Shown here: in pieces, positions 1-64,000 of the stretch
Layout of the letters: each line of letters opens with the position of its first letter
Position numbering within the stretch: the stretch's first letter is position 1
DNA from: Sphingosinithalassobacter tenebrarum
Lineage (GTDB): Bacteria > Pseudomonadota > Alphaproteobacteria > Sphingomonadales > Sphingomonadaceae
Direction of reading: 5' to 3'
Length of the DNA stretch: 64,000 nucleotides
Assembly: GCF_011057975.1 (NCBI RefSeq)
Contig: NZ_CP049109.1
Coordinates: 3,795,476 to 3,859,475, forward strand
Made by a program: the position numbers and the translations under genes
Notes under the pieces: model-generated
The model's database searches: none
What the model was told of the DNA's origin: nothing
What the model saw: only the letters and a program-made list of their open reading frames with translations

Positions 1-779
1 CGCTGATGGAGCAGGTCGCGGCGTTCCGCAGCCTCGCGCGCGGCGGGCGCTGGGCGCCGCTGCGGCTGACCGAGGAGGATCCGCATCCCGAAGACCGCGC
101 GATCACGACGCCGCAGGCGGCCTGGATCGTCGGCGACATGCTGTCCGATCCCAATGCCCGCGCCGTCACTTTCGGGCTCGATTCGGCGCTGCGCCTGCCC
201 TTCTGGGCCGCTGCCAAGACCGGCACGTCGAAAGCGATGCGCGACAATTGGTGCATCGGCTTTTCGGATCGCTACACGGTCGGCGTGTGGGTTGGGAATC
301 TGGAAGGCGATCCGATGCGCGCGGTATCCGGCACCAGCGGCGCGGCACCGGTATGGCGCGATGTGATGCTGGGTATCCATGACGGCCGGCCGGGCCACCG
401 GCCCGACCGGCCGGAAGGCGTCGAGGCGCAGCGCGTGACCTTCGCCCAGCATATCGAACAGCCGCGCACCGAATATTTCCTGAAAGGAACCGGCTTTGCC
501 ACCGTTGCGGTCGCGCCGCCCGAATCGCGTCGGCCGCGTATCATCAATCCGGTATCGGGAAGCGTCTATGCGCTCGATCCCGATATCCCGATCGACCGCC
601 AGCGGCTGGCGATCACCGTATCAGGCGAAGTCACCGGCCACCGGCTCGAGCTCGACAAGCGGGACCTGGGATCGGCCGACGGCAAGCCGCTGATCCTCAC
701 GCCACCCGGGCGGCACCGGCTGCGGCTGATCGATCTGAGCGGCAATGTCGTCGATCAGGTGCTGTTCACGGTGCGCTGA
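1..779 (+). CDS. pbpC: Penicillin-binding protein 1C, C-terminal part (5' end outside window)
   Basis: This is the 3' end of a bifunctional peptidoglycan synthase; the frame is open through the left window edge, so the glycosyltransferase domain and most of the transpeptidase domain are missing here. The visible part carries the transpeptidase KTGT motif (codons at 216-227), the usual 'WVGN' segment after it, and a C-terminal biPBP_C domain over roughly the last 80 residues. That C-terminal domain is typical of PBP1C rather than PBP1A. It acts in the periplasm, anchored in the inner membrane, and is often paired with an alpha-2-macroglobulin gene, which would lie outside the window. A strong terminator follows at 879. 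Confidence 0.93.
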   Translation, partial: LMEQVAAFRSLARGGRWAPLRLTEEDPHPEDRAITTPQAAWIVGDMLSDPNARAVTFGLDSALRLPFWAAAKTGTSKAMRDNWCIGFSDRYTVGVWVGNLEGDPMRAVSGTSGAAPVWRDVMLGIHDGRPGHRPDRPEGVEAQRVTFAQHIEQPRTEYFLKGTGFATVAVAPPESRRPRIINPVSGSVYALDPDIPIDRQRLAITVSGEVTGHRLELDKRDLGSADGKPLILTPPGRHRLRLIDLSGNVVDQVLFTVR

Positions 780-878
780 TTCGGATTTGCAGATTTTTTC
801 GGACGCGAAGAACCTTTCTCGATCCGAAACGTTCGCCAATTGGTCCTACCCCTTTCGGGACTGGTGCCATGACGCACC

Positions 879-919
879 GGCCGCGCCGCCCTCGCCCGCC
901 GGCGCGGCCGTTTCTTTTT
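879..919 (+). terminator. Rho-independent terminator after pbpC
   Basis: A perfect 9-bp stem (GGCCGCGCC at 879-887 with GGCGCGGCC at 901-909) is followed by GTTTCTTTTT. It lies 100 bases after the pbpC stop codon and ends before the converging nucleoside transporter gene. The rest of the 780-944 gap shows nothing else. Confidence 0.8.
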
Positions 920-944
920 ACCGCGGACGCGGCGACCGGTGCGT

Positions 945-2285
945 TCAGGCAGGCAGCAACAACCCCGCCAGCGCCGCGCTCATCAGATTGGCCAGGCTGC
1001 CCGCGACCAGCGCGCGGATGCCGAGCCGCGCGATCGCGCCGCGCTGATTGGGGGCGAGGCCGCCGGTAACCGCCATCTGAATCGCGATCGAGCTGAAATT
1101 GGCGAAACCGCACAGCGCGAAGGTGATGATCGTCACAGTGCGCGGCGACAAATCGGTCGCCTGCCCAAGCTGGATAAAGGCGACGAATTCGTTGAGCACC
1201 ACCTTGGTACCGAACAATCCGCCCGCCGTGCCCGCCTCGCTCCACGGAATGCCGAGCAGGAACATCACCGGCTGGAAGATCGTGCCGATGATCAGCTGAA
1301 AGCTGAGCTGCGGAAAGCCGAACCAGCCGCCGATTCCGCCGAGAATACCGTTGGCGAGCGCGACCAGCGCGACGAAGGCGAGCACCATCGCGCCGACCGC
1401 GACGGCTAGCTTGACGCCGGTCTGCGCGCCCGCCGCCGCCGCCATGATGACGTTGTCCGCCTTTTCCTCTTCCATGTCGTGTTCGGCGGCGCGGATCGCC
1501 TCTTCCTCGCGATCGTCATCGAGCGGAAGTTCGCTTTCCTCGAGCGCGACCCTGGGCTCGGGCATCATGATCTTGGCCATCAGCAGCCCGCCCGGCGCCG
1601 CCATGAACGACGCGGCGAGCAACGACGGCAGCGCTTCGGGGCCGAGGAAGCTGGCATAGGCCGCGAGGATCGTCCCCGCGACGCCCGCCATACCGACCGA
1701 CATCACCGCGAAGAGCTGCGATTCGGTGAGCTTGGCGAGATAGGGACGAATGACGAGCGGCGATTCGCTCTGCCCGACGAAGATGTTCGCCGCCGCGCAC
1801 AGCGATTCGACCTTGGTAACGCCGGTGAATTTCTCGATCGCGCCGCCGACCCAGCGGATCACCAGCTGCATGATGCCGAGATGATAGAGGATCGAAACAA
1901 GGCTGGCGAAGAAGATGATCACGGGCAGCGCGGCGATCGCGAAGCTGGTGCCTCCGACATCGGGGGCCGCGAGCGGCCCGAAGATGAACTGCGTGCCGGC
2001 ATCGGCATAGCCGAGCAGCGCGCTGACGCCGGCCGACATCGCCTTGATCGCTTCGCGCCCCGCCGGGACATAGAGAACGAGTACCGCGATCCCCGCCTGC
2101 AATGCGAAGGCCGGGATCACCTGACGCAGCCGTATGGCGCGCTTGCGCGGCGAAATCAGGAAGGCGATTGCAAGGATTACGGCAATGCCGGCGATGCCGA
2201 TGGGAAACTGGCTCAGGGTGGAGACCTTCGTGCTGGATTGCGGGCGCGGCGCCCCCGAAACATGCAGAGTGGCGCGGTGCAGCAT
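945..2285 (-). CDS. NupC/CNT family concentrative nucleoside transporter
   Basis: An inner-membrane symporter for nucleosides, 446 residues from the start chosen here. The three parts of the CNT family can be followed: an N-terminal domain ('SPRKRAIRLRQVIPAFALQ'), the central gate domain ('GIMQLVIRWVGG...NIFVGQSESPLVIRPY'), and a C-terminal domain ending 'LANLMSAALAGLLLPA'. A highly acidic loop (about residues 255-290) separates the last two domains. The reading frame stays open upstream to 2651, but that part is Arg/Glu-rich and lies opposite the next gene, so it is rejected. ATG at 2285 leaves a short extra N-terminus before the first membrane helix; ATG at 2312 is a possible alternative. 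The gene is divergent from the transporter at 2349. Confidence 0.9.
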   Translation of the reverse strand: MLHRATLHVSGAPRPQSSTKVSTLSQFPIGIAGIAVILAIAFLISPRKRAIRLRQVIPAFALQAGIAVLVLYVPAGREAIKAMSAGVSALLGYADAGTQFIFGPLAAPDVGGTSFAIAALPVIIFFASLVSILYHLGIMQLVIRWVGGAIEKFTGVTKVESLCAAANIFVGQSESPLVIRPYLAKLTESQLFAVMSVGMAGVAGTILAAYASFLGPEALPSLLAASFMAAPGGLLMAKIMMPEPRVALEESELPLDDDREEEAIRAAEHDMEEEKADNVIMAAAAGAQTGVKLAVAVGAMVLAFVALVALANGILGGIGGWFGFPQLSFQLIIGTIFQPVMFLLGIPWSEAGTAGGLFGTKVVLNEFVAFIQLGQATDLSPRTVTIITFALCGFANFSSIAIQMAVTGGLAPNQRGAIARLGIRALVAGSLANLMSAALAGLLLPA

Positions 2286-2348
2286 GGATGGCAAGGGCGC
2301 AGCCAACTCCATCTTTCGCGGCCGGGAAATTGTCGCTAGCGTCCCGCG

Positions 2349-3020
2349 ATGGATACCGAACATCGCGCCGTTCCGCGCTCGCTCTTCCTCCTCGCGGTCT
2401 TTTACGGCGGCATGGTCTGCATCGCCGGCGTGCTGGGCAACAAGCAGGTTTCGCTGGGGCCAGTTTCGCAGATCGGCGATTGGGTGGGCATCGGGCCGCT
2501 CGCGGTCGAGGCGGGCATTTTCGCGTTCCTGCTGCTCGTTTCGGTATCGAGCGCGGTCGCCGAACTCCACGGGCGGGCAGTGGCGAACCGGCTGGTATTG
2601 TTCGGCTTCATTCCGCTGCTGATGTCGGTCGCGCTGTCCTGGCTCGTCCATGCGCTGCCCGCCTCTTCGGAAATGCAGCCCGAGGGACTGGCGGCGGTTC
2701 AGTATATCCTCGGCGCGACCTGGCGGATCTGGCTGGGCGGGATCACTGCCTATGGCATTTCCACCTTGCTCAACGTCACCATCTTCAGCGCGCTGAAGCG
2801 CGAGGGCGGCGGACTGATGTGGCTGCGTTCGGCCGTCGCGGGCGTGCTCAGCCAGATCGTTGACACGCTGATCTTCGTCACCATCGCCTTTTACGGCGTG
2901 TTCCCGATCTTCGAACTGCTGGTCGGCCAGATGCTTGCCAAGGTAGTGCTTTCGGCGGTTCTGGTGCCGCTGCTCATCTATATCTTCGTCTGGATCGCGC
3001 GCGCGGTCGACGGCAACTAA
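2349..3020 (+). CDS. Queuosine precursor transporter (YhhQ/VUT family)
   Basis: A polytopic membrane protein of 223 residues with about six or seven hydrophobic helices. It matches the VUT_1/YhhQ family (PF02592), whose E. coli member imports the queuosine precursors preQ0 and preQ1. Family features seen are the region '[20 protein letters not shown]' and the later '[19 protein letters not shown]', where the conserved S-x-x-x-D polar residues lie in a helix. It is close to the divergent nucleoside transporter, so the pair may serve nucleobase and nucleoside uptake; that link is inference. No other queuosine gene is adjacent. Confidence 0.85.
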
Positions 3021-3032
3021 GCCTCACCGGAG

Positions 3033-3111
3033 CCGTTGGGTTCGAGCAGCTTCGAGCGAGGCCGAGAAGCGGCCGTCGAGAACCGGTTCTCGACAAGCTC
3101 GAACCAAACGG
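3033..3111. repeat. REP-like palindromic doublet, family A (CGAG subtype)
   Basis: Inverted arms CCGTTGGGTTCGAGC (3033-3047) and its near reverse complement (3097-3111, 14 of 15 bases) flank a 20-bp perfect palindrome at 3075-3094. The right arm, read on the minus strand, has the stem GGTTC/GAACC around the loop GAGCTTGTCGA, the same loop found in copies near 9.4, 15.8, 34.4 and 59.4 kb. It fills the gap between the queuosine transporter and argB. Confidence 0.85.
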
Positions 3112-3183
3112 ATGGGGCAACGGAGCGGAGATGCGAACCGCCCCTTGTTTCCAACCGCGCAACTTGGCGCTATTGGCGCGCGC

Positions 3184-4095
3184 ATGACCGATCACAGCCC
3201 CGACCCCGCAATGCTCGCCAAGGCGGAGACGCTCACCGAGGCGCTCCCCTATCTGCAGCGTTACGCGGGAAAGACCTTTGTCGTGAAATATGGCGGTCAC
3301 GCGATGGGCGATCCCGAGCTGGCGCGCGATTTCGCGGAAGACGTGGTGCTGCTCAAGGCCGTCGGAATCAATCCGATCGTGGTGCATGGCGGCGGCCCGC
3401 AGATCGGCGCGATGCTCAAGCAGCTCGGCATCGAATCGCAGTTCGTCGGCGGGCTGCGCGTCACCGACAAGGCGACCGCCGAAGTCGCCGAAATGGTGCT
3501 GGCGGGGAAGATCAACAAGGAGATCGTCGCGTGGATCGCCGAAGCGGGCGGCCGCGCGGTGGGCATTTCGGGCAAGGACGCGCGGCTCGTCACTGCCGAA
3601 AAGGTGAAGCGCAGCGAGCCCGATCCCAATTCGGGGATAGAGCGCCATGTCGATCTGGGGTTCGTCGGCGATCCGGTGCATGTCGATCCTTCGATCCTGC
3701 ACCAGCTTGCCAAGGACGGCATCATTCCTGTCGTCGCGCCGGTCGCGCTCGGCGCCGATGGCGACACCTACAACATCAATGCCGACACGATGGCGGGCGC
3801 GATCGCGGCGGCGTGCAATGCCTCGCGCTTCTTCCTGCTCACCGATGTCGCGGGCGTGCTTTCGAAGGACGGCGATCTTCAGACCGATCTCGATCCGGCG
3901 GGGATCGACGCGCTGATCAAGGACGGGACGATTTCGGGCGGGATGATCCCCAAGGTCGAAACCTGCGTGAAGGCAGTCGAACGGGGCGTCGACGCCGCGG
4001 TCATCCTCGACGGGCGCATCCCGCACGGGATGCTGCTGGAAATCTTCACCCGGCGCGGTGCGGGCACGCTTGTCCGCAAAAACGGGCGGGCTTGA
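3184..4095 (+). CDS. argB: Acetylglutamate kinase
   Basis: Catalyses ATP-dependent phosphorylation of N-acetyl-L-glutamate, the second step of arginine synthesis, in the cytoplasm. The 303-residue protein shows the amino-acid-kinase fold motifs: the phosphate-binding 'KYGGHAMG' (about residues 35-42), 'VHGGGPQIG' (67-75) for the substrate, and '[12 protein letters not shown]' in the C-terminal half. An upstream in-frame ATG at 3112 was rejected because the added residues run into the repeat element and lack family similarity. ATG 3184 gives the usual alphaproteobacterial N-terminus. yggT, DUF167, folD and marC follow on the same strand. Confidence 0.97.
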
Positions 4096-4150
4096 GCCAT
4101 CGCCCCTATATTGTGTATCAACACCCTAAATCACTTATGCGAGGCTCCGC

Positions 4151-4465
4151 TTGAACGCGATCCTGATTCCCCTTCTCCAGATCGTCCAGCTGCTGCTGAC
4201 GGTCTTCACCTTCGTCATCGTTGCGCAGGCGATCCTGTCCTGGCTGATCGTCTTCAACGTGATCAACACCTATAACGAATTCGTCCGTTCGCTGTGGAAC
4301 GGGCTGAAGGTCGTGACCGAGCCGGTCTATCGCCCGATCAGGAAGATTCTGCCCGATTTCGGCGCGCTCGACATTTCGCCGCTGATCGTGCTGTTGGTCC
4401 TCTACATCCTCAACAACATCGTGATTGCCAACGCGATCCGATCGCTGATGCGCGCGGGATACTGA
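4151..4465 (+). CDS. YggT family membrane protein
   Basis: A small integral membrane protein of 104 residues with two YggT repeats, each a hydrophobic helix: 'LLTVFTFVIVAQAILSWLIVF' near the N-terminus and 'ISPLIVLLVLYILNNIVIANAI' near the C-terminus. The family signature 'VTEPVYRPIRKILPDFGALDISPLIVLL' is complete in the middle. The start is a TTG codon at 4151; no in-frame ATG exists nearby. YggT proteins are linked to envelope and osmotic functions, but the molecular role is not settled. It is followed by a DUF167 gene 8 bases later, the common yggT-yggU arrangement. Confidence 0.9.
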   Translation: MNAILIPLLQIVQLLLTVFTFVIVAQAILSWLIVFNVINTYNEFVRSLWNGLKVVTEPVYRPIRKILPDFGALDISPLIVLLVLYILNNIVIANAIRSLMRAGY

Positions 4466-4473
4466 CGCCGGCC

Positions 4474-4776
4474 ATGCCCGCATGGCGTATGCGCGACGAC
4501 GGCATCGAGATCGCCGTTCGCGTGACGCCGCGGGCAAAGCGCGCGCAATTCGCCGCGGGTACCGAAGAGCATTTCGCCGTCCGACTCGCCGCGCCGCCGG
4601 TGGAGGGCGCCGCCAACACCGCGCTGATCGCGCTGGTGGCAAAGCAATTCGACGTGGGAAAGCGCGCAGTGACGCTGATTGCGGGCGAAACCTCCCGGCT
4701 CAAGCGGCTGGCGATCGCCGGTGATGCGACAGCGCTGGCGGAGCGCGCCGCAAGCCATTATGGCGACACGCCATGA
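4474..4776 (+). CDS. DUF167 (YggU) family protein
   Basis: A 100-residue soluble protein of the DUF167/YggU family (PF02594). The hallmark stretch '[24 protein letters not shown]' (about residues 30-53) is present, with the following 'SRLKRLAI' segment. The biochemical function is unknown; structures of homologues are known. It starts 8 bases after yggT and overlaps folD by four bases (ATGA), which suggests translational coupling. A longer open frame upstream overlaps yggT and is rejected. Confidence 0.88.
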
Positions 4777-5648
4777 GCGCCCGGATCATCGATGGAAAAG
4801 CCTTTGCCGCAGACCTGCGTGAGCGGGTGGCGAGCCATGTCCCCGCCTTTCGCGAGCGGACCGGACGCAGTCCGGGGCTGGCGGTGGTGCTGGTCGGCGA
4901 GGATCCCGCATCCGCCGTCTATGTCCGCAACAAGGGCAAGATGACGCGCGCGGCGGGGATGGAGAGCATTGAGCATCGGCTCGACGCGAAGGTCGAGCAG
5001 GACGAACTCAACGCGCTGGTCGACCGGCTCAACGCCGATCCGACGGTCGACGGAATCCTGGTCCAGCTGCCGCTGCCGCCGCATCTCGATGCCGACGAAG
5101 TTATCCTGCGCATCGACCCCGACAAGGATGTCGACGGCTTTCACCCGGTCAATGCCGGCCGGCTGGCCAGCGGCCTGCCCGCGATGGTGCCGTGCACGCC
5201 GCTCGGCTGCCTGATGCTGCTCGAGGATGAACTCGGCGACCTTTCGGGCAAGGACGCAGTGGTGATCGGCCGGTCGAACATCGTCGGCAAGCCGATGGCG
5301 GCGCTGCTGACGGCGAAAAGCTGCACCGTAACGGTTGCGCATTCGCGCACGCGCAACCTGCCGCACTATCTCAAACATGCCGATATCGTCGTTGCCGCGG
5401 TCGGGCGTCCGCAATTCGTCCACGGCGAATGGCTCAAGCCCGGCGCGACGGTTATCGATGTCGGCATCAACCGTACCGAGGACGGGCTGGTCGGCGATGT
5501 CGATTTCGACAGCGCGGCGAGCATGGCAGGCGCCATCACACCGGTGCCCGGCGGCGTCGGGCCGATGACGATCGCGGTACTGCTGCGTAATACGCTCGTT
5601 GCCGCGCACCGCCGCGAAGGCGTGCCGCTGGACGAAAGCGCGATCTGA
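4773..5648 (+). CDS. folD: Bifunctional methylenetetrahydrofolate dehydrogenase/cyclohydrolase
   Basis: FolD interconverts 5,10-methylene-, methenyl- and 10-formyl-tetrahydrofolate in the cytoplasm using NADP. The 291-residue protein is full length. The catalytic 'YVRNKGKM' (residues 50-57, lysines 54 and 56), the '[10 protein letters not shown]' segment, the NADP-binding 'GRSNIVGKP', and the C-terminal signature '[10 protein letters not shown]' (257-266) are all visible. The start overlaps the DUF167 gene by four bases, and the stop overlaps the start of marC by one, so these genes form one transcription unit. Confidence 0.97.
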
Positions 5649-6289
5649 TGATCGAACTGTTCATCTCCACCTTCATGACGTTCTTCGTCGTGATCGATCC
5701 GCTCGGCTGCGCCCCCATCTATGCCGGGCTGACGGCCGGCGCGAGTTCGCGCGAGCGCGTTGCGATGGCGACGCGCGCCGTGGTCGTGTCGGCGGTAATC
5801 CTGCTCATCTTCGCCTGGGTGGGCGAGCAACTGCTCGGCGCGCTCGGCATCAGCCTCGACGCGTTCCGCATCGCGGGCGGCATCATGCTGTTCCTGATCG
5901 CGATCGACATGGTGTTCGAAAAGCGCTCGCAACGGCGCGAGGATCGCGCGCAGAAGATCCTCGAACAGCCTGAAGTCGAGGACGTCTCGATCTTTCCGAT
6001 GGCGATGCCGATGATCGCCGGGCCGGGATCGATCGCGTCGATCATGCTGCTGATGTCGCAGTCGGACGGGACTCAGGCCACCATCGTCGTGCTGGCGGCA
6101 ATGATGACGATCCTGGTGCTGACGCTGGTGGCGCTGATCGCCGCCGGGCCACTGATGCGACTGCTCGGCGCCAAGATCGAAGCAGTCATAACCCGGCTGC
6201 TGGGCGTGCTGCTTGCCGCGCTGGCGACTCAGTTCGTCGTCGACGGGCTGCGCGAGAGCTTTCTCACCGTGGCGCCCGCGCTTCACTGA
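5648..6289 (+). CDS. MarC family membrane protein
   Basis: A 213-residue inner-membrane protein with about six helices, of the MarC/UPF0056 family (PF01914). Family landmarks are 'FVVIDPLGCAPIYAGLT' in the first helix and 'FPMAMPMIAGPGSIASIMLL' at the centre. MarC was once tied to multiple antibiotic resistance but that role was not upheld; the true function is unknown. Its start codon overlaps the folD stop (ATGATG context at 5648). It converges on the minus-strand gene that ends at 6283, with an overlap of seven bases. Confidence 0.88.
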   Translation: MIELFISTFMTFFVVIDPLGCAPIYAGLTAGASSRERVAMATRAVVVSAVILLIFAWVGEQLLGALGISLDAFRIAGGIMLFLIAIDMVFEKRSQRREDRAQKILEQPEVEDVSIFPMAMPMIAGPGSIASIMLLMSQSDGTQATIVVLAAMMTILVLTLVALIAAGPLMRLLGAKIEAVITRLLGVLLAALATQFVVDGLRESFLTVAPALH

Positions 6290-8106
6290 TCGGCGGGCGG
6301 CGCTGCGGGCGCGTCATAGTCGATCCGCCACAGCTTGAACGGCGTTTTTTCGGGCAGCTCGACCGGCGTCAGCCAGTCGGGAACGATCCCGCGATGCAAC
6401 TGTGCATAGAAGCCGTGCGGATTGCGTGCGCGATACACTGTGGTTTCGGCCATGTTGACGCAGATCAGCACATATTCGGCATGATGGCGCGCCGCGATCG
6501 GCCGGAAGTCCTGCGGCTTGCCGGTAAAGGCATGATGCACGTCCAGGATCGCCTGGCCGTTGCGGTGATAGGGCCCGGCAACGGCATTGTGATGCGTCAG
6601 CGTGATCAGGCGCGGGCCGAGATCGACCTGCGTGAACATCGTCGCGCTCGGCAGTTTCTCGAGCGGCTTCATCGCCCAGAAACGCTGGCAGTTGCTGTTC
6701 GCCTTGGCCACCACCGGGCTGCGCCCGGTGGGCAGGTCGATCGGCAGCCATTTGATGACATAGGCAACGAACAGCCCCGACACGATCATGAAGGCGGCGA
6801 CCACGCCGATCACGCGCACCAGCATCCAGCGCTGGCGCATGCACCAGGGCACGATGATCCAGAGCAGCGCAGTGGCGCCGGGCAGGCTGAGCATCTGCGC
6901 TGCGGGGCCGGCGCGCACCTGCCACATCAGCATCGCCGAAGCGAACAGCGTGAACAGCGCCACTGCCGCCCACCCCACTGCCGCAGGAGTACGCCGCGCG
7001 CGCCAGAAGGCGACCAGCGCGCCGATCAGCCCGATCGCGGGCAGCACGGAGATCGGCAGCGCATTGCGCAGCGGCACGCGGAAGATCGGTCGCGCCTCGC
7101 GCACATTGTTGAGCCAGGTCTCCTCAAGCTCCGGCGACACGCCTTCGAGCCGCCCGCCGACGCATTGCGGAAAGACGCTGGCGAAGGCTCCGGCAATGAA
7201 CGCGCCCGCCGCCGCCGCCATCACCAGCCGCAGCCAGCGCCGCGCGATCCGCGGCAGCGACATGGCGAACAGCAGCCCGCCCGCCGCGATCATCGCCGAC
7301 AGCCAGACCGGCGTCAGCGCGTCGCAGCGCATCGCCATATTGTCGTAGGAACCGAACACCGCGAATCCGAAGGCGCTGCCGCTTGCCAGCGTCAGGCCAT
7401 AGGTGCGCATCCGCCGCGCCTCTTCACCGTCCCAGATCCAGCGCAGCGTGACGATCGCGCCCGCCGCCGCGCAATAGGGCAGCAGTTCGAGCCCGATGGT
7501 GAGCGACAGTGCGCTGGAGAGCCCCACCGTGGCGCCGCCCCGCGCCCGGCGCGGATCGGCCATGCCCGCGACCGTCACCGCCAGACAGGCGAGCTGCCAG
7601 CCATGATGATCGATCCGCAGCGGCGCGAACATCAGCATCGTCGACGTACAGCCGAGCATCAGCGCGACGGTGATCGGCCATGCGAGCGGCGCGACGAGAC
7701 GCCGCACGGCGAGCGACATCGCCGTCACCACCACGCCCAGCGGCAGCAGCGGCGCGATGCCGCAGGCGATCTTCTCCGCCATCGCAGTGCCGAGCAGCGG
7801 CTGCAGCAGCAGGATCATCCCCGCGATCGGCAAGTCGACCAGCCGCGACCAGTGGATATTGAATCCGCCCGGCGGGTCGAGGCGATACTGGCGCAGATCG
7901 TACCAGCCCTGCCCGTCGAGCAGCGCACGGACCTGCATCAGCCGCATATTGTCGTCGGTGTCGCCGAGCGCGAGCCAGTAGATCATGCCCCAGCGCGTCG
8001 CCAGGAACCAGGCAGCGATCAGCAGCCAGGCAAGCAGTGCCCAGCGAAGCCAGTGCCGGTCGAAATCGTCCCTCAGGCGGAGCGCGCCGGACGGCAAATG
8101 CTGCAA
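6283..8106 (-). CDS. Polytopic membrane protein, probable GT-C fold glycosyltransferase
   Basis: A 607-residue protein with about ten or eleven hydrophobic helices in its first 480 residues and a soluble periplasmic-type tail of about 120 residues. After the first helix comes an acidic loop, 'LGDTDDNMRLMQVR' (residues 48-60), the position where GT-C enzymes carry their catalytic Asp-rich motif; the next loop has 'GFNIHWSRLVDLP'. The call to a lipid-linked sugar transferase is inference from this topology. It supports the idea that GtrA (8195) and the GtrB-like GT2 (9494) are its neighbours in one pathway. Similar proteins are sometimes annotated as AcrB-like, which nothing here supports. It is divergent from gtrA. 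Confidence 0.6.
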   Translation of the reverse strand: MQHLPSGALRLRDDFDRHWLRWALLAWLLIAAWFLATRWGMIYWLALGDTDDNMRLMQVRALLDGQGWYDLRQYRLDPPGGFNIHWSRLVDLPIAGMILLLQPLLGTAMAEKIACGIAPLLPLGVVVTAMSLAVRRLVAPLAWPITVALMLGCTSTMLMFAPLRIDHHGWQLACLAVTVAGMADPRRARGGATVGLSSALSLTIGLELLPYCAAAGAIVTLRWIWDGEEARRMRTYGLTLASGSAFGFAVFGSYDNMAMRCDALTPVWLSAMIAAGGLLFAMSLPRIARRWLRLVMAAAAGAFIAGAFASVFPQCVGGRLEGVSPELEETWLNNVREARPIFRVPLRNALPISVLPAIGLIGALVAFWRARRTPAAVGWAAVALFTLFASAMLMWQVRAGPAAQMLSLPGATALLWIIVPWCMRQRWMLVRVIGVVAAFMIVSGLFVAYVIKWLPIDLPTGRSPVVAKANSNCQRFWAMKPLEKLPSATMFTQVDLGPRLITLTHHNAVAGPYHRNGQAILDVHHAFTGKPQDFRPIAARHHAEYVLICVNMAETTVYRARNPHGFYAQLHRGIVPDWLTPVELPEKTPFKLWRIDYDAPAAPPADQ

Positions 8107-8194
8107 AACTGCTTCCCCTATGCTCGCCCGCCCTCTACTGCGCCGAGCGGCGCGGGCAAATCCCCCTTGAAGCTATAGGGATACCATTGGATCA

Positions 8195-8656
8195 ATGCCC
8201 GGCAATGGTTTCGTATCGACGGGTGTTCCGGTGACGGCATTGTTTCAGCGTATCGACGCGCTTCGGGAGAGCGGGGTGCTCGGCCAGCTGATCCGTTTCG
8301 GGATCGCCGGGGGCATTTCGACGCTTATCTATTCGGCGGTCTATCTGCCGCTTGCCTATTGGGTGTTCCCCGATCTGGCGGTGGCGGCAGTCCCCTTTGC
8401 CTTTGCCGTCGCGGTGACGGCGGGCTTCTTCCTTCACTCGCTGTGGAGCTTCAAGGGGCATGGCACGCGCGACAATAGCGGGAAGCAGCATGCCAAGTTC
8501 GTCGTGGTGCAGGGTGCCGGGCTGGTGCTCAACGCGGCTTTCACCTGGATAATGGCCGACTATCTGCACTGGCCGGACTGGACGCCGCTGCTGCCGATCG
8601 TCACGGTCACGCCGCTAGTCACCTTTTCGCTCAACCGGCAGTGGGTGTTCGGATAA
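8195..8656 (+). CDS. GtrA family membrane protein
   Basis: A 153-residue protein with four helices, GtrA/DPMS3 family (PF04138). The signature 'LIRFGIAGGISTLIYSAVYLPLAYW' is at the first helix and 'RQWVF' at the C-terminus. Family members move or help move polyprenyl-phosphate-linked sugars across the inner membrane, acting with a GtrB-type GT2 and a GT-C transferase, both of which lie nearby. ATG 8195 is used; GTG at 8231 would start just before 'TALFQRID' and is equally plausible. The methyltransferase gene follows after 18 bases. Confidence 0.85.
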   Translation: MPGNGFVSTGVPVTALFQRIDALRESGVLGQLIRFGIAGGISTLIYSAVYLPLAYWVFPDLAVAAVPFAFAVAVTAGFFLHSLWSFKGHGTRDNSGKQHAKFVVVQGAGLVLNAAFTWIMADYLHWPDWTPLLPIVTVTPLVTFSLNRQWVFG

Positions 8657-8674
8657 TGGGGATATTCGGCTGAT

Positions 8675-9406
8675 ATGGATCGCATCGTCTATGATCGCAT
8701 GGCCGCGCACGACACCACCCATTGGTGGTATCGCGCCCGCCGCGACGTGCTCGCCGATTATCTGACGCGGTGGGGCGCGTTGCCGGAGGCGGCACGCATT
8801 CTCGAAATCGGCTGCGGCACCGGCCACAACCTGCCGATGCTCGCGCAATTCGGCGAGATCGACGCGATCGAAATCGACGAGGATGCGGGCAGATATGCCG
8901 CCGAGCGGCTGGGCAAGCCGATCGGCACCGCGCCGCTGCCCGAACTGACCGGCGTCGAACGCGGCGCCTATGACCTCGTCGCGGTGCTCGATGTGATCGA
9001 GCATGTCGAGAATGACGTCGCCGCGCTCAAGGCGATGGCCGCGTGCCTGAAACCCGGCGGGCGCATCCTGATCACCGTGCCCGCGCATCAATGGATGTGG
9101 AGCGCGCATGACGTGGTGAACCATCACCATCGCCGCTATTCGAAGACGACGCTGACGCAATCGCTGCGCGCGGCGGGGCTGGGGTGGAAAAAGCTCGGCT
9201 ATTTCAATTCGCTGCTGTTTCCCGCCGCAGTCGCGCAGCGCGCCGTCGGCAAGTTGACGCGCAAGGAAGACAGCGACGATTCGCCGCCGCCCGCACCGCT
9301 CAACATGGCGTTCGAAACGATCTTCCGGCTCGAGCGGCATCTGGTGGGCCGCGTGCCGCTGCCGCCGGGGTTGTCGATCATCGCACTGGCTTCGCCCAAA
9401 GGCTGA
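8675..9406 (+). CDS. Class I SAM-dependent methyltransferase
   Basis: A 243-residue methyltransferase of the Methyltransf_11/23 type. Motif I 'ILEIGCGTGH' is at residues 42-51, the acidic motif II 'IDAIEIDED' near residue 65, and 'YDLVAVLDVIEHVENDV' is the motif IV region. 'RRYSKTTL' is typical of enzymes acting on sugars or polyprenyl-linked substrates in surface polysaccharide loci. Substrate unknown. It follows gtrA closely and probably shares its transcript, and converges on the GT2 gene across a REP doublet. Confidence 0.8.
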   Translation: MDRIVYDRMAAHDTTHWWYRARRDVLADYLTRWGALPEAARILEIGCGTGHNLPMLAQFGEIDAIEIDEDAGRYAAERLGKPIGTAPLPELTGVERGAYDLVAVLDVIEHVENDVAALKAMAACLKPGGRILITVPAHQWMWSAHDVVNHHHRRYSKTTLTQSLRAAGLGWKKLGYFNSLLFPAAVAQRAVGKLTRKEDSDDSPPPAPLNMAFETIFRLERHLVGRVPLPPGLSIIALASPKG

Positions 9407-9413
9407 ACCATTT

Positions 9414-9507
9414 CAGCCGTTGGGGCTGAGCCTGTCGAAGCCCCGTACTTCTTTCGCCACGCTGCAATGAAGAAGAGCCGGGCTTCGACAGGCTCAGCCC
9501 GAACGGC
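9414..9507. repeat. REP-like palindromic doublet, family A
   Basis: Arms of 29 bases at 9414-9442 and 9479-9507 are inverted copies with 28 matches. Each arm is itself a hairpin: the left one has stem GGGGCT/AGCCCC and the right one (minus strand) CGGGCT/AGCCCG, both around loop GAGCCTGTCGA. It lies between two convergent genes, and its right arm overlaps the last codons of the GT2 gene. Confidence 0.9.
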
Positions 9508-10546
9508 TTTGCTCGGGATTGTCGTCTTCTTCGGGCAATGGCGGCATGTGCGGCGCGAACGTCACCGGCCCGGCGTCGTGCTGGCGATAGCCAAGCGAGG
9601 CGCGGCCCTGCACCGGCCCGGCAATGTCGGCGACGAGATAGAGCGGCCGTCGCTTCGCCTCGACATAGAGCCGGCCAAGATATTCGCCGATCATCCCGAG
9701 CACGAACATCTGCACCGCGCCGAGCACGACGACGACGAGCATCGTCGAGGTCCAGCCCGCCGCATTGCGCCCCATGATCCAGCCGCCGACGATGTAGAGG
9801 ACGAGCAGCGCCGAGGCAGCCGTCAGCACCAGCCCGACATGGCTGGCGAAGCGCAGCGGCGCAGTGGAAAAGCCGGTCACCGCATCGAGCGCGAAACGGA
9901 TCATCTTGCCAAGCGGATATTTGGTTTCGCCCGCATGCCGCTCCGCGCGATCATAGGCGAAGGGCACCTGCCGGAAACCGACCCATGCCACCATGCCGCG
10001 AATGAACCGCGCCTGTTCGGGCAGCGACAGGAACGCGTCGAGCGCGCGCCGCGTCATCAGGCGGAAGTCGCCGGTATCGAGCGGGATCGGCGTGTCGGTG
10101 ATCTTGTCGAGCATGCGATAGAAAAAGGCGGCCGTGATCTTCTTGAAGATCGTCTCGCCTTCGCGCTTGCGGCGCACGGCATAGACGACGTCCGCCTGCT
10201 GTTCGGCCATCGTCCTGCGCATTTCGGCGAGCAGTTCGGGCGGGTCCTGCAGATCGGCGTCGATGATCAGGATTTCCTCGCCCGAGCACAGGTCGAGCCC
10301 GGCGGTGAGCGCAAGCTGATGCCCGTGATTGCGCGACAGGTTGATCGCGACCAGCCTCGGATCGGCCGCCGACAGGCGCTGCATCACGCTCCAGCTGTCG
10401 TCCTTCGACCCGTCGTTCACGAGCACGACTTCGAAATCTTCCCCCACTGCGTCGCGCGCGGCGGCGGAAACGCGCGCGTGCAGCGTTTCGAGGCAACCTT
10501 CCTCGTTATAGCAGGGGACGACGACGGAGAGCCGGGGGCGATTCAT
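9494..10546 (-). CDS. GT2 glycosyltransferase, GtrB/ArnC-like (polyprenyl-phosphate sugar transferase)
   Basis: A 350-residue inner-membrane glycosyltransferase of the DPM1/GtrB class. The GT-A domain shows 'VVPCYNEE' (9-16), 'VNDGSKDDS' (43-51), the metal-binding 'DADLQDPPE' (96-104), and 'TGDFRLMTRRALD'. Two C-terminal helices follow (about 236-258 and 268-290) with the conserved 'GMIGEYLGRLYVEAKRRP' after them. Such enzymes transfer glucose or a similar sugar from a nucleotide donor to polyprenyl phosphate on the cytoplasmic side. The last codons and stop lie in the right arm of the REP doublet, so the tail 'EEDDNPEQSRSG' may be repeat-derived. Confidence 0.88.
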   Translation of the reverse strand: MNRPRLSVVVPCYNEEGCLETLHARVSAAARDAVGEDFEVVLVNDGSKDDSWSVMQRLSAADPRLVAINLSRNHGHQLALTAGLDLCSGEEILIIDADLQDPPELLAEMRRTMAEQQADVVYAVRRKREGETIFKKITAAFFYRMLDKITDTPIPLDTGDFRLMTRRALDAFLSLPEQARFIRGMVAWVGFRQVPFAYDRAERHAGETKYPLGKMIRFALDAVTGFSTAPLRFASHVGLVLTAASALLVLYIVGGWIMGRNAAGWTSTMLVVVVLGAVQMFVLGMIGEYLGRLYVEAKRRPLYLVADIAGPVQGRASLGYRQHDAGPVTFAPHMPPLPEEDDNPEQSRSG

Positions 10547-10593
10547 GGGCGCCGGCTTTAGCGCCGTCCGAAGCGGACGTCATCGGGAGATTT

Positions 10594-10908
10594 TCAGTCG
10601 CCCTCTCCAGCCGCCGTCCCGTCGAGGATCGACCGCAGGAAGAGGAGGTGCCGCGCATAGGCGGCGCGGCCCGCCGCGGTGATCGACACCCAGGTGCGCG
10701 TGCGCTTGCCGACCGGCTGTTTTTCAAGCGCGATATAGCCCGCTTTTTCGAGCGTGGTCAGATGCGCGCCGAGATTGCCGTCGGTGGCACCGGTAATGCG
10801 CTTGAGCCGCGCGAAATCGAGCGCCGCGCCCGCCGCCTCGGCGTCGAGCGCGGTCATGATCCGCAGCCGCGTCGACTGGTGGATCACTTCGTCGGGCGCG
10901 CCGCTCAT
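10594..10908 (-). CDS. Winged-helix DNA-binding regulator (HTH_27 type)
   Basis: A 104-residue protein made of one winged-helix domain (PF13601 type, related to MarR/ArsR). 'IHQSTRLRIMTALD' opens the domain, 'ITGATDGNLGAHLTTLEKAGYI' is the recognition helix region, and 'KRTRTWVSITAAGRAAY' is the wing. No ligand domain or metal-binding cysteines are seen. It overlaps the upstream membrane-protein gene by four bases (ATGA) and belongs to the operon that starts with the hydrolase gene, so it probably regulates that operon; this is inference. Confidence 0.85.
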   Translation of the reverse strand: MSGAPDEVIHQSTRLRIMTALDAEAAGAALDFARLKRITGATDGNLGAHLTTLEKAGYIALEKQPVGKRTRTWVSITAAGRAAYARHLLFLRSILDGTAAGEGD

Positions 10909-11450
10909 GCGCGTGCCAGCCAGATGCCGCCGAGGATCAGCGCGCCGCCCCCACCCAGCCCGAGCCACAGCAGCAGCGTGGCGGGAAAGGCGAACCAGCC
11001 GAGGCAGATGACCAGCGTCAGCGCCAGGCCGAGCAAGGCGAAGCGCAGCCCCGTCCAGATGCCGAGCAGCACATAGGCGACAGCGACGAGCAGCGAGATC
11101 AGCACATTCTGCTGGGCATAGGATGCCGCAGCATCGGTCACCGTCATCACCAGGCCGAGAAAGCCGAGCGCGGCGAAGATGCTGAACGGGATGCGCAAGT
11201 CGGCCGGCTCGGGGCGCTCGCTTCGCGCGAAATACGGCCGCGCGACCGACCAGAGCACGCCGACCGGAATGCCGATCATCCAGGAAAGATTGCCGTCCTT
11301 GATGAAATAGGTGGCGAGATTGCACAGCAGCCAGATCACGCCCCAGACGATCACGGTACTTCCGGCATGGGCATAGCCGCGCAGCGCCCCCGAGCGGCGG
11401 CGCGCGCGGTCGACTTCGTGGAGGGCGTTGGCCGCTTCGCTGCGTTCCAT
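10905..11450 (-). CDS. Hypothetical membrane protein with about six helices
   Basis: A 181-residue protein. After a charged N-terminus ('MERSEAANALHEVDRARRRSG') it is almost entirely hydrophobic, with helices at 'TVIVWGVIWLLCNLATYFI', 'SWMIGIPVGVLWSVA', 'FSIFAALGFLGLVMTV' and three more toward the C-terminus. No family with a known function is recognised. ATG 11450 is preceded by GGAGGAAATC, a good ribosome binding site, and begins 11 bases after the hydrolase stop. The tight link to a small winged-helix regulator is common for this kind of pair in alphaproteobacteria. Confidence 0.75.
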   Translation of the reverse strand: MERSEAANALHEVDRARRRSGALRGYAHAGSTVIVWGVIWLLCNLATYFIKDGNLSWMIGIPVGVLWSVARPYFARSERPEPADLRIPFSIFAALGFLGLVMTVTDAAASYAQQNVLISLLVAVAYVLLGIWTGLRFALLGLALTLVICLGWFAFPATLLLWLGLGGGGALILGGIWLARA

Positions 11451-11461
11451 GATTTCCTCCC

Positions 11462-12412
11462 TCAATCCTGCGGGGCGGCGCCGAGCGCCTCGCGATAAAA
11501 TGCCACGACCTGCGGCCACATATCGGCGCGCGCGGCGGCATTGCCTTCGGGCGTGCCGCCCATCCGGCTATAGGCGCTGTCATCGCCATTGCCACCGGCG
11601 ACGAAGATTCCGATATGCCCGGCGTCGGGATAGGCGATATGGCGGCGCGTCGGCGCAAAGCCCTTGGCGTCGAGCCGCGCCATCACCTGCTCGGCCATTT
11701 CGGTCGACGGCCATAGCGCGTCGTCCTGCGCGGAGATCAACAGCACCGGGCCATTGATCCGCTCGACCGGGATGATGGCCTCGGGATGATCGTCGCGAAA
11801 GGCGAGGCTGCGCGCGTAGAGGTCATGAATGCCTGTGAACGCTTCGCTGAAGTCATAGGGCAGATAGGAAACCGGCTCGCCGTCCGCGGTGAAGCTGGAT
11901 TTGATATCCATATAGTCGTCGCGGTTGATCCCCGGCCAGACCACCGAACTCGGCACCGCGGCGACGACGGCATGCAGACGCGGGTCGCGCGAAGCGATCA
12001 GCAGCGCCGCCTCACCGCCCTTCGAAGCGCCGAACACCCCGATATGCGCATCGTCGGTACGCGGGCGATCGGCGATCCAGCCGATGGCGGTCTCGAAATA
12101 TTCGAGCGGAATTTCCTGAAGCTGCTCGGGCAACCCCTCGGCGCCGAACCAGGCGAGCGCGAGCACGCCATAGCCTTCCTGCGCCAGCCGCTCGGCGATT
12201 CCGGTCGCGCTATCGAGCCCGCCTTCCGATCCGCCCAACACCAGGATCACCGGCGCTGGGCCGGAACCGGCGGGTGCGAACCAGCGGCCGACCAACCCGT
12301 CTTCGCGCACCGCCACGCCCTGCGTCGCCGGCGCGGTGCCTGTCGCCGGCTGCGCGGACGCCGCGAGCGGCGCGAGCATCAGCGCGGCGGCGGTCAATTG
12401 CTTCAACTGCAT
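11462..12412 (-). CDS. Exported alpha/beta hydrolase, BAAT C-terminal/dienelactone hydrolase type
   Basis: A 316-residue protein with a signal peptide cut near residue 20 ('LAPLAASA'). The fold is that of acyl-CoA thioesterase/BAAT C-terminal hydrolases: 'VLGGSEGG' (oxyanion region, 58-65), nucleophile Ser130 in 'FGASKGGEAAL', Asp230/231 in 'SAQDDALWPS', and His266 in 'DAGHIGIF'. The catalytic triad is complete. The natural substrate in the periplasm is unknown; peptide, lactone or ester hydrolysis are all possible. It is the first gene of a minus-strand operon and has a striking 19-bp palindrome 35 bases upstream of its start. Confidence 0.82.
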   Translation of the reverse strand: MQLKQLTAAALMLAPLAASAQPATGTAPATQGVAVREDGLVGRWFAPAGSGPAPVILVLGGSEGGLDSATGIAERLAQEGYGVLALAWFGAEGLPEQLQEIPLEYFETAIGWIADRPRTDDAHIGVFGASKGGEAALLIASRDPRLHAVVAAVPSSVVWPGINRDDYMDIKSSFTADGEPVSYLPYDFSEAFTGIHDLYARSLAFRDDHPEAIIPVERINGPVLLISAQDDALWPSTEMAEQVMARLDAKGFAPTRRHIAYPDAGHIGIFVAGGNGDDSAYSRMGGTPEGNAAARADMWPQVVAFYREALGAAPQD

Positions 12413-12446
12413 CTCGAACCTCCGTTACTCTGTGGTGCAGAGCACG

Positions 12447-12465
12447 TACTCTGTAATACAGAGTA
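12447..12465. promoter_or_regulatory. 19-bp perfect palindrome, probable operator
   Basis: TACTCTGTA-A-TACAGAGTA is a perfect dyad 35 bases upstream of the hydrolase start. A degenerate second copy (TACTCTG...GCAGAGCA, 12426-12444) lies next to it, closer to the gene. Two similar sites side by side at this distance suggest a repressor site for the hydrolase operon. Whether the winged-helix protein encoded at 10594 binds it cannot be told from sequence. Confidence 0.6.
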
Positions 12466-12501
12466 TTTCAAGGGAGGTACGAAATCCGCGGCATAGTGCC
12501 A

Positions 12502-12530
12502 TTGACGCGACGGCCCCGCTTACGCATAGA
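12502..12530 (+). promoter_or_regulatory. Candidate sigma-70 promoter of the TonB receptor gene
   Basis: TTGACG (12502-12507), a 17-base spacer, and CATAGA (12525-12530). Position and spacing fit a housekeeping promoter, giving a leader of about 45 bases that would include the Fur-like site. Confidence 0.4.
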
Positions 12531-12538
12531 AGTATTAG

Positions 12539-12560
12539 TGCGACTCACTTGCATTAGCAA
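12539..12560. promoter_or_regulatory. Candidate Fur-type box upstream of the TonB receptor
   Basis: TGCGACTCACTTGCATTAGC resembles the Fur boxes of several proteobacteria (pattern GCGAnTnnnTTGCATTA). It lies just downstream of the predicted promoter and 21 bases before the receptor start, a position where bound repressor would block transcription. Recognition is by eye only. Confidence 0.4.
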
Positions 12561-12581
12561 AATAACCCAGAGAGGGAGACC

Positions 12582-14810
12582 ATGTTCAAACGACCGACGG
12601 CTATCGCCATCGGCTGCAGCCTGATCGCGCTGACCGCTGCGATGCCGTCCCAGGCGCAGACGCAATCGCAGGAGCGGGCGGAAGCGCGGCAGGACAGCGC
12701 GGCATCATCGCCCGCGCAGCCGCCGATCACCGTCATCGCCACCCGGATGGCGATCGCCGCCGACGAAGCACCCGCCACCGTCACGGTCATCGACGCGCGC
12801 CAGATGGCCGACGAGCTCGTCACCGATATTCGCGACCTCGTCCGCTTCGAACCGGGCATCACCGTGCCGCGTCAGCCGGCACGCTTCGGCGCCGCGCTCG
12901 GCACCACCGGCCGCGCGGGCAATGAAGGCTTTACCGTGCGCGGCATCGGCGGCAATCGCGTGCTGATCCAGGTCGACGGCGTGCGCGTGCCGGACGGCTT
13001 CACGTTCGGTGCGCAAAGCGCGGGCCGCGGCGATTATGTCGATCTGGGGCTGATCAAGTCGGTCGAATTCCTGCGCGGCCCGGCATCGGCGCTGTACGGC
13101 AGCGACGGCCTTTCGGGCGTGGTGAGCTTCACCACCAGCGATCCCGAAGACCTGATCGATCCGGGCAATGATTTCGGCGGGCTGGTCCGCGCGGGCTATC
13201 ATTCGGCCGATCAGGAATTTTCCGAAACCGCGATCCTGGCCGGACGAACCGGCGACTGGTCGGCGATGCTCGCCTATACCCGCCGCGATTTCCAGGAGAT
13301 GGAAAATCAGGGCGATGTCGGCGGCACCGGATCGAGCCGCACCGAACCCAATCCGCAGGACGGCAACAGCAACGCCCTGCTCGGCCGCATCGTCTACAGC
13401 CACGGCAGTCACCGGCTGCGGCTGACCGGCGAATATATCGACACCTATCTCTACACCGATGTCCTCTCCGGGCTGGGCGACAACGGCATGGGCGCGAGCG
13501 TCGACAATCTGGTCGGGCGCGACACCGGCGAGCGCAAGCGAGTCGCCTTCGACTGGAGCTGGCAGGGCTCGGGCACCATCGACCACGCACGGCTGAGCGC
13601 CTATTGGCAGGATTCGGAAGACCGCCAGTTCACGGTCGAGGACCGCACCCCCTCTGCCGATCGCGAGCGGCTCAACACTTTCGAAAATCGCGTCTGGGGG
13701 CTTTCGGGCGAAACCGGCGCTGCGTTCGACACGGGCCCGCTGTCGCATCGCCTGCTGCTTGGCGGGGACATCAGCTTCACCCGTCAGGAGGGGCTTCGTG
13801 ACGGCACGGTGCCGCCCTTCGGCGAGACCTTTCCCACGCGCGCCTTTCCCGCGACCGATTATATGCTGGCGGGCATCTATCTCGCCGACGAGATCGAAGT
13901 CGGACCGGTGACCTTCTATCCCGCGCTGCGCGCCGACTGGTACGACCTCGACCCCACCGACGATCCGCTGTTGCCCAGCTTCGCCGGCGCCGCACAGCAC
14001 GGATCGCGCGTCTCGCCCAAGATCGGCGCGGTGCTCCGCCTCGGCGAAGGCGTGCGGCTGTTCGGCAATTACGCCCAGGGATTCAAGGCGCCCGAGCCGG
14101 GACAGGTCAATCAGTTCTTCGGCAATCTCGCCTATGGCTATATTTCGGAGCCCAACCCCGATCTGGGGCCGGAAACCAGCGAAAGCTATGAAGCGGGCAT
14201 CCGTCTGACCGGCGACAATTTCCGTGTCGAAGCGACGGCATTCCACGCCGATTACGATGATTTCATCTCGCAGGAAGTCGTCGGCGGCAGCTTCACGCCG
14301 AGCGACCCGGCCATCTATCAGTTCATCAATCTCGACCGCGCCGAAGTCGAAGGCGTCGAAGGCAAGTTCGAGGCATGGACCGACAGCGGCTTCAACGGTC
14401 GCATGGCGATCGCCTATGCCAAGGGCGACGTGATCGATCCGTCGGGCGCGCGCACACCACTGTCCTCGGTCGATCCGCTGACGCTGGTGCTGGGCGGCGG
14501 CTATCGCGATCCGGCAGGCCGGTTCGGCGGGCAGGTCGTGATGACGCACGGCGCACGCAAGGAAGCCGATGCCACCACGGGTCTGTGCAGCGGCGACTGT
14601 TTCCGGCCCGACGCCTATACGATCCTCGATATCACTGCCTTTGCGCGGCTGGGGCATGGCTTCACCCTGCGCGGCGGTCTATTCAACGTCACCGACGAGA
14701 CCTACGCGACGTGGAACGATGTTCGCGGGCTTGCGGCCAGTTCGAGCGTGACGGACGCCTATACGCGGCCCGGCCGCAATGGCAGCGTATCACTGAGCTA
14801 TCGATTCTGA
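12582..14810 (+). CDS. TonB-dependent outer-membrane receptor, heme/hemoglobin type
   Basis: A 742-residue receptor with a signal peptide ending near residue 25 ('AAMPSQA'). The TonB-box region is 'PPITVIATR', followed by the plug ('VTVIDARQMADELVTDIRDLVRFEPGI', 'FTVRGIGGNRVLIQVDGVRVPDG', 'VEFLRGPASALYGSDGLSG'). The 22-strand barrel ends in 'GRNGSVSLSYRF' with the terminal Phe needed for outer-membrane insertion. The wording of the plug matches the TonB-hemin/hemoglobin subfamily (TIGR01785/01786), so heme is the likely substrate. It is preceded by a ribosome site GAGAGGGAGACC and a Fur-like box, and is cotranscribed with the DUF6607 gene. Confidence 0.85.
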   Translation: MFKRPTAIAIGCSLIALTAAMPSQAQTQSQERAEARQDSAASSPAQPPITVIATRMAIAADEAPATVTVIDARQMADELVTDIRDLVRFEPGITVPRQPARFGAALGTTGRAGNEGFTVRGIGGNRVLIQVDGVRVPDGFTFGAQSAGRGDYVDLGLIKSVEFLRGPASALYGSDGLSGVVSFTTSDPEDLIDPGNDFGGLVRAGYHSADQEFSETAILAGRTGDWSAMLAYTRRDFQEMENQGDVGGTGSSRTEPNPQDGNSNALLGRIVYSHGSHRLRLTGEYIDTYLYTDVLSGLGDNGMGASVDNLVGRDTGERKRVAFDWSWQGSGTIDHARLSAYWQDSEDRQFTVEDRTPSADRERLNTFENRVWGLSGETGAAFDTGPLSHRLLLGGDISFTRQEGLRDGTVPPFGETFPTRAFPATDYMLAGIYLADEIEVGPVTFYPALRADWYDLDPTDDPLLPSFAGAAQHGSRVSPKIGAVLRLGEGVRLFGNYAQGFKAPEPGQVNQFFGNLAYGYISEPNPDLGPETSESYEAGIRLTGDNFRVEATAFHADYDDFISQEVVGGSFTPSDPAIYQFINLDRAEVEGVEGKFEAWTDSGFNGRMAIAYAKGDVIDPSGARTPLSSVDPLTLVLGGGYRDPAGRFGGQVVMTHGARKEADATTGLCSGDCFRPDAYTILDITAFARLGHGFTLRGGLFNVTDETYATWNDVRGLAASSSVTDAYTRPGRNGSVSLSYRF

Positions 14811-14822
14811 GGGGATGAAGAG

Positions 14823-15815
14823 ATGATCAAGTTTCGCAACATGCGTACGGCGGCGGCCCTGGTATCGCTCGCGGCGCTCGCACCGATCCCGGCGTTTGCC
14901 CAGCCCGCGCCGCCGGCGCAGCAGAGCCTGGCCGAAGCGATGGATTTCGAAGCGGCGCGCGCGGCGATCCTGAGCATGGCGGGCAACTACAAGGTCCGTT
15001 TCGACATGCAGGAAGCGACCGCATGGACCGATGATTACACGCCGATCGAGGAAGAGGTTTCGGGCGGACATGAAGTCGTCCGCGTGATCGAAGATCGCGG
15101 CGATTTCATCGCGCTCCAGCATCTGCTCGTGGTCGAGCATGACGGCAAGACCATGATCATCAAGCATTGGCGGCAGGACTGGCAGTATGAGCCTGAGCGC
15201 ATCCTCGCCTATACCCACGCCGACACCTGGGCCTATCGCGCCGTTCCCGAAGGCGAGCGCGTCGGCGCCTGGTCGCAGACCGTGTGGCAGGTCGACGACA
15301 GCCCGCGCTATGCCGGATGGGGCAAGTGGCACACGGTGGCGGGCGTGCCGACCTGGGTTTCGAACCCGACATGGCGCCCGCTCGCCCGCCGCGACGCGGT
15401 GCGCGGGCCGGTCTATACCAGCTACTATGCCACCAACCGCCACCAGCTGACGCCGACCGGCTGGATCCACTGGCAGGACAATTTGAAGATGACCGATGTC
15501 GGCCCCGATGCCGAGCCGATCGTCCAGGAATATGTCCTCAACACCTATGCCGAATATGACGATTACGACGTCGCAGCAGCCGATGCCTATTGGGAAGCGA
15601 CCAAGGGCTATTGGGCGGAAATCCGCGCCGAATGGGACCGCATCGCCGAAGCCAAGGGCGGCATCCGCATCATGGAAGTCGCCGAGACCGGCAGCGCGAC
15701 GAGCATTCGGCTGCTGGAGATTGCCGATGCGCTGCAGGATGGCGAAGTGAGCGAAGACGAAGCAGTGACGCAGGCCAAGGCGCTGATGGATCAGGCTACG
15801 GCTGCGCTGGAGTGA
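14823..15815 (+). CDS. DUF6607 family exported protein
   Basis: A 330-residue protein with a signal peptide ('ALVSLAALAPIPAFAQ', cut near residue 26). The mature part matches the DUF6607 family: 'KVRFDMQEA', 'HEVVRVIEDRGDFIALQHLLVV', 'KTMIIKHWRQDWQYEPERIL', 'YTSYYATNRHQLTPTGWIHWQDN'. It is rich in Trp, Tyr and His. The function is unknown. It starts 12 bases after the receptor stop, with a GAGGGGATGAAGAG ribosome site, so it is translated from the same message. A periplasmic or surface role in handling the receptor's ligand is inference from this pairing. Confidence 0.8.
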   Translation: MIKFRNMRTAAALVSLAALAPIPAFAQPAPPAQQSLAEAMDFEAARAAILSMAGNYKVRFDMQEATAWTDDYTPIEEEVSGGHEVVRVIEDRGDFIALQHLLVVEHDGKTMIIKHWRQDWQYEPERILAYTHADTWAYRAVPEGERVGAWSQTVWQVDDSPRYAGWGKWHTVAGVPTWVSNPTWRPLARRDAVRGPVYTSYYATNRHQLTPTGWIHWQDNLKMTDVGPDAEPIVQEYVLNTYAEYDDYDVAAADAYWEATKGYWAEIRAEWDRIAEAKGGIRIMEVAETGSATSIRLLEIADALQDGEVSEDEAVTQAKALMDQATAALE

Positions 15816-15843
15816 TGCGGCTGGCGGAGTAAGAAGAAGAACG

Positions 15844-15966
15844 GCGCTTCGACAAGCTCAGCGCGAACGGTTTCTTTCGTGGTAGCACATCCGCCCAAAG
15901 AAACCCGTTTGCCCTGAGCCTGTCGAAGCCTGTCCTGAGCGCCTGCCTTGGCAGGCAGTCGAAGGG
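15844..15966. repeat. REP-like palindromic triplet, family A, with a nested hairpin
   Basis: Unit 1 (minus strand, 15844-15870) has stem GCGCT/AGCGC around GAGCTTGTCGA. Unit 2 (15905-15928) is its inverted partner with loop GAGCCTGTCGA. A third degenerate unit follows (about 15932-15966), in which the loop is split by the perfect hairpin GCCTGCC-TT-GGCAGGC. The 15816-16053 gap holds nothing else but this and the hairpin at 16024. Confidence 0.85.
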
Positions 15967-16023
15967 GGCTGTTCTTTCTTATACGCAACGTCTTGTTACT
16001 CTCCACCAGACGTTCCGCGGGCG

Positions 16024-16047
16024 CCTCCCCGAGCAAGCTCGGGGAGG
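16024..16047. repeat. Family B repeat hairpin (single unit)
   Basis: CCTCCCCGAGC-AA-GCTCGGGGAGG is a perfect 11-bp stem with a two-base loop, six bases from the pepN stop codon. The same CCTCCCC...GGGGAGG stem is found near 30.7, 36.4 and 63.8 kb. It could also end pepN transcription, but no T-tract follows on that strand. Confidence 0.75.
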
Positions 16048-16053
16048 AATGAG

Positions 16054-18648
16054 TCAGTCGAGGCTCTTCGACGCCTGTTCGAACATGTCCTTGCTCAGCC
16101 CCGGCGTGTCGACGATCCGCTGCAGTTCGGCACGCATCTTTTCGGCGCGGAGCGAATCGAATCGACGCCAGCGGCCGAGTGGCGGAATCAGCTTCGCCGC
16201 AGTCTGCGGGTTGATCTTGTCGAGCGCGATCAGCTGGTCGGCGAGGAAGCGATAGCCGCGGCCCGACGCGTGGTGGAACGCCCGCTGGTTGACGCTGAAC
16301 GCGCCGATCAGCGAGCGCACCCGATTGGGATTGCCCAGCGTGAAATCGCGGTGCCGCGCCAGGTCCTCAACCGTTTCGGGCGTATCGTCGCGCGCCGAAA
16401 GCGCCTGAGTCTGGAACCATTTGTCGAGCACCAGCGGATTATCCGAATAACGCTGATAGAAGATATCGAGCGCCGCGACGCGCTTGTCCGACGTGCCGCC
16501 CGCGAGCGTCGTCAGCGCGCCCTGCCGGTCGGTCATGTTGTCGGCCTTCTCGAATTGGAGGAAGGCGAGGCTCGCGGCATCGGGAGCGCCCGACGCCGCG
16601 ATATAGCTCAGCGCCACCGATTTGAGCCGCCGCGCGCCCTTCGCCGCAGGCGACAATTCGAAGCGATTGGCGCGCGCGGCTTCATATGCGAGGCGCCATT
16701 CATGCTCGAGCTCGCGACCGAGATCGCGGCGGAGCGCTTCGCGGGCACGGAAGATCGCGTCGGGATCGACCACCGCCAGCTGATCGCCGACGAAGCTTTC
16801 GGACGGGAGCAGCACCGCTTCGGCCGTGAAGGCACTGTCGAGCCGATCATCGGCGAGCGTGTTGCGCACCGCTTCGATCACCGCGCCATGATCGCCCTTG
16901 CCGCTGCGGACCGCGCCGACGATCGTGTCGAGCATCAGCTGCTGCATCGCCTCGTAGCGGGCGAAGGGATCGTCGTCATGCGCCGAAAGGAAGGCAAGAT
17001 CGGCCGCATCGCGGTCGCTCTCGACGATCACCGGCGCGGAGAAACCGCGATTGATCGACAGGACGGGCCGTTCGGCAATGTCCTCGAAGACGATTTCCTC
17101 GCTCGGGTCCGAAAGCAGCACCAGCCGCTCGGAGGTCAGCGGCTTGCCTGTCTTCTCGCCGAACAGCTTGACCTTGAGCGGCAGCACCATCGGCTCCTTC
17201 GAGGGCTGGCCCGGCGTCGGCGGCACGCTCTGCGACAGGCTCAGCACCGCGCGGCCGCCATTTTGGGCGTGCTCGAGTCGCGCCTTGACGCGCGGCGTGC
17301 CCGCCTGGCTGTACCAGCGGCGGAATTGCGACAAGTCGATCCCGCTCGCTTCCTCCATGCACAACACGAAATCCTCGCAGGTCGCGGCAGTGCCGTCGAA
17401 GCGGCGGAAATAGAGATCGGTCGCCTTGCGGAAGTTCTCCGGCCCCAGGATCGTGCTCATCATCCGAATGAGCTCGGCGCCCTTGTTGTAGATTGTCGCG
17501 GTATAGAAATTCGAGATTTCCATATATTCGTCGGGGCGCACTGGGTGCGCGAGCGGCCCGGCATCCTCCTGAAACTGGCTGGCGCGCAGGCCGCGCACAT
17601 CCTCGATCCGCTTGACCGCGGGCGAGCCCTGATCGGCCGAGAAGCTCTGGTCGCGGAAAACCGTGAAGCCTTCCTTGAGCGAGAGCTGGAACCAGTCGCG
17701 GCAAGTGACGCGATTGCCCGACCAGTTGTGGAAATATTCGTGCGCGACGACGGCGGCGATCGCGTCATAGTCCCAGTCGGTCGCGGTGTCGGGATCGGCG
17801 AGGATGTAGCGGCTGTTGAAGATGTTCAGCCCCTTGTTCTCCATCGCCCCGAAATTGAAGTCGCCGACCGCGACGATGTTGAACACGTCCAGGTCGTATT
17901 CGCGGCCATAGACTTTCTCGTCCCACGCCATCGACAGCTTGAGCGCATGGAGCGCGTGATCGGTCTTGGGCAGGTCGGGCGCACGCACCCAGATGCCGAG
18001 CTCGACGTCGCGCCCCGACATGGTGGTGAAGGTCGCCTTGTTGGCGACGAGATCGCCAGCGACGAGCGCGAAGAGATAGCTCGGCTTGGGGAACGGGTCA
18101 TGCCATTCGGCCCAGTGCCGCCCGCCATCGAGATCGCCCGACCCGACCGGATCGCCGTTCGAAAGCAGGATCGGGAAACGCGCCTTTTCGGCAGTCAGCT
18201 TCACCTTGTATTTCGACAGCACATCGGGCCGGTCGGGGAAGAAAGTGATGCGGCGGAACCCCTCCGCCTCGCATTGCGTGCACAGCATTCCGCCCGAGGC
18301 ATAGAGCCCTTCGAGCTGGGTGTTGCGCTCGGGCGCGATCCGCACTTCGGTTTCGACACTGTGTGCCTTGCCCGACAGCGGCACGACCAGCGTCTGCCCG
18401 TCCATGTGCCAGCCCTGCGCCTCGACGCCGTCGACGCGCACCGACACCGGCGAGAGACCGTCGCCGTCGAGCCGGAGCGGCGCGTCGTGATCGCCGTTTC
18501 GCTCCACCGTCAGCGTCGCGTGCACACGCGTTTCCGCGGGATCGAGATCGAAATCGAGCGCGATTTCGGGAACCATCCATTCGGGCGCGCGATACGCGTC
18601 GCGCCGGATTACCTTGGGCGCCTGGGCCGCCGTCTGTGCATCTACCAT
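16054..18648 (-). CDS. pepN: Aminopeptidase N (M1 family)
   Basis: An 864-residue cytoplasmic zinc aminopeptidase that removes N-terminal residues from peptides. The exopeptidase motif GAMEN is at 267-271 and the zinc site HEYFH at 303-307, with the third ligand Glu326 in 'LKEGFTVFRDQ'. The C-terminal region is the all-helical domain of the E. coli PepN type ('DEYMEISNFYTATIYNKGAELIRM' follows the catalytic part). ATG 18648 gives the normal N-terminus; an open extension to 18768 has no family similarity and was rejected. It is divergent from the M28 peptidase gene at 18780, with 131 bases between them. Confidence 0.95.
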   Translation of the reverse strand: MVDAQTAAQAPKVIRRDAYRAPEWMVPEIALDFDLDPAETRVHATLTVERNGDHDAPLRLDGDGLSPVSVRVDGVEAQGWHMDGQTLVVPLSGKAHSVETEVRIAPERNTQLEGLYASGGMLCTQCEAEGFRRITFFPDRPDVLSKYKVKLTAEKARFPILLSNGDPVGSGDLDGGRHWAEWHDPFPKPSYLFALVAGDLVANKATFTTMSGRDVELGIWVRAPDLPKTDHALHALKLSMAWDEKVYGREYDLDVFNIVAVGDFNFGAMENKGLNIFNSRYILADPDTATDWDYDAIAAVVAHEYFHNWSGNRVTCRDWFQLSLKEGFTVFRDQSFSADQGSPAVKRIEDVRGLRASQFQEDAGPLAHPVRPDEYMEISNFYTATIYNKGAELIRMMSTILGPENFRKATDLYFRRFDGTAATCEDFVLCMEEASGIDLSQFRRWYSQAGTPRVKARLEHAQNGGRAVLSLSQSVPPTPGQPSKEPMVLPLKVKLFGEKTGKPLTSERLVLLSDPSEEIVFEDIAERPVLSINRGFSAPVIVESDRDAADLAFLSAHDDDPFARYEAMQQLMLDTIVGAVRSGKGDHGAVIEAVRNTLADDRLDSAFTAEAVLLPSESFVGDQLAVVDPDAIFRAREALRRDLGRELEHEWRLAYEAARANRFELSPAAKGARRLKSVALSYIAASGAPDAASLAFLQFEKADNMTDRQGALTTLAGGTSDKRVAALDIFYQRYSDNPLVLDKWFQTQALSARDDTPETVEDLARHRDFTLGNPNRVRSLIGAFSVNQRAFHHASGRGYRFLADQLIALDKINPQTAAKLIPPLGRWRRFDSLRAEKMRAELQRIVDTPGLSKDMFEQASKSLD

Positions 18649-18779
18649 GACGGGCGAATATAGGGTGGAAGCCGCGCTCGCCAACGAAAACTGACGGCAA
18701 TCTTCATACGCGCATCCCTTGCGCTGTTTTACGGGGATGCTACGCCTGACCAATCCGAATATTCGCACCGAGGAACTTC

Positions 18780-20456
18780 ATGCTTCGATTCCCCCTGGCG
18801 CTCGCGCTGGCCGCGCTTGCATTTCCCGCTGCCGCGCAGGTCGCCCCCGATCAGACGGGCACGCCCGCGAAAAACGAAATCATCACCGCGCCGCTGCCCG
18901 AAGATCAGGCGGCAATGAAGGCGCATGTGATGTTCCTCGCCACTGACGCGATGCAGGGACGCGAGGCGGGCAGCCCCGAATATGACATCGCCGCCCATTA
19001 CGTCGCGTCGCAATATTATGCGGCGGGGCTGCGCCCGGCGGGCGACAATGGCGGCTATCTCCAGCGCGTGCCGCTGACGACCTACAAGCTTGCCGATCGC
19101 GGCGCCTTCACACTGACCGGGCCCGATGGCGAGGAAAGCGCGCTCGTTTTCGGTGAGGACTATGTGCCCGGCGCGAACGCCGCGAGCGCGACCACCGACA
19201 TTTCGGGCGAGCTCGTCTTCGTCGGCTTCGGCATCGATGCGCCGGGCGAAGGGCATGACGATTATGCCGGCGTCGACGTGACCGGAAAGATCGTCGTCTT
19301 CCTCAACGGCGTCCCCGACGACCTGCACAGCGAAATCCGCGCAACGCTGCGCCGGGCGAGCAGCAAGGCCGAAATGGCGGCGCGGCGCGGCGCCATCGGT
19401 GCGATCCTGATCGACAACCCCACCGGCGGGCGCAGCTATCCCTTCTCCGCGCTGGCCGCCAACTGGCAGCGCGCCGGCACCACATGGGTCGATGCGCAGG
19501 GCAACGGCCATTCGCCTTCCGCCGCGGCGCCGCTGCTCGCGACGATCAGCGCCGACAGCGCCGCCAAGCTGTTCGAGGGCGCCGAAACGGGCTGGGAAGA
19601 CATCGCGGCGAAAGCGGACGATACATCAACCGCGTTCGAGGCATTTCCGCTGGAAACCAGCCTGCATGCCGTGATTCACACCGAACGCGAGGATTTCGTC
19701 AGCTACAATGTCGCCGGCATCCTTCCCGGCAGCGATCCCGACCTGGCGAGCGAAGTCGTGGTGCTCACCGCGCATCTCGACCATGTCGGCGTCGGCAATC
19801 CCGACGCCAGCGGCGACACCATCTATAACGGCGCCGAGGACAATGCCGTCGGCATCGCCTCGCTGATCGAGGAAGCCAAGCGCTTTCAGGAATCGGGCGA
19901 ACCGCCGCGCCGATCGGTGCTGTTCCTTGCCGTAACGGCTGAGGAAAAGGGTCTGGTCGGTTCGGATTATTTCGCCAACAACCCGACTCTGCCCGGTCAC
20001 ACGCTGGTCGCCGACGTCAATCTGGACATGCCGATCCTGACCTATGCGTTCGAGGACATCATCGCCTTCGGCGCGGATCGTTCGACACTCGGTCCGATCG
20101 TGCGCAAGGCCGCGCAGGACGCCGGGGTCGGCTATTCGCCCGATCCGATGCCCGAACAGAGCCTGTTCGTGCGCTCGGACCATTATCGCTTCGTCCAGCA
20201 GGGCATTCCTTCGGTCTTCGTCTGGCCGGGCTTTGCCGGCAACGGCGAAGCGGGAACCAACGCCTTCTTCGCCGATCATTATCACAAACCGTCGGACGAA
20301 GTCGGCCAGTCGCCCGCGATCGACTGGGAAGCGGGCGTGCGCTTCATCAACGTCAACTACCAGATTGCCCGCGAAATCGCCGATGCCGACGAAACGCCGG
20401 TATGGAATGAAGGCGATTATTTCGGCACGCTGTATGAAGGCCCGATGGCCGACTGA
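18780..20456 (+). CDS. Exported M28 family metallopeptidase with PA domain (copy 1)
   Basis: A 558-residue protein with a signal peptide ('ALALAALAFPAAAQ'). A protease-associated (PA) domain is inserted around residues 130-290, and the M28 zinc domain follows. Zinc ligands are recognisable: His332 in 'TAHLDHVG', Asp in 'AEDNAVGIA', Glu-Glu in 'TAEEKGLVG', Asp in 'DVNLDMP', and His in 'DHYHKPSDE'. It probably acts as an aminopeptidase in the periplasm. It is the first of two tandem paralogues; a terminator separates them. Confidence 0.9.
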   Translation: MLRFPLALALAALAFPAAAQVAPDQTGTPAKNEIITAPLPEDQAAMKAHVMFLATDAMQGREAGSPEYDIAAHYVASQYYAAGLRPAGDNGGYLQRVPLTTYKLADRGAFTLTGPDGEESALVFGEDYVPGANAASATTDISGELVFVGFGIDAPGEGHDDYAGVDVTGKIVVFLNGVPDDLHSEIRATLRRASSKAEMAARRGAIGAILIDNPTGGRSYPFSALAANWQRAGTTWVDAQGNGHSPSAAAPLLATISADSAAKLFEGAETGWEDIAAKADDTSTAFEAFPLETSLHAVIHTEREDFVSYNVAGILPGSDPDLASEVVVLTAHLDHVGVGNPDASGDTIYNGAEDNAVGIASLIEEAKRFQESGEPPRRSVLFLAVTAEEKGLVGSDYFANNPTLPGHTLVADVNLDMPILTYAFEDIIAFGADRSTLGPIVRKAAQDAGVGYSPDPMPEQSLFVRSDHYRFVQQGIPSVFVWPGFAGNGEAGTNAFFADHYHKPSDEVGQSPAIDWEAGVRFINVNYQIAREIADADETPVWNEGDYFGTLYEGPMAD

Positions 20457-20462
20457 TCATCC

Positions 20463-20502
20463 GGGCGCGGCAGCATCCGCCGCCGCGCCCTTTCCATTTT
20501 TC
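20463..20502 (+). terminator. Rho-independent terminator between the M28 genes
   Basis: GGGCGCGGC (20463-20471) pairs perfectly with GCCGCGCCC (20482-20490), followed by TTTCCATTTTT. It begins seven bases after the first M28 stop codon, so read-through to the second copy may be limited. Confidence 0.7.
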
Positions 20503-20522
20503 ACCACCGGGAGAGGATCCCA

Positions 20523-22163
20523 ATGTTACGTTCCCTGATTGCCGCCACGCTGCTGGTGGCGCCGCTGGCCGCATCTGCGCAGGAGGCGCCCGATCTGACG
20601 CCCGCGCAGCAATTCCTGCACGATCGCGTCGCCTATCTCGCTTCCGACGAGCTGCGCGGACGCGAAGCCGGCACGCCCGATTTCGATCGCGCCGCCGATT
20701 ATGTCGTGTCGCAGATGGAAAGCATTGGCCTGGAGCCGGGCGGCACCCAAGGCTGGTTCCAGCCGGTCCCGCTGATCACCTTCAGCCCCGGCGAGACCAG
20801 CGTCAGCTTCACTCGCGGCAACCGCAAGACCGAGCTGGAAAGCGGCGCCGAAGTGCTCGGCCTCGCCTCTGCGGTCGATGAGGAACGCTCGGTTTCCGGC
20901 AAGATGGTCTTCGTCGGCTTCGGCATCGACGACAGCGAAGCCGGGATTGACGATTATGAAGGCCTCGATGTCGAGGGCAAGGTGGTCGCGATGCTGTTCG
21001 GCGTGCCCAAGGACGCGCCGGAGGAAGTCGGACAGCGCTGGGGTGGCCTTGCCGACAAGGTGGAAACCGCGATGGCGCATGGCGCTTCGGCGGTGGTGAT
21101 CATCGAATCGGGCCAGCTGCGCGCGCGCCTGCCCTTCTCGGTGGTTTCGCAATATATCAGCCGCGGACGCACCACGCTCGACCTCGGCGCGGAAGCCGCC
21201 GGTGCCGAGCCGCTCGCGATGCTGAGCCAGGAAGCCGCGACCAAGCTGTTCGCCGGGTCGGGCATCGAGTTCGCCGATGTGTTGGAAGCGGAGATGGCTG
21301 GCAAGCCGGTCCCGCATGGCGCGCTCGGCGTGACGCTCGCCGCGCATGTCACGACGACGATGAACCGCTTCACCAGCAAGAATGTGATCGGCAAGCTGAA
21401 AGGCAGCGACCCCGAACTGGCGGGCCAGTATCTGGTCGTGTCGGCGCATCTCGATCATGTCGGCGTCGGCAGCCCCAATGACGAGGGCGACACCATCTAT
21501 AACGGCGCGATGGACAATGCGATCGGCGTCGCCACCGTGCTGTCGATGGCCAAGCGCTTCACCGAAGCCGGCGAAGCGCCGCGCCGCTCGATCCTGTTCG
21601 TCGCGCTGACGGCGGAGGAGAAGGGGCTGCTCGGTTCGCGCTACATGGCCGATCACTGGCCGGTGGGCGATGGCGAAATGCTGGTCGGCGACCTCAATTT
21701 CGACATGCCGATCCTCACCTTCCCGCTGACCCACATCGTTGCGCTCGGCGAGGAACACAGCTCGCTCGGCCCGGCCGTCCACATTGCCGCCGAAGAAGTG
21801 GGCATGGGCGTGATCCCCGATCCTTTCCCCGAAGAGAATTTCTTCGTCCGCTCGGATCACTACAGCTTCGTCACTGCGGGCATTCCGGCGATCTCGATCG
21901 ATTCGGGCCCCTCGCCCGACGGCACCGGAACCGATGCGATCCAGCACTTCCTGAAGAACGACTATCACAAGCCGTCCGACGAGATCGGGCTGATCAACTG
22001 GGAATCGGCAGCGAAATTCGCGCTGCTTTCCTATACGTTCGTGCGGAACGTCGCGAATGCCGACGAACGCCCGGCGTGGAATCCCGGCAACGAATATGGC
22101 GTCCGTTATGACGGCTATGGCGCCGACCGCGAGCCGGAAGGCGAAGCGGAAACGGCGGAGTAA
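20523..22163 (+). CDS. Exported M28 family metallopeptidase with PA domain (copy 2)
   Basis: A 546-residue paralogue of the preceding gene with the same order: signal peptide ('LLVAPLAASAQ'), PA domain, M28 catalytic domain. Ligands are His309 in 'SAHLDHVG', Asp in 'MDNAIGVA', Glu-Glu in 'TAEEKGLLG', Asp in 'DLNFDMP', His in 'DYHKPSDE'. The two proteins are clearly homologous but differ over most positions, so the duplication is not recent. The C-terminus has an acidic tail ('REPEGEAETAE'). Ribosome site GGGAGAGGATCCC precedes ATG 20523. Twelve bases separate it from the epimerase-like gene. Confidence 0.9.
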   Translation: MLRSLIAATLLVAPLAASAQEAPDLTPAQQFLHDRVAYLASDELRGREAGTPDFDRAADYVVSQMESIGLEPGGTQGWFQPVPLITFSPGETSVSFTRGNRKTELESGAEVLGLASAVDEERSVSGKMVFVGFGIDDSEAGIDDYEGLDVEGKVVAMLFGVPKDAPEEVGQRWGGLADKVETAMAHGASAVVIIESGQLRARLPFSVVSQYISRGRTTLDLGAEAAGAEPLAMLSQEAATKLFAGSGIEFADVLEAEMAGKPVPHGALGVTLAAHVTTTMNRFTSKNVIGKLKGSDPELAGQYLVVSAHLDHVGVGSPNDEGDTIYNGAMDNAIGVATVLSMAKRFTEAGEAPRRSILFVALTAEEKGLLGSRYMADHWPVGDGEMLVGDLNFDMPILTFPLTHIVALGEEHSSLGPAVHIAAEEVGMGVIPDPFPEENFFVRSDHYSFVTAGIPAISIDSGPSPDGTGTDAIQHFLKNDYHKPSDEIGLINWESAAKFALLSYTFVRNVANADERPAWNPGNEYGVRYDGYGADREPEGEAETAE

Positions 22164-22175
22164 GCGAGTCCCGCG

Positions 22176-23021
22176 ATGCGCCTGCTGATCTTCGGGCTGG
22201 GCTATAGTGCCGCGCGCATCGCGGCACGGCTCGCCCCGCATGGCTGGCGCATCGCGGCGACCACGCGCGACGGACGCGATGGCAGCATCGCCTTTTCCGA
22301 TCGCGAACGCGTCGGCTTCGAACTCGCCGAAGCGACGCATATCCTGTCCTCGGTCCCGCCCGCCGACAACAGTGATCCGGTGCTCGAAACCTATGGCGAT
22401 GCGATCGCCCGTTCGGGAGCGTGGATCGGCTATCTTTCCTCCACCGGCGTCTATGGCGATGCCGGCGGTGCCTGGGTGAGCGAGGATGCGCCGACCGGCA
22501 CCGGCCGGCGTGTCGCGCGGGCGCAGGCCGATACCGACTGGCTGGCGCTGCCGAACGCGCATGTCTTCCGCCTGCCCGGCATCTACGGCCCCGGTCGCTC
22601 GGTGCTCGACCGGATCCGCGAGGGCAAGGCGACACGCATCGACGCAGGCGACCAGGTGTTCAGCCGCATCCATGTCGACGATCTGGTCGAAGGCGTGGTC
22701 GCCGGGATCGACGGGCCGCCGGGGGCCTATAACCTTTCCGACGACCTCCCCGCGCCGCAGGCCGATGTCATCGCCTATGGCTGCCGAATGCTGGGCGTGC
22801 CGGTGCCCGATCTCGTCCCGCTCGACGATGCCGCGATTTCGCCCGCCGCGCGCGCATTTTATTCTGAGAATCGCCGCGTCGCGAACGGCAAGGCGAAGCG
22901 GCTGCTCGGCTGGCGGCCGGCCTATCCCGATTACCGGTTCGGCCTGCGCGCCCTTAATGCCAGCACCAGCCCGGCGATGACCAGCACCGCCCCTGCCCCC
23001 GTCAGCGGCGACCAGCGATAG
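22176..23021 (+). CDS. NAD-dependent epimerase/dehydratase-like protein (YeeZ type)
   Basis: A 281-residue Rossmann-fold protein of the atypical SDR group. It begins 'MRLLIFGLGYSAARIA' (dinucleotide-binding G-x-G-Y-S) and has 'SSVPPADNSDPVL', 'GYLSSTGVYGDAGG', and 'FSRIHVDDLVEGVVAGI'. Substrate unknown. The conserved part ends at about residue 260 ('LGWRPAYPDYRFGLRAL'); the last 20 residues run antisense to the C-terminus of the exporter gene on the other strand. Probably coexpressed with the M28 genes. Confidence 0.83.
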   Translation: MRLLIFGLGYSAARIAARLAPHGWRIAATTRDGRDGSIAFSDRERVGFELAEATHILSSVPPADNSDPVLETYGDAIARSGAWIGYLSSTGVYGDAGGAWVSEDAPTGTGRRVARAQADTDWLALPNAHVFRLPGIYGPGRSVLDRIREGKATRIDAGDQVFSRIHVDDLVEGVVAGIDGPPGAYNLSDDLPAPQADVIAYGCRMLGVPVPDLVPLDDAAISPAARAFYSENRRVANGKAKRLLGWRPAYPDYRFGLRALNASTSPAMTSTAPAPVSGDQR

Positions 23022-23848
23022 CCCTCGAACAGCGTCGAAAGCAGCATGGCGATCACCGGAATGAGGACGCTCGAATAGGCCGCCTTGGCCGGACCGATCA
23101 CCTGGATCATCCGAAAATACAGCGAGAAGGCCACCGCCGAGGCGAAGATGCCGAGATAGGCGATGCCGAGGAAATAACCGAAGCGCCATTCAACGGTCGG
23201 CGGCCCCGCAACGGCATATGCGAAAACCGCGTCGACCAGCGCCCCCAGCAGCATAGCCCAGGCGATCAGCGTCGGCAGCGGATAGGATTTCGCCGTCGTT
23301 GTCGCCTGCAGCACATTGGCGACGGAGGCCGAGAGGATTCCCGCCAGCGTGAGCCCCACACCGATCAGCACCTCGCCGCTCGCAGCCGGGTCGCGGCGCG
23401 CCTCGTGGAGGAACAGCATTGCGACGCCGATCATCGCGACGCACGATCCGACCAGCAATTGCCGCCCGAGTTTCTGGCCAAGGAAGACGCGCGCGAACAG
23501 TGCGTTGGGGACGAGCAGCAGCGCGAACACCACCGCGACGAGCCCCGATGTCACATGCTGTTCGGCGCGATAGACGAAGTTGAAATTGAGCGCGAACTGC
23601 GGAATCCCGAACGCGGCGGCAAAGGCGATGCCGCGCGCGTCGAGCAGCAGCGAATTGCCGCGCACCGCCGCGACAACGAACATCGCGACCGCAGCGAGGA
23701 GGAAGCGATAGGCGACCGACCAGCTCGGCGGGACGACCGCGATCTGATCGACGATCACCAGCCAGGTCGATCCCCAGATCAGAGTGACGGCGAAGAAGGG
23801 GAGGAGGATCGCCAGCCGCGCCGATTGCGGCGGCGGGGCGTTGCTCAT
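22931..23848 (-). CDS. EamA/DMT family transporter
   Basis: A 305-residue inner-membrane protein with ten helices in two EamA repeats. The first opens with 'LLPFFAVTLIWGSTWLVI' and the second includes 'AGILSASVANVLQATTTAK' and 'FFLGIAYLGIFASAVAFSLYFRMI'-type segments. Members export metabolites such as amino acids. Its ATG overlaps the threonine aldolase stop by four bases, so both are translated from one message. The last 91 bases overlap the convergent epimerase-like gene. Confidence 0.88.
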   Translation of the reverse strand: MSNAPPPQSARLAILLPFFAVTLIWGSTWLVIVDQIAVVPPSWSVAYRFLLAAVAMFVVAAVRGNSLLLDARGIAFAAAFGIPQFALNFNFVYRAEQHVTSGLVAVVFALLLVPNALFARVFLGQKLGRQLLVGSCVAMIGVAMLFLHEARRDPAASGEVLIGVGLTLAGILSASVANVLQATTTAKSYPLPTLIAWAMLLGALVDAVFAYAVAGPPTVEWRFGYFLGIAYLGIFASAVAFSLYFRMIQVIGPAKAAYSSVLIPVIAMLLSTLFEGYRWSPLTGAGAVLVIAGLVLALRARRPNR

Positions 23849-24849
23849 CCCAGCACCGCGATCGCGTCGGCGAGCGGCTTGATCTCCGCCTCGCTCTGAT
23901 CCCAGCTGGTCACCAGCCGCGCTTCGCCTTCGGCCCAGTCGTAGAAATCGAAGCCCTGTTCGCGCAGGCCTGCGGCCTCTTCCTTCGAGAGGCGCAGAAA
24001 AACCTCGTTCGCCTCAACCGGATAGACCAGCCGATCGCCCGCGGCCGTTGCCAGCAACTGCGCCCCGGCATTGGCGGCGGCACCGTTGGCGAGCCACAGA
24101 TCGTCGTCGAGCATCGCCAGCAGTTGCGCGGCGAGATAGCGGCCCTTGGACAGCAGCAGCCCGGCGCGCTTGCGGCGATAGAGGCTCGACGTCGCGAATT
24201 CGCTGCGGAAGCAGATCAGCGCCTCCGCGCTCATCCCGCCGTTCTTGACGAAGCCAAAGCTCAACATGTCGACCCCCGCGCGCCAGGTCAGATCGGCCGG
24301 CGTGCAGCCGAGCGTGGCAACAGCATTGGCGAAGCGCGCGCCGTCCATGTGCAGCCCCAATTCGTGCTTCCGGGCGAGCGCGCCGATCGCGGCGACTTCC
24401 TCGGGGGTATAGACGCAGCCATATTCGGTGGCGTTGGTGATCGAAATCGCATGCGGCTGCACCTGATGCACATCGTCGCGGATGGTACCGAGCAGCGCAT
24501 CGATCGCATCGGGCGCGAGCTTTGCCTGCGGCCCGTCGACCAGCATCAGCTTGGCGCCGTGCGTATAGAATTCCGGCGCACCGCATTCATCGTTCTGGAT
24601 ATGCGAATCGCGGTGACAGATGACGCCGCCATAGGGCGGGCAGAGCGCGGCGAGCGCAAGCGCGTTGGCCGCTGTGCCGGTGGGTACCCAAAGCGCATGT
24701 ACGCGCGTTTCGAACAGCTCGGAAAAGCGGGCATCGAGCGCCTTGCTCCATGCGTCGCCGTCATAGGCGGTGTCGAGCACATTGGCTTCCGTCAGGGCTT
24801 CGAGAACCTGCGGGCAGACCGGGGCGGCATTGTCGGAAAAGAAGCGCAT
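23845..24849 (-). CDS. Low-specificity L-threonine aldolase family enzyme
   Basis: A 334-residue PLP enzyme (Beta_elim_lyase family) that cleaves L-threonine or allo-threonine to glycine and acetaldehyde. It starts 'MRFFSDNAAP', has 'PTGTAANALAL' (57-67), the Asp-containing 'LHMDGARFANA' (166-176), and the PLP lysine Lys202 in 'SFGFVKNGG'. An open extension upstream of 24849 has no family match. It is coupled to the DMT exporter, so export of a product or of threonine-related amino acids is possible; that is inference. Confidence 0.9.
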   Translation of the reverse strand: MRFFSDNAAPVCPQVLEALTEANVLDTAYDGDAWSKALDARFSELFETRVHALWVPTGTAANALALAALCPPYGGVICHRDSHIQNDECGAPEFYTHGAKLMLVDGPQAKLAPDAIDALLGTIRDDVHQVQPHAISITNATEYGCVYTPEEVAAIGALARKHELGLHMDGARFANAVATLGCTPADLTWRAGVDMLSFGFVKNGGMSAEALICFRSEFATSSLYRRKRAGLLLSKGRYLAAQLLAMLDDDLWLANGAAANAGAQLLATAAGDRLVYPVEANEVFLRLSKEEAAGLREQGFDFYDWAEGEARLVTSWDQSEAEIKPLADAIAVLG

Positions 24850-24895
24850 GCCCGGCGCCTTGGCGTGATACGGGGCCGGCGTCAATCGGTGGCAG

Positions 24896-27145
24896 CTACA
24901 TCCCGCGCACGGGCCCGCGCTGCTCGATTTCGGGCGGTTCGCGCCTGCGGTCGCGATCATCCGATTCGGCAGGCGGCGTCGGCAAGGGCAGCGGAATCAG
25001 CTCGCCGTCCGGCCCGAAGCGCAGATTGATGCCGCGTCCCGACACCTCGCCTTCCAGCCCGATTTCGGGAATGTCGAACGTAACGCCGTTCTCCAGCGCT
25101 TCGCTGTCCTCCGATGCCGCGTCCACCACTTGCGGCTTCGGCGCGGCCGGGCGCGGCGCGATGCGCAGCGCCGAAACCATGAAGTCGCGCCAGATCCCGG
25201 CGGGCAGCGAACTGCGCAGCCGGTCGCTGGCGCTGTTGTCGTCATTCCCTACCCACACGCCGACCACCAGATCGCCGGCATAGCCGATGAACCAGACGTC
25301 GCGATTGTCCTGCGTGGTGCCGGTCTTGCCATAGGTATCGATCGAGAGCGCCGCCCGGCTGCCGGTGCCGCCGTTCACCACTGCCGCGAGCAGCGATCGC
25401 ATCCCGCCCAGCTCGCGCCGGCCGAGCGCGCTGCTGCGATCCTGCGCCAGCCACCAGTCGTTATTCTCTTCCGCCGGCAGGCCGCGCGGGCGCACCGGCG
25501 CTTCGCCCGACGAAATCGCGGCATAGGCGGCGGTCAGTTCGAGCAGCGAGACATTGGCGGTGCCGAGCGCGATCGAGGCTTCGTTGGGGATGTCTGTCGA
25601 AATGCCCAGGTCGCGCGCGGCCCGGATCACGGCGCGCGGGCCCACTTTCTGAGTCAGCCGCGCCGCCGCGACATTGCTCGACCGCGCGAATGCCCGGCGC
25701 AGGCTGATATCGCCCAGATAGCGCCCGTCGCTGTTTTCCGGCGACCAGTCGCCGATCGTCACCGGTTCGTCGGCGATCGTCGAATCGGGCGTCATCCCCG
25801 ATCGCAGCGCAGCGAGATAGACGAAAAGCTTGAACGTCGATCCCGGCTGGCGCCGCGCCATCGTCACGCGATTGAACTGGCTCTCGCGATAGTCGCGCCC
25901 GCCGACCATCGCGACGACGCTGCCGTCGGGATGCATCGCCACCAGCGCGACTTGCGCGCCGCCCAGCGCGGCGCGGCCGACCGCGGTTTCGGCCGCCGTC
26001 TGGAGCCGCATGTCGAGCGTCGTGCGAACCGTCTGCTCGGTGGCGATCTCGCCGGCGCGGTCGCGCGCCTGCGGCAGCACCCAGTCGGCGAAATAGGTGC
26101 CGATCGGCAGCTCGCGCACGCGATCGGTGTCGAGCACGGCGGGCTTCACGGCATCGCCTTCCCCCGGCGTTAGGAAACCGGCCGAGACCATCGATGCCAC
26201 GACCAGCTTCTGCCGTTCGCGCGCACCCGAAAGATTGCCGGTAGGCGCTAGCCGCGAAGGCGCCTGCACCAGCCCGGCCAGCATCGTCGCCTGCGACAGC
26301 GTGAGCTTTTCGGGCGTGGTGCTGAAATAATGGCGGGCGGCGGCAGTCAGGCCATAGGCATTGTCGCCGAAATAGACATGGCTGAGATAGCGCGAGAGAA
26401 TCTCGTCCTTGCTCAGCCAGGCTTCGAGCCAGAAGGCGATCAGCGCTTCCTGGAACTTGCGGCCCATCGTGCGGCTGGAGTCGAGAAAGGCGTTTTTGGC
26501 GAGCTGCTGGGTGATCGTGCTGCCGCCCTGCGTGCCATCGTCGCTGGTCGCATTATGCACCGCCGCGCGCAGCACGCCGCGCGGATCGACGCCCCAGTGC
26601 GAGAAGAACCGCCGGTCCTCGATCGCGACAAAGGCGTTGCGGACATGATCGGGCAGCTGCGAGGCATCGACCGGCACGCCGATATTGGCGCCGCGCCGCG
26701 CGATCGGCGTGCCGTCCGCCGCGAGCAGTGTCACTGAAGGCGGCGCCGGCGGCTCCAGCGATTTCGACAGCGGCGCGGTGACCGTCAGCCAGCCGACCGC
26801 GAGAATGAAGAGCAGCAGCACGCCCGCCACGGCGCGAACGCCCCAGCGCCACCAGGGCGAGACATAGGCGACCGGCAGATTGGTGGTGTAGCCGCCCTCG
26901 GGCGGGAGCCATTCCGCCTCGTTCTCTGCCGCGTCTTCGAGCGGCTGCGTGAGCCGCAGCGGCTTCTGACGGCGCGGTTGCGGATTGGGGGCCGGATCGG
27001 GCTCGGGTGCGGGATCGGGCGTGCGCAGCGGCACGCGCGATGTGCTCCGGCTGCGCGGAGGCGGCATGCCGCCGCGCAGCTCGAACGGCTCCTCACCCTC
27101 GCGCGGTGGCAGCTGTGTCCAGTCGAAAGGGCCCTTGTCGCTCAC
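24896..27145 (-). CDS. Class A penicillin-binding protein (PBP1A type)
   Basis: A 749-residue bifunctional peptidoglycan synthase. Residues 1-100 form a Pro/Arg-rich cytoplasmic tail, the membrane helix is about 103-123, and GT51 follows with catalytic Glu176 in 'AIEDRRFFSHWG' and 'GGSTITQQLAKN'. The transpeptidase shows Ser436 in STFK, the SSN motif ('ARSSNVAAARL'), and Lys607 in KTGT. A disordered acidic and proline-rich tail ends the protein ('PLPLPTPPAESDD'). It polymerises and crosslinks glycan strands at the outer face of the inner membrane. With pbpC at the left edge, the window holds two class A enzymes. Confidence 0.93.
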   Translation of the reverse strand: MSDKGPFDWTQLPPREGEEPFELRGGMPPPRSRSTSRVPLRTPDPAPEPDPAPNPQPRRQKPLRLTQPLEDAAENEAEWLPPEGGYTTNLPVAYVSPWWRWGVRAVAGVLLLFILAVGWLTVTAPLSKSLEPPAPPSVTLLAADGTPIARRGANIGVPVDASQLPDHVRNAFVAIEDRRFFSHWGVDPRGVLRAAVHNATSDDGTQGGSTITQQLAKNAFLDSSRTMGRKFQEALIAFWLEAWLSKDEILSRYLSHVYFGDNAYGLTAAARHYFSTTPEKLTLSQATMLAGLVQAPSRLAPTGNLSGARERQKLVVASMVSAGFLTPGEGDAVKPAVLDTDRVRELPIGTYFADWVLPQARDRAGEIATEQTVRTTLDMRLQTAAETAVGRAALGGAQVALVAMHPDGSVVAMVGGRDYRESQFNRVTMARRQPGSTFKLFVYLAALRSGMTPDSTIADEPVTIGDWSPENSDGRYLGDISLRRAFARSSNVAAARLTQKVGPRAVIRAARDLGISTDIPNEASIALGTANVSLLELTAAYAAISSGEAPVRPRGLPAEENNDWWLAQDRSSALGRRELGGMRSLLAAVVNGGTGSRAALSIDTYGKTGTTQDNRDVWFIGYAGDLVVGVWVGNDDNSASDRLRSSLPAGIWRDFMVSALRIAPRPAAPKPQVVDAASEDSEALENGVTFDIPEIGLEGEVSGRGINLRFGPDGELIPLPLPTPPAESDDRDRRREPPEIEQRGPVRGM

Positions 27146-27241
27146 ACGCCTTCACCAGAAGCGCCGCGCTTTCCCTGTGCAGCGCGCTCTCCCGCCCCCG
27201 GGATGCCGGCCCGGACAACATCGCCGGGCCGAGCGATCCTA

Positions 27242-29341
27242 TCACTCCTCAGCGGTGTTGGCAGCATGCGCCGCCACTGCCTCGGGAAGGCCCGGTACAT
27301 ATTCGGCGCCTTCGACCACCTGAATGCTCGATCCTTCGAAATCGTCGCCGATCGGCTGATATTCGCCGCCCAGACATTGCGAGAGAAAGCCCTCCGCGAC
27401 ACCGAAGAAGCTGAGACTATTCTCCGAGCGGGCAAAGCCATGCCCTTCGTCGGGATAGAGGAGATAGGTTACCGGCAGATCCTTCTCCTTCATCGCTTCG
27501 ACGATCTGGTCCGATTCGGCCTGGGCGACGCGCGGATCATTCGCGCCCTGCCCGATCAGCAGCGGCTTGGTGATCGCGTCGACGCGCGAAATGGGCGATT
27601 GCGCCATCATCTCCTCCAGGTCCGCCGGATCATCGGGATCGCCGATATGCTTGAAGAATGTCCCTTCGAGCAGCGGCCGCCAATAGGGCGGAAAGCTCTT
27701 CATCAGCGTCGCCAGATTCGACGGGCCGACGATATCGACGCCGCAGGCGAAGCGATCGGGCGTGAAGGTGAGACCGACCAGCGTGGCATAACCGCCATAG
27801 GAGCCGCCCATGATCGCGACCTCGTCGGGCGTGGTGACGCCGCCCTCGATCGCCCAGTCGACTGCGTCGATCAGATCCTGGTGCATCGCCCCGGACCATT
27901 CGCCCGCCGCGATATTGACGAATTCCTTGCCGAAACCGGTCGATCCGCGGAAATTGACGCTGAGCACCGCATAGCCGCGGTTCGCCAGCCATTGATGCGC
28001 CGAGCTGTAACCATAGCTGTCGCGCGCCCAGGGGCCACCGTGGACGAACAGGACCAGCGGCATGGCCTTTTCGGGGGTGCCGTCGCCATCGGCATCGGCC
28101 CCGGCGGGCAGCGTGAGATAGCTGACCAGTTCCTCGCCATCGCTCGCAGGGATCACCACCGGGTGCATCGGCTGCAGCGCATAGGCTTCGAGCTCCGGCC
28201 GCGATTCGAACATCCTGGTCAGGCTCTGTGCCGCGCGATCATAGACATAATAGACCGAGGGTGCCTGCGCCGAAGAAGCGACGACCACCGATTTCGTCCC
28301 GTCATCGGTCGTCGCCACGAAGGAAATCTCGCCCGAAAGCCGCGCCTTCAGAAAGTCGAGGTCGGCCGCGGCGTCCTCGGTCAGCGGAGTCCACTCGTTC
28401 TTGAGATAGTTCACGCCATAGGCGATGGGTTCGTAGGTGACCGGGTCCAGAACGGCGTTCTGAATGTCGGCCTTGTCGCTTTCCGCGATCACGCTGGTTT
28501 CCAGCGTATCGGCGTCCATCGCCACCAGCGCCGCCTTGTCGCGGCCGCGACTGTCGACCCAGTAGAGCGTGTCGTTGGCGCGATTGAAGCCGAGCGGCGC
28601 GGTGTTGAAGAAGCTGTCGGCGTCGATTTCGGCCACCGGTTGCCACTCTCCGGCATCGTCGGGGCGGAACAGCGCCGATCCGCCGCCCGGCATCTGGCGG
28701 ATTGCGAAGCGCGGCTTCAGGTCATTGTCGATCACCCATTGGCCGAAGCCGGGATTTTCGAGCACCAGCGTCCGCTCGCCCGTCGTTAGGTCGACTTCGT
28801 AGAGATCGAACAGCTGCGGGTTGCGATCATTGAGGCCGATCAGGATCGCGCCCGGCCGCGCCTTGCTGACGCTTTCGATCGTCGCGCGCACGCTGTCATC
28901 GACCGGAGTCAGGTCGATATCGGCGCCGGTTTCGACGTCGACCGAGTGAATATGAAAATTCTCGTTCCCGCCCGAATCCTGGGGATAGAGGATATGGCCG
29001 CCGCCCGGCGTCCAGTAATGCGCCGAAATGCTGCGCACCGTTTCGTTGGTCACCGCGCGCGCCGCGGAAGGATCGTCCGCAGGCGCGACGAAGACATTGA
29101 GCACGCCGTCCACCGGCGCCAGCCAGCTGATATATTTGCCGTCGGGACTGATCCGCCCCTGCGCCTGTTTGGGGTTGCCGAACAGCAGGTCGCGCGGGAT
29201 CAAGTCGGGGTCTTCGGCCTGCGCGCTGGCGGCAGCGGGAGCAGCCCCGTCGCGGGGCGCGGGTGCCGCGGCCATAAGGGCCAGCGCAGCGCATCCCATC
29301 GTCAGCATCGACGCGGCGGTAGTCGCCTTGCGGATCTTCAT
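27242..29341 (-). CDS. Exported S9 family prolyl oligopeptidase-like peptidase
   Basis: A 699-residue protein with a signal peptide ('MLTMGCAALALMAAAPA'). An N-terminal beta-propeller (to about residue 420) is followed by an alpha/beta hydrolase domain with Ser514 in 'GGSYGGYA', Asp in 'GANDPRV', and His in 'EGHGFAR'. This is the acylaminoacyl-peptidase/DPP branch of S9. It probably degrades short peptides in the periplasm. ATG 29341 is preceded by GGGAGGATTCGAGC. The upstream region has repeated ACAGTGT words. The 27146-27241 gap below it holds a GC-rich hairpin (27208-27230) with no T-tract. Confidence 0.9.
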   Translation of the reverse strand: MKIRKATTAASMLTMGCAALALMAAAPAPRDGAAPAAASAQAEDPDLIPRDLLFGNPKQAQGRISPDGKYISWLAPVDGVLNVFVAPADDPSAARAVTNETVRSISAHYWTPGGGHILYPQDSGGNENFHIHSVDVETGADIDLTPVDDSVRATIESVSKARPGAILIGLNDRNPQLFDLYEVDLTTGERTLVLENPGFGQWVIDNDLKPRFAIRQMPGGGSALFRPDDAGEWQPVAEIDADSFFNTAPLGFNRANDTLYWVDSRGRDKAALVAMDADTLETSVIAESDKADIQNAVLDPVTYEPIAYGVNYLKNEWTPLTEDAAADLDFLKARLSGEISFVATTDDGTKSVVVASSAQAPSVYYVYDRAAQSLTRMFESRPELEAYALQPMHPVVIPASDGEELVSYLTLPAGADADGDGTPEKAMPLVLFVHGGPWARDSYGYSSAHQWLANRGYAVLSVNFRGSTGFGKEFVNIAAGEWSGAMHQDLIDAVDWAIEGGVTTPDEVAIMGGSYGGYATLVGLTFTPDRFACGVDIVGPSNLATLMKSFPPYWRPLLEGTFFKHIGDPDDPADLEEMMAQSPISRVDAITKPLLIGQGANDPRVAQAESDQIVEAMKEKDLPVTYLLYPDEGHGFARSENSLSFFGVAEGFLSQCLGGEYQPIGDDFEGSSIQVVEGAEYVPGLPEAVAAHAANTAEE

Positions 29342-29371
29342 GCTCGAATCCTCCCGTTATTATGTCAGCTC

Positions 29372-29400
29372 ACAGTGTGTTATATCCACAATACAGTGTT
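29372..29400. promoter_or_regulatory. Direct repeats upstream of the S9 peptidase gene
   Basis: ACAGTGT occurs at 29372-29378 and 29394-29400, 22 bases apart, about 30-60 bases upstream of the start. An A/T-rich core (TTATATCCACAAT) sits between them, in the likely promoter region for the minus-strand gene. Two helical turns between repeats suggests one protein binding the same DNA face. The 29342-29551 gap shows nothing else. Confidence 0.35.
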
Positions 29401-29551
29401 GTCCAGTATATGGCTGCGATCCTCCGGTCGCAGCGGCCGGCGGTCTGGACCGGTTGCCGGTGGAATACCATGATTCCGCGGCGCTTCTCCCCTATCGCAA
29501 AGAGCCTATCAGGCACCGCACTTTCGGCAAACCGGCAATTGCCGGTCGCGG

Positions 29552-30118
29552 TCAGGCCTCCAGCTCGACGTCCCAGTAGAGCCAGTCGCGCCATGTTTCA
29601 TGGAGATAGTTGGGCGGGAATCGGCGACCATGTTCCTGAAGATGCCAGCTGGTCGGCCGGATCGGCGCGATGTTGAGCGCCATATTCGCCTGTTTGGGGG
29701 TGCGTCCGCCCTTGCGCAGATTGCAGGGGGCGCAGGCCGTGGCGACATTTTCCCAGGTGGTGCGCCCGCCCTGTGCGCGGGGAATGACGTGGTCGAACGT
29801 GAGGTCGCGCTGGGAGCCGCAATATTGGCAGCTGAACTTGTCGCGGAGAAACAGGTTGAAGCGCGTGAAGGCGGGAAATTGCGAAGGTTTTACATATTGT
29901 TTGAGCGCGATGACCGAAGGGAGCTTCAGCCTCGCGCTGGGACTTCGCACTTCGCGTTCGTAATAGTCGACGATATCGACCCGATCGAGAAACACCGCCT
30001 TGATCGCGGTCTGCCAGGGCCACACACTCAGCGGATAATAGCTCAGCGGCGTATAGTCCGCGTTCAACACAAGTGCCGGGCATCCGTCCGGGTGCCGGAT
30101 CAGATCGGGATGATACAT
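29552..30118 (-). CDS. HNH endonuclease family protein
   Basis: A 187-residue protein of the alphaproteobacterial HNH type. It opens with 'ALVLNADYTPLSYYPLSVWPW' and has the HNH module: zinc cysteines in 'CQYCG', then 'DLTFDHVIPRAQGGRTTWENVATACAPCNLRKG'. The two CxxC pairs and the D-H / N / H-like residues are intact. Proteins like this are chromosomal, single-copy and widespread; the role (repair or DNA processing) is not established. ATG 30118 is chosen over 30187 because the added residues have no family match. It is divergent from gluQ. Confidence 0.88.
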   Translation of the reverse strand: MYHPDLIRHPDGCPALVLNADYTPLSYYPLSVWPWQTAIKAVFLDRVDIVDYYEREVRSPSARLKLPSVIALKQYVKPSQFPAFTRFNLFLRDKFSCQYCGSQRDLTFDHVIPRAQGGRTTWENVATACAPCNLRKGGRTPKQANMALNIAPIRPTSWHLQEHGRRFPPNYLHETWRDWLYWDVELEA

Positions 30119-30218
30119 GCGCTCCCCTCGCCCTGTTTCACTCGCGCACGCCTTTCGACAATCGAGATGACGCCATGATGACAGCACGAGCCGCGACTCG
30201 CGGTCAAGAGCGACGTCG

Positions 30219-31241
30219 ATGCCGCTGACAACGCGTTTCGCTCCCAGCCCGACCGGGCAGCTTCACCTGGGCCACGCATATTCGGCCGTGCAGGCGCATG
30301 ATCGTGCGCGACGCGCGGGCGGGCGTTTCCTGCTGCGGATCGAAGATATCGACGGGACGCGCAGTCGCCCCGAACATGTCGCGACGATCCTGGAGGATAT
30401 GCGCTGGCTGGGGCTCGACTGGGACGGTGAGCCGACCTTCCAGTCGCAGCGGCTCGATCTGTATCAGGCCGCGCTCGACAGGCTGCGCGACATGGAACTG
30501 CTTTACCCCTGTTTCTGCACGCGCGCCGACATCGCCGCGAGCGCCAGCGCGCCGCACGGGCCGAGCGGAATCATATACCCCGGGACGTGCCGCGGGCTGG
30601 CTGCGCCGGACCTCGACCGCCCGCATTGCTGGCGGCTGGATGTGGAGAAGGCACTACAATTCCTCCCCCGGAGGGAGTGGCGGGTTGGATTGCCCCCGGC
30701 AATCCAAGCCTGTGCTGGGGGCACAGGCTACCCGACACTGGGGACCAGCCGCAGGCTGGTGGAGGGGTATTCGCCGCAAGCGACACCGTCCGAGCGCAAT
30801 ACCCCTCCACCACCGCTTCGCGGCGGTCCCCCTCCCCCTCCGGGGGAGGAACTTGTGTGGCATGACGAAATCGCAGGCAATGTCATCGCCGACCCGCTGG
30901 CGCATGGCGACGTGGTGCTTGCGCGCAAGGATGCGCCGGCCAGCTATCATCTCGCGGTAACCGTGGACGATGCCGACCAAGGGGTCACGCACGTCATTCG
31001 CGGGCAGGATCTGTTCGAGGCGACGCATGTCCACCGGCTACTTCAGGCGCTGCTCGATCTCCCGACGCCGAACTATCGCCACCATCCGCTGCTCACCGAC
31101 AGTCAGGGCAATCGCCTCGCCAAGCGCCACGGCGCGCCGACGCTCGCGGCGATGCGCGAGAGCGGCGCCGACGGGCACGCGGTTGCCGATTCGCTCCGAA
31201 GCGGCACGCTGCCGGTTGGCATCGGCTTCGCGACGTCCTAG
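30219..31241 (+). CDS. gluQ: Glutamyl-Q tRNA(Asp) synthetase carrying an in-frame repeat insertion
   Basis: GluQ attaches glutamate to the queuosine base of tRNA(Asp). The class I signature is present: 'RFAPSPTGQLHLGHAYSA' (6-23, HLGH) and the KMSKS equivalent 'RLAKRHGAPT'. Zinc ligands are in 'CFCTR' and 'YPGTC'. The 340-residue product is about 65 residues longer than its relatives. The extra part (about residues 148-211, Pro/Gly-rich) is encoded by a palindromic repeat element at 30658-30854 that stays open in this frame. The sequence before ('HCWRLDVEKAL') and after it ('VWHDEIAGNVIADPLAHGDVVLARKDAPASYHLAV') joins normally. It may be functional with a surface loop, or impaired. Confidence 0.9.
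   Translation: MPLTTRFAPSPTGQLHLGHAYSAVQAHDRARRAGGRFLLRIEDIDGTRSRPEHVATILEDMRWLGLDWDGEPTFQSQRLDLYQAALDRLRDMELLYPCFCTRADIAASASAPHGPSGIIYPGTCRGLAAPDLDRPHCWRLDVEKALQFLPRREWRVGLPPAIQACAGGTGYPTLGTSRRLVEGYSPQATPSERNTPPPPLRGGPPPPPGEELVWHDEIAGNVIADPLAHGDVVLARKDAPASYHLAVTVDDADQGVTHVIRGQDLFEATHVHRLLQALLDLPTPNYRHHPLLTDSQGNRLAKRHGAPTLAAMRESGADGHAVADSLRSGTLPVGIGFATS
30658..30854. repeat. Family B repeat doublet with extra structured insert, inside gluQ
   Basis: Terminal inverted repeats TTCCTCCCCCGGAGGG (30660-30675) and its complement (30836-30852) bound two opposed family B units joined at TACCCCTCCACC. Each unit has an ACC...GGT hairpin (30744-30760 and 30809-30827). The left unit holds a 64-base insert (30676-30739) that can pair as three stems: AGTGGCGGGT/ACCCGACACT (9 of 10), TGGATTGCC/GGCAATCCA, and GCCTGTGC/GCACAGGC. 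Other family B copies lie at 16.0, 36.4 and 63.8 kb. Confidence 0.9.
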
Positions 31242-31250
31242 ATTGGCCCC

Positions 31251-31478
31251 ATGCAGACCTTTCTCACCCTGCTGCTGATCGCGGCGATGATCGCCACTTT
31301 GGTCGCGCTTGTCCGCGGCATCGTGATCTTCCTCAAAACCACCGAAGCCGATCTCAACGGCACAGGGCCGAGCAATTCCAGCCTCAAGTCGAACAAGATG
31401 ATGCAGTCGCGCATCATCTTTCAGGCGCTGGCGATCTTCATCGCGGTGCTGATCATGTGGCTGGCCAACGGGGGCTGA
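31251..31478 (+). CDS. Small HIG1-domain (twin-transmembrane) protein
   Basis: A 75-residue inner-membrane protein with two helices ('FLTLLLIAAMIATLVALVRGIVIFL' and 'IIFQALAIFIAVLIMWLA') joined by a polar loop with 'SNKMMQSR'. This matches the bacterial HIG1_N-type proteins (PF04588), whose mitochondrial relatives assist cytochrome oxidase. The same role here is inference. It starts nine bases after gluQ and is followed within a few bases by the adenosyltransferase gene. Confidence 0.8.
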   Translation: MQTFLTLLLIAAMIATLVALVRGIVIFLKTTEADLNGTGPSNSSLKSNKMMQSRIIFQALAIFIAVLIMWLANGG

Positions 31479-31482
31479 TCCG

Positions 31483-32076
31483 CTGGTCCGGCTCAACCGG
31501 ATTTACACCCGCACCGGGGATGACGGCACGACGGGGCTGGCCGACGGGTCGCGCCTGTCCAAGGCAGAGCCGCGCATGGCGGCGATCGGCGATGTCGACG
31601 AAGCCAATTGCGCGATCGGCGTCGCGCTGACGCTGATCAAGGATCGCCCGACGCATGCGACATTGCGCCGCATCCAGAACGAGCTGTTCGATCTCGGTGC
31701 CGATCTCGCCACGCCGGGCGAGGATTTCGCGCCCTCTGACATGGCGCTGCGCATCACCGCCGATCAGGTCGAGCGGCTCGAACAGGAAATCGACGCGATG
31801 AACGCGGTGGTCGAACCGCTCAAAAGCTTCATCCTGCCCGGCGGCACGCCCGCCGCCGCCGCGCTGCATCAGGCGCGCGCCGTGACCCGCCGCGCCGAGC
31901 GCTCCGCCGTGACCGCGGCGAGCGAGGATTCGCTCAACCCGCTGGCGCTGCAATATTTAAATCGTCTGTCCGATCATCTTTTCGTGCTTGCGCGCGTTAC
32001 CAATGCATCGGCCGATGGCGATGTGCTCTGGCGCCCCGGCGCTTCGCGGGCGAAATCGCAGCAGGCCGACCCGTAA
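31483..32076 (+). CDS. PduO-type cob(I)alamin adenosyltransferase, probable CTG start
   Basis: Converts cob(I)alamin and ATP to adenosylcobalamin in the cytoplasm. The 197-residue product shows the family N-terminus 'VRLNRIYTRTGDDGTTGLADGSR' (ATP-binding), 'GDVDEANCAIG', and the C-terminal 'YLNRLSDHLFVLARVTN'. The first in-frame ATG (31576) would cut off the essential 'TRTGDDGTTGL', so the gene must start earlier. No ATG, GTG or TTG fits; CTG at 31483, just before GTC-CGG-CTC-AAC, gives the usual 'MVRLNRIYT' and is preceded by GGGGG at 31470-31474. A sequencing change cannot be excluded. Confidence 0.88.
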   Translation: MVRLNRIYTRTGDDGTTGLADGSRLSKAEPRMAAIGDVDEANCAIGVALTLIKDRPTHATLRRIQNELFDLGADLATPGEDFAPSDMALRITADQVERLEQEIDAMNAVVEPLKSFILPGGTPAAAALHQARAVTRRAERSAVTAASEDSLNPLALQYLNRLSDHLFVLARVTNASADGDVLWRPGASRAKSQQADP

Positions 32077-32130
32077 CGATTGACCCTTGGGGGACGGATT
32101 AGCCCTCGTCACCGCGAAAGGAGAGGCGCG

Positions 32131-33390
32131 ATGCGAGCAAGCACGGTAGCGAAAACGGCCCCGGACGGACTGGCGCAGCGATACCGCAAGGTTCGCGCGC
32201 TCACCGAGGCGCTCGCCGCGCCGCTTTCCGATGCCGACGCCACGCTGCAATCGATGCCCGACGCATCGCCCGCCAAATGGCATCTGGCGCATGTCACCTG
32301 GTTTTTCGAAACCTTCATTCTGCGCGACCATGTGCCGGGCTATCGCCTGCATGACGAGCGCTTCCCCTTCCTCTTCAACAGCTATTACGAAGCCGAGGGC
32401 GATCGCCATGCCCGCCCCCGCAGGGGCATGCTGACGCGGCCGAGCCTTGCCGAAGTGCTCGCCTATCGCGCGGCGGTCGACGCGGCGCTGGTCGCGGCGC
32501 TGCCCGATTTGCCCGAAGACGTGCAGGCGCTGGTGGCGCTCGGATGTCATCATGAAGAACAGCATCAGGAATTGCTGCTCACCGACATTCTCCACGGCTT
32601 TTCGTGCAATCCGATCGAGCCCGCCATGTGGCCCGGAGAGCGCAAGATCCCGGTGCGAATGCCTGGCGCGATCACCTGGATCGAAGGCGCGACCGGACAG
32701 GTCGAGATCGGCCATGACGGCGGCGGCTTCGCCTTCGATTGCGAAGGGCCGCGCCATACCGAACTGCTCCACCCGCATGCGATCGCCGACCGCACCGTCA
32801 CCAACGGCGAATGGGCCGCGTTCATCGCCGATGGCGGCTATTCCGACCCGCGCCACTGGCTGTCGGACGGCTGGGCCTGGGTGCAGGCGGAGCGAATCGA
32901 AGCGCCGCTTTACTGGCGCAAGGACGATGGCGGCTGGACGCGTTTCGGGCTCGACGGACGCCGCGCGATCGACCCGGCCGCGCCGGTGACGCATGTCAGC
33001 TTCTACGAAGCCGATGCCTATGCGAGCTGGGCAGGCGTCCGGCTGCCCACCGAAATCGAATGGGAAGCGGCCGCGAGCGCCCATGACAGCGAAGGCGGCA
33101 ATCAGCTCGATGCCGCCGGGCCGGTAGAACCGCGACCCTCGCCCGAAGGCCCGGCCTTTTTCGGCGATGTCTGGGAATGGACCGGCAGCGCCTATCGCCC
33201 CTATCCCGGCTTTCGCGCCGCCGAGGGCGCGGTCGGCGAATATAACGGCAAGTTCATGAGCGGGCAGTTCGTGCTCCGCGGCGGCAGCTGCGCGACGCCG
33301 CGCGGCCATGCCCGCCCCTGTTACCGCAACTTCTTCTACCCCCATCAGCGCTGGCAATTCACCGGCGTGCGCCTGGCAAAGGACCTCTGA
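32131..33390 (+). CDS. egtB: Ergothioneine biosynthesis sulfoxide synthase EgtB
   Basis: An iron-dependent enzyme that joins a cysteine-derived thiol to trimethylhistidine with oxygen. The 419-residue protein has an N-terminal DinB-like domain and a C-terminal formylglycine-generating-enzyme-type domain ('[33 protein letters not shown]'). Iron ligands fit the known pattern: His51 in '[12 protein letters not shown]' and His141/His145 in 'HHEEQHQE'. ATG 32131 follows GAAAGGAGAGGCGCG. egtD follows with a one-base gap. No egtA, egtC or egtE is in the window, so the thiol donor and C-S lyase are open. Confidence 0.93.
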
Positions 33391-33391
33391 C

Positions 33392-34369
33392 ATGCTCAAG
33401 CCCGAAATCGAAGACGGCGAGACCGTCCTGCCCGATCCCGCCTTCCGCGCCGACGTGCTTGCAGGGCTCGCGACCGAACCCAAGGCGATTCAGGCGCGCT
33501 GGCTCTACGACCATCGCGGATCGGAGCTGTTCGAGGACATTACCGATGTTCCCGAATATTATCCGACGCGTACCGAAACCGCACTGCTGCGCGAGACCTG
33601 CCCCAAGGTCGCCGAAATCGCGGGCAAGGGCCGCGCGGTGGTTGAATTCGGATCGGGCAGTTCGGCCAAGACGCCGATCCTGCTCGAAGCGGCCGAACCC
33701 GCCGCTTATGTGCCGATCGACATTTCGGGCGACTTCCTGCGCGCCTCGGCCGATGCGCTGCGCGACACCTTTCCCGCGCTGCCGATCCATCCGGTCGAAG
33801 GGAATTTTCTCCAGCCGATCGCGCTGCCCGACAGCGTGGCCGACACGCCCAAGCTCGGCTTCTTTCCCGGATCGACGATCGGCAACATGACCGCGTCGGC
33901 CGGCGTCGACCTGCTCCGCGCGATGCGCACCTCGCTCGGCGAAGGATCGCTGCTGCTGATCGGGATGGACCGGGTGAAGGACGAAAGCGTGCTGATCCCG
34001 GCCTATGACGACTCGGCGGGGGTGACTGCTGCGTTCAACCTGAACCTGCTCCACCGCATCAATCGCGAACTCGACGGCCATATCCCGGTCGACAGCTTCC
34101 GTCACAAGGCGGTGTGGAATGACGGGCTCGCCCGCGTGGAAATGCACCTCGAAGCGATCGAGGACGTTGCGTTCACTGTCGCGGACACGCCCTTTACGAT
34201 GGCGGCGGGAGAAACGATCCACACCGAGAACAGTCACAAATACACACCGCGCAGCGCGCGGCTGCTGCTCAACGCAGGCGGCTGGACACCGATCGCCGAA
34301 TGGACCGACCCGAAGGACTGGTTCGCGCTGATCCTCGCGGAAGCGAAACCGGTGCGGCGCGCGCCCTGA
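33392..34369 (+). CDS. egtD: L-histidine N(alpha)-methyltransferase EgtD
   Basis: Methylates histidine three times with SAM to give hercynine, the substrate of EgtB. The 325-residue protein matches the family along its length: 'WLYDHRGSELFEDITDVPEYYPTRTE' (N-terminal), the SAM-binding 'VEFGSGSSAKTPILLEA', 'YVPIDISGDFL', 'FFPGSTIGN', and 'IHTENSHKYTPRSARLLL' (histidine binding, Tyr and the Glu-Asn-Ser segment). It starts directly after egtB and is followed by a REP doublet, so the two genes form a closed operon. Confidence 0.95.
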   Translation: MLKPEIEDGETVLPDPAFRADVLAGLATEPKAIQARWLYDHRGSELFEDITDVPEYYPTRTETALLRETCPKVAEIAGKGRAVVEFGSGSSAKTPILLEAAEPAAYVPIDISGDFLRASADALRDTFPALPIHPVEGNFLQPIALPDSVADTPKLGFFPGSTIGNMTASAGVDLLRAMRTSLGEGSLLLIGMDRVKDESVLIPAYDDSAGVTAAFNLNLLHRINRELDGHIPVDSFRHKAVWNDGLARVEMHLEAIEDVAFTVADTPFTMAAGETIHTENSHKYTPRSARLLLNAGGWTPIAEWTDPKDWFALILAEAKPVRRAP

Positions 34370-34381
34370 CCCATCCGCATC

Positions 34382-34475
34382 ACCGTTGGTGCTGAGCTTG
34401 TCGAAGCACCGTTCTGTTCTTTCTCGCCCAGTGGCAGAAGAAGAACGGCCCTTCGACAGGCTCAGGGCCAACGGT
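34382..34475. repeat. REP-like palindromic doublet, family A
   Basis: Arms of 34 bases (34382-34415 and 34442-34475) are inverted copies. The left hairpin has stem GGTGCT/AGCACC and the right one (minus strand) GGCCCT/AGGGCC, around loops GAGCTTGTCGA and GAGCCTGTCGA. It fills the gap after egtD. The remaining bases up to 34549 show only an AGGAGG ribosome site. Confidence 0.9.
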
Positions 34476-34549
34476 CATCTGCGGATCGAACCGCTTGCTC
34501 CTCCCGCACCCCAGCCGATAAAGCGCAGCCAACCATTCAGGAGGCAGCT

Positions 34550-35419
34550 ATGAAGACCATCGGCGTGATCGGTGCGGGACAGATGGGCGCGGGGATCGCG
34601 CAGGTTTCGGCGCAGACGGGTTACAGCGTACTGCTCTCCGACCTCGATCTGGCGCATGCCGAAAAGGGCAAGGCGGGCATCGCCAAGCAGCTCGCCCGCG
34701 CCGTCGAGAAGGAAAAGATCACCTCAGACGCGCGCGACGCGGCGCTCGCCAACCTGACCTGTATCGGCGACGTTGCTGAAATGGCGCCGTGCGACCTGGT
34801 GATCGAGGCGGCAACCGAGCGCGAGGAAATCAAGCGGAAGATCTTCGAAAATGTCGGCAAAGTGCTGAGCGACAGCGCGATCCTGGCGAGCAACACCTCC
34901 TCGATCCCGATCACGCGGCTGGCGCAGGCTTCGCCCGATCCGGCGCGCTTCATGGGCGTGCATTTCTTCAATCCCGTGCCCGTCATGGGCCTGATCGAAC
35001 TGATTCGCGGGCTGGCGACGTCGGACGCGACCGTTTCGGCGGTGGAGGCTTTCGGACAGTCGCTCGGCAAGGCGATCGTTCACGCCAATGACGCGCCCGG
35101 GTTCATCGTCAATCGCGTGCTGATGCCGATGCTCAACGAAGCGTGCTTCGCGCTCGGCGAAGGTGTCGCGACCATCCCCGACATCGATACCGCAGTGAAG
35201 CTCGGGCTCAATCACCCGATGGGCCCGCTGACGCTCGCTGATTTCATCGGGCTCGATACGTGCCTCGAAATCTGCAAGGTGCTGCACGAAGGCACCGGCG
35301 ACCCCAAATACCGCCCCGCCCCGCTGCTGATCAAATATGTCGAGGCCGGCTGGTACGGTCGCAAGACCGGGCGCGGCTTCTATGACTATTCGGGCGATAC
35401 GCCCGTTCCGACCCGGTGA
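34550..35419 (+). CDS. 3-hydroxybutyryl-CoA dehydrogenase
   Basis: A 289-residue NAD(P)-dependent enzyme of the 3HCDH family that interconverts 3-hydroxyacyl-CoA and 3-oxoacyl-CoA in the cytoplasm. The nucleotide site '[14 protein letters not shown]' is at 4-17, followed by '[16 protein letters not shown]', the catalytic '[13 protein letters not shown]' and '[19 protein letters not shown]' (catalytic His and Glu region), and '[15 protein letters not shown]'. It is full length. ATG 34550 follows AGGAGGCAGCT. It may serve fatty-acid or polyhydroxybutyrate carbon flow together with phbB at 41 kb. Coupled to the PhzF-like gene. Confidence 0.93.
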
Positions 35420-36321
35420 CGACGGCTCCGGGCGCCGCGCGGCGCTTCGCCTACAGCACGGTCGACGTCTTCACCGATCGGCGTTTCGGCGGCAATCCGC
35501 TCGCCGTGTTCACCGATGCCGAGGGGCTGAGCGACGCCGAGATGCAGGCGCTCGCCGCCGAGATGAATTACAGCGAGACGACCTTCGTGCTGCCGCCCGC
35601 CGACGGCGCCAACGATGCGCGCGTGCGCATCTTCAATCCGACCGCGGAAATGCCCTTCGCCGGGCATCCCAATGTCGGCACAGCCTATGTGCTCGCCGGC
35701 TTGCGCGAAGGGTGTGGCGACGTGCTGCGGTTCGAGGAGACGGCCGGGCTGGTGACGGTGCGGTTGCGGCGCGATGCGGGCAATCCCGTCGGCGCGGAAA
35801 TCGACGCGCCGCAGTCGCTGCAGCGGCTCGGCGAGCTGCCGGTGCCGCCGCTTGCCGCCTGTGTCGGGCTCGACGAACGCGATTTCGTGACCGACACGCA
35901 CGCGCCCGTCCGCGCGACCGTCGGCGTGGATTTCATAATCGCGCAGGTCGCGGCTGACGCGATCGGCCGTGCGGCTCCCGACATCGCCGCGTTCCGCGCG
36001 GCGCTGGCGCTGGTCGAGGGCGACTCGGAACGGCTCTCGCTCTTCCTCTATGCCCGCGAAGGAAACACCATCCGCGCGCGCATGTTCGCGCCGCTCGCCG
36101 GGACATGGGAAGACCCCGCCACGGGCAGCGCCAATGCGACGCTTGCCGCGTTGCTGCTCGATTGCGACGGCGGCGACGAAGCCCGGTTCGAATCGGTCCA
36201 GGGCGTCGAGATGGGCCGCCCCAGCACCCTCTCGCTCAGCGCGCGCCGCGTGGATGGCTGGATATACGCCAGCGTCGGCGGCGATTGCGTGCCGATGTTT
36301 CGCGGCGAGGCGGTGCTGTAA
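35416..36321 (+). CDS. PhzF family isomerase-like protein
   Basis: A 301-residue protein of the PhzF/DAP-epimerase fold. It opens '[20 protein letters not shown]', has the catalytic Glu in 'NYSETTFV', then '[20 protein letters not shown]', and the second-half '[24 protein letters not shown]'. All family landmarks are intact. Most PhzF proteins outside phenazine clusters have no known substrate. Start is a GTG overlapping the dehydrogenase stop (GTGA at 35416), indicating coupling. Confidence 0.9.
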
Positions 36322-36360
36322 TTTCGGGTTCGCGGCCTTGAGCGACGCGCCTGTGGCCAT

Positions 36361-36415
36361 GCCCCTCCACCATCGCTTCGCGACGGTCCCCCTCCCCGAG
36401 ACAAGCTCCGGGAGG
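36361..36415. repeat. Family B repeat unit
   Basis: One unit with both hairpins: ACCATCGC-TTC-GCGACGGT (36369-36387) and CCTCCCCGAG-ACAAG-CTCCGGGAGG (36391-36415, one mismatch). It lies between the PhzF gene and the end of the CNNM gene, whose stop codon is three bases beyond. Confidence 0.8.
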
Positions 36416-36417
36416 AA

Positions 36418-37728
36418 TTATTCCTCGTCGACTTTCGCGACCAGCAGCTTGTCGATCTTGCGCTCGTCCATGTCGACGATCTCGAAGCGCCAGCCCTGTT
36501 CCTCGAAACGCTCGCCTTCCTCGGGCAGGTGCTTGAGGTGCGCCAGCGCCAACCCCGCAACCGTCGCATAGTCGCGATCCTCGGGCAGTTCGATTTCGAG
36601 CCGGTCGGCCAGATTGTCGGCCGACATCTGACCCGATACCAGCAGCGACCCGTCCTCGCGCTCGACCAGATCGGGGTCGTCGTCGGGATCGACATCGGAC
36701 ACGAACTCGCCCGCGATCGCCGCGAGCAGGTCGGCGGGCGTCACGATCCCTTCGAAATGGCCGTACTCGTCATGGACGAGGCCCATCGGCACTTCGGCGG
36801 CGCGCAGCGCATCGAGCGCGTCCATCGCATCGATCTGGTCTGGCAGCACTGGCGCGTCGCGCATCAGCTTGCGCAGATCGAGCGGCTCGGCTCGGCACAG
36901 CGCGGCGACGATGTCACGCGCCTGGACGACGCCGATCACGCTGTCGACCGACCCTTCAGCGACGGGCAGCCGGGTATGCGGGGTATCGAGCAATTTTTCG
37001 CGCACCCCGAAGTCGTCGAGATCGACGTCGAGCCAGTCGACATCGGTGCGCGGCGTCATCACTTCGCGCACCGGCCGGTCGGCAAGGCGGACGACGCCCG
37101 AGATGATCGAGCGTTCATGCTCCTCGATCACGCCCGACTTGGTCGCTTCGGCGACGAGCAGATGCAGCTCCTCGGCAGTAACGCGATTTTCCGATTCGCG
37201 ATCGAAGCCGACCAGCCGGAAGATCAGCCCGCTGGTCGAATCGAGCAGCCAGACGAGCGGCGCGGTGATTCGCGAGAGCCACAGCATCGGCACCGCCATC
37301 ACGATCGCGATCGGCTCGGGCGCGCGCAGTGCGAATTGCTTGGGAACCAGTTCGCCGACCACCAGCGAGGCATAGGTGGTGAGCCCGATGACCAGCGCGA
37401 GGCCGAGCGAATAGGCCGTGCCCGAATCGATACCCAGCGATTCGAGCCGCGCCGCGACCGGTTCGCCCAGGCTGGCGCCCGAATAGGCACCCGCGACGAT
37501 CCCGATCAGCGTGATGCCGATCTGCACCGTTGAAAGGAACTTCCCCGGATCATCGGCAAGCTCCATCGCCGTGTCGGCACCGCGCTTTCCCGCGCGCGCC
37601 AGCGTTTCCAGCCGCGCCTTGCGCGCCGAAACGATCGCCAGTTCGGACATGGCGAACAGGCCATTGAGAGCGATCAGCGCAAAGATGATCGCGACATCGA
37701 GCCAGGGAAAGGGAGGAAGCGGGTCCAT
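36418..37728 (-). CDS. Hemolysin/CNNM family protein with CBS pair (CorC/TlyC type)
   Basis: A 436-residue inner-membrane protein. Residues 10-180 form the DUF21/CNNM transmembrane domain ('IIFALIALNGLFAMSELAIVSARKARLE', 'GITLIGIVAGAYSGASLG', 'VGELVPKQFALR'), then a CBS pair ('VMTPRTDVDWLDVD', 'LPVAEGSVDSVIGVVQARDIV') and a C-terminal CorC_HlyC domain ('EDGSLLVSGQMSADNLADRL'). Related proteins are linked to magnesium/cobalt efflux. ATG 37728 is chosen; ATG 37746 would add six residues. Confidence 0.9.
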   Translation of the reverse strand: MDPLPPFPWLDVAIIFALIALNGLFAMSELAIVSARKARLETLARAGKRGADTAMELADDPGKFLSTVQIGITLIGIVAGAYSGASLGEPVAARLESLGIDSGTAYSLGLALVIGLTTYASLVVGELVPKQFALRAPEPIAIVMAVPMLWLSRITAPLVWLLDSTSGLIFRLVGFDRESENRVTAEELHLLVAEATKSGVIEEHERSIISGVVRLADRPVREVMTPRTDVDWLDVDLDDFGVREKLLDTPHTRLPVAEGSVDSVIGVVQARDIVAALCRAEPLDLRKLMRDAPVLPDQIDAMDALDALRAAEVPMGLVHDEYGHFEGIVTPADLLAAIAGEFVSDVDPDDDPDLVEREDGSLLVSGQMSADNLADRLEIELPEDRDYATVAGLALAHLKHLPEEGERFEEQGWRFEIVDMDERKIDKLLVAKVDEE

Positions 37729-37876
37729 GAGGCAGGCGCCCTCCATAACCCCACTTTCGCGCGCTTAACAACTGGCTGGTCATACTCTGTTCAAATCGGT
37801 GGCGGAACAAGTCGCCCCGGTGGCGGGTTTTTCGCCCCGAAAGGTTGATCGGGCCACAGCCCACAGGAGGAACGAT

Positions 37877-38551
37877 ATGCATATTCGATCGAAGATTCTC
37901 GGCGCCGCGGCGCTGGGCGCGATGACGATTACTACTGCCTGCGTCACCGATCCGGTGACCGGTGAGCGCCGCATTTCCAGCGCGGCGATCGGCGGCATCG
38001 GCGGCGCACTGGGCGGCTATCTGCTCGGCGACATCATCGGCGGCCGCGACAGCCGTACCGAAAGCCTGATCGGTGCCGGCATCGGCGGCATCGCCGGCGC
38101 GGCGGTCGGCAGCTATATGGACCGGCAGGAGCGCGAGCTGCGCGAACGCACCGCCGGCACCGATGTCGACGTGATCCGCGAGGGCGACGACCTGATTCTC
38201 TCGATGCCGTCGAACGTCACCTTCGCGACCGACAGCTCGACGATCCAGCCGCAGTTCCGCACCACGCTGGACGATGTTTCCAATGTGCTCGCCAATTACG
38301 AGAACACCTTTGTCGACGTGTACGGCCACACCGATTCGGTCGGTACCGAAGCCTATAACCAGGCGCTGTCGGAACGGCGCGCGGGATCGGTGGCGGATTA
38401 TCTGAGCAGCCACGGCGTCAATTCGGCGCGCATCGCCACGCGCGGCTTCGGCGAGACCCAGCCGGTCGCATCGAACGAGACCGAAGCGGGCCGCGCCCAG
38501 AATCGTCGAGTCGAAATCAAGCTCGTGCCGATTCAGCAAAACGGCTATTGA
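37877..38551 (+). CDS. OmpA family lipoprotein
   Basis: A 224-residue outer-membrane lipoprotein. The signal sequence ends in a lipobox-like 'ITTAC' (Cys about residue 23). A glycine-zipper region follows ('IGGIGGALGGYLLGDIIGG', 'IGAGIGGIAGAAVGSYMD'), then an OmpA C-terminal peptidoglycan-binding domain ('VTFATDSSTIQPQFRTTLDDVSNVL', 'VYGHTDSVGTEAYNQALSERRAGSV', 'GFGETQPVASNETEAGRAQNRRVEI'). It ties the outer membrane to peptidoglycan. ATG 37877 has an ideal ribosome site, AGGAGGAACGAT. An open extension upstream is rejected. A strong terminator follows. Confidence 0.93.
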   Translation: MHIRSKILGAAALGAMTITTACVTDPVTGERRISSAAIGGIGGALGGYLLGDIIGGRDSRTESLIGAGIGGIAGAAVGSYMDRQERELRERTAGTDVDVIREGDDLILSMPSNVTFATDSSTIQPQFRTTLDDVSNVLANYENTFVDVYGHTDSVGTEAYNQALSERRAGSVADYLSSHGVNSARIATRGFGETQPVASNETEAGRAQNRRVEIKLVPIQQNGY

Positions 38552-38580
38552 TCGTCCGAAACGATCCAGTTTGCGTATCG

Positions 38581-38610
38581 AAAGCCGGTCCCCGCGGGGG
38601 CCGGCTTTTT
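38581..38610. terminator. Terminator shared by ompA-like gene and tadA
   Basis: AAAGCCGGTCCCC-GCG-GGGGCCGGCTTTTT is a near-perfect hairpin flanked by A and T runs, so it can act in both directions. It sits between two convergent genes; its last T is also the end of the tadA stop codon. Confidence 0.85.
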
Positions 38611-39074
38611 CATGCGCGTCGATCGCGGAAAAAATCCCTCAGCAGACCAGCCGCCTCTCGTTCGCCGATCCCGCCATAGATTTCCGGGCGATGGTGACAG
38701 GTGGGTTGCGAAAAGAGGCGCGGACCGTGCTCGACCGCGCCGCCCTTGGGATCGGAAGCGCCGTAGTAAAGCCGGGCGATTCGGGCATGCGCGATCGCGC
38801 CCGCGCACATCGCGCAGGGCTCGAGCGTCACCCAAAGATCGCAATCCTCCAGCCGGTCGCGGCCCAGCGCCTGCGCCGCCTGACGGATGGCACGGATTTC
38901 GGCATGGGCAGTGGGGTCGCATTGCCCGCGCGGCGCATTGCCCGCGCTGGCGACGATCCTGCCCTCGCAGGTGATTACGGCGCCAACCGGCACTTCGCCA
39001 TCGGCAGCGGCGCCATGCGCGGCGGCAAGCGCCGCATGCATCGGTTCGGGTAGCGGAAACATGCGCCTTCGCAT
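38610..39074 (-). CDS. tadA: tRNA-specific adenosine deaminase
   Basis: Converts adenosine 34 of tRNA(Arg) to inosine in the cytoplasm. The 154-residue protein shows the cytidine-deaminase-like zinc site: His57-Ala-Glu59 in 'TAHAEIRA' and Cys87/Cys90 in 'LEPCAMCAGA'. The 'DPKGGAVEHGPRLF' loop and C-terminal 'EREAAGLLRDFFRDRR' fit TadA. The start may be ATG 39074 or the ATG at 39062. Confidence 0.95.
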   Translation of the reverse strand: MRRRMFPLPEPMHAALAAAHGAAADGEVPVGAVITCEGRIVASAGNAPRGQCDPTAHAEIRAIRQAAQALGRDRLEDCDLWVTLEPCAMCAGAIAHARIARLYYGASDPKGGAVEHGPRLFSQPTCHHRPEIYGGIGEREAAGLLRDFFRDRRA

Positions 39075-39128
39075 CTAGCGCCCGGCGGCGATCACGTCAC
39101 CCGTGCCGCCGAAAGGCATCGCGAACGG

Positions 39129-39422
39129 TCATTCCTCCGCCGCAGCTTCGCCCTCGTCGCTCGCCTGCTTCACTTCCACCGACGGCAGCGAAATCGTGGT
39201 GTTGCGCATTTCGACGGTCGGCAGTTCGATCGTCTTCTCGGTCGACTTTATGTCGATCGTGCCGGTCTTCGCCTTGAACGACGGCATCTTGCCGCCTTCG
39301 ACATTGAAACTGACGCTGGGCATCGTCGCGCCTTCTTCCTGCTCGATCGACAACATGCCCAACGACATCAGAACGACTACGGCAATCGCCGCAATACCAA
39401 TCAGGGCGAGAATCGCGCGCAT
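39129..39422 (-). CDS. Hypothetical single-pass membrane protein with spaced PxV/F repeats
   Basis: A 97-residue protein. One N-terminal helix ('ILALIGIAAIAVVVLMSLGML') is followed by a polar stretch that probably faces the periplasm. It contains four evenly styled segments, MPSV, MPSF, LPTV and LPSV, each followed by an alternating beta-like strand ('SFNVEGG', 'KAKTGTIDI', 'EMRNTTI', 'EVKQ'). The tail is acidic. No known family recognised. It lies between tadA and rpmB, and its start region is divergent from rpmB. Confidence 0.72.
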   Translation of the reverse strand: MRAILALIGIAAIAVVVLMSLGMLSIEQEEGATMPSVSFNVEGGKMPSFKAKTGTIDIKSTEKTIELPTVEMRNTTISLPSVEVKQASDEGEAAAEE

Positions 39423-39505
39423 CGTCCTGTCTCCCTCTTGCGTAGATTCGCTAATCTCCTAACGCTGTATCAACCATGCCGATTGCCCGGTAAACCGTGA
39501 ATCGG

Positions 39506-39534
39506 TTGACGCCGCGTCCCATTGCGGGTATCGG
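39506..39534 (+). promoter_or_regulatory. Candidate promoter of rpmB
   Basis: TTGACG (39506-39511), 17 bases, TATCGG (39529-39534). The spacing is ideal and the predicted leader is about 45 bases. The rest of the 39423-39584 gap shows nothing further. Confidence 0.5.
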
Positions 39535-39584
39535 CGCGCTCTTTCCGGGCCTGTGAAACGGGCTGAAATCAGGATTTGGAAGCG

Positions 39585-39884
39585 ATGTCGCGCATTTGCG
39601 AGCTGACCGGCAAGGGCCGGCAGGTGGGAAACAATGTCTCTCACGCCAACAACAAGACCAAGCGTACCTTTCTGCCTAACCTGCAGAATGTGACGCTGAT
39701 CTCCGATGCTCTGGGCAAGAGCGTTAAGCTGCGCGTTTCGACGCACGGCCTGCGTTCGGTCGAGCATGTCGGCGGTCTGGACAACTGGCTCCTCAAGACG
39801 CGTGACGACCAGCTGTCGCTGCGCGCCCGTCGCCTGAAGCGCGAAGTGCGCAAGAAGGTCGCCGGCACCGAGGCTGCTGCCTGA
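39585..39884 (+). CDS. rpmB: 50S ribosomal protein L28
   Basis: A 99-residue ribosomal protein. '[34 protein letters not shown]' is the family N-terminus and '[12 protein letters not shown]' the basic C-terminus. ATG 39585 is chosen over an in-frame ATG nine bases earlier because homologues start 'MSR'. A weak hairpin TTCGGC-CCTGC-GCCGAA (39894-39910) follows, without a clear T-run. Confidence 0.97.
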
Positions 39885-39935
39885 TCCTTTCGATTCGGCC
39901 CTGCGCCGAACGATTCGCGTTTCCGGCCCGTCCGC

Positions 39936-41033
39936 CTATTCTTTCCCTGGTGCATCGCGCCGGGAAGCATCGGCGCGCGGGCCGTTCTGCTGTGCGCGAT
40001 TCGGCTCGAGCCGGAATTTGAGCAGCAGGCTGCGCTGAAGCAGCATCAGATTGTCGTCGGAAACGATCCAGAGAATCGTGTCCTTCCCCTCGCGCGACAC
40101 GGCAATCCCTTCGAAATTCTCATGGATCAGCGGCGCGGCGAGCGTAGCCACCTCGCGCCCCTCCACGACCGCGCCCTTGCGAATCGCACTGCGCGCGATT
40201 CGTTCGATCCGGGTCGAGAAGCGCAGCGGCGGATCGAGCCGCCGCAACAACACCAGCAAATCGCCGTCGGGCAGTTCGACCAGCGATGTCGCGGCATACC
40301 GGCTGGGCGGCCGATAATAAAAGCGAAAGCCGCGACGCGGGGCATCGACAGGGTCGCCGGCGAACCAGATGCCGTCGCGCAGCCTGGGGCCCGCCGCGCT
40401 GCCCCATTCGGAAAGCGCGAGGAAACTGCCGTCGGAAAGCCGGGTAAGCGATTCGAGCCCGCTATTGTCACTCCACTCGGCCATTGCAGGGGGTGCCGCA
40501 TGGCCCGTGGCGCGCGCCAGATCGGAGCCATAGCGCCAGATCTGGTTGGCGCGCTCATAGCCGACCCAGAAATTCCCCCCCGCCGGATCGAACGCAAGCG
40601 ATTCGCTGTCGCGATCGAGCGTGCTCCAGCCCGGCCCGGGCCCCTCCTCCAGATCGCCGAAGCGCACCGCTCGCGGGCGCCAGTCCTTGCCCATGCGAAA
40701 CCGCACCACGCCACCGCGATCGCTGATCAGCACGAAGCGGTCGCCACGCACTACAAGATCGGAAAAACCGCCAAAGGCGCTGTCGCGGCTCATCAGCCGC
40801 ACGCCGCCCAGATAAGTGAGATCGCCGACGCGGCGACGATCGGGATCGTCGGCGTCGAGCATCACCTGACGGGTGTGGATCGTCCGCGCCGGTCCCAGCG
40901 TCTCGCGCCATCGCGGTTTCACACCCGCAAAGCCAGACAGGATCAGCGCCGCCAGAAAGAAGCGCCAGGCGGATCCGCGCCCCAGTGCGCCGATCGCAGA
41001 TGCTGAACGCTCAGTAACCATGTCGTTCAGCAA
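39936..41033 (-). CDS. Esterase-like activity of phytase family protein
   Basis: A 365-residue protein with an N-terminal membrane anchor or signal ('WRFFLAALILSGFAGV'). The rest matches the phytase-like propeller family (PF13449): 'GGFSDLVVRGDRFVLISDRG', 'DSESLAFDPAGGNFWVGYERANQIWRY', 'GLESLTRLSDGSFLALSE', and 'NFEGIAVSREGKDTILWIVSDDN'. These repeated acidic turns form the blades. Substrate unknown; phosphate ester hydrolysis is only a family label. ATG 41021 is an alternative start. Confidence 0.82.
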   Translation of the reverse strand: MLNDMVTERSASAIGALGRGSAWRFFLAALILSGFAGVKPRWRETLGPARTIHTRQVMLDADDPDRRRVGDLTYLGGVRLMSRDSAFGGFSDLVVRGDRFVLISDRGGVVRFRMGKDWRPRAVRFGDLEEGPGPGWSTLDRDSESLAFDPAGGNFWVGYERANQIWRYGSDLARATGHAAPPAMAEWSDNSGLESLTRLSDGSFLALSEWGSAAGPRLRDGIWFAGDPVDAPRRGFRFYYRPPSRYAATSLVELPDGDLLVLLRRLDPPLRFSTRIERIARSAIRKGAVVEGREVATLAAPLIHENFEGIAVSREGKDTILWIVSDDNLMLLQRSLLLKFRLEPNRAQQNGPRADASRRDAPGKE

Positions 41034-41104
41034 GCCTTCAACGGAACCCGTTTAGGGTCGCGGGAGTTATCGCGTAAAATCCCTCTGGTTGCGTATCGAG
41101 GGCC

Positions 41105-41137
41105 GGGGTCGGAACCGCACAGGTTCCGGCCCCTTAT
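41105..41137. terminator. Strong hairpin downstream of phbB
   Basis: GGGGTCGGAACC (41105-41116) pairs with GGTTCCGGCCCC (41122-41133) around GCACA, with one G-T pair, 12 bp in all. It lies 21 bases after the phbB stop on the minus strand. T-rich sequence (TTATTCTTAT) flanks it on the plus side only, so its direction is unclear. Confidence 0.5.
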
Positions 41138-41157
41138 TCTTATAGCAGCCCGCCAGC

Positions 41158-41892
41158 TCAATACATGTGCTGGCCGCCGTTGATCGACATGGTCGATCCG
41201 GTGACAAAGCCGGCTTCTTCCGAACAGAGAAACGCCACGCCGCGCGCGATCTCGCTCGCCTGGCCCAACCGGCCGACCGGAATCTTGGCGACGATCTTCT
41301 CGAGGACTTCGGCGGGAACGGCGGCGACCATGTCGGTGTCGATATAGCCCGGCGCGACGGCGTTCACGGTCACGCCGAACCGCGCGCCTTCCTGTGCCAG
41401 CGCCTTGGTGAAGCCGTGAATGCCCGATTTGGCGGCGGCATAATTCACCTGGCCATACTGCCCCGCCTGACCGTTGATCGATCCGATATTGACGATCCGG
41501 CCCCATTTGCGCTCGCGCATCCCGGGATAGGTGGCATGCGCCATATTGAAGCAGCCGCCCAGATTGATGCGGATCACGTCTTCCCACATCGCGCGCGACA
41601 TTTTCTGGAGCGTCGCGTCACGCGTGATGCCGGCATTGTTGACGACGATGTCGACCGAGCCGCCGAGCGCTTCCTCGACCTGTTTGACGCCCGCCGCGCA
41701 GGCATCGAAATCGCCGACATCCCATTTGAACGCGGGAATGCCGGTGCGTTCGGAAAAGATACGGGCCTTTTCGTCATCGCCGCCATAATTGGCTGCGACG
41801 GTTACACCCTGATCCTTCAGCGCGAGGCAGATCGCCTCGCCTATGCCGCGGGTTCCGCCGGTTACGATGGCGATGCGTCGTGCCACTTGCAT
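41158..41892 (-). CDS. phbB: Acetoacetyl-CoA reductase
   Basis: Reduces acetoacetyl-CoA to (R)-3-hydroxybutyryl-CoA with NADPH, the step before PHB synthesis. The 244-residue SDR has 'TGGTRGIG' (11-18), 'NNAGIT', and the triad Ser138, Tyr151, Lys155 in 'NIGSINGQAGQYGQVNYAAAK'. The 'SINGQAGQYGQVNY' wording is typical of PhbB/PhaB rather than FabG. It is on its own, away from phaC at 55.5 kb; no thiolase is next to it. Confidence 0.93.
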   Translation of the reverse strand: MQVARRIAIVTGGTRGIGEAICLALKDQGVTVAANYGGDDEKARIFSERTGIPAFKWDVGDFDACAAGVKQVEEALGGSVDIVVNNAGITRDATLQKMSRAMWEDVIRINLGGCFNMAHATYPGMRERKWGRIVNIGSINGQAGQYGQVNYAAAKSGIHGFTKALAQEGARFGVTVNAVAPGYIDTDMVAAVPAEVLEKIVAKIPVGRLGQASEIARGVAFLCSEEAGFVTGSTMSINGGQHMY

Positions 41893-41919
41893 TCCCCTCC
41901 AATATAATTCGCCCGGAAG

Positions 41920-42927
41920 CTATGCAGCCGCTACCCAGCCTGCAAGCTCGCGCGCCAAAATCTTCTTCAACATCGCGACACCGGGGTCGCTGTCGTTGAG
42001 ACAAGGCAGATAGGCGAAATCGGTTCCGCCCGCTTCCACGAATGTCTCGCGTCCACGGATCGCCAGTTCCTCGAGCGTTTCGAGGCAATCGGCCGAAAAG
42101 CCGGGCGCAATGATGGCGATTTTCCTCACCCCGCTGGCCGGCAATTCTCCGAGCACCGTATCGGTCGCCGGTTCGAGCCATTTCGCCCGCCCGAAGCGCG
42201 ACTGGAACGTCACTGTCAGCTCGCGCCCGAGCCCTTCGCCCAGCAGCCGAGCCGTCTTGCGGCACTGGCAATGATAGGGATCGCCCAGCTGCAGCGTGCG
42301 CTCGGGCATGCCGTGGAAGCTCGCCAGGATCGCATCAGGTTCGAAATCGAGCGCGGCCACGCCTTCGCGCACTGACTGCGCGAGCGCATCGATATAGGCC
42401 GGATCGTCATGATAGGGCGGCAGCGTGCGGATCGCCGGCTGCCAGCGCATCCCGGCCATTTCGGCGAAGGCGGCATCGTTGGCCGTCGCAGTCGTCGCGC
42501 CGCAATATTGCGGATAGAGCGGCGCGAGCAGGATGCGGTCGCATCCCTGCGCCTTCAGCGCTGCCAGCCGATCGCCGATCGCCGGCTTGCCGTAGCGCAT
42601 CGCATGGTCGACGACCACGTCCGGCCCGAAGGCGCCGGCCAGTGCGCCCGCCTGCGCCTTGGTGATCGCGGCGAGCGGAGAGCCGTCCTCGCCCCAGACC
42701 TGGGCATAGGCATGCGCCGATTTCTTGGGGCGGGTACGCAGGATGATGCCGCGCAGGATCGGCTGCCAGACCAGCGGCGGAATTTCCACGACGCGCCGAT
42801 CGGACAGGAATTCGCCCAGATACCGGCGCACCGAAGGCGCATCGGGCGCGTCCGGCGTGCCGAGATTGGTGAGCAGCACCCCCACCTTGCTCGGCGGCAC
42901 CGGCGGATGATCGGAAGGGCGGGTCAT
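41920..42927 (-). CDS. hemH: Ferrochelatase
   Basis: Inserts ferrous iron into protoporphyrin IX, the last step of heme b synthesis. The 335-residue protein shows 'VGVLLTNLGTPDAPDAPSVRRYL' at the N-terminus, the catalytic His in 'ILASFHGMPERT', 'LTVTFQSRFGRAKWLEPATD', and 'IIAPGFSADCLETLEEL' (the acidic site). It overlaps the upstream molybdopterin subunit gene by four bases (ATGA), so it is translated after it. Confidence 0.96.
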   Translation of the reverse strand: MTRPSDHPPVPPSKVGVLLTNLGTPDAPDAPSVRRYLGEFLSDRRVVEIPPLVWQPILRGIILRTRPKKSAHAYAQVWGEDGSPLAAITKAQAGALAGAFGPDVVVDHAMRYGKPAIGDRLAALKAQGCDRILLAPLYPQYCGATTATANDAAFAEMAGMRWQPAIRTLPPYHDDPAYIDALAQSVREGVAALDFEPDAILASFHGMPERTLQLGDPYHCQCRKTARLLGEGLGRELTVTFQSRFGRAKWLEPATDTVLGELPASGVRKIAIIAPGFSADCLETLEELAIRGRETFVEAGGTDFAYLPCLNDSDPGVAMLKKILARELAGWVAAA

Positions 42928-45164
42928 GAAGCCTCGGATAACAGCGGCAGGCGGCGATAACGGACGCCGGTACTCGCCTGCAGCGCATTGGCGATGGCAG
43001 GCGCGACCGGCGGCACCGCGAGTTCGCTGACGCCGCCGGGATCGGACCCGCTGCGGATCAGCTCGACAGTGATATCGGGCGCGTTGGCAAGCGTGGGCAG
43101 GTGAAGATCGGCAAGGCGCCGCGCATCAGGCAGATTCTCGGTGAAGCCGGTCGATCCGCCGAGCGCGGCCGCCATGCCGAAGATCAGCCCGCCTTCGATC
43201 TGCTGGCGTACCAGATCGGGGTTGATCACGCGCCCGCAATCGACCGCGGCGACCAGCCGTTCGACGGTGACTTTCTTGTCGCTGCCGATATGCGCCTCGG
43301 CCAGGACGGCGATATAGGAATCGCGAAAGGCGTGGCAGGCAATACCCTGGCCGCTGCCCTGCACGCCGCCCTGCCATCCGCCGAGCTGCGCGACGCTGTT
43401 GAGGCACCGTGCAAGCCGCGCATTGCCGCCGAGCATCGCCATGCGAAAGCTGTGCGCCTCGGTTCCCGCGACATGGGCGAGTTCGTCGATGAAGCTTTCG
43501 CTGAAGAACGCCGTGTAGCTGTGCGCGCCCGAGCGCCAATGGCCGGTCGGCACGCCGATATCGGCGGGGTGATGGTCGACCGCGTGATTGGCGATGGCAT
43601 AGGGAGGCACCGCGCCCGCGACGGCGCTGGGATCGGAGCTGCCCAGTGCCAGCGACGCCGAAGCGACGAGATCGCCGCCCAGCAGCCGCGAGGCAAGCTC
43701 GCGTCCCGTCGCCGGCGCCGCGATCTTGGCCAGCCAGCCCAGGATCGCTCCCTTGTCATCGAGCCGCGCGGTGAGGCGCGCCGCGGCGGCGGGGCGGAAG
43801 CGGTCATGCGCGATATCCTCGCTGCGCGGCCAGGTGAGCTGCACCGGCCGCTCCACGCGCTTGGCGAGCACGGCGGCCTGTTCGGCGACGTCATGCTCGA
43901 GCTTCGCGCCGAACGATCCGCCCGCCATCATCGGATGGAGGACGACGCGCTCCTCGCTCAGCCCCGCCGCGCGTGCGGCGGCCGACCGGGCGAGCGCCGG
44001 TGCCTGAGTGGGCATCCACAGGCTCAGGCGGCCATTGTCGTAATAGGCAGTCGCCGTCATCGGCTCGATCGCCGCATGCGCCGCCAGCCCGACGCGATAT
44101 TCGGCAGTCACCACGCGCGCATCGCGGAACACCGGCGAAAGGTCGCCCTGCGAGGCGATACGCGATCCGCCATTTTCGAGTGCGGTCGTCAGCGCCGCCT
44201 CGATCGTGTCGCTGTTTACCGGTTCGCCGTCATATTCGAATTGCGGCTGCATCGCCTCGACCGCGCGTTCGGCGGCCCAGCCGTTATTGGCGACTGCAGC
44301 GATCCATTTCTCGGTACGAATCTTGGCGAAGACGCCACGCACGCGATCGGCCGCCTCACCGTCATATTTCGTCAGCCGCGTCGCGCCCGGCGGTGCCTGT
44401 CGGATCGAGGCATAGACCATGTCGGGCAAGCGGATATCGCCCGCGAAATTGAGACTGCCGTCGACCTTTGCCGGGACGTCAAGCCGGGGCACAGCCCGGC
44501 CGGTGAGGCGATTTTCCTCACCGCCGCGCAGCAAAACCGGGTCGGGCGGCGTTTCGTTGACGGCCTCCGCCGCCAGCTCTCCAAAGCCCAGACGCGCTTC
44601 GCCATGCACCACTTCGTTGCCGGCGGTGCCGCAGGATTGCCAGTCGGTATTCCAGCGCCGCGACGCCGCCTTGCACAGCATCGCACGCGCCGAGGCGCCG
44701 GCAACGCGCAGCGGATGTTCGAACTGGCGGATCGATGTCGATCCGGCGGTCAGCATCAGCGACGAGCGCGTCGCATGGCTGCGCTGCCAGTTGTCGGGAA
44801 GACCGCCCAGCGCGACTTCGAACAGCGTCGATGCGGCGAGCGGGTTGGCGTAGAGCGGGTTGAGCGGCGCCGCCTCGACGCCGACACGCCGCCAGTCGGC
44901 GCCCAGCTCGTCGGCGACGATCTGCGGCAGCGCAGTGAAGACTCCCTGGCCCAGCTCCGCCTGCGGTACCGCCACCGTGACATGCCCGTCGGTGCCGATC
45001 TTGATCCAGGCGCCGAATATGCTCTCGCCCGGCTCGGCGGTGAGATTGGGAAGGTAGGTGCGCGGCCAGAGGCTCCAGGCGACGACCAGACCGATCCCCG
45101 CGCCGCCGCCGATCAGCAGCGTGCGCCGGCTCGGCCCCCGATTCGCATGTCCCTTGTCCGCCAT
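42924..45164 (-). CDS. Xanthine dehydrogenase-family molybdopterin-binding subunit (IorB-like), Tat-exported, orphan
   Basis: A 746-residue large subunit of a molybdenum hydroxylase, of the isoquinoline 1-oxidoreductase/aldehyde-oxidase type. It begins with a Tat signal ('[21 protein letters not shown]'). '[23 protein letters not shown]' opens the catalytic part; '[37 protein letters not shown]' is the substrate-channel domain; '[24 protein letters not shown]' binds the cofactor; the active-site Glu lies in '[19 protein letters not shown]'. No [2Fe-2S] small subunit or cytochrome is next to it. ATG 45164 is preferred over an open extension to 45332 that overlaps lgt. Confidence 0.88.
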
Positions 45165-45300
45165 CGCCACCGCTCTATCGCGCCTCCGCACGCTTCGCCA
45201 GCCATCGTCGCGCACGGCAGCGATGCGTTTTGCCATCTTGGGTTTGTCACCCCGGCACGATAAGAGACCCGCGAACCCGCGCCGGAAAAGGCTCTCCCAC

Positions 45301-46182
45301 GTGATCGAACCCATCCTCGCAGTCGCCAGCAATTATACGCATTTCAGCGAACTGGGGCTCGATCCCGATGTCTTCACCGTCATGCTTTGGGGCCATGCAC
45401 TTTCCCTGAAATGGTATTCGCTGGCCTATATCTTCGGGCTGATCCTCGGCTGGGTCATCCTGAACCGGATGCTGAAACAGCCCGGCGCGCCGATGGCGCC
45501 GCGCCATGCCGACGACCTGTTCTTCTATGCCGCGCTCGGTGTCATTCTGGGCGGGCGGATCGGCTATGTGCTTTTCTATCAGCCCGGAATGCTGCTCGAA
45601 CCGCTGCAGATATTGCAGCTCTGGGACGGCGGCATGTCGTTCCACGGCGGCGCGCTCGGCGCTTCGGCGGCGATGTTCTATACCGCGCGCAGAAATGGGC
45701 TCGATTGGCTGCGCGTCCATGACTATGTCGCGACGGTCGCGCCGCTGGGGCTGTTTTTCGGACGCTGCGCCAATTTCGTGAACGGCGAACTGTGGGGCAA
45801 GGTGACCGACGTGCCCTGGGGAATCGTGTTCCCCTATGCCGGCCCCTATCCGCGCCATCCCAGCCAGCTTTACGAAGCCGCGCTCGAAGGGCTGCTGCTG
45901 CTCGCGATCCTCAGCTTCATGTTCTGGAAGACGCGAGCGCGCTACAAGCCGGGGATGCTCGTCGGCACCTTCCTGCTCGGCTATGGCTGCTCGCGTTTCT
46001 TCGTCGAGTTCTTCCGCGAGGCCGATGCGCAGTTCGAGGGCACGTTCCTCTATTCGGTGGTGCATATGGGCCAGATCCTGACGCTGCCGATGATCATCGG
46101 CGGCGCATGGCTGATCGTCACCGCGAACAAGCGGACCGACCGGGTCCGCCCGGTGCCGGCCGACAGCGAAGCCGCCGCCTGA
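45301..46182 (+). CDS. lgt: Phosphatidylglycerol--prolipoprotein diacylglyceryl transferase
   Basis: Adds diacylglycerol to the lipobox cysteine of prolipoproteins in the inner membrane. The 293-residue protein has seven helices and the Lgt signatures: 'GRIGYVLFY', '[13 protein letters not shown]', and '[18 protein letters not shown]'. The start is GTG 45301 ('[15 protein letters not shown]'), which suits homologues; upstream open codons lie over the divergent gene. midA follows after four bases. The 45165-45300 gap is the shared promoter region; no clear -35/-10 pair was picked. Confidence 0.95.
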
Positions 46183-46186
46183 GCCG

Positions 46187-47224
46187 GTGACGCCGTTCGC
46201 CCAGCGCCTCGCCGATCAGATCGCCACGAGCGGGCCGATGCCGCTCGCCCAGTATATGGGCGAGGCCAACGGCCATTATTATGCGACCCGCGATCCGCTC
46301 GGCGCGCGCGGCGATTTCACCACTGCGCCCGAAATCAGCCAGATGTTCGGCGAACTGATCGGCCTGTGGCTGGCCGATATCTGGGTACGCGGCGATCGCC
46401 CGCCGGTGCGCTATGTCGAGCTGGGGCCCGGGCGCGGCACGCTTGCCTCGGATGCGTTGCGTGCAATGAAGAAGGTCGGGCTCGAGCCGCCGGTGCACTT
46501 CATCGAAACCAGCCCGGTGCTGCGCGCCGCGCAGGCCGAATCCGTGCCGCATGCCGAATGGCATATCGATCTGGTCGGCGTGCCGGACGATGCGGCGCTG
46601 CTGATCGTCGCCAACGAATTTTTCGACGCGCTGCCGATCCGCCAGTTCGTCAGGACCGAAGCGGGCTGGTGCGAACGGCTGGTCGATTGCCGCGACGGAC
46701 GCTTCCGCGCCGTGACCGGGGACCGCGCCTTCGACCAGATCGTTCCGCAGCATCTGCGCGATGCGCCCGAGGGTTCGGTATTTGAAACCTCGCCTGCCGG
46801 GATCGCCGTGATGCGCCAGCTCGCCGCGCGGCTGCACGAACAGGGCGGCGTCGGCCTGATCGCCGATTACGGCTATCGTGGCCCTGCGATCGGCGAAACG
46901 CTGCAGGCGGTACGTAGTCACGAATATGCCGATCCCTTCGCCGATCCCGGCGAACAGGACCTCACCGCGCATGTCGATTTCGCCACGCTCGCCGCCGAAG
47001 CCGCGACCGAGGATCTGGAAACCTATGGCCCGGTCGAGCAGGGACCGTTCCTCGAAGCGCTTGGCATCGGCCCGCGTGCCGCCGCGCTCGCCGCCGCCGC
47101 GCCTGCGCATGCCGAGGATGTCGATATCGCGATGCGGCGGCTGACCGGGCCCGATACGATGGGGCATCTGTTCAAGATGCTGGCGATCGCCGCCCCCGGC
47201 GCACCCGAACCGGCAGGCTTCTGA
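46187..47224 (+). CDS. MidA/NDUFAF7 family SAM-dependent methyltransferase
   Basis: A 345-residue protein of DUF185 (PF02636). 'YYATRDPLGARGDFTTAPEISQMFGELIGLWLADIW' is the family hallmark, followed by the SAM site 'YVELGPGRGTLASDALRAM' and 'IETSPVLRAAQ'. The mitochondrial member methylates an arginine of a complex I subunit; a complex I role in this bacterium is inference. Start is GTG 46187. It lies in the common lgt-midA-pgeF order. Confidence 0.9.
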   Translation: MTPFAQRLADQIATSGPMPLAQYMGEANGHYYATRDPLGARGDFTTAPEISQMFGELIGLWLADIWVRGDRPPVRYVELGPGRGTLASDALRAMKKVGLEPPVHFIETSPVLRAAQAESVPHAEWHIDLVGVPDDAALLIVANEFFDALPIRQFVRTEAGWCERLVDCRDGRFRAVTGDRAFDQIVPQHLRDAPEGSVFETSPAGIAVMRQLAARLHEQGGVGLIADYGYRGPAIGETLQAVRSHEYADPFADPGEQDLTAHVDFATLAAEAATEDLETYGPVEQGPFLEALGIGPRAAALAAAAPAHAEDVDIAMRRLTGPDTMGHLFKMLAIAAPGAPEPAGF

Positions 47225-47733
47225 TGCCAGTGCTGCGCGCCGCCCGGCGCGAGGACGGCCCCGCGCTCGGCGCCTTTGCCGGCCGTGTTTTCAGCGAAGT
47301 GTTCGGAACGCTCTACGCCCCCGAAGACCTTGGTCGCTTCGTCGAGGAAGCCTTCGGCCCCGCCGGCCTGCCCGCGCAGATCGCTTCCCCGGACTATGAA
47401 ATCCGCGTCGCCGAACAGGACGGCGCGATCACCGGATTCGCCAAGATCGGCCCGGTGGTGTTCCCCGGCGACTGGGGCGATCGGACGATCGAACTGCATC
47501 AGCTATACGTGGCGGCGGAACAGCGCGGTGGCGGCATCGCGCCGCGCCTGATGGACTGGGCGCTGGATCGCGGCCGGGCGCGGGGCTACGATCGCATGGT
47601 GCTCAGCGTCTATGTCGACAATATCCGCGCCCAGCGCTTCTATGCGCGATACGGCTTTGCCGAAATCGGGCGATACGAATTCCGCGTCGGCAACCAGATC
47701 GACGACGATCGCATCTGGGCGCGCGACCTGTGA
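47224..47733 (+). CDS. GNAT family N-acetyltransferase
   Basis: A 169-residue acetyltransferase. The acetyl-CoA site is 'LYVAAEQRGGGIAPRLMDWAL' (motif A, Q/R-x-x-G-x-G-like), followed by 'MVLSVYVDNIRAQRFYARYGFAEIGRYEF' (motif B). The acceptor is unknown. It overlaps midA by one base and pgeF by four, so it is part of the same operon. Confidence 0.88.
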   Translation: MPVLRAARREDGPALGAFAGRVFSEVFGTLYAPEDLGRFVEEAFGPAGLPAQIASPDYEIRVAEQDGAITGFAKIGPVVFPGDWGDRTIELHQLYVAAEQRGGGIAPRLMDWALDRGRARGYDRMVLSVYVDNIRAQRFYARYGFAEIGRYEFRVGNQIDDDRIWARDL

Positions 47734-48497
47734 CCGATCCGGTCGAAGTCAATCGCGCCGCCGCGCTCGACGGCGTGGCACACGGCTTTCTCGGGCGGCG
47801 CGGCGGCATTTCGTCGGGCGTGCATGCCGGGCTGAATGTCGGCCCGGGGTCGACCGACGAAGCGGAGGCCGTGGCGGAAAACCGGCGCCGCGCAAGCGAG
47901 GCGGTGCTGCCCGGGGCACGGCTCGTCACGCTGTACCAGGTCCATTCGGCAGATGCCGTGAGCGTGATCGAACCCTATGAGGATCGCCTGCGCCCGCATG
48001 CCGATGCGCTGGTAACCGACCGGCCGGGGCTGCTGCTCGGCATCCTCACCGCCGATTGCGCGCCGGTGTTGCTCGCCGACCTCGCGGCCGGCGTGGTCGG
48101 CGCGGCCCATGCCGGCTGGAAAGGTGCGATCGGCGGCGTGACCGATTCGACCATCGCGGCGATGGAAACGCTAGGCGCCGATCGCAGTCGCATCGCCGCC
48201 GCGATCGGCCCGTGCATCGCGCGGGCAAGCTATGAGGTCGATGAGACCTTTCTCAAGCGTTTCACGATCGAAGACCCCGAAAACGAGCGCTTCTTTGCAG
48301 CCGGGCGACCGGGGCATCACCAGTTCGACCTTGAAGCCTATGTCGCGAATCGGCTCGCGCTGGCCGGGGTCGGCCGGATCGAAGCGCTCGGGCTCGACAC
48401 CTATGCGGACCCGGACCGCTTCTTCAGCTATCGCCGGGCCACGCATCACGGCGAATCGGATTATGGCCGGCAGATCAGCGTGATAGGGCTGCGCTAA
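47730..48497 (+). CDS. pgeF: Peptidoglycan editing factor/purine nucleoside phosphorylase (YfiH family)
   Basis: A 255-residue protein of the DUF152/Cu-oxidase_4 family. The zinc ligands His72 ('YQVHSAD'), Cys110 ('LTADCAPVLL') and His127 ('AAHAGWKG') are all present. Relatives have purine nucleoside phosphorylase activity (mammalian FAMIN), and the E. coli member guards against L-Ser misincorporation into the peptidoglycan stem. GTG start at 47730 overlaps the GNAT stop. It closes the lgt operon. Confidence 0.92.
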   Translation: MTDPVEVNRAAALDGVAHGFLGRRGGISSGVHAGLNVGPGSTDEAEAVAENRRRASEAVLPGARLVTLYQVHSADAVSVIEPYEDRLRPHADALVTDRPGLLLGILTADCAPVLLADLAAGVVGAAHAGWKGAIGGVTDSTIAAMETLGADRSRIAAAIGPCIARASYEVDETFLKRFTIEDPENERFFAAGRPGHHQFDLEAYVANRLALAGVGRIEALGLDTYADPDRFFSYRRATHHGESDYGRQISVIGLR

Positions 48498-48531
48498 GGA
48501 ACTTTCCGTCGCCCGCCGCGATGATGGCGGC

Positions 48532-48966
48532 ATGACAGGGGACGGCATTGCACTGGGCTATCAGCTCGCGGCCGGCGGCGTAGCGATCATCCTGATGACC
48601 GTCGTTCACGCGGTCGGGCTGATCGGCATATTCCGTTTGCTGCGGGTGCATCCCGAACATTTCGAGGATCGCAACATCAACCTGCGCTCGATCCTGCGAA
48701 TCTCGCTGTTCGGCGTGGCGCTGTTCTCGCTGCACCTGTTCGAAATCAGCCTGTTCGCGATTTTCTACCATGCCGTCGGTACCATCGACGGCGCGGGCGA
48801 TGCGTTGCACCTGTCCGCCGCCACCTATGCGACGCTTGGCGTTCCCGAAACCATCAAATCGCCCGACTGGCGACTGATCCCGCCGCTGCAGGCGCTTATC
48901 GGCTTCGTCCAGATCACCTGGTCGACCGCGTTCATCGTCAGTTCGCTCGACCGGTTGCGCCAATAG
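48532..48966 (+). CDS. Small membrane protein with an ion-channel-like pore segment
   Basis: A 144-residue protein with about three helices: 'LAAGGVAIILMTVVHAVGLIGIF', 'ILRISLFGVALFSLHLFEISLFAIFYHAV', and 'ALIGFVQITWSTAFIVSSL'. Between the second and third lies 'ALHLSAATYATLGVPE', which looks like a pore helix plus filter of two-helix potassium channels, with TLGVP where TVGYG would be. No RCK or other regulatory domain. An ion channel role is suggested, not shown. It is preceded by ATGATGGCGGC with a weak ribosome site. Confidence 0.7.
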   Translation: MTGDGIALGYQLAAGGVAIILMTVVHAVGLIGIFRLLRVHPEHFEDRNINLRSILRISLFGVALFSLHLFEISLFAIFYHAVGTIDGAGDALHLSAATYATLGVPETIKSPDWRLIPPLQALIGFVQITWSTAFIVSSLDRLRQ

Positions 48967-49060
48967 GCGGACGGGTCGGGATGCGATTCCGCCGCTGGTG
49001 CGTTAGACGGGTAGTATCATGCGTCACTATCGGCGCACCGGAACTTTCGAGAGGATTTGC

Positions 49061-50368
49061 ATGACCGACGAAACCGAAGCCGACATGACCGGCATCACGC
49101 CGCGCCGCCGGCCCAAACCCGATATCGAGGAAATCGGCGGCCGCAAGCTGCAGCCTTCGACGCTGATGATGGGGCATGGCTATGATCCCATGCTGTCGGA
49201 AGGATCGCTGAAACCTCCGATCTTCGCGACCTCGACGTTCGTCTTCCCCAACGCCGCGGCAGGCAAGCGCCATTTCGAAGGCGTTACCGGCATCCGCCCG
49301 GGCGGATCGGAAGGCCTTGTCTATTCCCGCTTCAACGGCCCCAATCAGGAAATTCTCGAGGACCGCCTGGGCGTGTGGGAAGAGGCCGAGGAAGCGCTTG
49401 CCTTTTCCTCGGGCATGTCGGCGATCGCGACTCTGTTCCTCGCGCATACCAATCCGGGCGACACGATCATTCATTCGGGGCCGCTCTATGCCGCCACCGA
49501 AACGCTGATCGGCCGGGTGATGGGCAAGTTCGGCGCCAACTGGCTCGATTTCCCCGCCGCCGCCAGCCAGGACGAGATGGAAGCGGTGATGCGCAAGGCC
49601 GCCGACGGGCGCGTGGCGCTGATCTACCTCGAAAGCCCTGCCAACCCCACCAATGTGCTGGTCGATATCGAAGCCGTCGTCGCAGCGCGCGACGCCGTGT
49701 TCGGCAAGAATGAAGGCCCGCCGATCGCGATCGACAACACCTTTCTCGGGCCGCTGTGGCAGAAACCGCTGCGCCACGGTGCGGACATCGTCGTCTACAG
49801 CCTCACCAAATATGCCGGCGGCCATTCGGATCTCGTCGCCGGCGGCGTGCTGGGATCGAAGAAGATGCTCGACCCGATCCGCGCGATGCGCAACATCATC
49901 GGCACGATCTGCGATCCCAATACCGCCTGGATGCTGTCGCGCAGCCTGGAGACACTCGAACTGCGCATGACCCGCGCGGGCGAAAATGCGGCGAAGGTGT
50001 GCGAATATCTGCGCAACCACCCCAAGGTGGAGAAGGTCGGCTATCTCGGCTTTCTCAAGGATGATGCCCAGGCCGACATCTATCGCCGCCACTGCACCGG
50101 CGCGGGATCGACTTTCTCGCTCTATCTGAAGGGCGGCGAGAAAGAGGCATTCGCCTTTCTCGATGCGCTTAAGATCGCCAAGCTGGCGGTCAGCCTGGGC
50201 GGCACCGAGACGCTCGCCTCGGCGCCCGCGGCGATGACGCATATCTCGGTCCCGGAGGAGCGGAAAAAGGCACTGGCTATCACGCCCAACCTGGTACGCA
50301 TCTCGATCGGCGTTGAGGATGCCGACGATCTGCTCGCCGATTTCGAAGCCGCGCTCGACGCGATCTGA
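49061..50368 (+). CDS. Cys/Met metabolism PLP-dependent enzyme (cystathionine gamma-synthase/methionine gamma-lyase family)
   Basis: A 435-residue PLP enzyme. 'YSRFNGPNQEILEDRLGVWEEAEEALAFSSGMSAIATLFL' is the substrate/PLP-phosphate region, 'IYLESPANPTNVLVDI' and 'AIDNTFLGPLWQKPL' hold the PLP Asp, and Lys250 is in 'YSLTKYAGGHSDLVAGGVLG', the Schiff-base site. The C-terminus is family-typical ('VRISIGVEDADDLLADFE'). The N-terminus has about 30 extra residues. The exact reaction (synthase or lyase) cannot be told. ATG 49061 follows CGAGAGGATTTGC. A large stem-loop follows the stop codon. Confidence 0.9.
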   Translation: MTDETEADMTGITPRRRPKPDIEEIGGRKLQPSTLMMGHGYDPMLSEGSLKPPIFATSTFVFPNAAAGKRHFEGVTGIRPGGSEGLVYSRFNGPNQEILEDRLGVWEEAEEALAFSSGMSAIATLFLAHTNPGDTIIHSGPLYAATETLIGRVMGKFGANWLDFPAAASQDEMEAVMRKAADGRVALIYLESPANPTNVLVDIEAVVAARDAVFGKNEGPPIAIDNTFLGPLWQKPLRHGADIVVYSLTKYAGGHSDLVAGGVLGSKKMLDPIRAMRNIIGTICDPNTAWMLSRSLETLELRMTRAGENAAKVCEYLRNHPKVEKVGYLGFLKDDAQADIYRRHCTGAGSTFSLYLKGGEKEAFAFLDALKIAKLAVSLGGTETLASAPAAMTHISVPEERKKALAITPNLVRISIGVEDADDLLADFEAALDAI

Positions 50369-50374
50369 CCCGAA

Positions 50375-50449
50375 GCGCCGCAAACAAAGCCGGATCGCGA
50401 GAGACTTCCTGATCTGGATTAGTTTGCGGCGCATATACGACCTTTTTTT
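50375..50449 (+). terminator. Two-stem hairpin with T-tract between the Cys/Met gene and the MCP gene
   Basis: GCGCCGCAAAC (50375-50385) pairs perfectly with GTTTGCGGCGC (50422-50432). Inside, CCGGATC (50390-50396) pairs with GATCTGG (50411-50417) with one G-T pair, separated from the outer stem by symmetric four-base bulges. A run of seven T follows at 50443-50449, ten bases after the stem. It starts six bases past the stop codon. It may be a terminator or a structured leader for the next gene. Confidence 0.65.
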
Positions 50450-50533
50450 GATCTTACCGGCACGACCCCGGGAAAAGCGTTTCTATGATGACGAAAATCA
50501 GGCGCCTGCGCGCCACAAAGACAGGTGGCGGAA

Positions 50534-51931
50534 ATGGAGTGGTTTACAGCGAAGGCGCCGATACGGGCCAAGCTGCTTTTCGTTTTTCAGGTGATGACGG
50601 CGCAGGTCGCGCTCGCCGCGCTTGTTGCGGCGTTTCTACCGCTCTATCTCGGTCTTCCGCTGGCGGCTTTCCTCACGGGGGCGACGTGGCTTCTCGGCAT
50701 GCGCTTTCGCAAGGCGATCGCCGACCCCTATGTGACAACGGTGGTCCGCATGGAAGCCCTGGCCGCTGGCGATCTCGACAGCCATATCGAATTCACCGAC
50801 TATGAAGATTGCGTCGGACGCATGACCAAGGCGATGTTCACCTTTCGCGACACCGCACGCGATCAGTTGGCAAGCGCCGCCGAGCAGAGCGCGGTCGTCG
50901 CCGAGTTCAGTGCGCAGCTCGAACGCCTGTCGGGGGGCGATCTGACCGCAGCGATCACCAGCGACTTCAAGGGCGACTATGTGACGCTCAAATCCAACTA
51001 CAACAAGGCGCTGGAAAGCCTACGCGCGCTGATCGGCACGGTAATCGCCAGCACCGCCGCGATCCGCACCGGATCGCAGGAGATCGCCCAGGCATCCGAA
51101 AACCTGGCACGCCGCACCGAATCCAATGCGGCCAGCCTCGAGGAGACCGCGGCATCGATCGCCCAGATGGACGGCCGCCTCAAGGCAACCGCCGCTGCTG
51201 CCGAACGTACCGTGGACCGCGCCGACGGCGCGATCAGCACCGTCAAGGGCGGTCGCGACATCGCCGACGAGGCCGTCCGGGCGATGGGGCGCGTATCCGA
51301 AAGCGCCAAGGGCATCGACAGCGTGATCGAAGGGCTCGACAAGATCGCCTTCCAGACGCGCGTGCTTGCGATGAACGCTGCGGTCGAGGCCGGTCGCGCG
51401 GGCGAAGCAGGGCGCGGCTTCGCGGTCGTCGCCGATCTCGTTTCGGCGCTCGCGATGCGCGCCGAAGAGGAAGCCGGCCGGGCCCGCGACCAGCTCACGG
51501 AAACGCAGGGCGATATCGAAACCGCGGTCGGCGCAGTCGAACGTGTCGACGCCGCGCTCTCCGCGATCACCGAGGGTGTGTCGCAGGTGCACGGCCTGCT
51601 CGGCGACATGGCTGCAGACAATCAGGCGCAGGCCGGCGCGATCACCGAAATCAGCAGCGCGGTGACATCGATGGACCAGGCGACGCAGCAGAACGCCGCG
51701 ATGGTGGAGGAAACCTCCGCCGCCGCGCGGTCGCTGACGAGCGAAGTCGATACGCTGGCGGCCCAGGCATCGACATTCGTGATCACGCAAGCCGCCGGAA
51801 CGCGCGGCGCGGCGCGGCCCGCCATCGCCATGCCGTCGCGAACTGCGCAGATCGTCGCGAACGCGCGCCCGGCGCTGGCGGCCGTGCCCGCCAGGCAACC
51901 GGCCGACGCCGACGACTGGGCCAGCTTCTGA
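50534..51931 (+). CDS. Methyl-accepting chemotaxis protein without sensor domain, tandem HAMP
   Basis: A 465-residue receptor. Two helices near the N-terminus ('LLFVFQVMTAQVALAALVAAFLP' and 'LPLAAFLTGATWLLGM') are joined by only a few residues, so there is no periplasmic sensor. Two HAMP-like segments follow ('MEALAAGDLDSHIEF' and 'LERLSGGDLTAAI'), then the coiled-coil signalling domain with tip 'DKIAFQTRVLAMNAAVEAGRAGEAGRGFAVVADLVSALAMR'. The C-terminus 'DDWASF' fits the xWxxF CheR/CheB tether. The tip departs from the usual sequence at several positions. ATG 50534 has a nearby AGGTGG; GTG 50525 is also possible. Confidence 0.88.
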   Translation: MEWFTAKAPIRAKLLFVFQVMTAQVALAALVAAFLPLYLGLPLAAFLTGATWLLGMRFRKAIADPYVTTVVRMEALAAGDLDSHIEFTDYEDCVGRMTKAMFTFRDTARDQLASAAEQSAVVAEFSAQLERLSGGDLTAAITSDFKGDYVTLKSNYNKALESLRALIGTVIASTAAIRTGSQEIAQASENLARRTESNAASLEETAASIAQMDGRLKATAAAAERTVDRADGAISTVKGGRDIADEAVRAMGRVSESAKGIDSVIEGLDKIAFQTRVLAMNAAVEAGRAGEAGRGFAVVADLVSALAMRAEEEAGRARDQLTETQGDIETAVGAVERVDAALSAITEGVSQVHGLLGDMAADNQAQAGAITEISSAVTSMDQATQQNAAMVEETSAAARSLTSEVDTLAAQASTFVITQAAGTRGAARPAIAMPSRTAQIVANARPALAAVPARQPADADDWASF

Positions 51932-51991
51932 TCGCTTGCAACGCCCCGGCCGATCGCGATCATTTCGGCCGGAGCGCTCTTGCTCCCGACT

Positions 51992-53275
51992 TCAGCCGTC
52001 GCCGACGCGCTCGATATCGGCGCCGACGCCCTGCAGCTTTTCCTCCAGCCGCTCATAACCGCGATCGAGGTGATAGACGCGGTTGACCTGTGTTTCCCCC
52101 TCGGCGGCGAGGCCAGCTATGATCAGGCTCATCGATGCGCGCAGATCGGTTGCCATCACCGGCGCGCCGACCATCCTGTCGACACCGCGTACCACCGCCG
52201 CGCGGCCGCGCACCTGGATGTCGGCGCCCATGCGCGCGAGTTCGGGCACATGCATATAACGGTTCTCGAAGATCGTCTCTGTGAGCACGCTGGCACCATC
52301 TGCCTTGCACAGCATCGCCATGAACTGCGCCTGCATGTCGGTGGCAAAACCCGGATAGGGTGCCGTCGAAAGCGTTAGCGGCGACAGGCCGTTGGAGGCT
52401 TCGACATGGATGGCGTCGGGCCGCTCCTCCACCGTCACGCCCGCTTCGCGCAGGGCATCGAGCGTCGCGAGCATGTCGCCGGCCGCCGCGCCGACGAGAT
52501 CGACGCTGCCGCCCGTGATCGCCGCCGCGCAGGCATAGCTGCCTGCCTCGATCCGGTCGGGCATCACGCGATAGGTGGCGCCGTGCAGCGCATCGCGCCC
52601 TTCGATCTCAAGCGTTTCGGTGCCGATCCCGTCGATAGCGGCGCCCATCGCGACCAGCAGATTGCACAGATCGACGATTTCCGGCTCTCGCGCGGCATTT
52701 TCGATTCGCGTCGGCCCCTTTGCCAGCACCGCAGCCATGACGGCATTCTCCGTCGCACCGACCGACACGATCGGAAAATTGACTCGCCCGCCCGGCAGCC
52801 GTCCGCCCGGAGCGGTCGCCTTCACATAGCCGGCGGTCACTTCGATTTCGGCGCCCATCGATTCGAGCGCCTTGAGGTGAAGGTCGACCGGACGGTTACC
52901 GATCGCGCATCCGCCGGGCAGCGACACTGTCGCTTCGCCCATCCGGCCGACCAGCGGGCCGAGCACCAGGATCGACGCGCGCATCTTGCGCACGATGTCA
53001 TAAGGGGCGACAGTAGAGGTGAGCCGCGCCGCGCGCATCGTCATCACGCGGCCGAAATCGGACGGGCGGGCGCCTTCTACCATTGTCGAGACGCCGAATT
53101 GATTCAGTAAATGTCCGAAGCTGTCGACATCTGCGAGGCGAGGCAGATTACGCAGCGTCAGCGGTTCATCGGTAAGAAGCGCGCAGGGAAGCAGGGTCAA
53201 AGCGGCGTTCTTCGCCCCCGAGATTGCAATGCGGCCGGAGAGGCGATTTCCGCCTCGGATCAAAATACGGTCCAT
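51992..53275 (-). CDS. murA: UDP-N-acetylglucosamine 1-carboxyvinyltransferase
   Basis: Catalyses the first committed step of peptidoglycan synthesis, transferring enolpyruvate from PEP to UDP-GlcNAc in the cytoplasm. The 427-residue protein has the inside-out barrel sequence: Lys22-Asn23 in '[12 protein letters not shown]', Cys123 in '[11 protein letters not shown]' (the fosfomycin target, present), and '[11 protein letters not shown]' with the catalytic Asp region. The start at 53275 gives '[12 protein letters not shown]'. It is divergent from the Crp/Fnr gene. Confidence 0.97.
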
Positions 53276-53397
53276 TTCCGGGCTTCTAGCCGGTGGCGGC
53301 AATGGTGCAAGAGCAAGCGGGTCGATCGGACTTGATCGACTTTAATGCACTGATTTTAAGGCGCTGCTTTGCACTTGCGATGTTGGGGGAGCAAAGT

Positions 53398-54129
53398 GTG
53401 TCCGCGAGTTGTTTCGCCGAAAATCTGGGTCATCTGATTGAATTGACCGGCGCCGAGTCGGCGGCGCTTGAAAAGCTGGAAGGCCGGCAGCGCCAGTTGC
53501 GGCGCGGCGCGATCCTGCTGCGCGAGAAGGAGCGCGGCAACGAGCTCTTCATTCTCCGCAAGGGAATGATGATGAGCTATGTCATCCTCGACGATGGCAG
53601 CCGGCAGATTCTGCGCTTTATGTTTCCCGGAGATCTGCTGGGAAGCGCGCTCATATATCGCGATGCCCCGGAGACGCTGTGCGCGCTTTCGGACGCCGTG
53701 GTAGCCCCGTTCGAGCGCAACCTGCTCGTACCGATATTCGACGAACATCCCCGGCTGGCGGCACTGCTGCTCGTCTACAACAATATCCAGCGAGTGGCGC
53801 TTACCGATCGACTCGCGGCGCTGGGGAGGACCTCGGCCAAGGCGCGGATCGCGGCGCTGCTCCTCGAATTGCGCAACCGGTTGCGCAGAGCCGACAGCTC
53901 GGTGACGAACGGCTTCGCGCTGGGACTGACTCAGGAGGAGATCGGCGACGCGACCGGCCTCACTTCGGTCCATGTCAATCGCATGCTGCGCCAGCTCGAA
54001 CAGGAAGGCATGATCGCGCGCGAAAGCGGCCGGGTTACGCTGCTCGACGAAAATTCGCTCAGGCGCGAGGCCAACTATGTCAATCGCTATGAAGGGCTGG
54101 ACCTGGGCTGGCTGCCGTCGCCGCGCTGA
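53398..54129 (+). CDS. Crp/Fnr family transcriptional regulator
   Basis: A 243-residue regulator with an N-terminal cyclic-nucleotide-like beta-roll ('GRQRQLRRGAILLREKERGNELFILRKGMMMSYVILDDGSRQILRFMFPGDLLGS') and a C-terminal winged helix ('LGLTQEEIGDATGLTSVHVNRMLRQLEQEGMIARESGRVTLL'). No N-terminal Fe-S cysteine cluster as in FNR is seen, and the cAMP-phosphate Arg/Ser motif is not evident, so the signal is unknown. GTG 53398 is chosen because GGGGGAG lies six bases upstream; ATG 53380 is the other choice. A candidate promoter is TTGATC-17-TTTAAG (53332-53360). Confidence 0.88.
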   Translation: MSASCFAENLGHLIELTGAESAALEKLEGRQRQLRRGAILLREKERGNELFILRKGMMMSYVILDDGSRQILRFMFPGDLLGSALIYRDAPETLCALSDAVVAPFERNLLVPIFDEHPRLAALLLVYNNIQRVALTDRLAALGRTSAKARIAALLLELRNRLRRADSSVTNGFALGLTQEEIGDATGLTSVHVNRMLRQLEQEGMIARESGRVTLLDENSLRREANYVNRYEGLDLGWLPSPR

Positions 54130-54147
54130 ACAAGACCGATCGCGCGA

Positions 54148-54510
54148 TCAGGCCTTTTCCAGAGTGCATTGCAGCGGATGCTGGTTCTGCCGCGCGAATT
54201 CGATCACCTGCGCAACCTTGGTCTCCGCTACTTCGTAGCTGAACACGCCGCACACGCCGACTCCGCGCTGATGGACATGGAGCATGACTCGTGTCGCCTC
54301 CTCCATGTTCATACGAAAGAAGCGCTGGAGGACGAGCACGACGAATTCCATCGGCGTGTAATCGTCATTGAGCATCAGCACGCGATACGGCGTTGGCTTC
54401 TTGGTCCGCGTCCGCGTGCGCGTCGCGATGCCGACCGCGTCGTCGCCGTCACCGTCGCCGCCCTCGGCGTCGTCTTCGTTCATCTGGAAAGGGAGGGGAT
54501 TGGAGACCAT
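54148..54510 (-). CDS. clpS: ATP-dependent Clp protease adaptor ClpS
   Basis: ClpS delivers N-degron substrates to ClpAP. The 120-residue protein (acidic, variable N-terminus) carries '[24 protein letters not shown]' (about 42-65), including the Asn-Asp-Asp-Tyr-Thr-Pro-Met-Glu substrate-pocket segment, '[24 protein letters not shown]', and '[11 protein letters not shown]' at the end. Start at ATG 54510 or 54483. It converges on the Crp/Fnr gene with 18 bases between. Confidence 0.92.
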
Positions 54511-54667
54511 CACGCGGACAAAAATATGAAACCGGCCCGCCAAGGGCAAGAGGCGCCGGCAGCGGCCGGCACGGAAAGTGGTCGTTCCGGGACACGACGC
54601 CGCCGCACAACGCGCCTCGGTCCGCCCGATCCCGCAGTCAATCGCGGTAGCCGGACGCCCGGACACG

Positions 54668-54703
54668 AATCGGGCGGCCGCGACATGCGCGACCGCCCGA
54701 CTC
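54668..54703. terminator. GC-rich hairpin after the phasin gene
   Basis: ATCGGGCGGCCGCG (54669-54682) pairs with CGCGACCGCCCGAC (54689-54702) with two wobble positions, 21 bases after the phasin stop on the minus strand. It lacks a T-tract, so it may act as a stabilising 3' structure rather than a true terminator. The rest of 54511-54723 shows nothing. Confidence 0.4.
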
Positions 54704-54723
54704 AGTGTTCAGCGTGCCGGGAT

Positions 54724-55434
54724 TCAGGCGACGGCCTTCGCCTTGTCGGCCGCGACGGCGAAGCGGCTCGAGATCGGCTGCGAGGCATCGCCGGCGAGCT
54801 TGAGCATCGCTTCGGTCGTCTTCGAGGCTTCGGCGACATAGGCGTCGAACGCGCCGCGGACATAGTCGCTCTGCAGCTTGAAGAAATCGGCCGGGGTCTT
54901 CACCGACGCCATGTTCTTGAACGCCGCGGTCGCTTCCTCGAACGACTTGCGGCCGAATTCGGCGGCTTCCTGGCCCATGCTTTCAAAGCCCTTGGCGGTG
55001 ATCTTGCCCGATTCGACGAGCGCTTCGACATTGCCCTTGGCAAAGTCGTTCATTTCCTCGGCCATCTTCGTCGACTTCTCGACGGCGGCCTTGGTGCGGT
55101 CGTTGAAATCGGAGAACATCGCCTGGGCCCGGTTGATGGTGGTTTCGGCAGTGGCTTCCATTGCAATCACTTCCTCATTGATCGCGGCAGGCGCTTCGGC
55201 CTTCGCGGCGGGTTCGGGGGTGCCGGTGGGGACCGGCGCTGTTTCGATCTTGGCGGTTTCCTGCGGCGTCGTCTCCGCTGCCGCGGCGACCGGAGCGGCC
55301 GCCGTTTCGGCGGGCTTGGCTTCGGCCTTGGCGGCCGCCGGAGCGGACGTCTTCTTTCGTGTCGCAGCCGGCTTCTTCGGCTGCGCGGGTTTCGGAGCGG
55401 CGGTATCCTGCTGCTTCGGTCCCTTGCTTGCCAT
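54724..55434 (-). CDS. Phasin family protein with Lys/Ala/Pro-rich N-terminus
   Basis: A 236-residue polyhydroxyalkanoate granule-associated protein. Residues 1-85 are low complexity, rich in Ala, Lys, Pro and Glu ('ATRKKTSAPAAAKAEAKPAE'). The C-terminal phasin_2 domain is helical and amphipathic: 'FNDRTKAAVEKSTKMAEEMNDFAKGNVEALVESGKI', 'TPADFFKLQSDYVRGAFDAYVAEASKTTEAML'. Phasins coat PHB granules and control their size. ATG 55434 has AGGAGGCCCCGC upstream. It lies directly downstream of phaC on the same strand, with its own 108-base leader. Confidence 0.92.
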   Translation of the reverse strand: MASKGPKQQDTAAPKPAQPKKPAATRKKTSAPAAAKAEAKPAETAAAPVAAAAETTPQETAKIETAPVPTGTPEPAAKAEAPAAINEEVIAMEATAETTINRAQAMFSDFNDRTKAAVEKSTKMAEEMNDFAKGNVEALVESGKITAKGFESMGQEAAEFGRKSFEEATAAFKNMASVKTPADFFKLQSDYVRGAFDAYVAEASKTTEAMLKLAGDASQPISSRFAVAADKAKAVA

Positions 55435-55542
55435 GCGGGGCCTCCTGTCGCTTGCTGCGATGCAACATTTACAAGTCACGGAGGCTCAAATCAAGAGAAA
55501 TTGTGCACTGCAGCATGAATTTCGGCAGCGTGACCTAACGTT

Positions 55543-57297
55543 CTATCGCATCCGCACATAAGTTCCGGGTGCGTCGCACAGGCTCTTCAACTTGCCCTTC
55601 CCGGGGATGCGCTCTCCCTTCGCGGGCACGGTCTGCCCATCCTGTCCGCGCAGCCATGCGATCCAGTCGGGCCACCAGCTGCCCTTGGTCTCCCTGGCGC
55701 CCTTGAGGAAGGTCTGCAGCGATTTAACCCGGCGGCCGTTGGTCCAATACTGGTATTTGCCGCTCGATGGCGGATTGACGACCCCCGCGATATGGCCGCT
55801 TCCCGCGAGCAGGAAGCGCATCGGCCCGTGGAAATGCTCGGTCAGCTTCCACACGCTTTCGGGCGGCGCGATATGGTCCTCGCGCCCGGCCTGGATATAG
55901 GACGGCGTTTTCACGCTGCTCAGGTCGATCGGGGTATCGCCGATCGACAGCGCGCCCGGCTCGACCATCCGATTATCGCGATAGAGATCGGTCAGATAGG
56001 CGAGATGCCATTTTGCCGGCAGGTTGGTGACGTCCGAATTCCAGTAGAGCAGTTCGAACGGCGCATAATCCTTGCCCAGCAGATAATTGTTGGTGACATA
56101 GCTCCAGATCAGATCGCGTCCGCGCAGCAGATTGAACGTCGCGGCCATATAGCGCCCGTCCAGATAGCCGTCGCTCGACAGGCTGCGGATCAGCGCGAGC
56201 TGTTCGTCGTCGACGAAGTTGCTGAGATCGCCGGCATGGCTGAAATCGACCTGTGCGGTAAGGAAGGTCGCGCTTTTCACCTTGTCCGCCTGCCCGCGCG
56301 CGGCAAGCACCGCGAGCGTCGCGGCGAGCGTCGTTCCGGCGACGCAATAGCCGACCGCATGAACGCTCTCGACACCGAGCAGGTCGCGCACAGTATCGAT
56401 GGCGTCGATCTGACCGCCCTCGACATAATCGTCCCAGGTGACGTCCTTCATCGACGCGTCGGCTGATTTCCACGATACGACGAAAACCGTGGCGCCCTGC
56501 GCCACCGCCCAGCGGATGAAGCTCTTTTCCGGCGTCAGATCGAGGATGTAATAGCGATTGATCCAGGGCGGAAAGATCACCACCGGCATCTTCAGGACAT
56601 CAGGCGTTGTCGGCGTGTACTGGATCAGTTCGTAGAGCGGCGTGCGCCTGACCACCTTGCCCGGCGTCGTCGCCAGATTGCGCCCGACCTCGAACGCGTC
56701 GGGATCGGTCTGGGTCAGCTGCCCGCGCGCCATGTCATTGAGCATGTGCTGCAGGCCCTTGAGCAGGCTCTCGCCCTTGGTCTCGACGATCTTCTCGAGC
56801 ACTTCGGGGTTGGTCGCCGGGAAATTGGCCGGGCTCATGGCGTCGAGGAAGCCGCGCGTGGCGAAGCGCAGTTGCTCCTTGTGTCGCGCGTCGACGCCTT
56901 CGAGCGCATCCACTCCCTTCAGCATATGCTCAGCAATGACCAGATAGCTTTGCCGCAGGAAATCGAACAGCGGCTGTTCGTGCCATTGCGGCGCCCTGAA
57001 CCGGCGATCGCGGGCCTGCTCGGCATCCTCACCCAGCGGCGCCCCCGGCTCCTGCGTCAGGAAACGCGACCACAGCGTCATCGTGTCCGACCAGAAATCC
57101 GCAGTGGCGCGAAATGCGGCAGCCGGTTCGAACAGATGCGACATGGCGGCAGGTCCGGGCATGTGCGCCATCATGTCGAGGCCTTGCTCGAGCATCATCT
57201 GCTGCGCCTGGCCGAACACCCAGGTCCAGTGCTGCAACTCCTCGAGCGACGGCATCTGCATTGCCGGTTCAGCGGCCATCTCGCTCGTGGTCATCAC
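55543..57297 (-). CDS. phaC: Class I poly(R)-hydroxyalkanoate synthase
   Basis: Polymerises (R)-3-hydroxyacyl-CoA, usually hydroxybutyryl-CoA, at the granule surface. The 584-residue protein has the N-terminal PhaC_N domain and an alpha/beta hydrolase core with the catalytic triad Cys318 ('VGYCVAGTTLA', the lipase-like box with Cys), Asp474 ('AGREDHIAPP') and His502 ('GSGHIAGVVNPP'). Length and Cys position fit class I enzymes that need no second subunit. It follows the DUF1963 gene by ten bases and is followed by phasin. Confidence 0.96.
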   Translation of the reverse strand: MMTTSEMAAEPAMQMPSLEELQHWTWVFGQAQQMMLEQGLDMMAHMPGPAAMSHLFEPAAAFRATADFWSDTMTLWSRFLTQEPGAPLGEDAEQARDRRFRAPQWHEQPLFDFLRQSYLVIAEHMLKGVDALEGVDARHKEQLRFATRGFLDAMSPANFPATNPEVLEKIVETKGESLLKGLQHMLNDMARGQLTQTDPDAFEVGRNLATTPGKVVRRTPLYELIQYTPTTPDVLKMPVVIFPPWINRYYILDLTPEKSFIRWAVAQGATVFVVSWKSADASMKDVTWDDYVEGGQIDAIDTVRDLLGVESVHAVGYCVAGTTLAATLAVLAARGQADKVKSATFLTAQVDFSHAGDLSNFVDDEQLALIRSLSSDGYLDGRYMAATFNLLRGRDLIWSYVTNNYLLGKDYAPFELLYWNSDVTNLPAKWHLAYLTDLYRDNRMVEPGALSIGDTPIDLSSVKTPSYIQAGREDHIAPPESVWKLTEHFHGPMRFLLAGSGHIAGVVNPPSSGKYQYWTNGRRVKSLQTFLKGARETKGSWWPDWIAWLRGQDGQTVPAKGERIPGKGKLKSLCDAPGTYVRMR

Positions 57298-57307
57298 TGC
57301 CTTTCCG

Positions 57308-58096
57308 TCAAAAGGACTGAAGGATCATCCAGCATTGCTCGAATCGTCCCGCCCGGGCATCGTCTTCACGAATCCAGAAATACAGCCGGCCGCCCTCGCC
57401 CCATTCCATGTTGAGATCGGGGTCGCAATCGACCTGCAGCAGCAATCGCCAGTCGTTCGCGCCCACCGCCAGCGCGGCGCCGGCGCTGGCCGGGAGCCGG
57501 TCCGCATCGGGCACCTGGATTCCCTGCGAAGCGCACTGGCATTGCTCCTCCATGATATCGGACTGGATCGGTTCAGGCCAACCGCCGATGCGATGTCGCT
57601 GCTCATCCAGCCGGTCGAACGGCTCGATCAGCGCATCGATATCGGCCTGGGTGAGTGCCAGATCGCCCAGCACCAGGCGGTTGGTCGTCGGCCAGGATAC
57701 TTCGGGCAGGAAGATCACCGATCGCACCGGAAAGGGCGTGCATGCCTCGGGCGGCGGCAACGTCAGCCCCTCGGGCGCGTCAGCGTGGCGATAGCGGACC
57801 ACCCAGCTGCCCTTCTTGCTCGGGTCGAGTCCCCACCCGCGCTGCTTGCAATCGAAGAAGAACTGCAGCGTTCCCGCCGCCGGCAGCCAATCGGGACCGC
57901 CCACGGAATGCAGTTCGGAAAGATCGACCTGCCCTATGAAATCAAGCGGTTCGCCTTCCCAGTACGGCCAGGGGCCGCCGATATCGCCTCGCGGCACGCC
58001 CCCCAGCCAGCTGTCACTCGCGTCGACTGCTGGTACCAGCAGCCAGGTCTCCTGCGCCGCCTCGCGCAGGCGACGCCGTGCTTCGTTCAGCGACAT
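57308..58096 (-). CDS. DUF1963 (YwqG-like) family protein
   Basis: A 262-residue cytoplasmic protein of the DUF1963/YwqG family. 'SWLGGVPRGDIGGPWPYWEGEPLDFIGQVDLSEL' and 'GTLQFFFDCKQRGWG' in the first half, and 'WRLLLQVDCDPDLNMEWGEGGRLYFWIREDDARAGRFEQCWMILQ' at the C-terminus, are the family landmarks. Function unknown. It is rich in Trp and has no signal peptide. Ten bases upstream of phaC, it is probably cotranscribed with it. Confidence 0.88.
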   Translation of the reverse strand: MSLNEARRRLREAAQETWLLVPAVDASDSWLGGVPRGDIGGPWPYWEGEPLDFIGQVDLSELHSVGGPDWLPAAGTLQFFFDCKQRGWGLDPSKKGSWVVRYRHADAPEGLTLPPPEACTPFPVRSVIFLPEVSWPTTNRLVLGDLALTQADIDALIEPFDRLDEQRHRIGGWPEPIQSDIMEEQCQCASQGIQVPDADRLPASAGAALAVGANDWRLLLQVDCDPDLNMEWGEGGRLYFWIREDDARAGRFEQCWMILQSF

Positions 58097-58215
58097 TGCG
58101 TGCTCATTTGCCTCGCTTTTGCTGGCATGCCCGATGACAGGGGTATAGAGTCGACAAGCGCGGCTGCCAATTCGGTACCGCGATAAACTTCACGCGAGGA
58201 GGCGTGCACCCGATC

Positions 58216-59427
58216 ATGTCCGACGAATTCTACCGCATCAAGCGTCTGCCCCCCTATGTCATCGCCGAAGTCAACGCGATGCGGGCAGCGGCGCGCGCGG
58301 CAGGCGAGGACATCATCGATCTGGGGATGGGCAATCCCGATCTGCCGCCGCCCGACCATGTCATCGAAAAGCTGTGCGAAGTCGCCCGCAAGCCCGATGC
58401 GCACGGCTATTCGCAGTCCAAGGGCATTCCCGGGCTGCGCCGCGCCCAGGCCAATTATTACGGCCGTCGCTTCGGCGTCGATCTCGATCCCGAAAGCGAA
58501 GTCGTAGTGACGATGGGATCGAAGGAAGGGCTCGCCAGCCTCGCCACTGCGATCACCGCGCCGGGCGACGTGATCCTCGCGCCCAATCCGAGCTATCCGA
58601 TCCACACCTTCGGCTTCATCATCGCCGGGGCGACGATCCGCGAAGTGCCGACCACGCCCGACGATCGCTATTTCGAAAGCCTCGAGCGCGCGATGCATTT
58701 CAGCGTGCCGCGGCCGAGCGTGCTCGTGGTCAATTATCCGTCGAACCCGACCGCCGAAACGGTGGACCTGGCCTTCTACGAACGGCTCGTCGCCTTCGCC
58801 AAGGAACAGGGGCTGTGGGTGCTTTCGGACCTCGCCTATTCCGAGCTTTATTATGACGGCAACCCGACGCCTTCGATCCTGCAGGTGCCGGGCGCCAAGG
58901 ACGTGGCGGTCGAATTCACCTCGCTGTCGAAAACCTATTCGATGGCGGGCTGGCGAATGGGCTTCGCGGTCGGCAACAAGAAGCTGATCGCGGCGATGAC
59001 GCGGGTGAAGAGCTATCTCGACTATGGCGCCTTCACCCCGATCCAGGCCGCGGCCTGCGCCGCGCTGAACGGTCCGCAGGACATCGTCGAGAAGAACCGC
59101 CAGCTCTATCACAAGCGCCGCGACGTGCTGGTGGAGAGCTTCGGTCGCGCCGGATGGGAAATCCCGGCGCCCAAGGCGAGCATGTTCGCCTGGGCCCCCG
59201 TCCCGCCCGCGCTGGCGCATCTCGGCAGCCTCGAATTTTCGAAGCAATTGCTCACCGAAGCCAAGGTCGCGGTCGCGCCGGGCGTCGGCTATGGCGAAAA
59301 CGGCGAAGGCTATGTCCGCATCGCGATGGTCGAGAACGAACAGCGGCTGCGCCAGGCGGCGCGCAACGTGAAGCGCTATCTCCAGTCGATGGGCGTCAAT
59401 ACCGGCGGGCAGAAGAAGACGGGGTAA
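58216..59427 (+). CDS. alaC: Class I/II aminotransferase, AlaC-like
   Basis: A 403-residue PLP aminotransferase. It begins 'YRIKRLPPYVIAEVNAMRAAARAAGEDIIDLGMGNPDLPPP', typical of AlaC (glutamate-pyruvate transaminase). 'VVVTMGSKEGLASLATAI' binds PLP phosphate, 'VNYPSNPTAETVDL' and 'VLSDLAYSELYYDG' hold Asn and Asp, and Lys239 is in 'SLSKTYSMAGWRMGF'. ATG 58216 is 13 bases after GAGGAGG; GTG 58204 sits too close to it. Divergent from the DUF1963/phaC operon. Confidence 0.92.
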   Translation: MSDEFYRIKRLPPYVIAEVNAMRAAARAAGEDIIDLGMGNPDLPPPDHVIEKLCEVARKPDAHGYSQSKGIPGLRRAQANYYGRRFGVDLDPESEVVVTMGSKEGLASLATAITAPGDVILAPNPSYPIHTFGFIIAGATIREVPTTPDDRYFESLERAMHFSVPRPSVLVVNYPSNPTAETVDLAFYERLVAFAKEQGLWVLSDLAYSELYYDGNPTPSILQVPGAKDVAVEFTSLSKTYSMAGWRMGFAVGNKKLIAAMTRVKSYLDYGAFTPIQAAACAALNGPQDIVEKNRQLYHKRRDVLVESFGRAGWEIPAPKASMFAWAPVPPALAHLGSLEFSKQLLTEAKVAVAPGVGYGENGEGYVRIAMVENEQRLRQAARNVKRYLQSMGVNTGGQKKTG

Positions 59428-59438
59428 CATCCAACGAT

Positions 59439-59534
59439 CCGTTGGGTTCGAGCTTGTCGAGAACCCCTGGCGCGTGCGCCGGCGGTTCTCGATACGCCGT
59501 CTCGACAGGCTCGACGGCTACTCGAACCCAACGG
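59439..59534. repeat. REP-like palindromic doublet, family A (CGAG subtype)
   Basis: Left arm CCGTTGGGTTCGAGC (59439-59453) and its inverted copy (59521-59534). The left hairpin is GGGTTC-GAGCTTGTCGA-GAACCC. The right one, on the minus strand, keeps the same outer stem but carries an extra paired segment GCCGTC/GACGGC before loop GAGCCTGTCGA. It is the same subtype as the copy at 3033. Confidence 0.88.
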
Positions 59535-59583
59535 AATGCCGGCAGGGCGTGCTTTTTCGCCGCACCGCAGCTATCCGCGAACG

Positions 59584-60024
59584 ATGACTCGCACCGCCAC
59601 CGATTTTTCCACCCAGATCCGCGTCCGCTATTCCGAAATCGACGGTCAGAAGATCGTCTTCAATTCGCGCTATCTCGAATATGCCGATGTCGTGCTCACC
59701 GAATTCTGGCGCTGGGCGGCGCTAGACGATCTCGGGCCCGAATGGAGCGCGGCCGAATTCAATGTGGTGCGCGCCGAACTGAACTACTCGGCGCCGTTTC
59801 ACCATGATGACCTGATCGAAGGGCGCACCCATGTCGCGCGGCTGGGCAATTCGAGCATGACGATGCGCGTCGAACTGCGGCATTCCATTACCGGGGAACT
59901 GCACACCACGGTCGATATCACCAGCGTGCACCTAAATCTGGAAACGCGCCGCCCGCTGACGATCCCGCCGCGCGTGCGCGAACGGCTGGAGGCGCTGGCG
60001 TCGCCGGCTAACGCCGATAGTTGA
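59584..60024 (+). CDS. Acyl-CoA thioesterase (4HBT hotdog family)
   Basis: A 146-residue hotdog-fold protein. 'TQIRVRYSEIDGQKIVFNSRYLEYADVVLTEFWR' is the hallmark of the 4HBT/YbgC group; the usual Asp position reads E-I-D-G. 'VVRAELNYSAPFHHDDLIEGRTHV' and 'STTVDITSVHLNLETRRPLTIP'-like segments follow. It hydrolyses acyl-CoAs, substrate unknown. An in-frame ATG at 59536 lies in a stretch without family similarity, so 59584 is chosen. It overlaps the convergent oxygenase gene by 17 bases. Confidence 0.87.
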   Translation: MTRTATDFSTQIRVRYSEIDGQKIVFNSRYLEYADVVLTEFWRWAALDDLGPEWSAAEFNVVRAELNYSAPFHHDDLIEGRTHVARLGNSSMTMRVELRHSITGELHTTVDITSVHLNLETRRPLTIPPRVRERLEALASPANADS

Positions 60025-60616
60025 AGCTGACGCTGACGCGGTGGTCTTCCTCCGCGCGGCTCTGCATCACTTCGTGGCGCAGCCAGCTTTCCCAAAGGAA
60101 GATCGCCCCCGGTTCGGGCTGCGCATAGACGAAGGGCTGCAGATCTTCGGGCGCGTCCTCGGTGCGCAGCGGGGCCGCCATCAGCATGGCAAGCCGCGGG
60201 TCTTCCAGTTTCAGCGCCCCCGCACCCTCTGGCACGGTGACGTAGATGGTCCCCGAAACCACGCTGTGCGGATGGATATGCCCCGAATGGGTGCCGCCCG
60301 GCTCCATGATGTTGACCCACAGATTGTCGAGCTTCAGCCGCTTGCCGCCCAGGTCGAAGCAGCATTCCCTGGCGAACTTTGCCACATGGCGATTGAGGTG
60401 CCGCACCAGATCGCCGAACCGAGGATCGCGGACCGGCAAATCGGTGAGCGACGCGTAGCTGGTATAGCCGCGATAGCCATGCTGTTCGGACCAGGCCTGC
60501 CCGGCAAGGTCGGCCTCAGCCAGATCGTAGCATGCCTCCTCGACGTCCTCGAGCAGCGCGTCGTCGTTAAGCGCGCCCTGATAGAAGCGCGTGGCGAACA
60601 GCGATTTGACGGTCAT
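60008..60616 (-). CDS. Putative 2-oxoglutarate/Fe(II) oxygenase (TIGR02466 family)
   Basis: A 202-residue protein of the TIGR02466 group in the 2OG-Fe(II) oxygenase superfamily. It starts 'TVKSLFATRFYQGAL', has 'LWVNIMEPGGTHSGHIHPHSVVSGTIYVTVPEGAGALKLEDP' with the proposed iron ligands in 'HIHPH', and ends 'WLRHEVMQSRAEEDHRVSVSFNYRR', which supplies the second His and the 2-oxoglutarate Arg. The substrate is unknown. It lies 23 bases downstream of the HxlR gene and probably shares its transcript. Confidence 0.85.
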   Translation of the reverse strand: MTVKSLFATRFYQGALNDDALLEDVEEACYDLAEADLAGQAWSEQHGYRGYTSYASLTDLPVRDPRFGDLVRHLNRHVAKFARECCFDLGGKRLKLDNLWVNIMEPGGTHSGHIHPHSVVSGTIYVTVPEGAGALKLEDPRLAMLMAAPLRTEDAPEDLQPFVYAQPEPGAIFLWESWLRHEVMQSRAEEDHRVSVSFNYRR

Positions 60617-60639
60617 GGGATTTCCGAAGCTGGCGGTAT

Positions 60640-61134
60640 CTATTCGGCTGCTTCGCTGGTGGCGTCCGCCGCGTCAACATCGCCGGGCATCGCCCAGAGC
60701 AAGTCACCCTTGCCGAGCTGGCGCCCGTCATGGGCAAGCACTTCGACCGGACGAATCGGCTGGCGGTCACGTGCGTCGACCAGGATCGGGTTGGCGGGAA
60801 CGCCGGTTTCCCAGCGCTCGCCCCATTGCCGCAGCGCGACCATCGTCGGCAGCAGCGCATAGCCTTTCTCGGTCAGGCGATATTCGATCTTGCGGCGATC
60901 GTCGGGATGCGGCTCGCGGCGCAGGATGCCGTGCTCGACCAGTCGCGACAGGCGATTGGCGAGGATGTTGCGCGCGATTCCAAGCTCCGACTGGAACTCC
61001 TCGAAATGACGCAGGCCGCTGAAACAGCCGCGCAGGATCAGGAAAGACCAGCGCTCGCCCATCGCTTCCAGCGCGGCGGGCAGGCTGCAGCTTGCCGCCG
61101 CTTCACGCAGCGATTGTCGAACGGCTTCATCCAT
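60640..61134 (-). CDS. HxlR family transcriptional regulator
   Basis: A 164-residue winged-helix regulator. The HxlR signature 'CSLPAALEAMGERWSFLILRGCFSGLRHFEEFQSELGIARNILANRLSRLVEHGILRREPHPDDRRKIEYRLTEKGYALLP'-like block covers residues 16-96, including the Cys that senses thiol stress in some family members. The C-terminal part (about 100-164) is extra and unrecognised. ATG 61134 gives 'MDEAVRQSLR'; ATG 61194 is less likely. It heads the oxygenase gene and is divergent from the CC_3452 gene. Confidence 0.9.
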   Translation of the reverse strand: MDEAVRQSLREAAASCSLPAALEAMGERWSFLILRGCFSGLRHFEEFQSELGIARNILANRLSRLVEHGILRREPHPDDRRKIEYRLTEKGYALLPTMVALRQWGERWETGVPANPILVDARDRQPIRPVEVLAHDGRQLGKGDLLWAMPGDVDAADATSEAAE

Positions 61135-61205
61135 AACCGCACACCATAGACCAAATTGCGACAGCGCCAAATCGCGGAAATCGTTGCCAGACAAGAACAG
61201 TTTTT

Positions 61206-61215
61206 AGTTGCAACT
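61206..61215. promoter_or_regulatory. Palindrome AGTTGCAACT in the hxlR/CC_3452 divergent region
   Basis: A perfect 10-bp dyad, with related half-words GCAACT (61244-61249) and GGTTGC (61255-61260) further on. It lies 72 bases upstream of the HxlR start and 64 before the CC_3452 start, a sensible place for an HxlR operator. Binding is not shown. Confidence 0.4.
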
Positions 61216-61278
61216 TACTTTGCCGGAATATAGGTATCGTTTAGCAACTGAAATGGTTGCTCCACTGGAGAATGCAAC

Positions 61279-61596
61279 ATGGTTCGCCTGATTCAGGCCG
61301 CGGCGGCAGCTGCGGCGATGCTTCCGCTCGTCCCCGCAACCAGCGAGGCCCAGTCGGCGGGGGTGCATTATTCCGCCGTTCCCGTCGCCGCGCCGGAAAA
61401 GGAACGGATCGTCACACGCCGCGCCGTATGGCATTGCGACGCGCAGCGTTGCGTCGCACCGAGGGCATCTTCACGCGACGCCGTAATCTGCCAGTCGATC
61501 GCGCGCGAAATCGGTCGGCTCGCCAGCTTCACCGCCAATGGCAGCCCCTTCGACGCGGCGGCGTTGTCCGAATGCAACGCCTATGCGCAAAGCTGA
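61279..61596 (+). CDS. CC_3452 family exported protein
   Basis: A 105-residue protein with a signal peptide ('LIQAAAAAAAMLPLVPATSEAQ'). The mature part has three or four cysteines: 'VWHCDAQRCVAPRASSRDAVICQSIAREIGRLASFTANGSPFDAAALSECNAYA'. This matches the CC_3452 family, found in alphaproteobacteria and of unknown role. The Cys spacing suggests two disulfides. ATG 61279 follows CTGGAGAATGCAAC. Confidence 0.8.
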   Translation: MVRLIQAAAAAAAMLPLVPATSEAQSAGVHYSAVPVAAPEKERIVTRRAVWHCDAQRCVAPRASSRDAVICQSIAREIGRLASFTANGSPFDAAALSECNAYAQS

Positions 61597-61690
61597 CCAT
61601 TTCTGTTGCAAATAGGCAGCATACGGCCCCATCTATGCACAGGAGCGCTTCGGCGTCCCGGTAATCGGTAGAGGGCAGAGTTTCACGCGC

Positions 61691-63778
61691 GTGCTGCGGC
61701 AATATGAACTGGTGGAACGGGTCAAGGGATACGACCCGAAGGCGGACGAGGCACTGCTCAACCGCGCCTATGTCTTTTCGATGCATGCGCATGGCAGCCA
61801 GAAGCGCGCTTCGGGCGATCCCTATTTCAGCCATCCGATCGAAGTCGCGGGCATCCTGACCGATCTCAGGCTCGACGACGAGACGATCGCGACCGCCATC
61901 CTGCACGACACGATCGAGGATACGGTGGCGACGCCGGAGGAAATCCTCGCCAAATTCGGTCCCTCTGTGGCGCGAATGGTCGACGGCGTCACCAAGCTGT
62001 CGAAGATCGAGGCGCAGAGCGAGAATGAGCGCGCGGCGGAGAATCTGCGCAAGTTCCTGCTCGCCATGTCAGACGACATCCGCGTGCTGCTGGTCAAGCT
62101 CGCCGACCGGCTGCACAACATGCGCACGCTCAAGTTCATCAAGAACGAGGAGAAGCGCCGCCGGATCGCGCGCGAGACGATGGACATCTACGCCCCGCTC
62201 GCCGAGCGGATCGGCATGTACGAGTTCATGAAGGAGATGCAGACGCTCGCCTTTCGCGAACTCGAACCCGAAGCCTTCGAATCGATCACCAACCGGCTCG
62301 AGCTGCTGCGCAAGGGCGGCGAGGACCGCATCGCCAAGGTATCGAAGACCCTCACCCAGTTGCTGGCGCGCAACGGCATAGACGCCGAAATCTCGGGGCG
62401 CGAGAAACACCCCTATTCGATCTGGCGGAAGATGTCCGAGCGACATGTCAGCCTCGAACAGCTTTCGGATATCACAGCGTTTCGCGCGATCGTCGGCACA
62501 GAGGAGGAATGTTACCGTGCGCTGGGTGTCATCCATCGCAAATGGCCGATGGTGCCGGGCCGGTTCAAGGATTATATCTCGACGCCCAAGCGCAATGGCT
62601 ATCGCTCGCTACACACCAGCGTGATCCTCGCCGAAAATACCCGTGTCGAAATCCAGATCCGCACGCATGAGATGCACGCCCAGGCCGAGTACGGCCTCGC
62701 CGCGCACTGGGCATACAAGCAGGACGCGGTGCGCCCCGATACGCAGGTCAGCTGGATCCGCGACCTCGTCGAGATTCTCGACCATGCCGGCAATGCCGAG
62801 GAGCTGCTCGAACATACCCGGCTGGCGATGTATCAGGATCGCATCTTCGCCTTCACGCCACGCGGCGAACTGATCCAGCTGCCCAAGGGCGCGACTCCGA
62901 TCGATTTCGCCTATGCCGTCCACACCGACCTGGGCGACCAGTCGGTCGGCGCGAAGATCAACGGCCGCGTCGTGCCGTTGCGCACCGAAATCGCGCAGGG
63001 CGATCAGGTGCAGATATTGCGTTCGCGCGCGCAGGTTCCGCAGGAAAACTGGCTCAATTTCGCGATTACCGGAAAGGCGCGTGCGGCGATCCGCCGTTCG
63101 CTGCGCCACAAGGAGCGTGAGGAGAACGAAGCGCTCGGCCGCAAGCTGTACGAGGAAATCGTCCAGCGCCTCCCCGCGCCGGTCGGGGCCGACGGCATGG
63201 CGGACGCGCTCAAGCGCCTCCAGCTTCCCGACGAAGCGGCACTGATGGACGCGATGGCGCGCCAGCAGCTTTCCGAGGCGGAGGTGATCGAGGCACTGAT
63301 GCCCGGCACCGCCGATGGCGCGGTGCAGGACATGCCGCCGCAGCAATATGCGATTTCGATCAAGGGGCTGACACCGGGCGTCGCCTATGACCTCGCAAAA
63401 TGCTGCCGGCCGATTCCCGGGGACCGCATCGTCGGCATCCGCCGCCCGGGCGCGGGAATCGAAGTCCATGCGATCACATGCGAGAAGCTCGCCGAGGTCA
63501 CCGATGCCGACTGGGTCGACCTGCAATGGGGCGAAAAGGCATCGGGCGGAATCGCGCGGATCAACGTCACGCTCAAGAACGAACCCGGCGCGCTGGGCAC
63601 GATCGCGACGCTGATCGGTACGCACAAAGCGAACATCCTCGGCCTGCGCATGGACGATCGCGACACGACCTTCCACACCAACACGCTCGAGCTGGAAGTG
63701 CGCGACCTGCCGCACCTGATGCGCCTGCTCGCGGCACTCCGCGCAACCGAAATCGTCAGCTCGGCCGAGCGGGTCTAG
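61691..63778 (+). CDS. rsh: Bifunctional (p)ppGpp synthetase/hydrolase
   Basis: Makes and degrades the alarmone (p)ppGpp. The 695-residue protein has an HD hydrolase domain (His48 in 'YFSHPIEVA', His72-Asp73 in 'ILHDTIEDT', so hydrolase-competent), a synthetase domain ('GRFKDYISTPKRNGYRSLHTSVI' and 'VEIQIRTHEMHAQAEYGLAAHWAYK'), a TGS domain ('IFAFTPRGELIQLPKGATPIDFAYAVHTDLG'), a zinc-finger-like 'AKCCRPIPGD', and a C-terminal ACT domain. A single Rsh of this kind is usual for alphaproteobacteria. GTG start at 61691. Confidence 0.95.
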   Translation: MLRQYELVERVKGYDPKADEALLNRAYVFSMHAHGSQKRASGDPYFSHPIEVAGILTDLRLDDETIATAILHDTIEDTVATPEEILAKFGPSVARMVDGVTKLSKIEAQSENERAAENLRKFLLAMSDDIRVLLVKLADRLHNMRTLKFIKNEEKRRRIARETMDIYAPLAERIGMYEFMKEMQTLAFRELEPEAFESITNRLELLRKGGEDRIAKVSKTLTQLLARNGIDAEISGREKHPYSIWRKMSERHVSLEQLSDITAFRAIVGTEEECYRALGVIHRKWPMVPGRFKDYISTPKRNGYRSLHTSVILAENTRVEIQIRTHEMHAQAEYGLAAHWAYKQDAVRPDTQVSWIRDLVEILDHAGNAEELLEHTRLAMYQDRIFAFTPRGELIQLPKGATPIDFAYAVHTDLGDQSVGAKINGRVVPLRTEIAQGDQVQILRSRAQVPQENWLNFAITGKARAAIRRSLRHKEREENEALGRKLYEEIVQRLPAPVGADGMADALKRLQLPDEAALMDAMARQQLSEAEVIEALMPGTADGAVQDMPPQQYAISIKGLTPGVAYDLAKCCRPIPGDRIVGIRRPGAGIEVHAITCEKLAEVTDADWVDLQWGEKASGGIARINVTLKNEPGALGTIATLIGTHKANILGLRMDDRDTTFHTNTLELEVRDLPHLMRLLAALRATEIVSSAERV

Positions 63779-63780
63779 CG

Positions 63781-64000
63781 TCCTCCCCGAGCTCGTCTCG
63801 GGGAGGGGGGACCGTCGCGAAGCGATGGTGGAGGGGCAGCGGCGCAGCCGCGGTTTCGGTTCGCGCCGGGGCGCAAACAACGCGGAGACGGCATGGCTTC
63901 GAAAGGGCTCTACGTCCTCTGCACGAGATTCGAGCCTGTCAGGTTTCCCGCCGCTGACGCGGCGCCCCTCCACCACGCTGCTATGCAGCGCGGTCCCCTC
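63781..64000. repeat. Family B repeat units in opposed orientation, cut by the window end
   Basis: Left unit: CCTCCCCGAG-CTCGT-CTCGGGGAGG (63782-63806) then ACCGTCGC-GAA-GCGATGGT (63811-63829) and GGAGGGGC. Right unit, inverted: CCCCTCCACC then ACCaCGCTGC-TAT-GCAGCGcGGT (63972-63994), running off the edge. The 130 bases between them show no gene. It follows the rsh stop codon directly. Confidence 0.8.

Follow-up and report, generated by a model that had tools for sequence, protein, structure and literature searches.

The gluQ gene of Sphingosinithalassobacter tenebrarum, which codes for glutamyl-queuosine tRNA(Asp) synthetase (GluQ), carries a 192-nt palindromic repeat in frame and without stops, and the loop of the enzyme that holds it is, to judge from the sequences of relatives, a recurrent landing site for at least three unrelated palindrome families. 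We consider it probable that these are selfish palindromes, retained within coding DNA at loops able to accommodate them. In-frame palindromes are themselves of a known kind, as the Rickettsia palindromic elements (RPEs) and REPs in genes attest, and what appears to be new is the turnover of several families at a single loop. The RPE and Wolbachia elements are reported as palindromes of 105-146 bp that lie between genes and in frame in conserved genes, and a guanylate kinase with an RPE is reported to be made as protein and to work, though its substrate affinity is changed (PMC2229807). The gluQ element resembles the RPEs in being a palindrome found both between genes and in frame in a conserved gene. 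It differs in its hosts, the likeness being one of description and not of RPE sequence, and in that several unrelated families replace one another in one loop of GluQ. The studies in Rickettsia left open the question of whether such repeats are simply carried along in proteins or contribute to their shaping.

Results

The window, by which we mean the whole 64,000-nt stretch that was analysed, holds gluQ at 30219..31241 on the plus strand, given in the list of open reading frames (ORFs) as a single uninterrupted frame of 340 amino acids. The repeat, a member of what we call family A (TTCCTCC...GGAGGAA), occupies 30660..30851 (+) and was read from the sequence as 192 nt or 64 codons, in frame and stop-free, which bears out the initial annotation of an in-frame palindromic repeat inside gluQ. 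That annotation had put the addition at about 65 residues; the element does encode 64, but the net gain over the usual 12-residue loop is 60. It had also taken the repeat for a plain member of its family, and here the membership stands but not the plain form: the copy is a doublet of ~129 nt, one arm of which contains a further, nested palindrome of 63 nt. The nested palindrome lies in the left arm at 30676..30738 (+), and the gluQ copy is longer than the usual family-A copy because of it. The common part of the doublet, delimited by identity to own-genome copies, lies at 30739..30851 (+) and includes an inner stem at 30757..30812 (+), an inverted repeat whose 15-nt arms (30757-30771 and 30798-30812) are 100% complementary. 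Only one other place in the genome matches the nested palindrome (28 of 63 nt, G000:C1:560142-560169); this copy, L009, has the same nested layout, and the left part of the gluQ insert is 91% identical to it over 44 nt. Folded as RNA, the 192-nt element is predicted to form one long palindrome of -145.7 kcal/mol (z = -12.1), with none of 200 dinucleotide shuffles as low. The listing of direct and inverted repeats gives two partial family-A copies elsewhere in the window, one at 36346..36397 (+), matched at G000:C1:3831831-3831872, and an inverted one at 63801..63852 (-), which is 87% complementary to the first and absent among the family matches listed.

Family A yields 73 matches in the genome, merging to 40 places. 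Terminal inverted repeats, a MITE trait, are present as TTCC..CC and GGAGGAA-type ends at 30 of these 40 places, where a pattern search for such ends recovers full copies, 20 of them 120-135 nt long; the pattern misses the gluQ copy, whose ends were read directly from the sequence. The family lies mostly outside genes, as initially proposed: three of the 40 places (gluQ, ligD and glyS) are in conserved coding frames, with coding support on both flanks and matches to family models, the remaining 37 not having been annotated individually. All three are in-frame, stop-free copies. When the 30 full copies are read on two strands in three frames each, 34 of the 180 combinations are in frame and free of stops. 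A further ORF across a family-A repeat (L018) has a coding signal on both flanks, yet no Pfam or NCBIfam match, and was excluded from the three.

The common part of the gluQ doublet is 85-89% identical to its three closest own-genome copies, against 76-80% over 100-113 nt at best for the gluQ inserts of other species, in a comparison that covered 37 own-genome places and gluQ inserts of at least 110 nt. Since the own-genome copies are closer than the inserts of other species, this points to an origin from family A of the same genome, by arrival or later conversion, and not by plain descent from an old shared insert. The ends of the element (TTCCTCC...GGAGGAA) carry neither the GTAG nor the CGTC tag of known REPs. 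A search for the RAYT transposase domain (Y1_Tnp, PF01797) gave no match in the own genome, with the control found in 5 of 14 genomes, and an Rfam scan of the window gave none at gathering scores. No consistent target-site duplication was seen by eye in the flanks of the 40 places, the minus-hit loci being wrongly oriented for this reading.

To place the insert among its relatives, 190 gluQ loci were read as DNA, comprising 30 from a family search, 80 from named genomes and 80 fetched stretches, with some genomes occurring twice (L036 and L107 have identical loop DNA). The commonest empty loop between WRLD and WHD has 12 residues (36 nt; 124 of 190 loci), compared with 72 in the window. With L178 set aside because its loop could not be placed, the remaining 189 loci comprise 140 with loops of up to 14 residues, 27 with 15-39 and 22 with at least 40 (4/30, 17/80 and 1/79 by set), and, as each set is the top of a list ranked by likeness to a query that is in frame and bears an insert, these insert counts are inflated. 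At all 190 loci the loop is stop-free and its length divisible by three, including all 49 loops of at least 15 residues, although the same ranking could hide frame-broken copies. A check of the whole frame marked 11 loci, but none in the gene body: in two the break is at the very first residue, and in the other nine it falls among the final 11 codons.

Relatives with an empty site, as the initial annotation anticipated, occur within the genus itself (own genome plus 10 others): of nine loci read, with those of G311 and G356 left out, five have loops of 10-12 residues (L046, L189, L148, L035, L174), L048 has 20, and the own locus (L031), L032 and L034 have at least 40. The further claim that the flanks join exactly as in uninterrupted relatives did not hold, as this gluQ lacks the ARTGP-like residues that an empty loop has. 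Among the best 120 homologues listed, none carries the same whole 65-residue stretch, which agrees with the original expectation; some (P0003, P0006) share the family-A right end, and others carry different repeats or short loops. Loops of at least 40 residues are found in 78 of these 120, a biased figure given that the homologues are ranked by likeness to the insert-bearing query.

The occupants of the loop differ. Family A is also present in the gluQ loops of L061 and L063, family B (CTCCCTCTCCC...GGGAGAGGG) in those of L065 and L069, and the inserts of three other loci (L034, L073, L155) start with CGTCACCCC, in which they resemble the GTAG/CGTC REPs. In Sphingobium, L099, L103, L109 and L124 have extra DNA a few codons further on. 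The fold z-score is below -5 in 15 of the 22 large inserts, while no same-length stretch of the gluQ core (0/22) falls below -3; the z-score is above -3 in seven of the inserts (L076, L084, L099, L103, L109, L124, L155). Several short loops resemble single-hairpin remnants (for example, PLPQGEREL), and in some of the 15-39-residue loops no repeat is obvious. This is the only large internal site in the protein: across 297 distinct GluQ cores the longest internal insertion elsewhere has 13 residues and lies near the C-terminus, and the longer extras are N-terminal extensions. A translatable repeat in a conserved enzyme had been called uncommon, but this loop is a hot spot and inserts are not rare in Sphingomonas relatives.

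The 297 cores, mostly from Sphingomonadaceae, combine the best 120 homologues listed with the 190 loci, after removal of L178 and of 12 rows whose core stretch duplicated that of another row, which reduced the set from 310 to 297. They were placed on a FastTree phylogeny from which the loop was excluded. A loop of at least 40 residues, present in 93 of the 297 rows, requires 42 changes on this tree, at least 12 of them forced by well-supported (starred) branches, where support is approximate and the changes do not separate gain from loss. Shuffled labels require a mean of 79.5 changes; the presence of an insert is thus more clustered than by chance labelling and partly inherited. By insert type, assigned from peptide patterns, type A (49 rows) takes 37 changes, 11 forced; type B (30 rows) 26, 7 forced; type E (5 rows) 5, 3 forced; and type D (4 rows) 4, 3 forced, with other types in 5 rows. 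Since CGTC-headed repeats occur in type D as well as in type E, these two may form one superfamily, and we count at least three families. Among the pairs listed, enzymes with nearly the same core hold different loops: L063 (type A) and P0029 (type B) have 95.5% core identity, P0034 (short loop) and P0038 (type E) 97.0%, P0004 (type A) and P0030 (short, B-like) 97.4%, and L071 (short) and P0090 (type A) 97.8%.

At one genome per genus, a clear gluQ was found in 52 of 59 genomes, with gaps that were multiples of three in all 52; a repeat insert was present in 2/52 (the own genome and G028), and G023 has a 26-residue loop with no obvious repeat. Hence, the hot spot in gluQ is concentrated in Sphingomonas and its near relatives. 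For the other seven Sphingomonadaceae genomes (G003, G007, G022, G024, G025, G035, G040), which were not fetched, the N-terminal half of GluQ gave weaker matches only, taken as gltX, and this suggests that gluQ may be dispensable and sometimes lost.

One loop of GlyS-beta behaves similarly across genera, with inserts of at least 20 residues in 23 of 55 usable genomes (one per genus; L323 of G037 was left out because its N-part match stops at residue 227, where the frame breaks, and not at the loop, and GlyS of G007, G034 and G040 is not in the count). All 23 are in frame and belong by eye to several families. Their fold z-score is below -3 in 13 of 23, versus 0/23 core stretches, and at or above -3 in the other 10. 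The comparison gene tgt was matched in 57 of the 59 genomes searched, and in 55 of these the match was continuous. The exceptions are G038, of another genus (L325, G038:C1:1279800-1282200), with an in-frame insert of ~40 residues resembling family A (RPPPPEGEDRPPPSSLRDATSPASGGG), and G007, in which tgt is in three pieces and the genome is 86% complete.

The enzyme of the window scores 331.7 bits against the GluQRS equivalog model NF004315 (cut-off 250) and 158.3 bits against PF00749, and falls below the cut-offs of TIGR03838 (267.3 against 276.7), NF004314, NF004313 and NF004312. Its core contains all four motif patterns, which we take to be the catalytic and zinc-type motifs; these are complete in 82 of 93 insert-bearing cores, versus 133 of 204 others, although misses may stem from the narrowness of the patterns. 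Both tgt and queA are found in the genome, so queuosine should be made in this strain. An AlphaFold2 model built from 24 sequences (mean pLDDT 76.6, pTM 0.77) gives pLDDT <50 for the insert (residues 151-208) and 83-92 for the flanking blocks, with residues 110-113, 118-122 and the C-terminus likewise <50; the insert is thus modelled as a disordered chain. By sequence, the protein corresponds to the E. coli GluQ structures 1nzj and 4a91.

Discussion

The most probable account, as set out above, is that a multicopy, REP/MITE-like palindromic element entered a structurally permissive loop of GluQ. As the element codes for a Pro/Gly-rich chain and is fairly often stop-free, it would be translated as a disordered loop. 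Such elements would insert widely, with selection purging the copies that break a frame or hit a fold, and those copies would persist that keep the frame intact and lie where a loop can bulge out as a disordered chain. In Sphingomonas and near relatives the GluQ loop has been filled, in part lost again with small hairpin footprints left behind, and filled anew by palindromes of other, unrelated families, and one loop of GlyS-beta shows this pattern across the family. The sequence features, the intact frame in the loci read, the turnover of several families and the confinement of inserts to a single internal site of GluQ are direct observations. From them we infer that the element is or was mobile, that the insert is translated and the enzyme still active, and that the insert is tolerated more probably than beneficial.

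The best-surviving alternative, which we nonetheless regard as unlikely, is that the insert is kept for a function, either as an mRNA hairpin that tunes translation of gluQ and glyS or as a loop that alters contact with the tRNA. A very stable hairpin within coding sequence and a phenomenon common to two tRNA-charging enzymes fit this idea, and tRNA synthetases and pseudouridine synthases are among the REP-carrying genes named in one survey (PMC3733652). A function would nevertheless have to survive exchange between unrelated families, between short and long forms and even full loss among near-identical enzymes, and it does not readily explain inserts with no palindrome signal (L084 and L103, z = 0.4 and -0.8) or the inserts in LigD and one Tgt.

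Very unlikely, in our assessment, is a second alternative, raised in the initial annotation, in which the insertion abolished GluQ activity or gluQ is in decay, leaving tRNA(Asp) without glutamyl-queuosine. Sixty extra residues within the catalytic core, a score below the TIGR03838 cut-off and the apparent dispensability of gluQ (the 7 of 59 genomes with weaker matches taken as gltX) could be read in this way. Against it, the four motif patterns are all retained, the NF004315 score is above its cut-off and the frame is intact in all 49 loops of at least 15 residues. Terminal branches of insert-bearing cores are not longer than those of others (median 0.064, n = 93, versus 0.127, n = 204), although denser sampling contributes to this difference. 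GlyS-beta, which is part of an essential synthetase, bears the same kind of insert. A pseudogene was rejected, with motifs, frame and pathway all kept, and a loss of activity appears unsupported given that motifs, frame, tgt and queA are retained; judged by sequence features, the gene seems not so much broken as host to an element at a site where landings are tolerated.

Skipping of the element, by ribosome bypass or RNA excision, to give a protein that lacks the insert is highly improbable: the hairpin is stable enough for bypass to be imagined, but a skipped element would need neither frame nor freedom from stops, and both are kept in the 49 longer loops, read from similarity-ranked lists. 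That the stretch is simply a disordered loop evolving fast, or an artefact of assembly, to which some 15-39-residue loops with no obvious repeat might lend colour, is less probable still in view of the 85-89% DNA identity to the closest other copies in the genome (matches that also rule out a chance linker), the fold z-scores far from those of core controls, the single-contig, 99.99% complete assembly and the comparable inserts in independent genomes, which make the assembly error considered at the outset unlikely.

Tolerated selfish palindromes thus remain our preferred reading, and they can be set beside other known systems. Of the hosts in which REPs have been studied, E. litoralis and S. 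alaskensis belong to the Sphingomonadales. REPs are reported in coding regions of both, including those of tRNA synthetases, and CGTC REPs in S. wittichii, and recB of X. campestris and X. oryzae has different REPs at about the same site (PMC3733652). Family A differs from these GTAG/CGTC REPs in its TTCC/GGAA ends, and the survey gives one same-site case and otherwise different sites, whereas the GluQ loop has at least 12 forced changes. GluQ or GlyS may be among the synthetases in Additional file 3 of the same paper. Correia, RU-1/ERIC and RU-2 elements are described as short non-autonomous inverted-repeat MITEs fused in frame to genes (PMC2229807), and the gluQ element differs from them in having no identified target duplication or matching transposase. 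By title and abstract, and with subscription journals mostly outside coverage, the literature on palindromic repeats in Sphingomonas or Sphingomonadales, on palindromes in tRNA synthetases and on insertions in GluQRS gave no treatment of the present case.

The GluQ loop offers a natural series in which the same site of one enzyme, set in near-identical cores, is free of repeats, bears the footprint of a single hairpin or holds a complete doublet from one family or another, and this would allow tests of insert cost, target choice and the rate of element movement in free-living bacteria. It also calls for caution, since a long stretch rich in Pro and Gly in a sphingomonad protein can be the translation of a repeat. 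A more tentative proposal, possible but doubtful, is that both loops, in gluQ and in glyS, act as self-renewing landing pads, in which the footprint of one palindrome is a preferred target or recombination substrate for other families, so that one family would replace another in place at a pace exceeding that of evolution elsewhere in the protein. If this were true, such loops would be a natural record of the palindromes currently mobile in a lineage.

Several observations touch on other copies and repeats of this genome. In ligD (L007:890-3112), the in-frame family-A copy (G000:C1:653760-653892) lies between the phosphoesterase and ligase domains. The own glyS beta gene (L225:469-3180, inside G000:C1:910463-914171) has, besides the family-A insert in one of its loops, another Pro/Gly-rich insert of a different kind (TTPLPQAGGAGGG...) that lies nearer the C-terminal domain. 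A second, CTTCGACAGGCTCAG-like repeat family occurs in the window at 9468-9507, 15832-15871 and 34436-34475, and in some other genera the GlyS loop is filled by peptides that resemble its translations (RPEPVEG, STSSARTG), a link made by eye. The window also contains a direct repeat of 270 nt with 74% identity (19695-19964 and 21369-21638), perhaps representing two related genes or domains.
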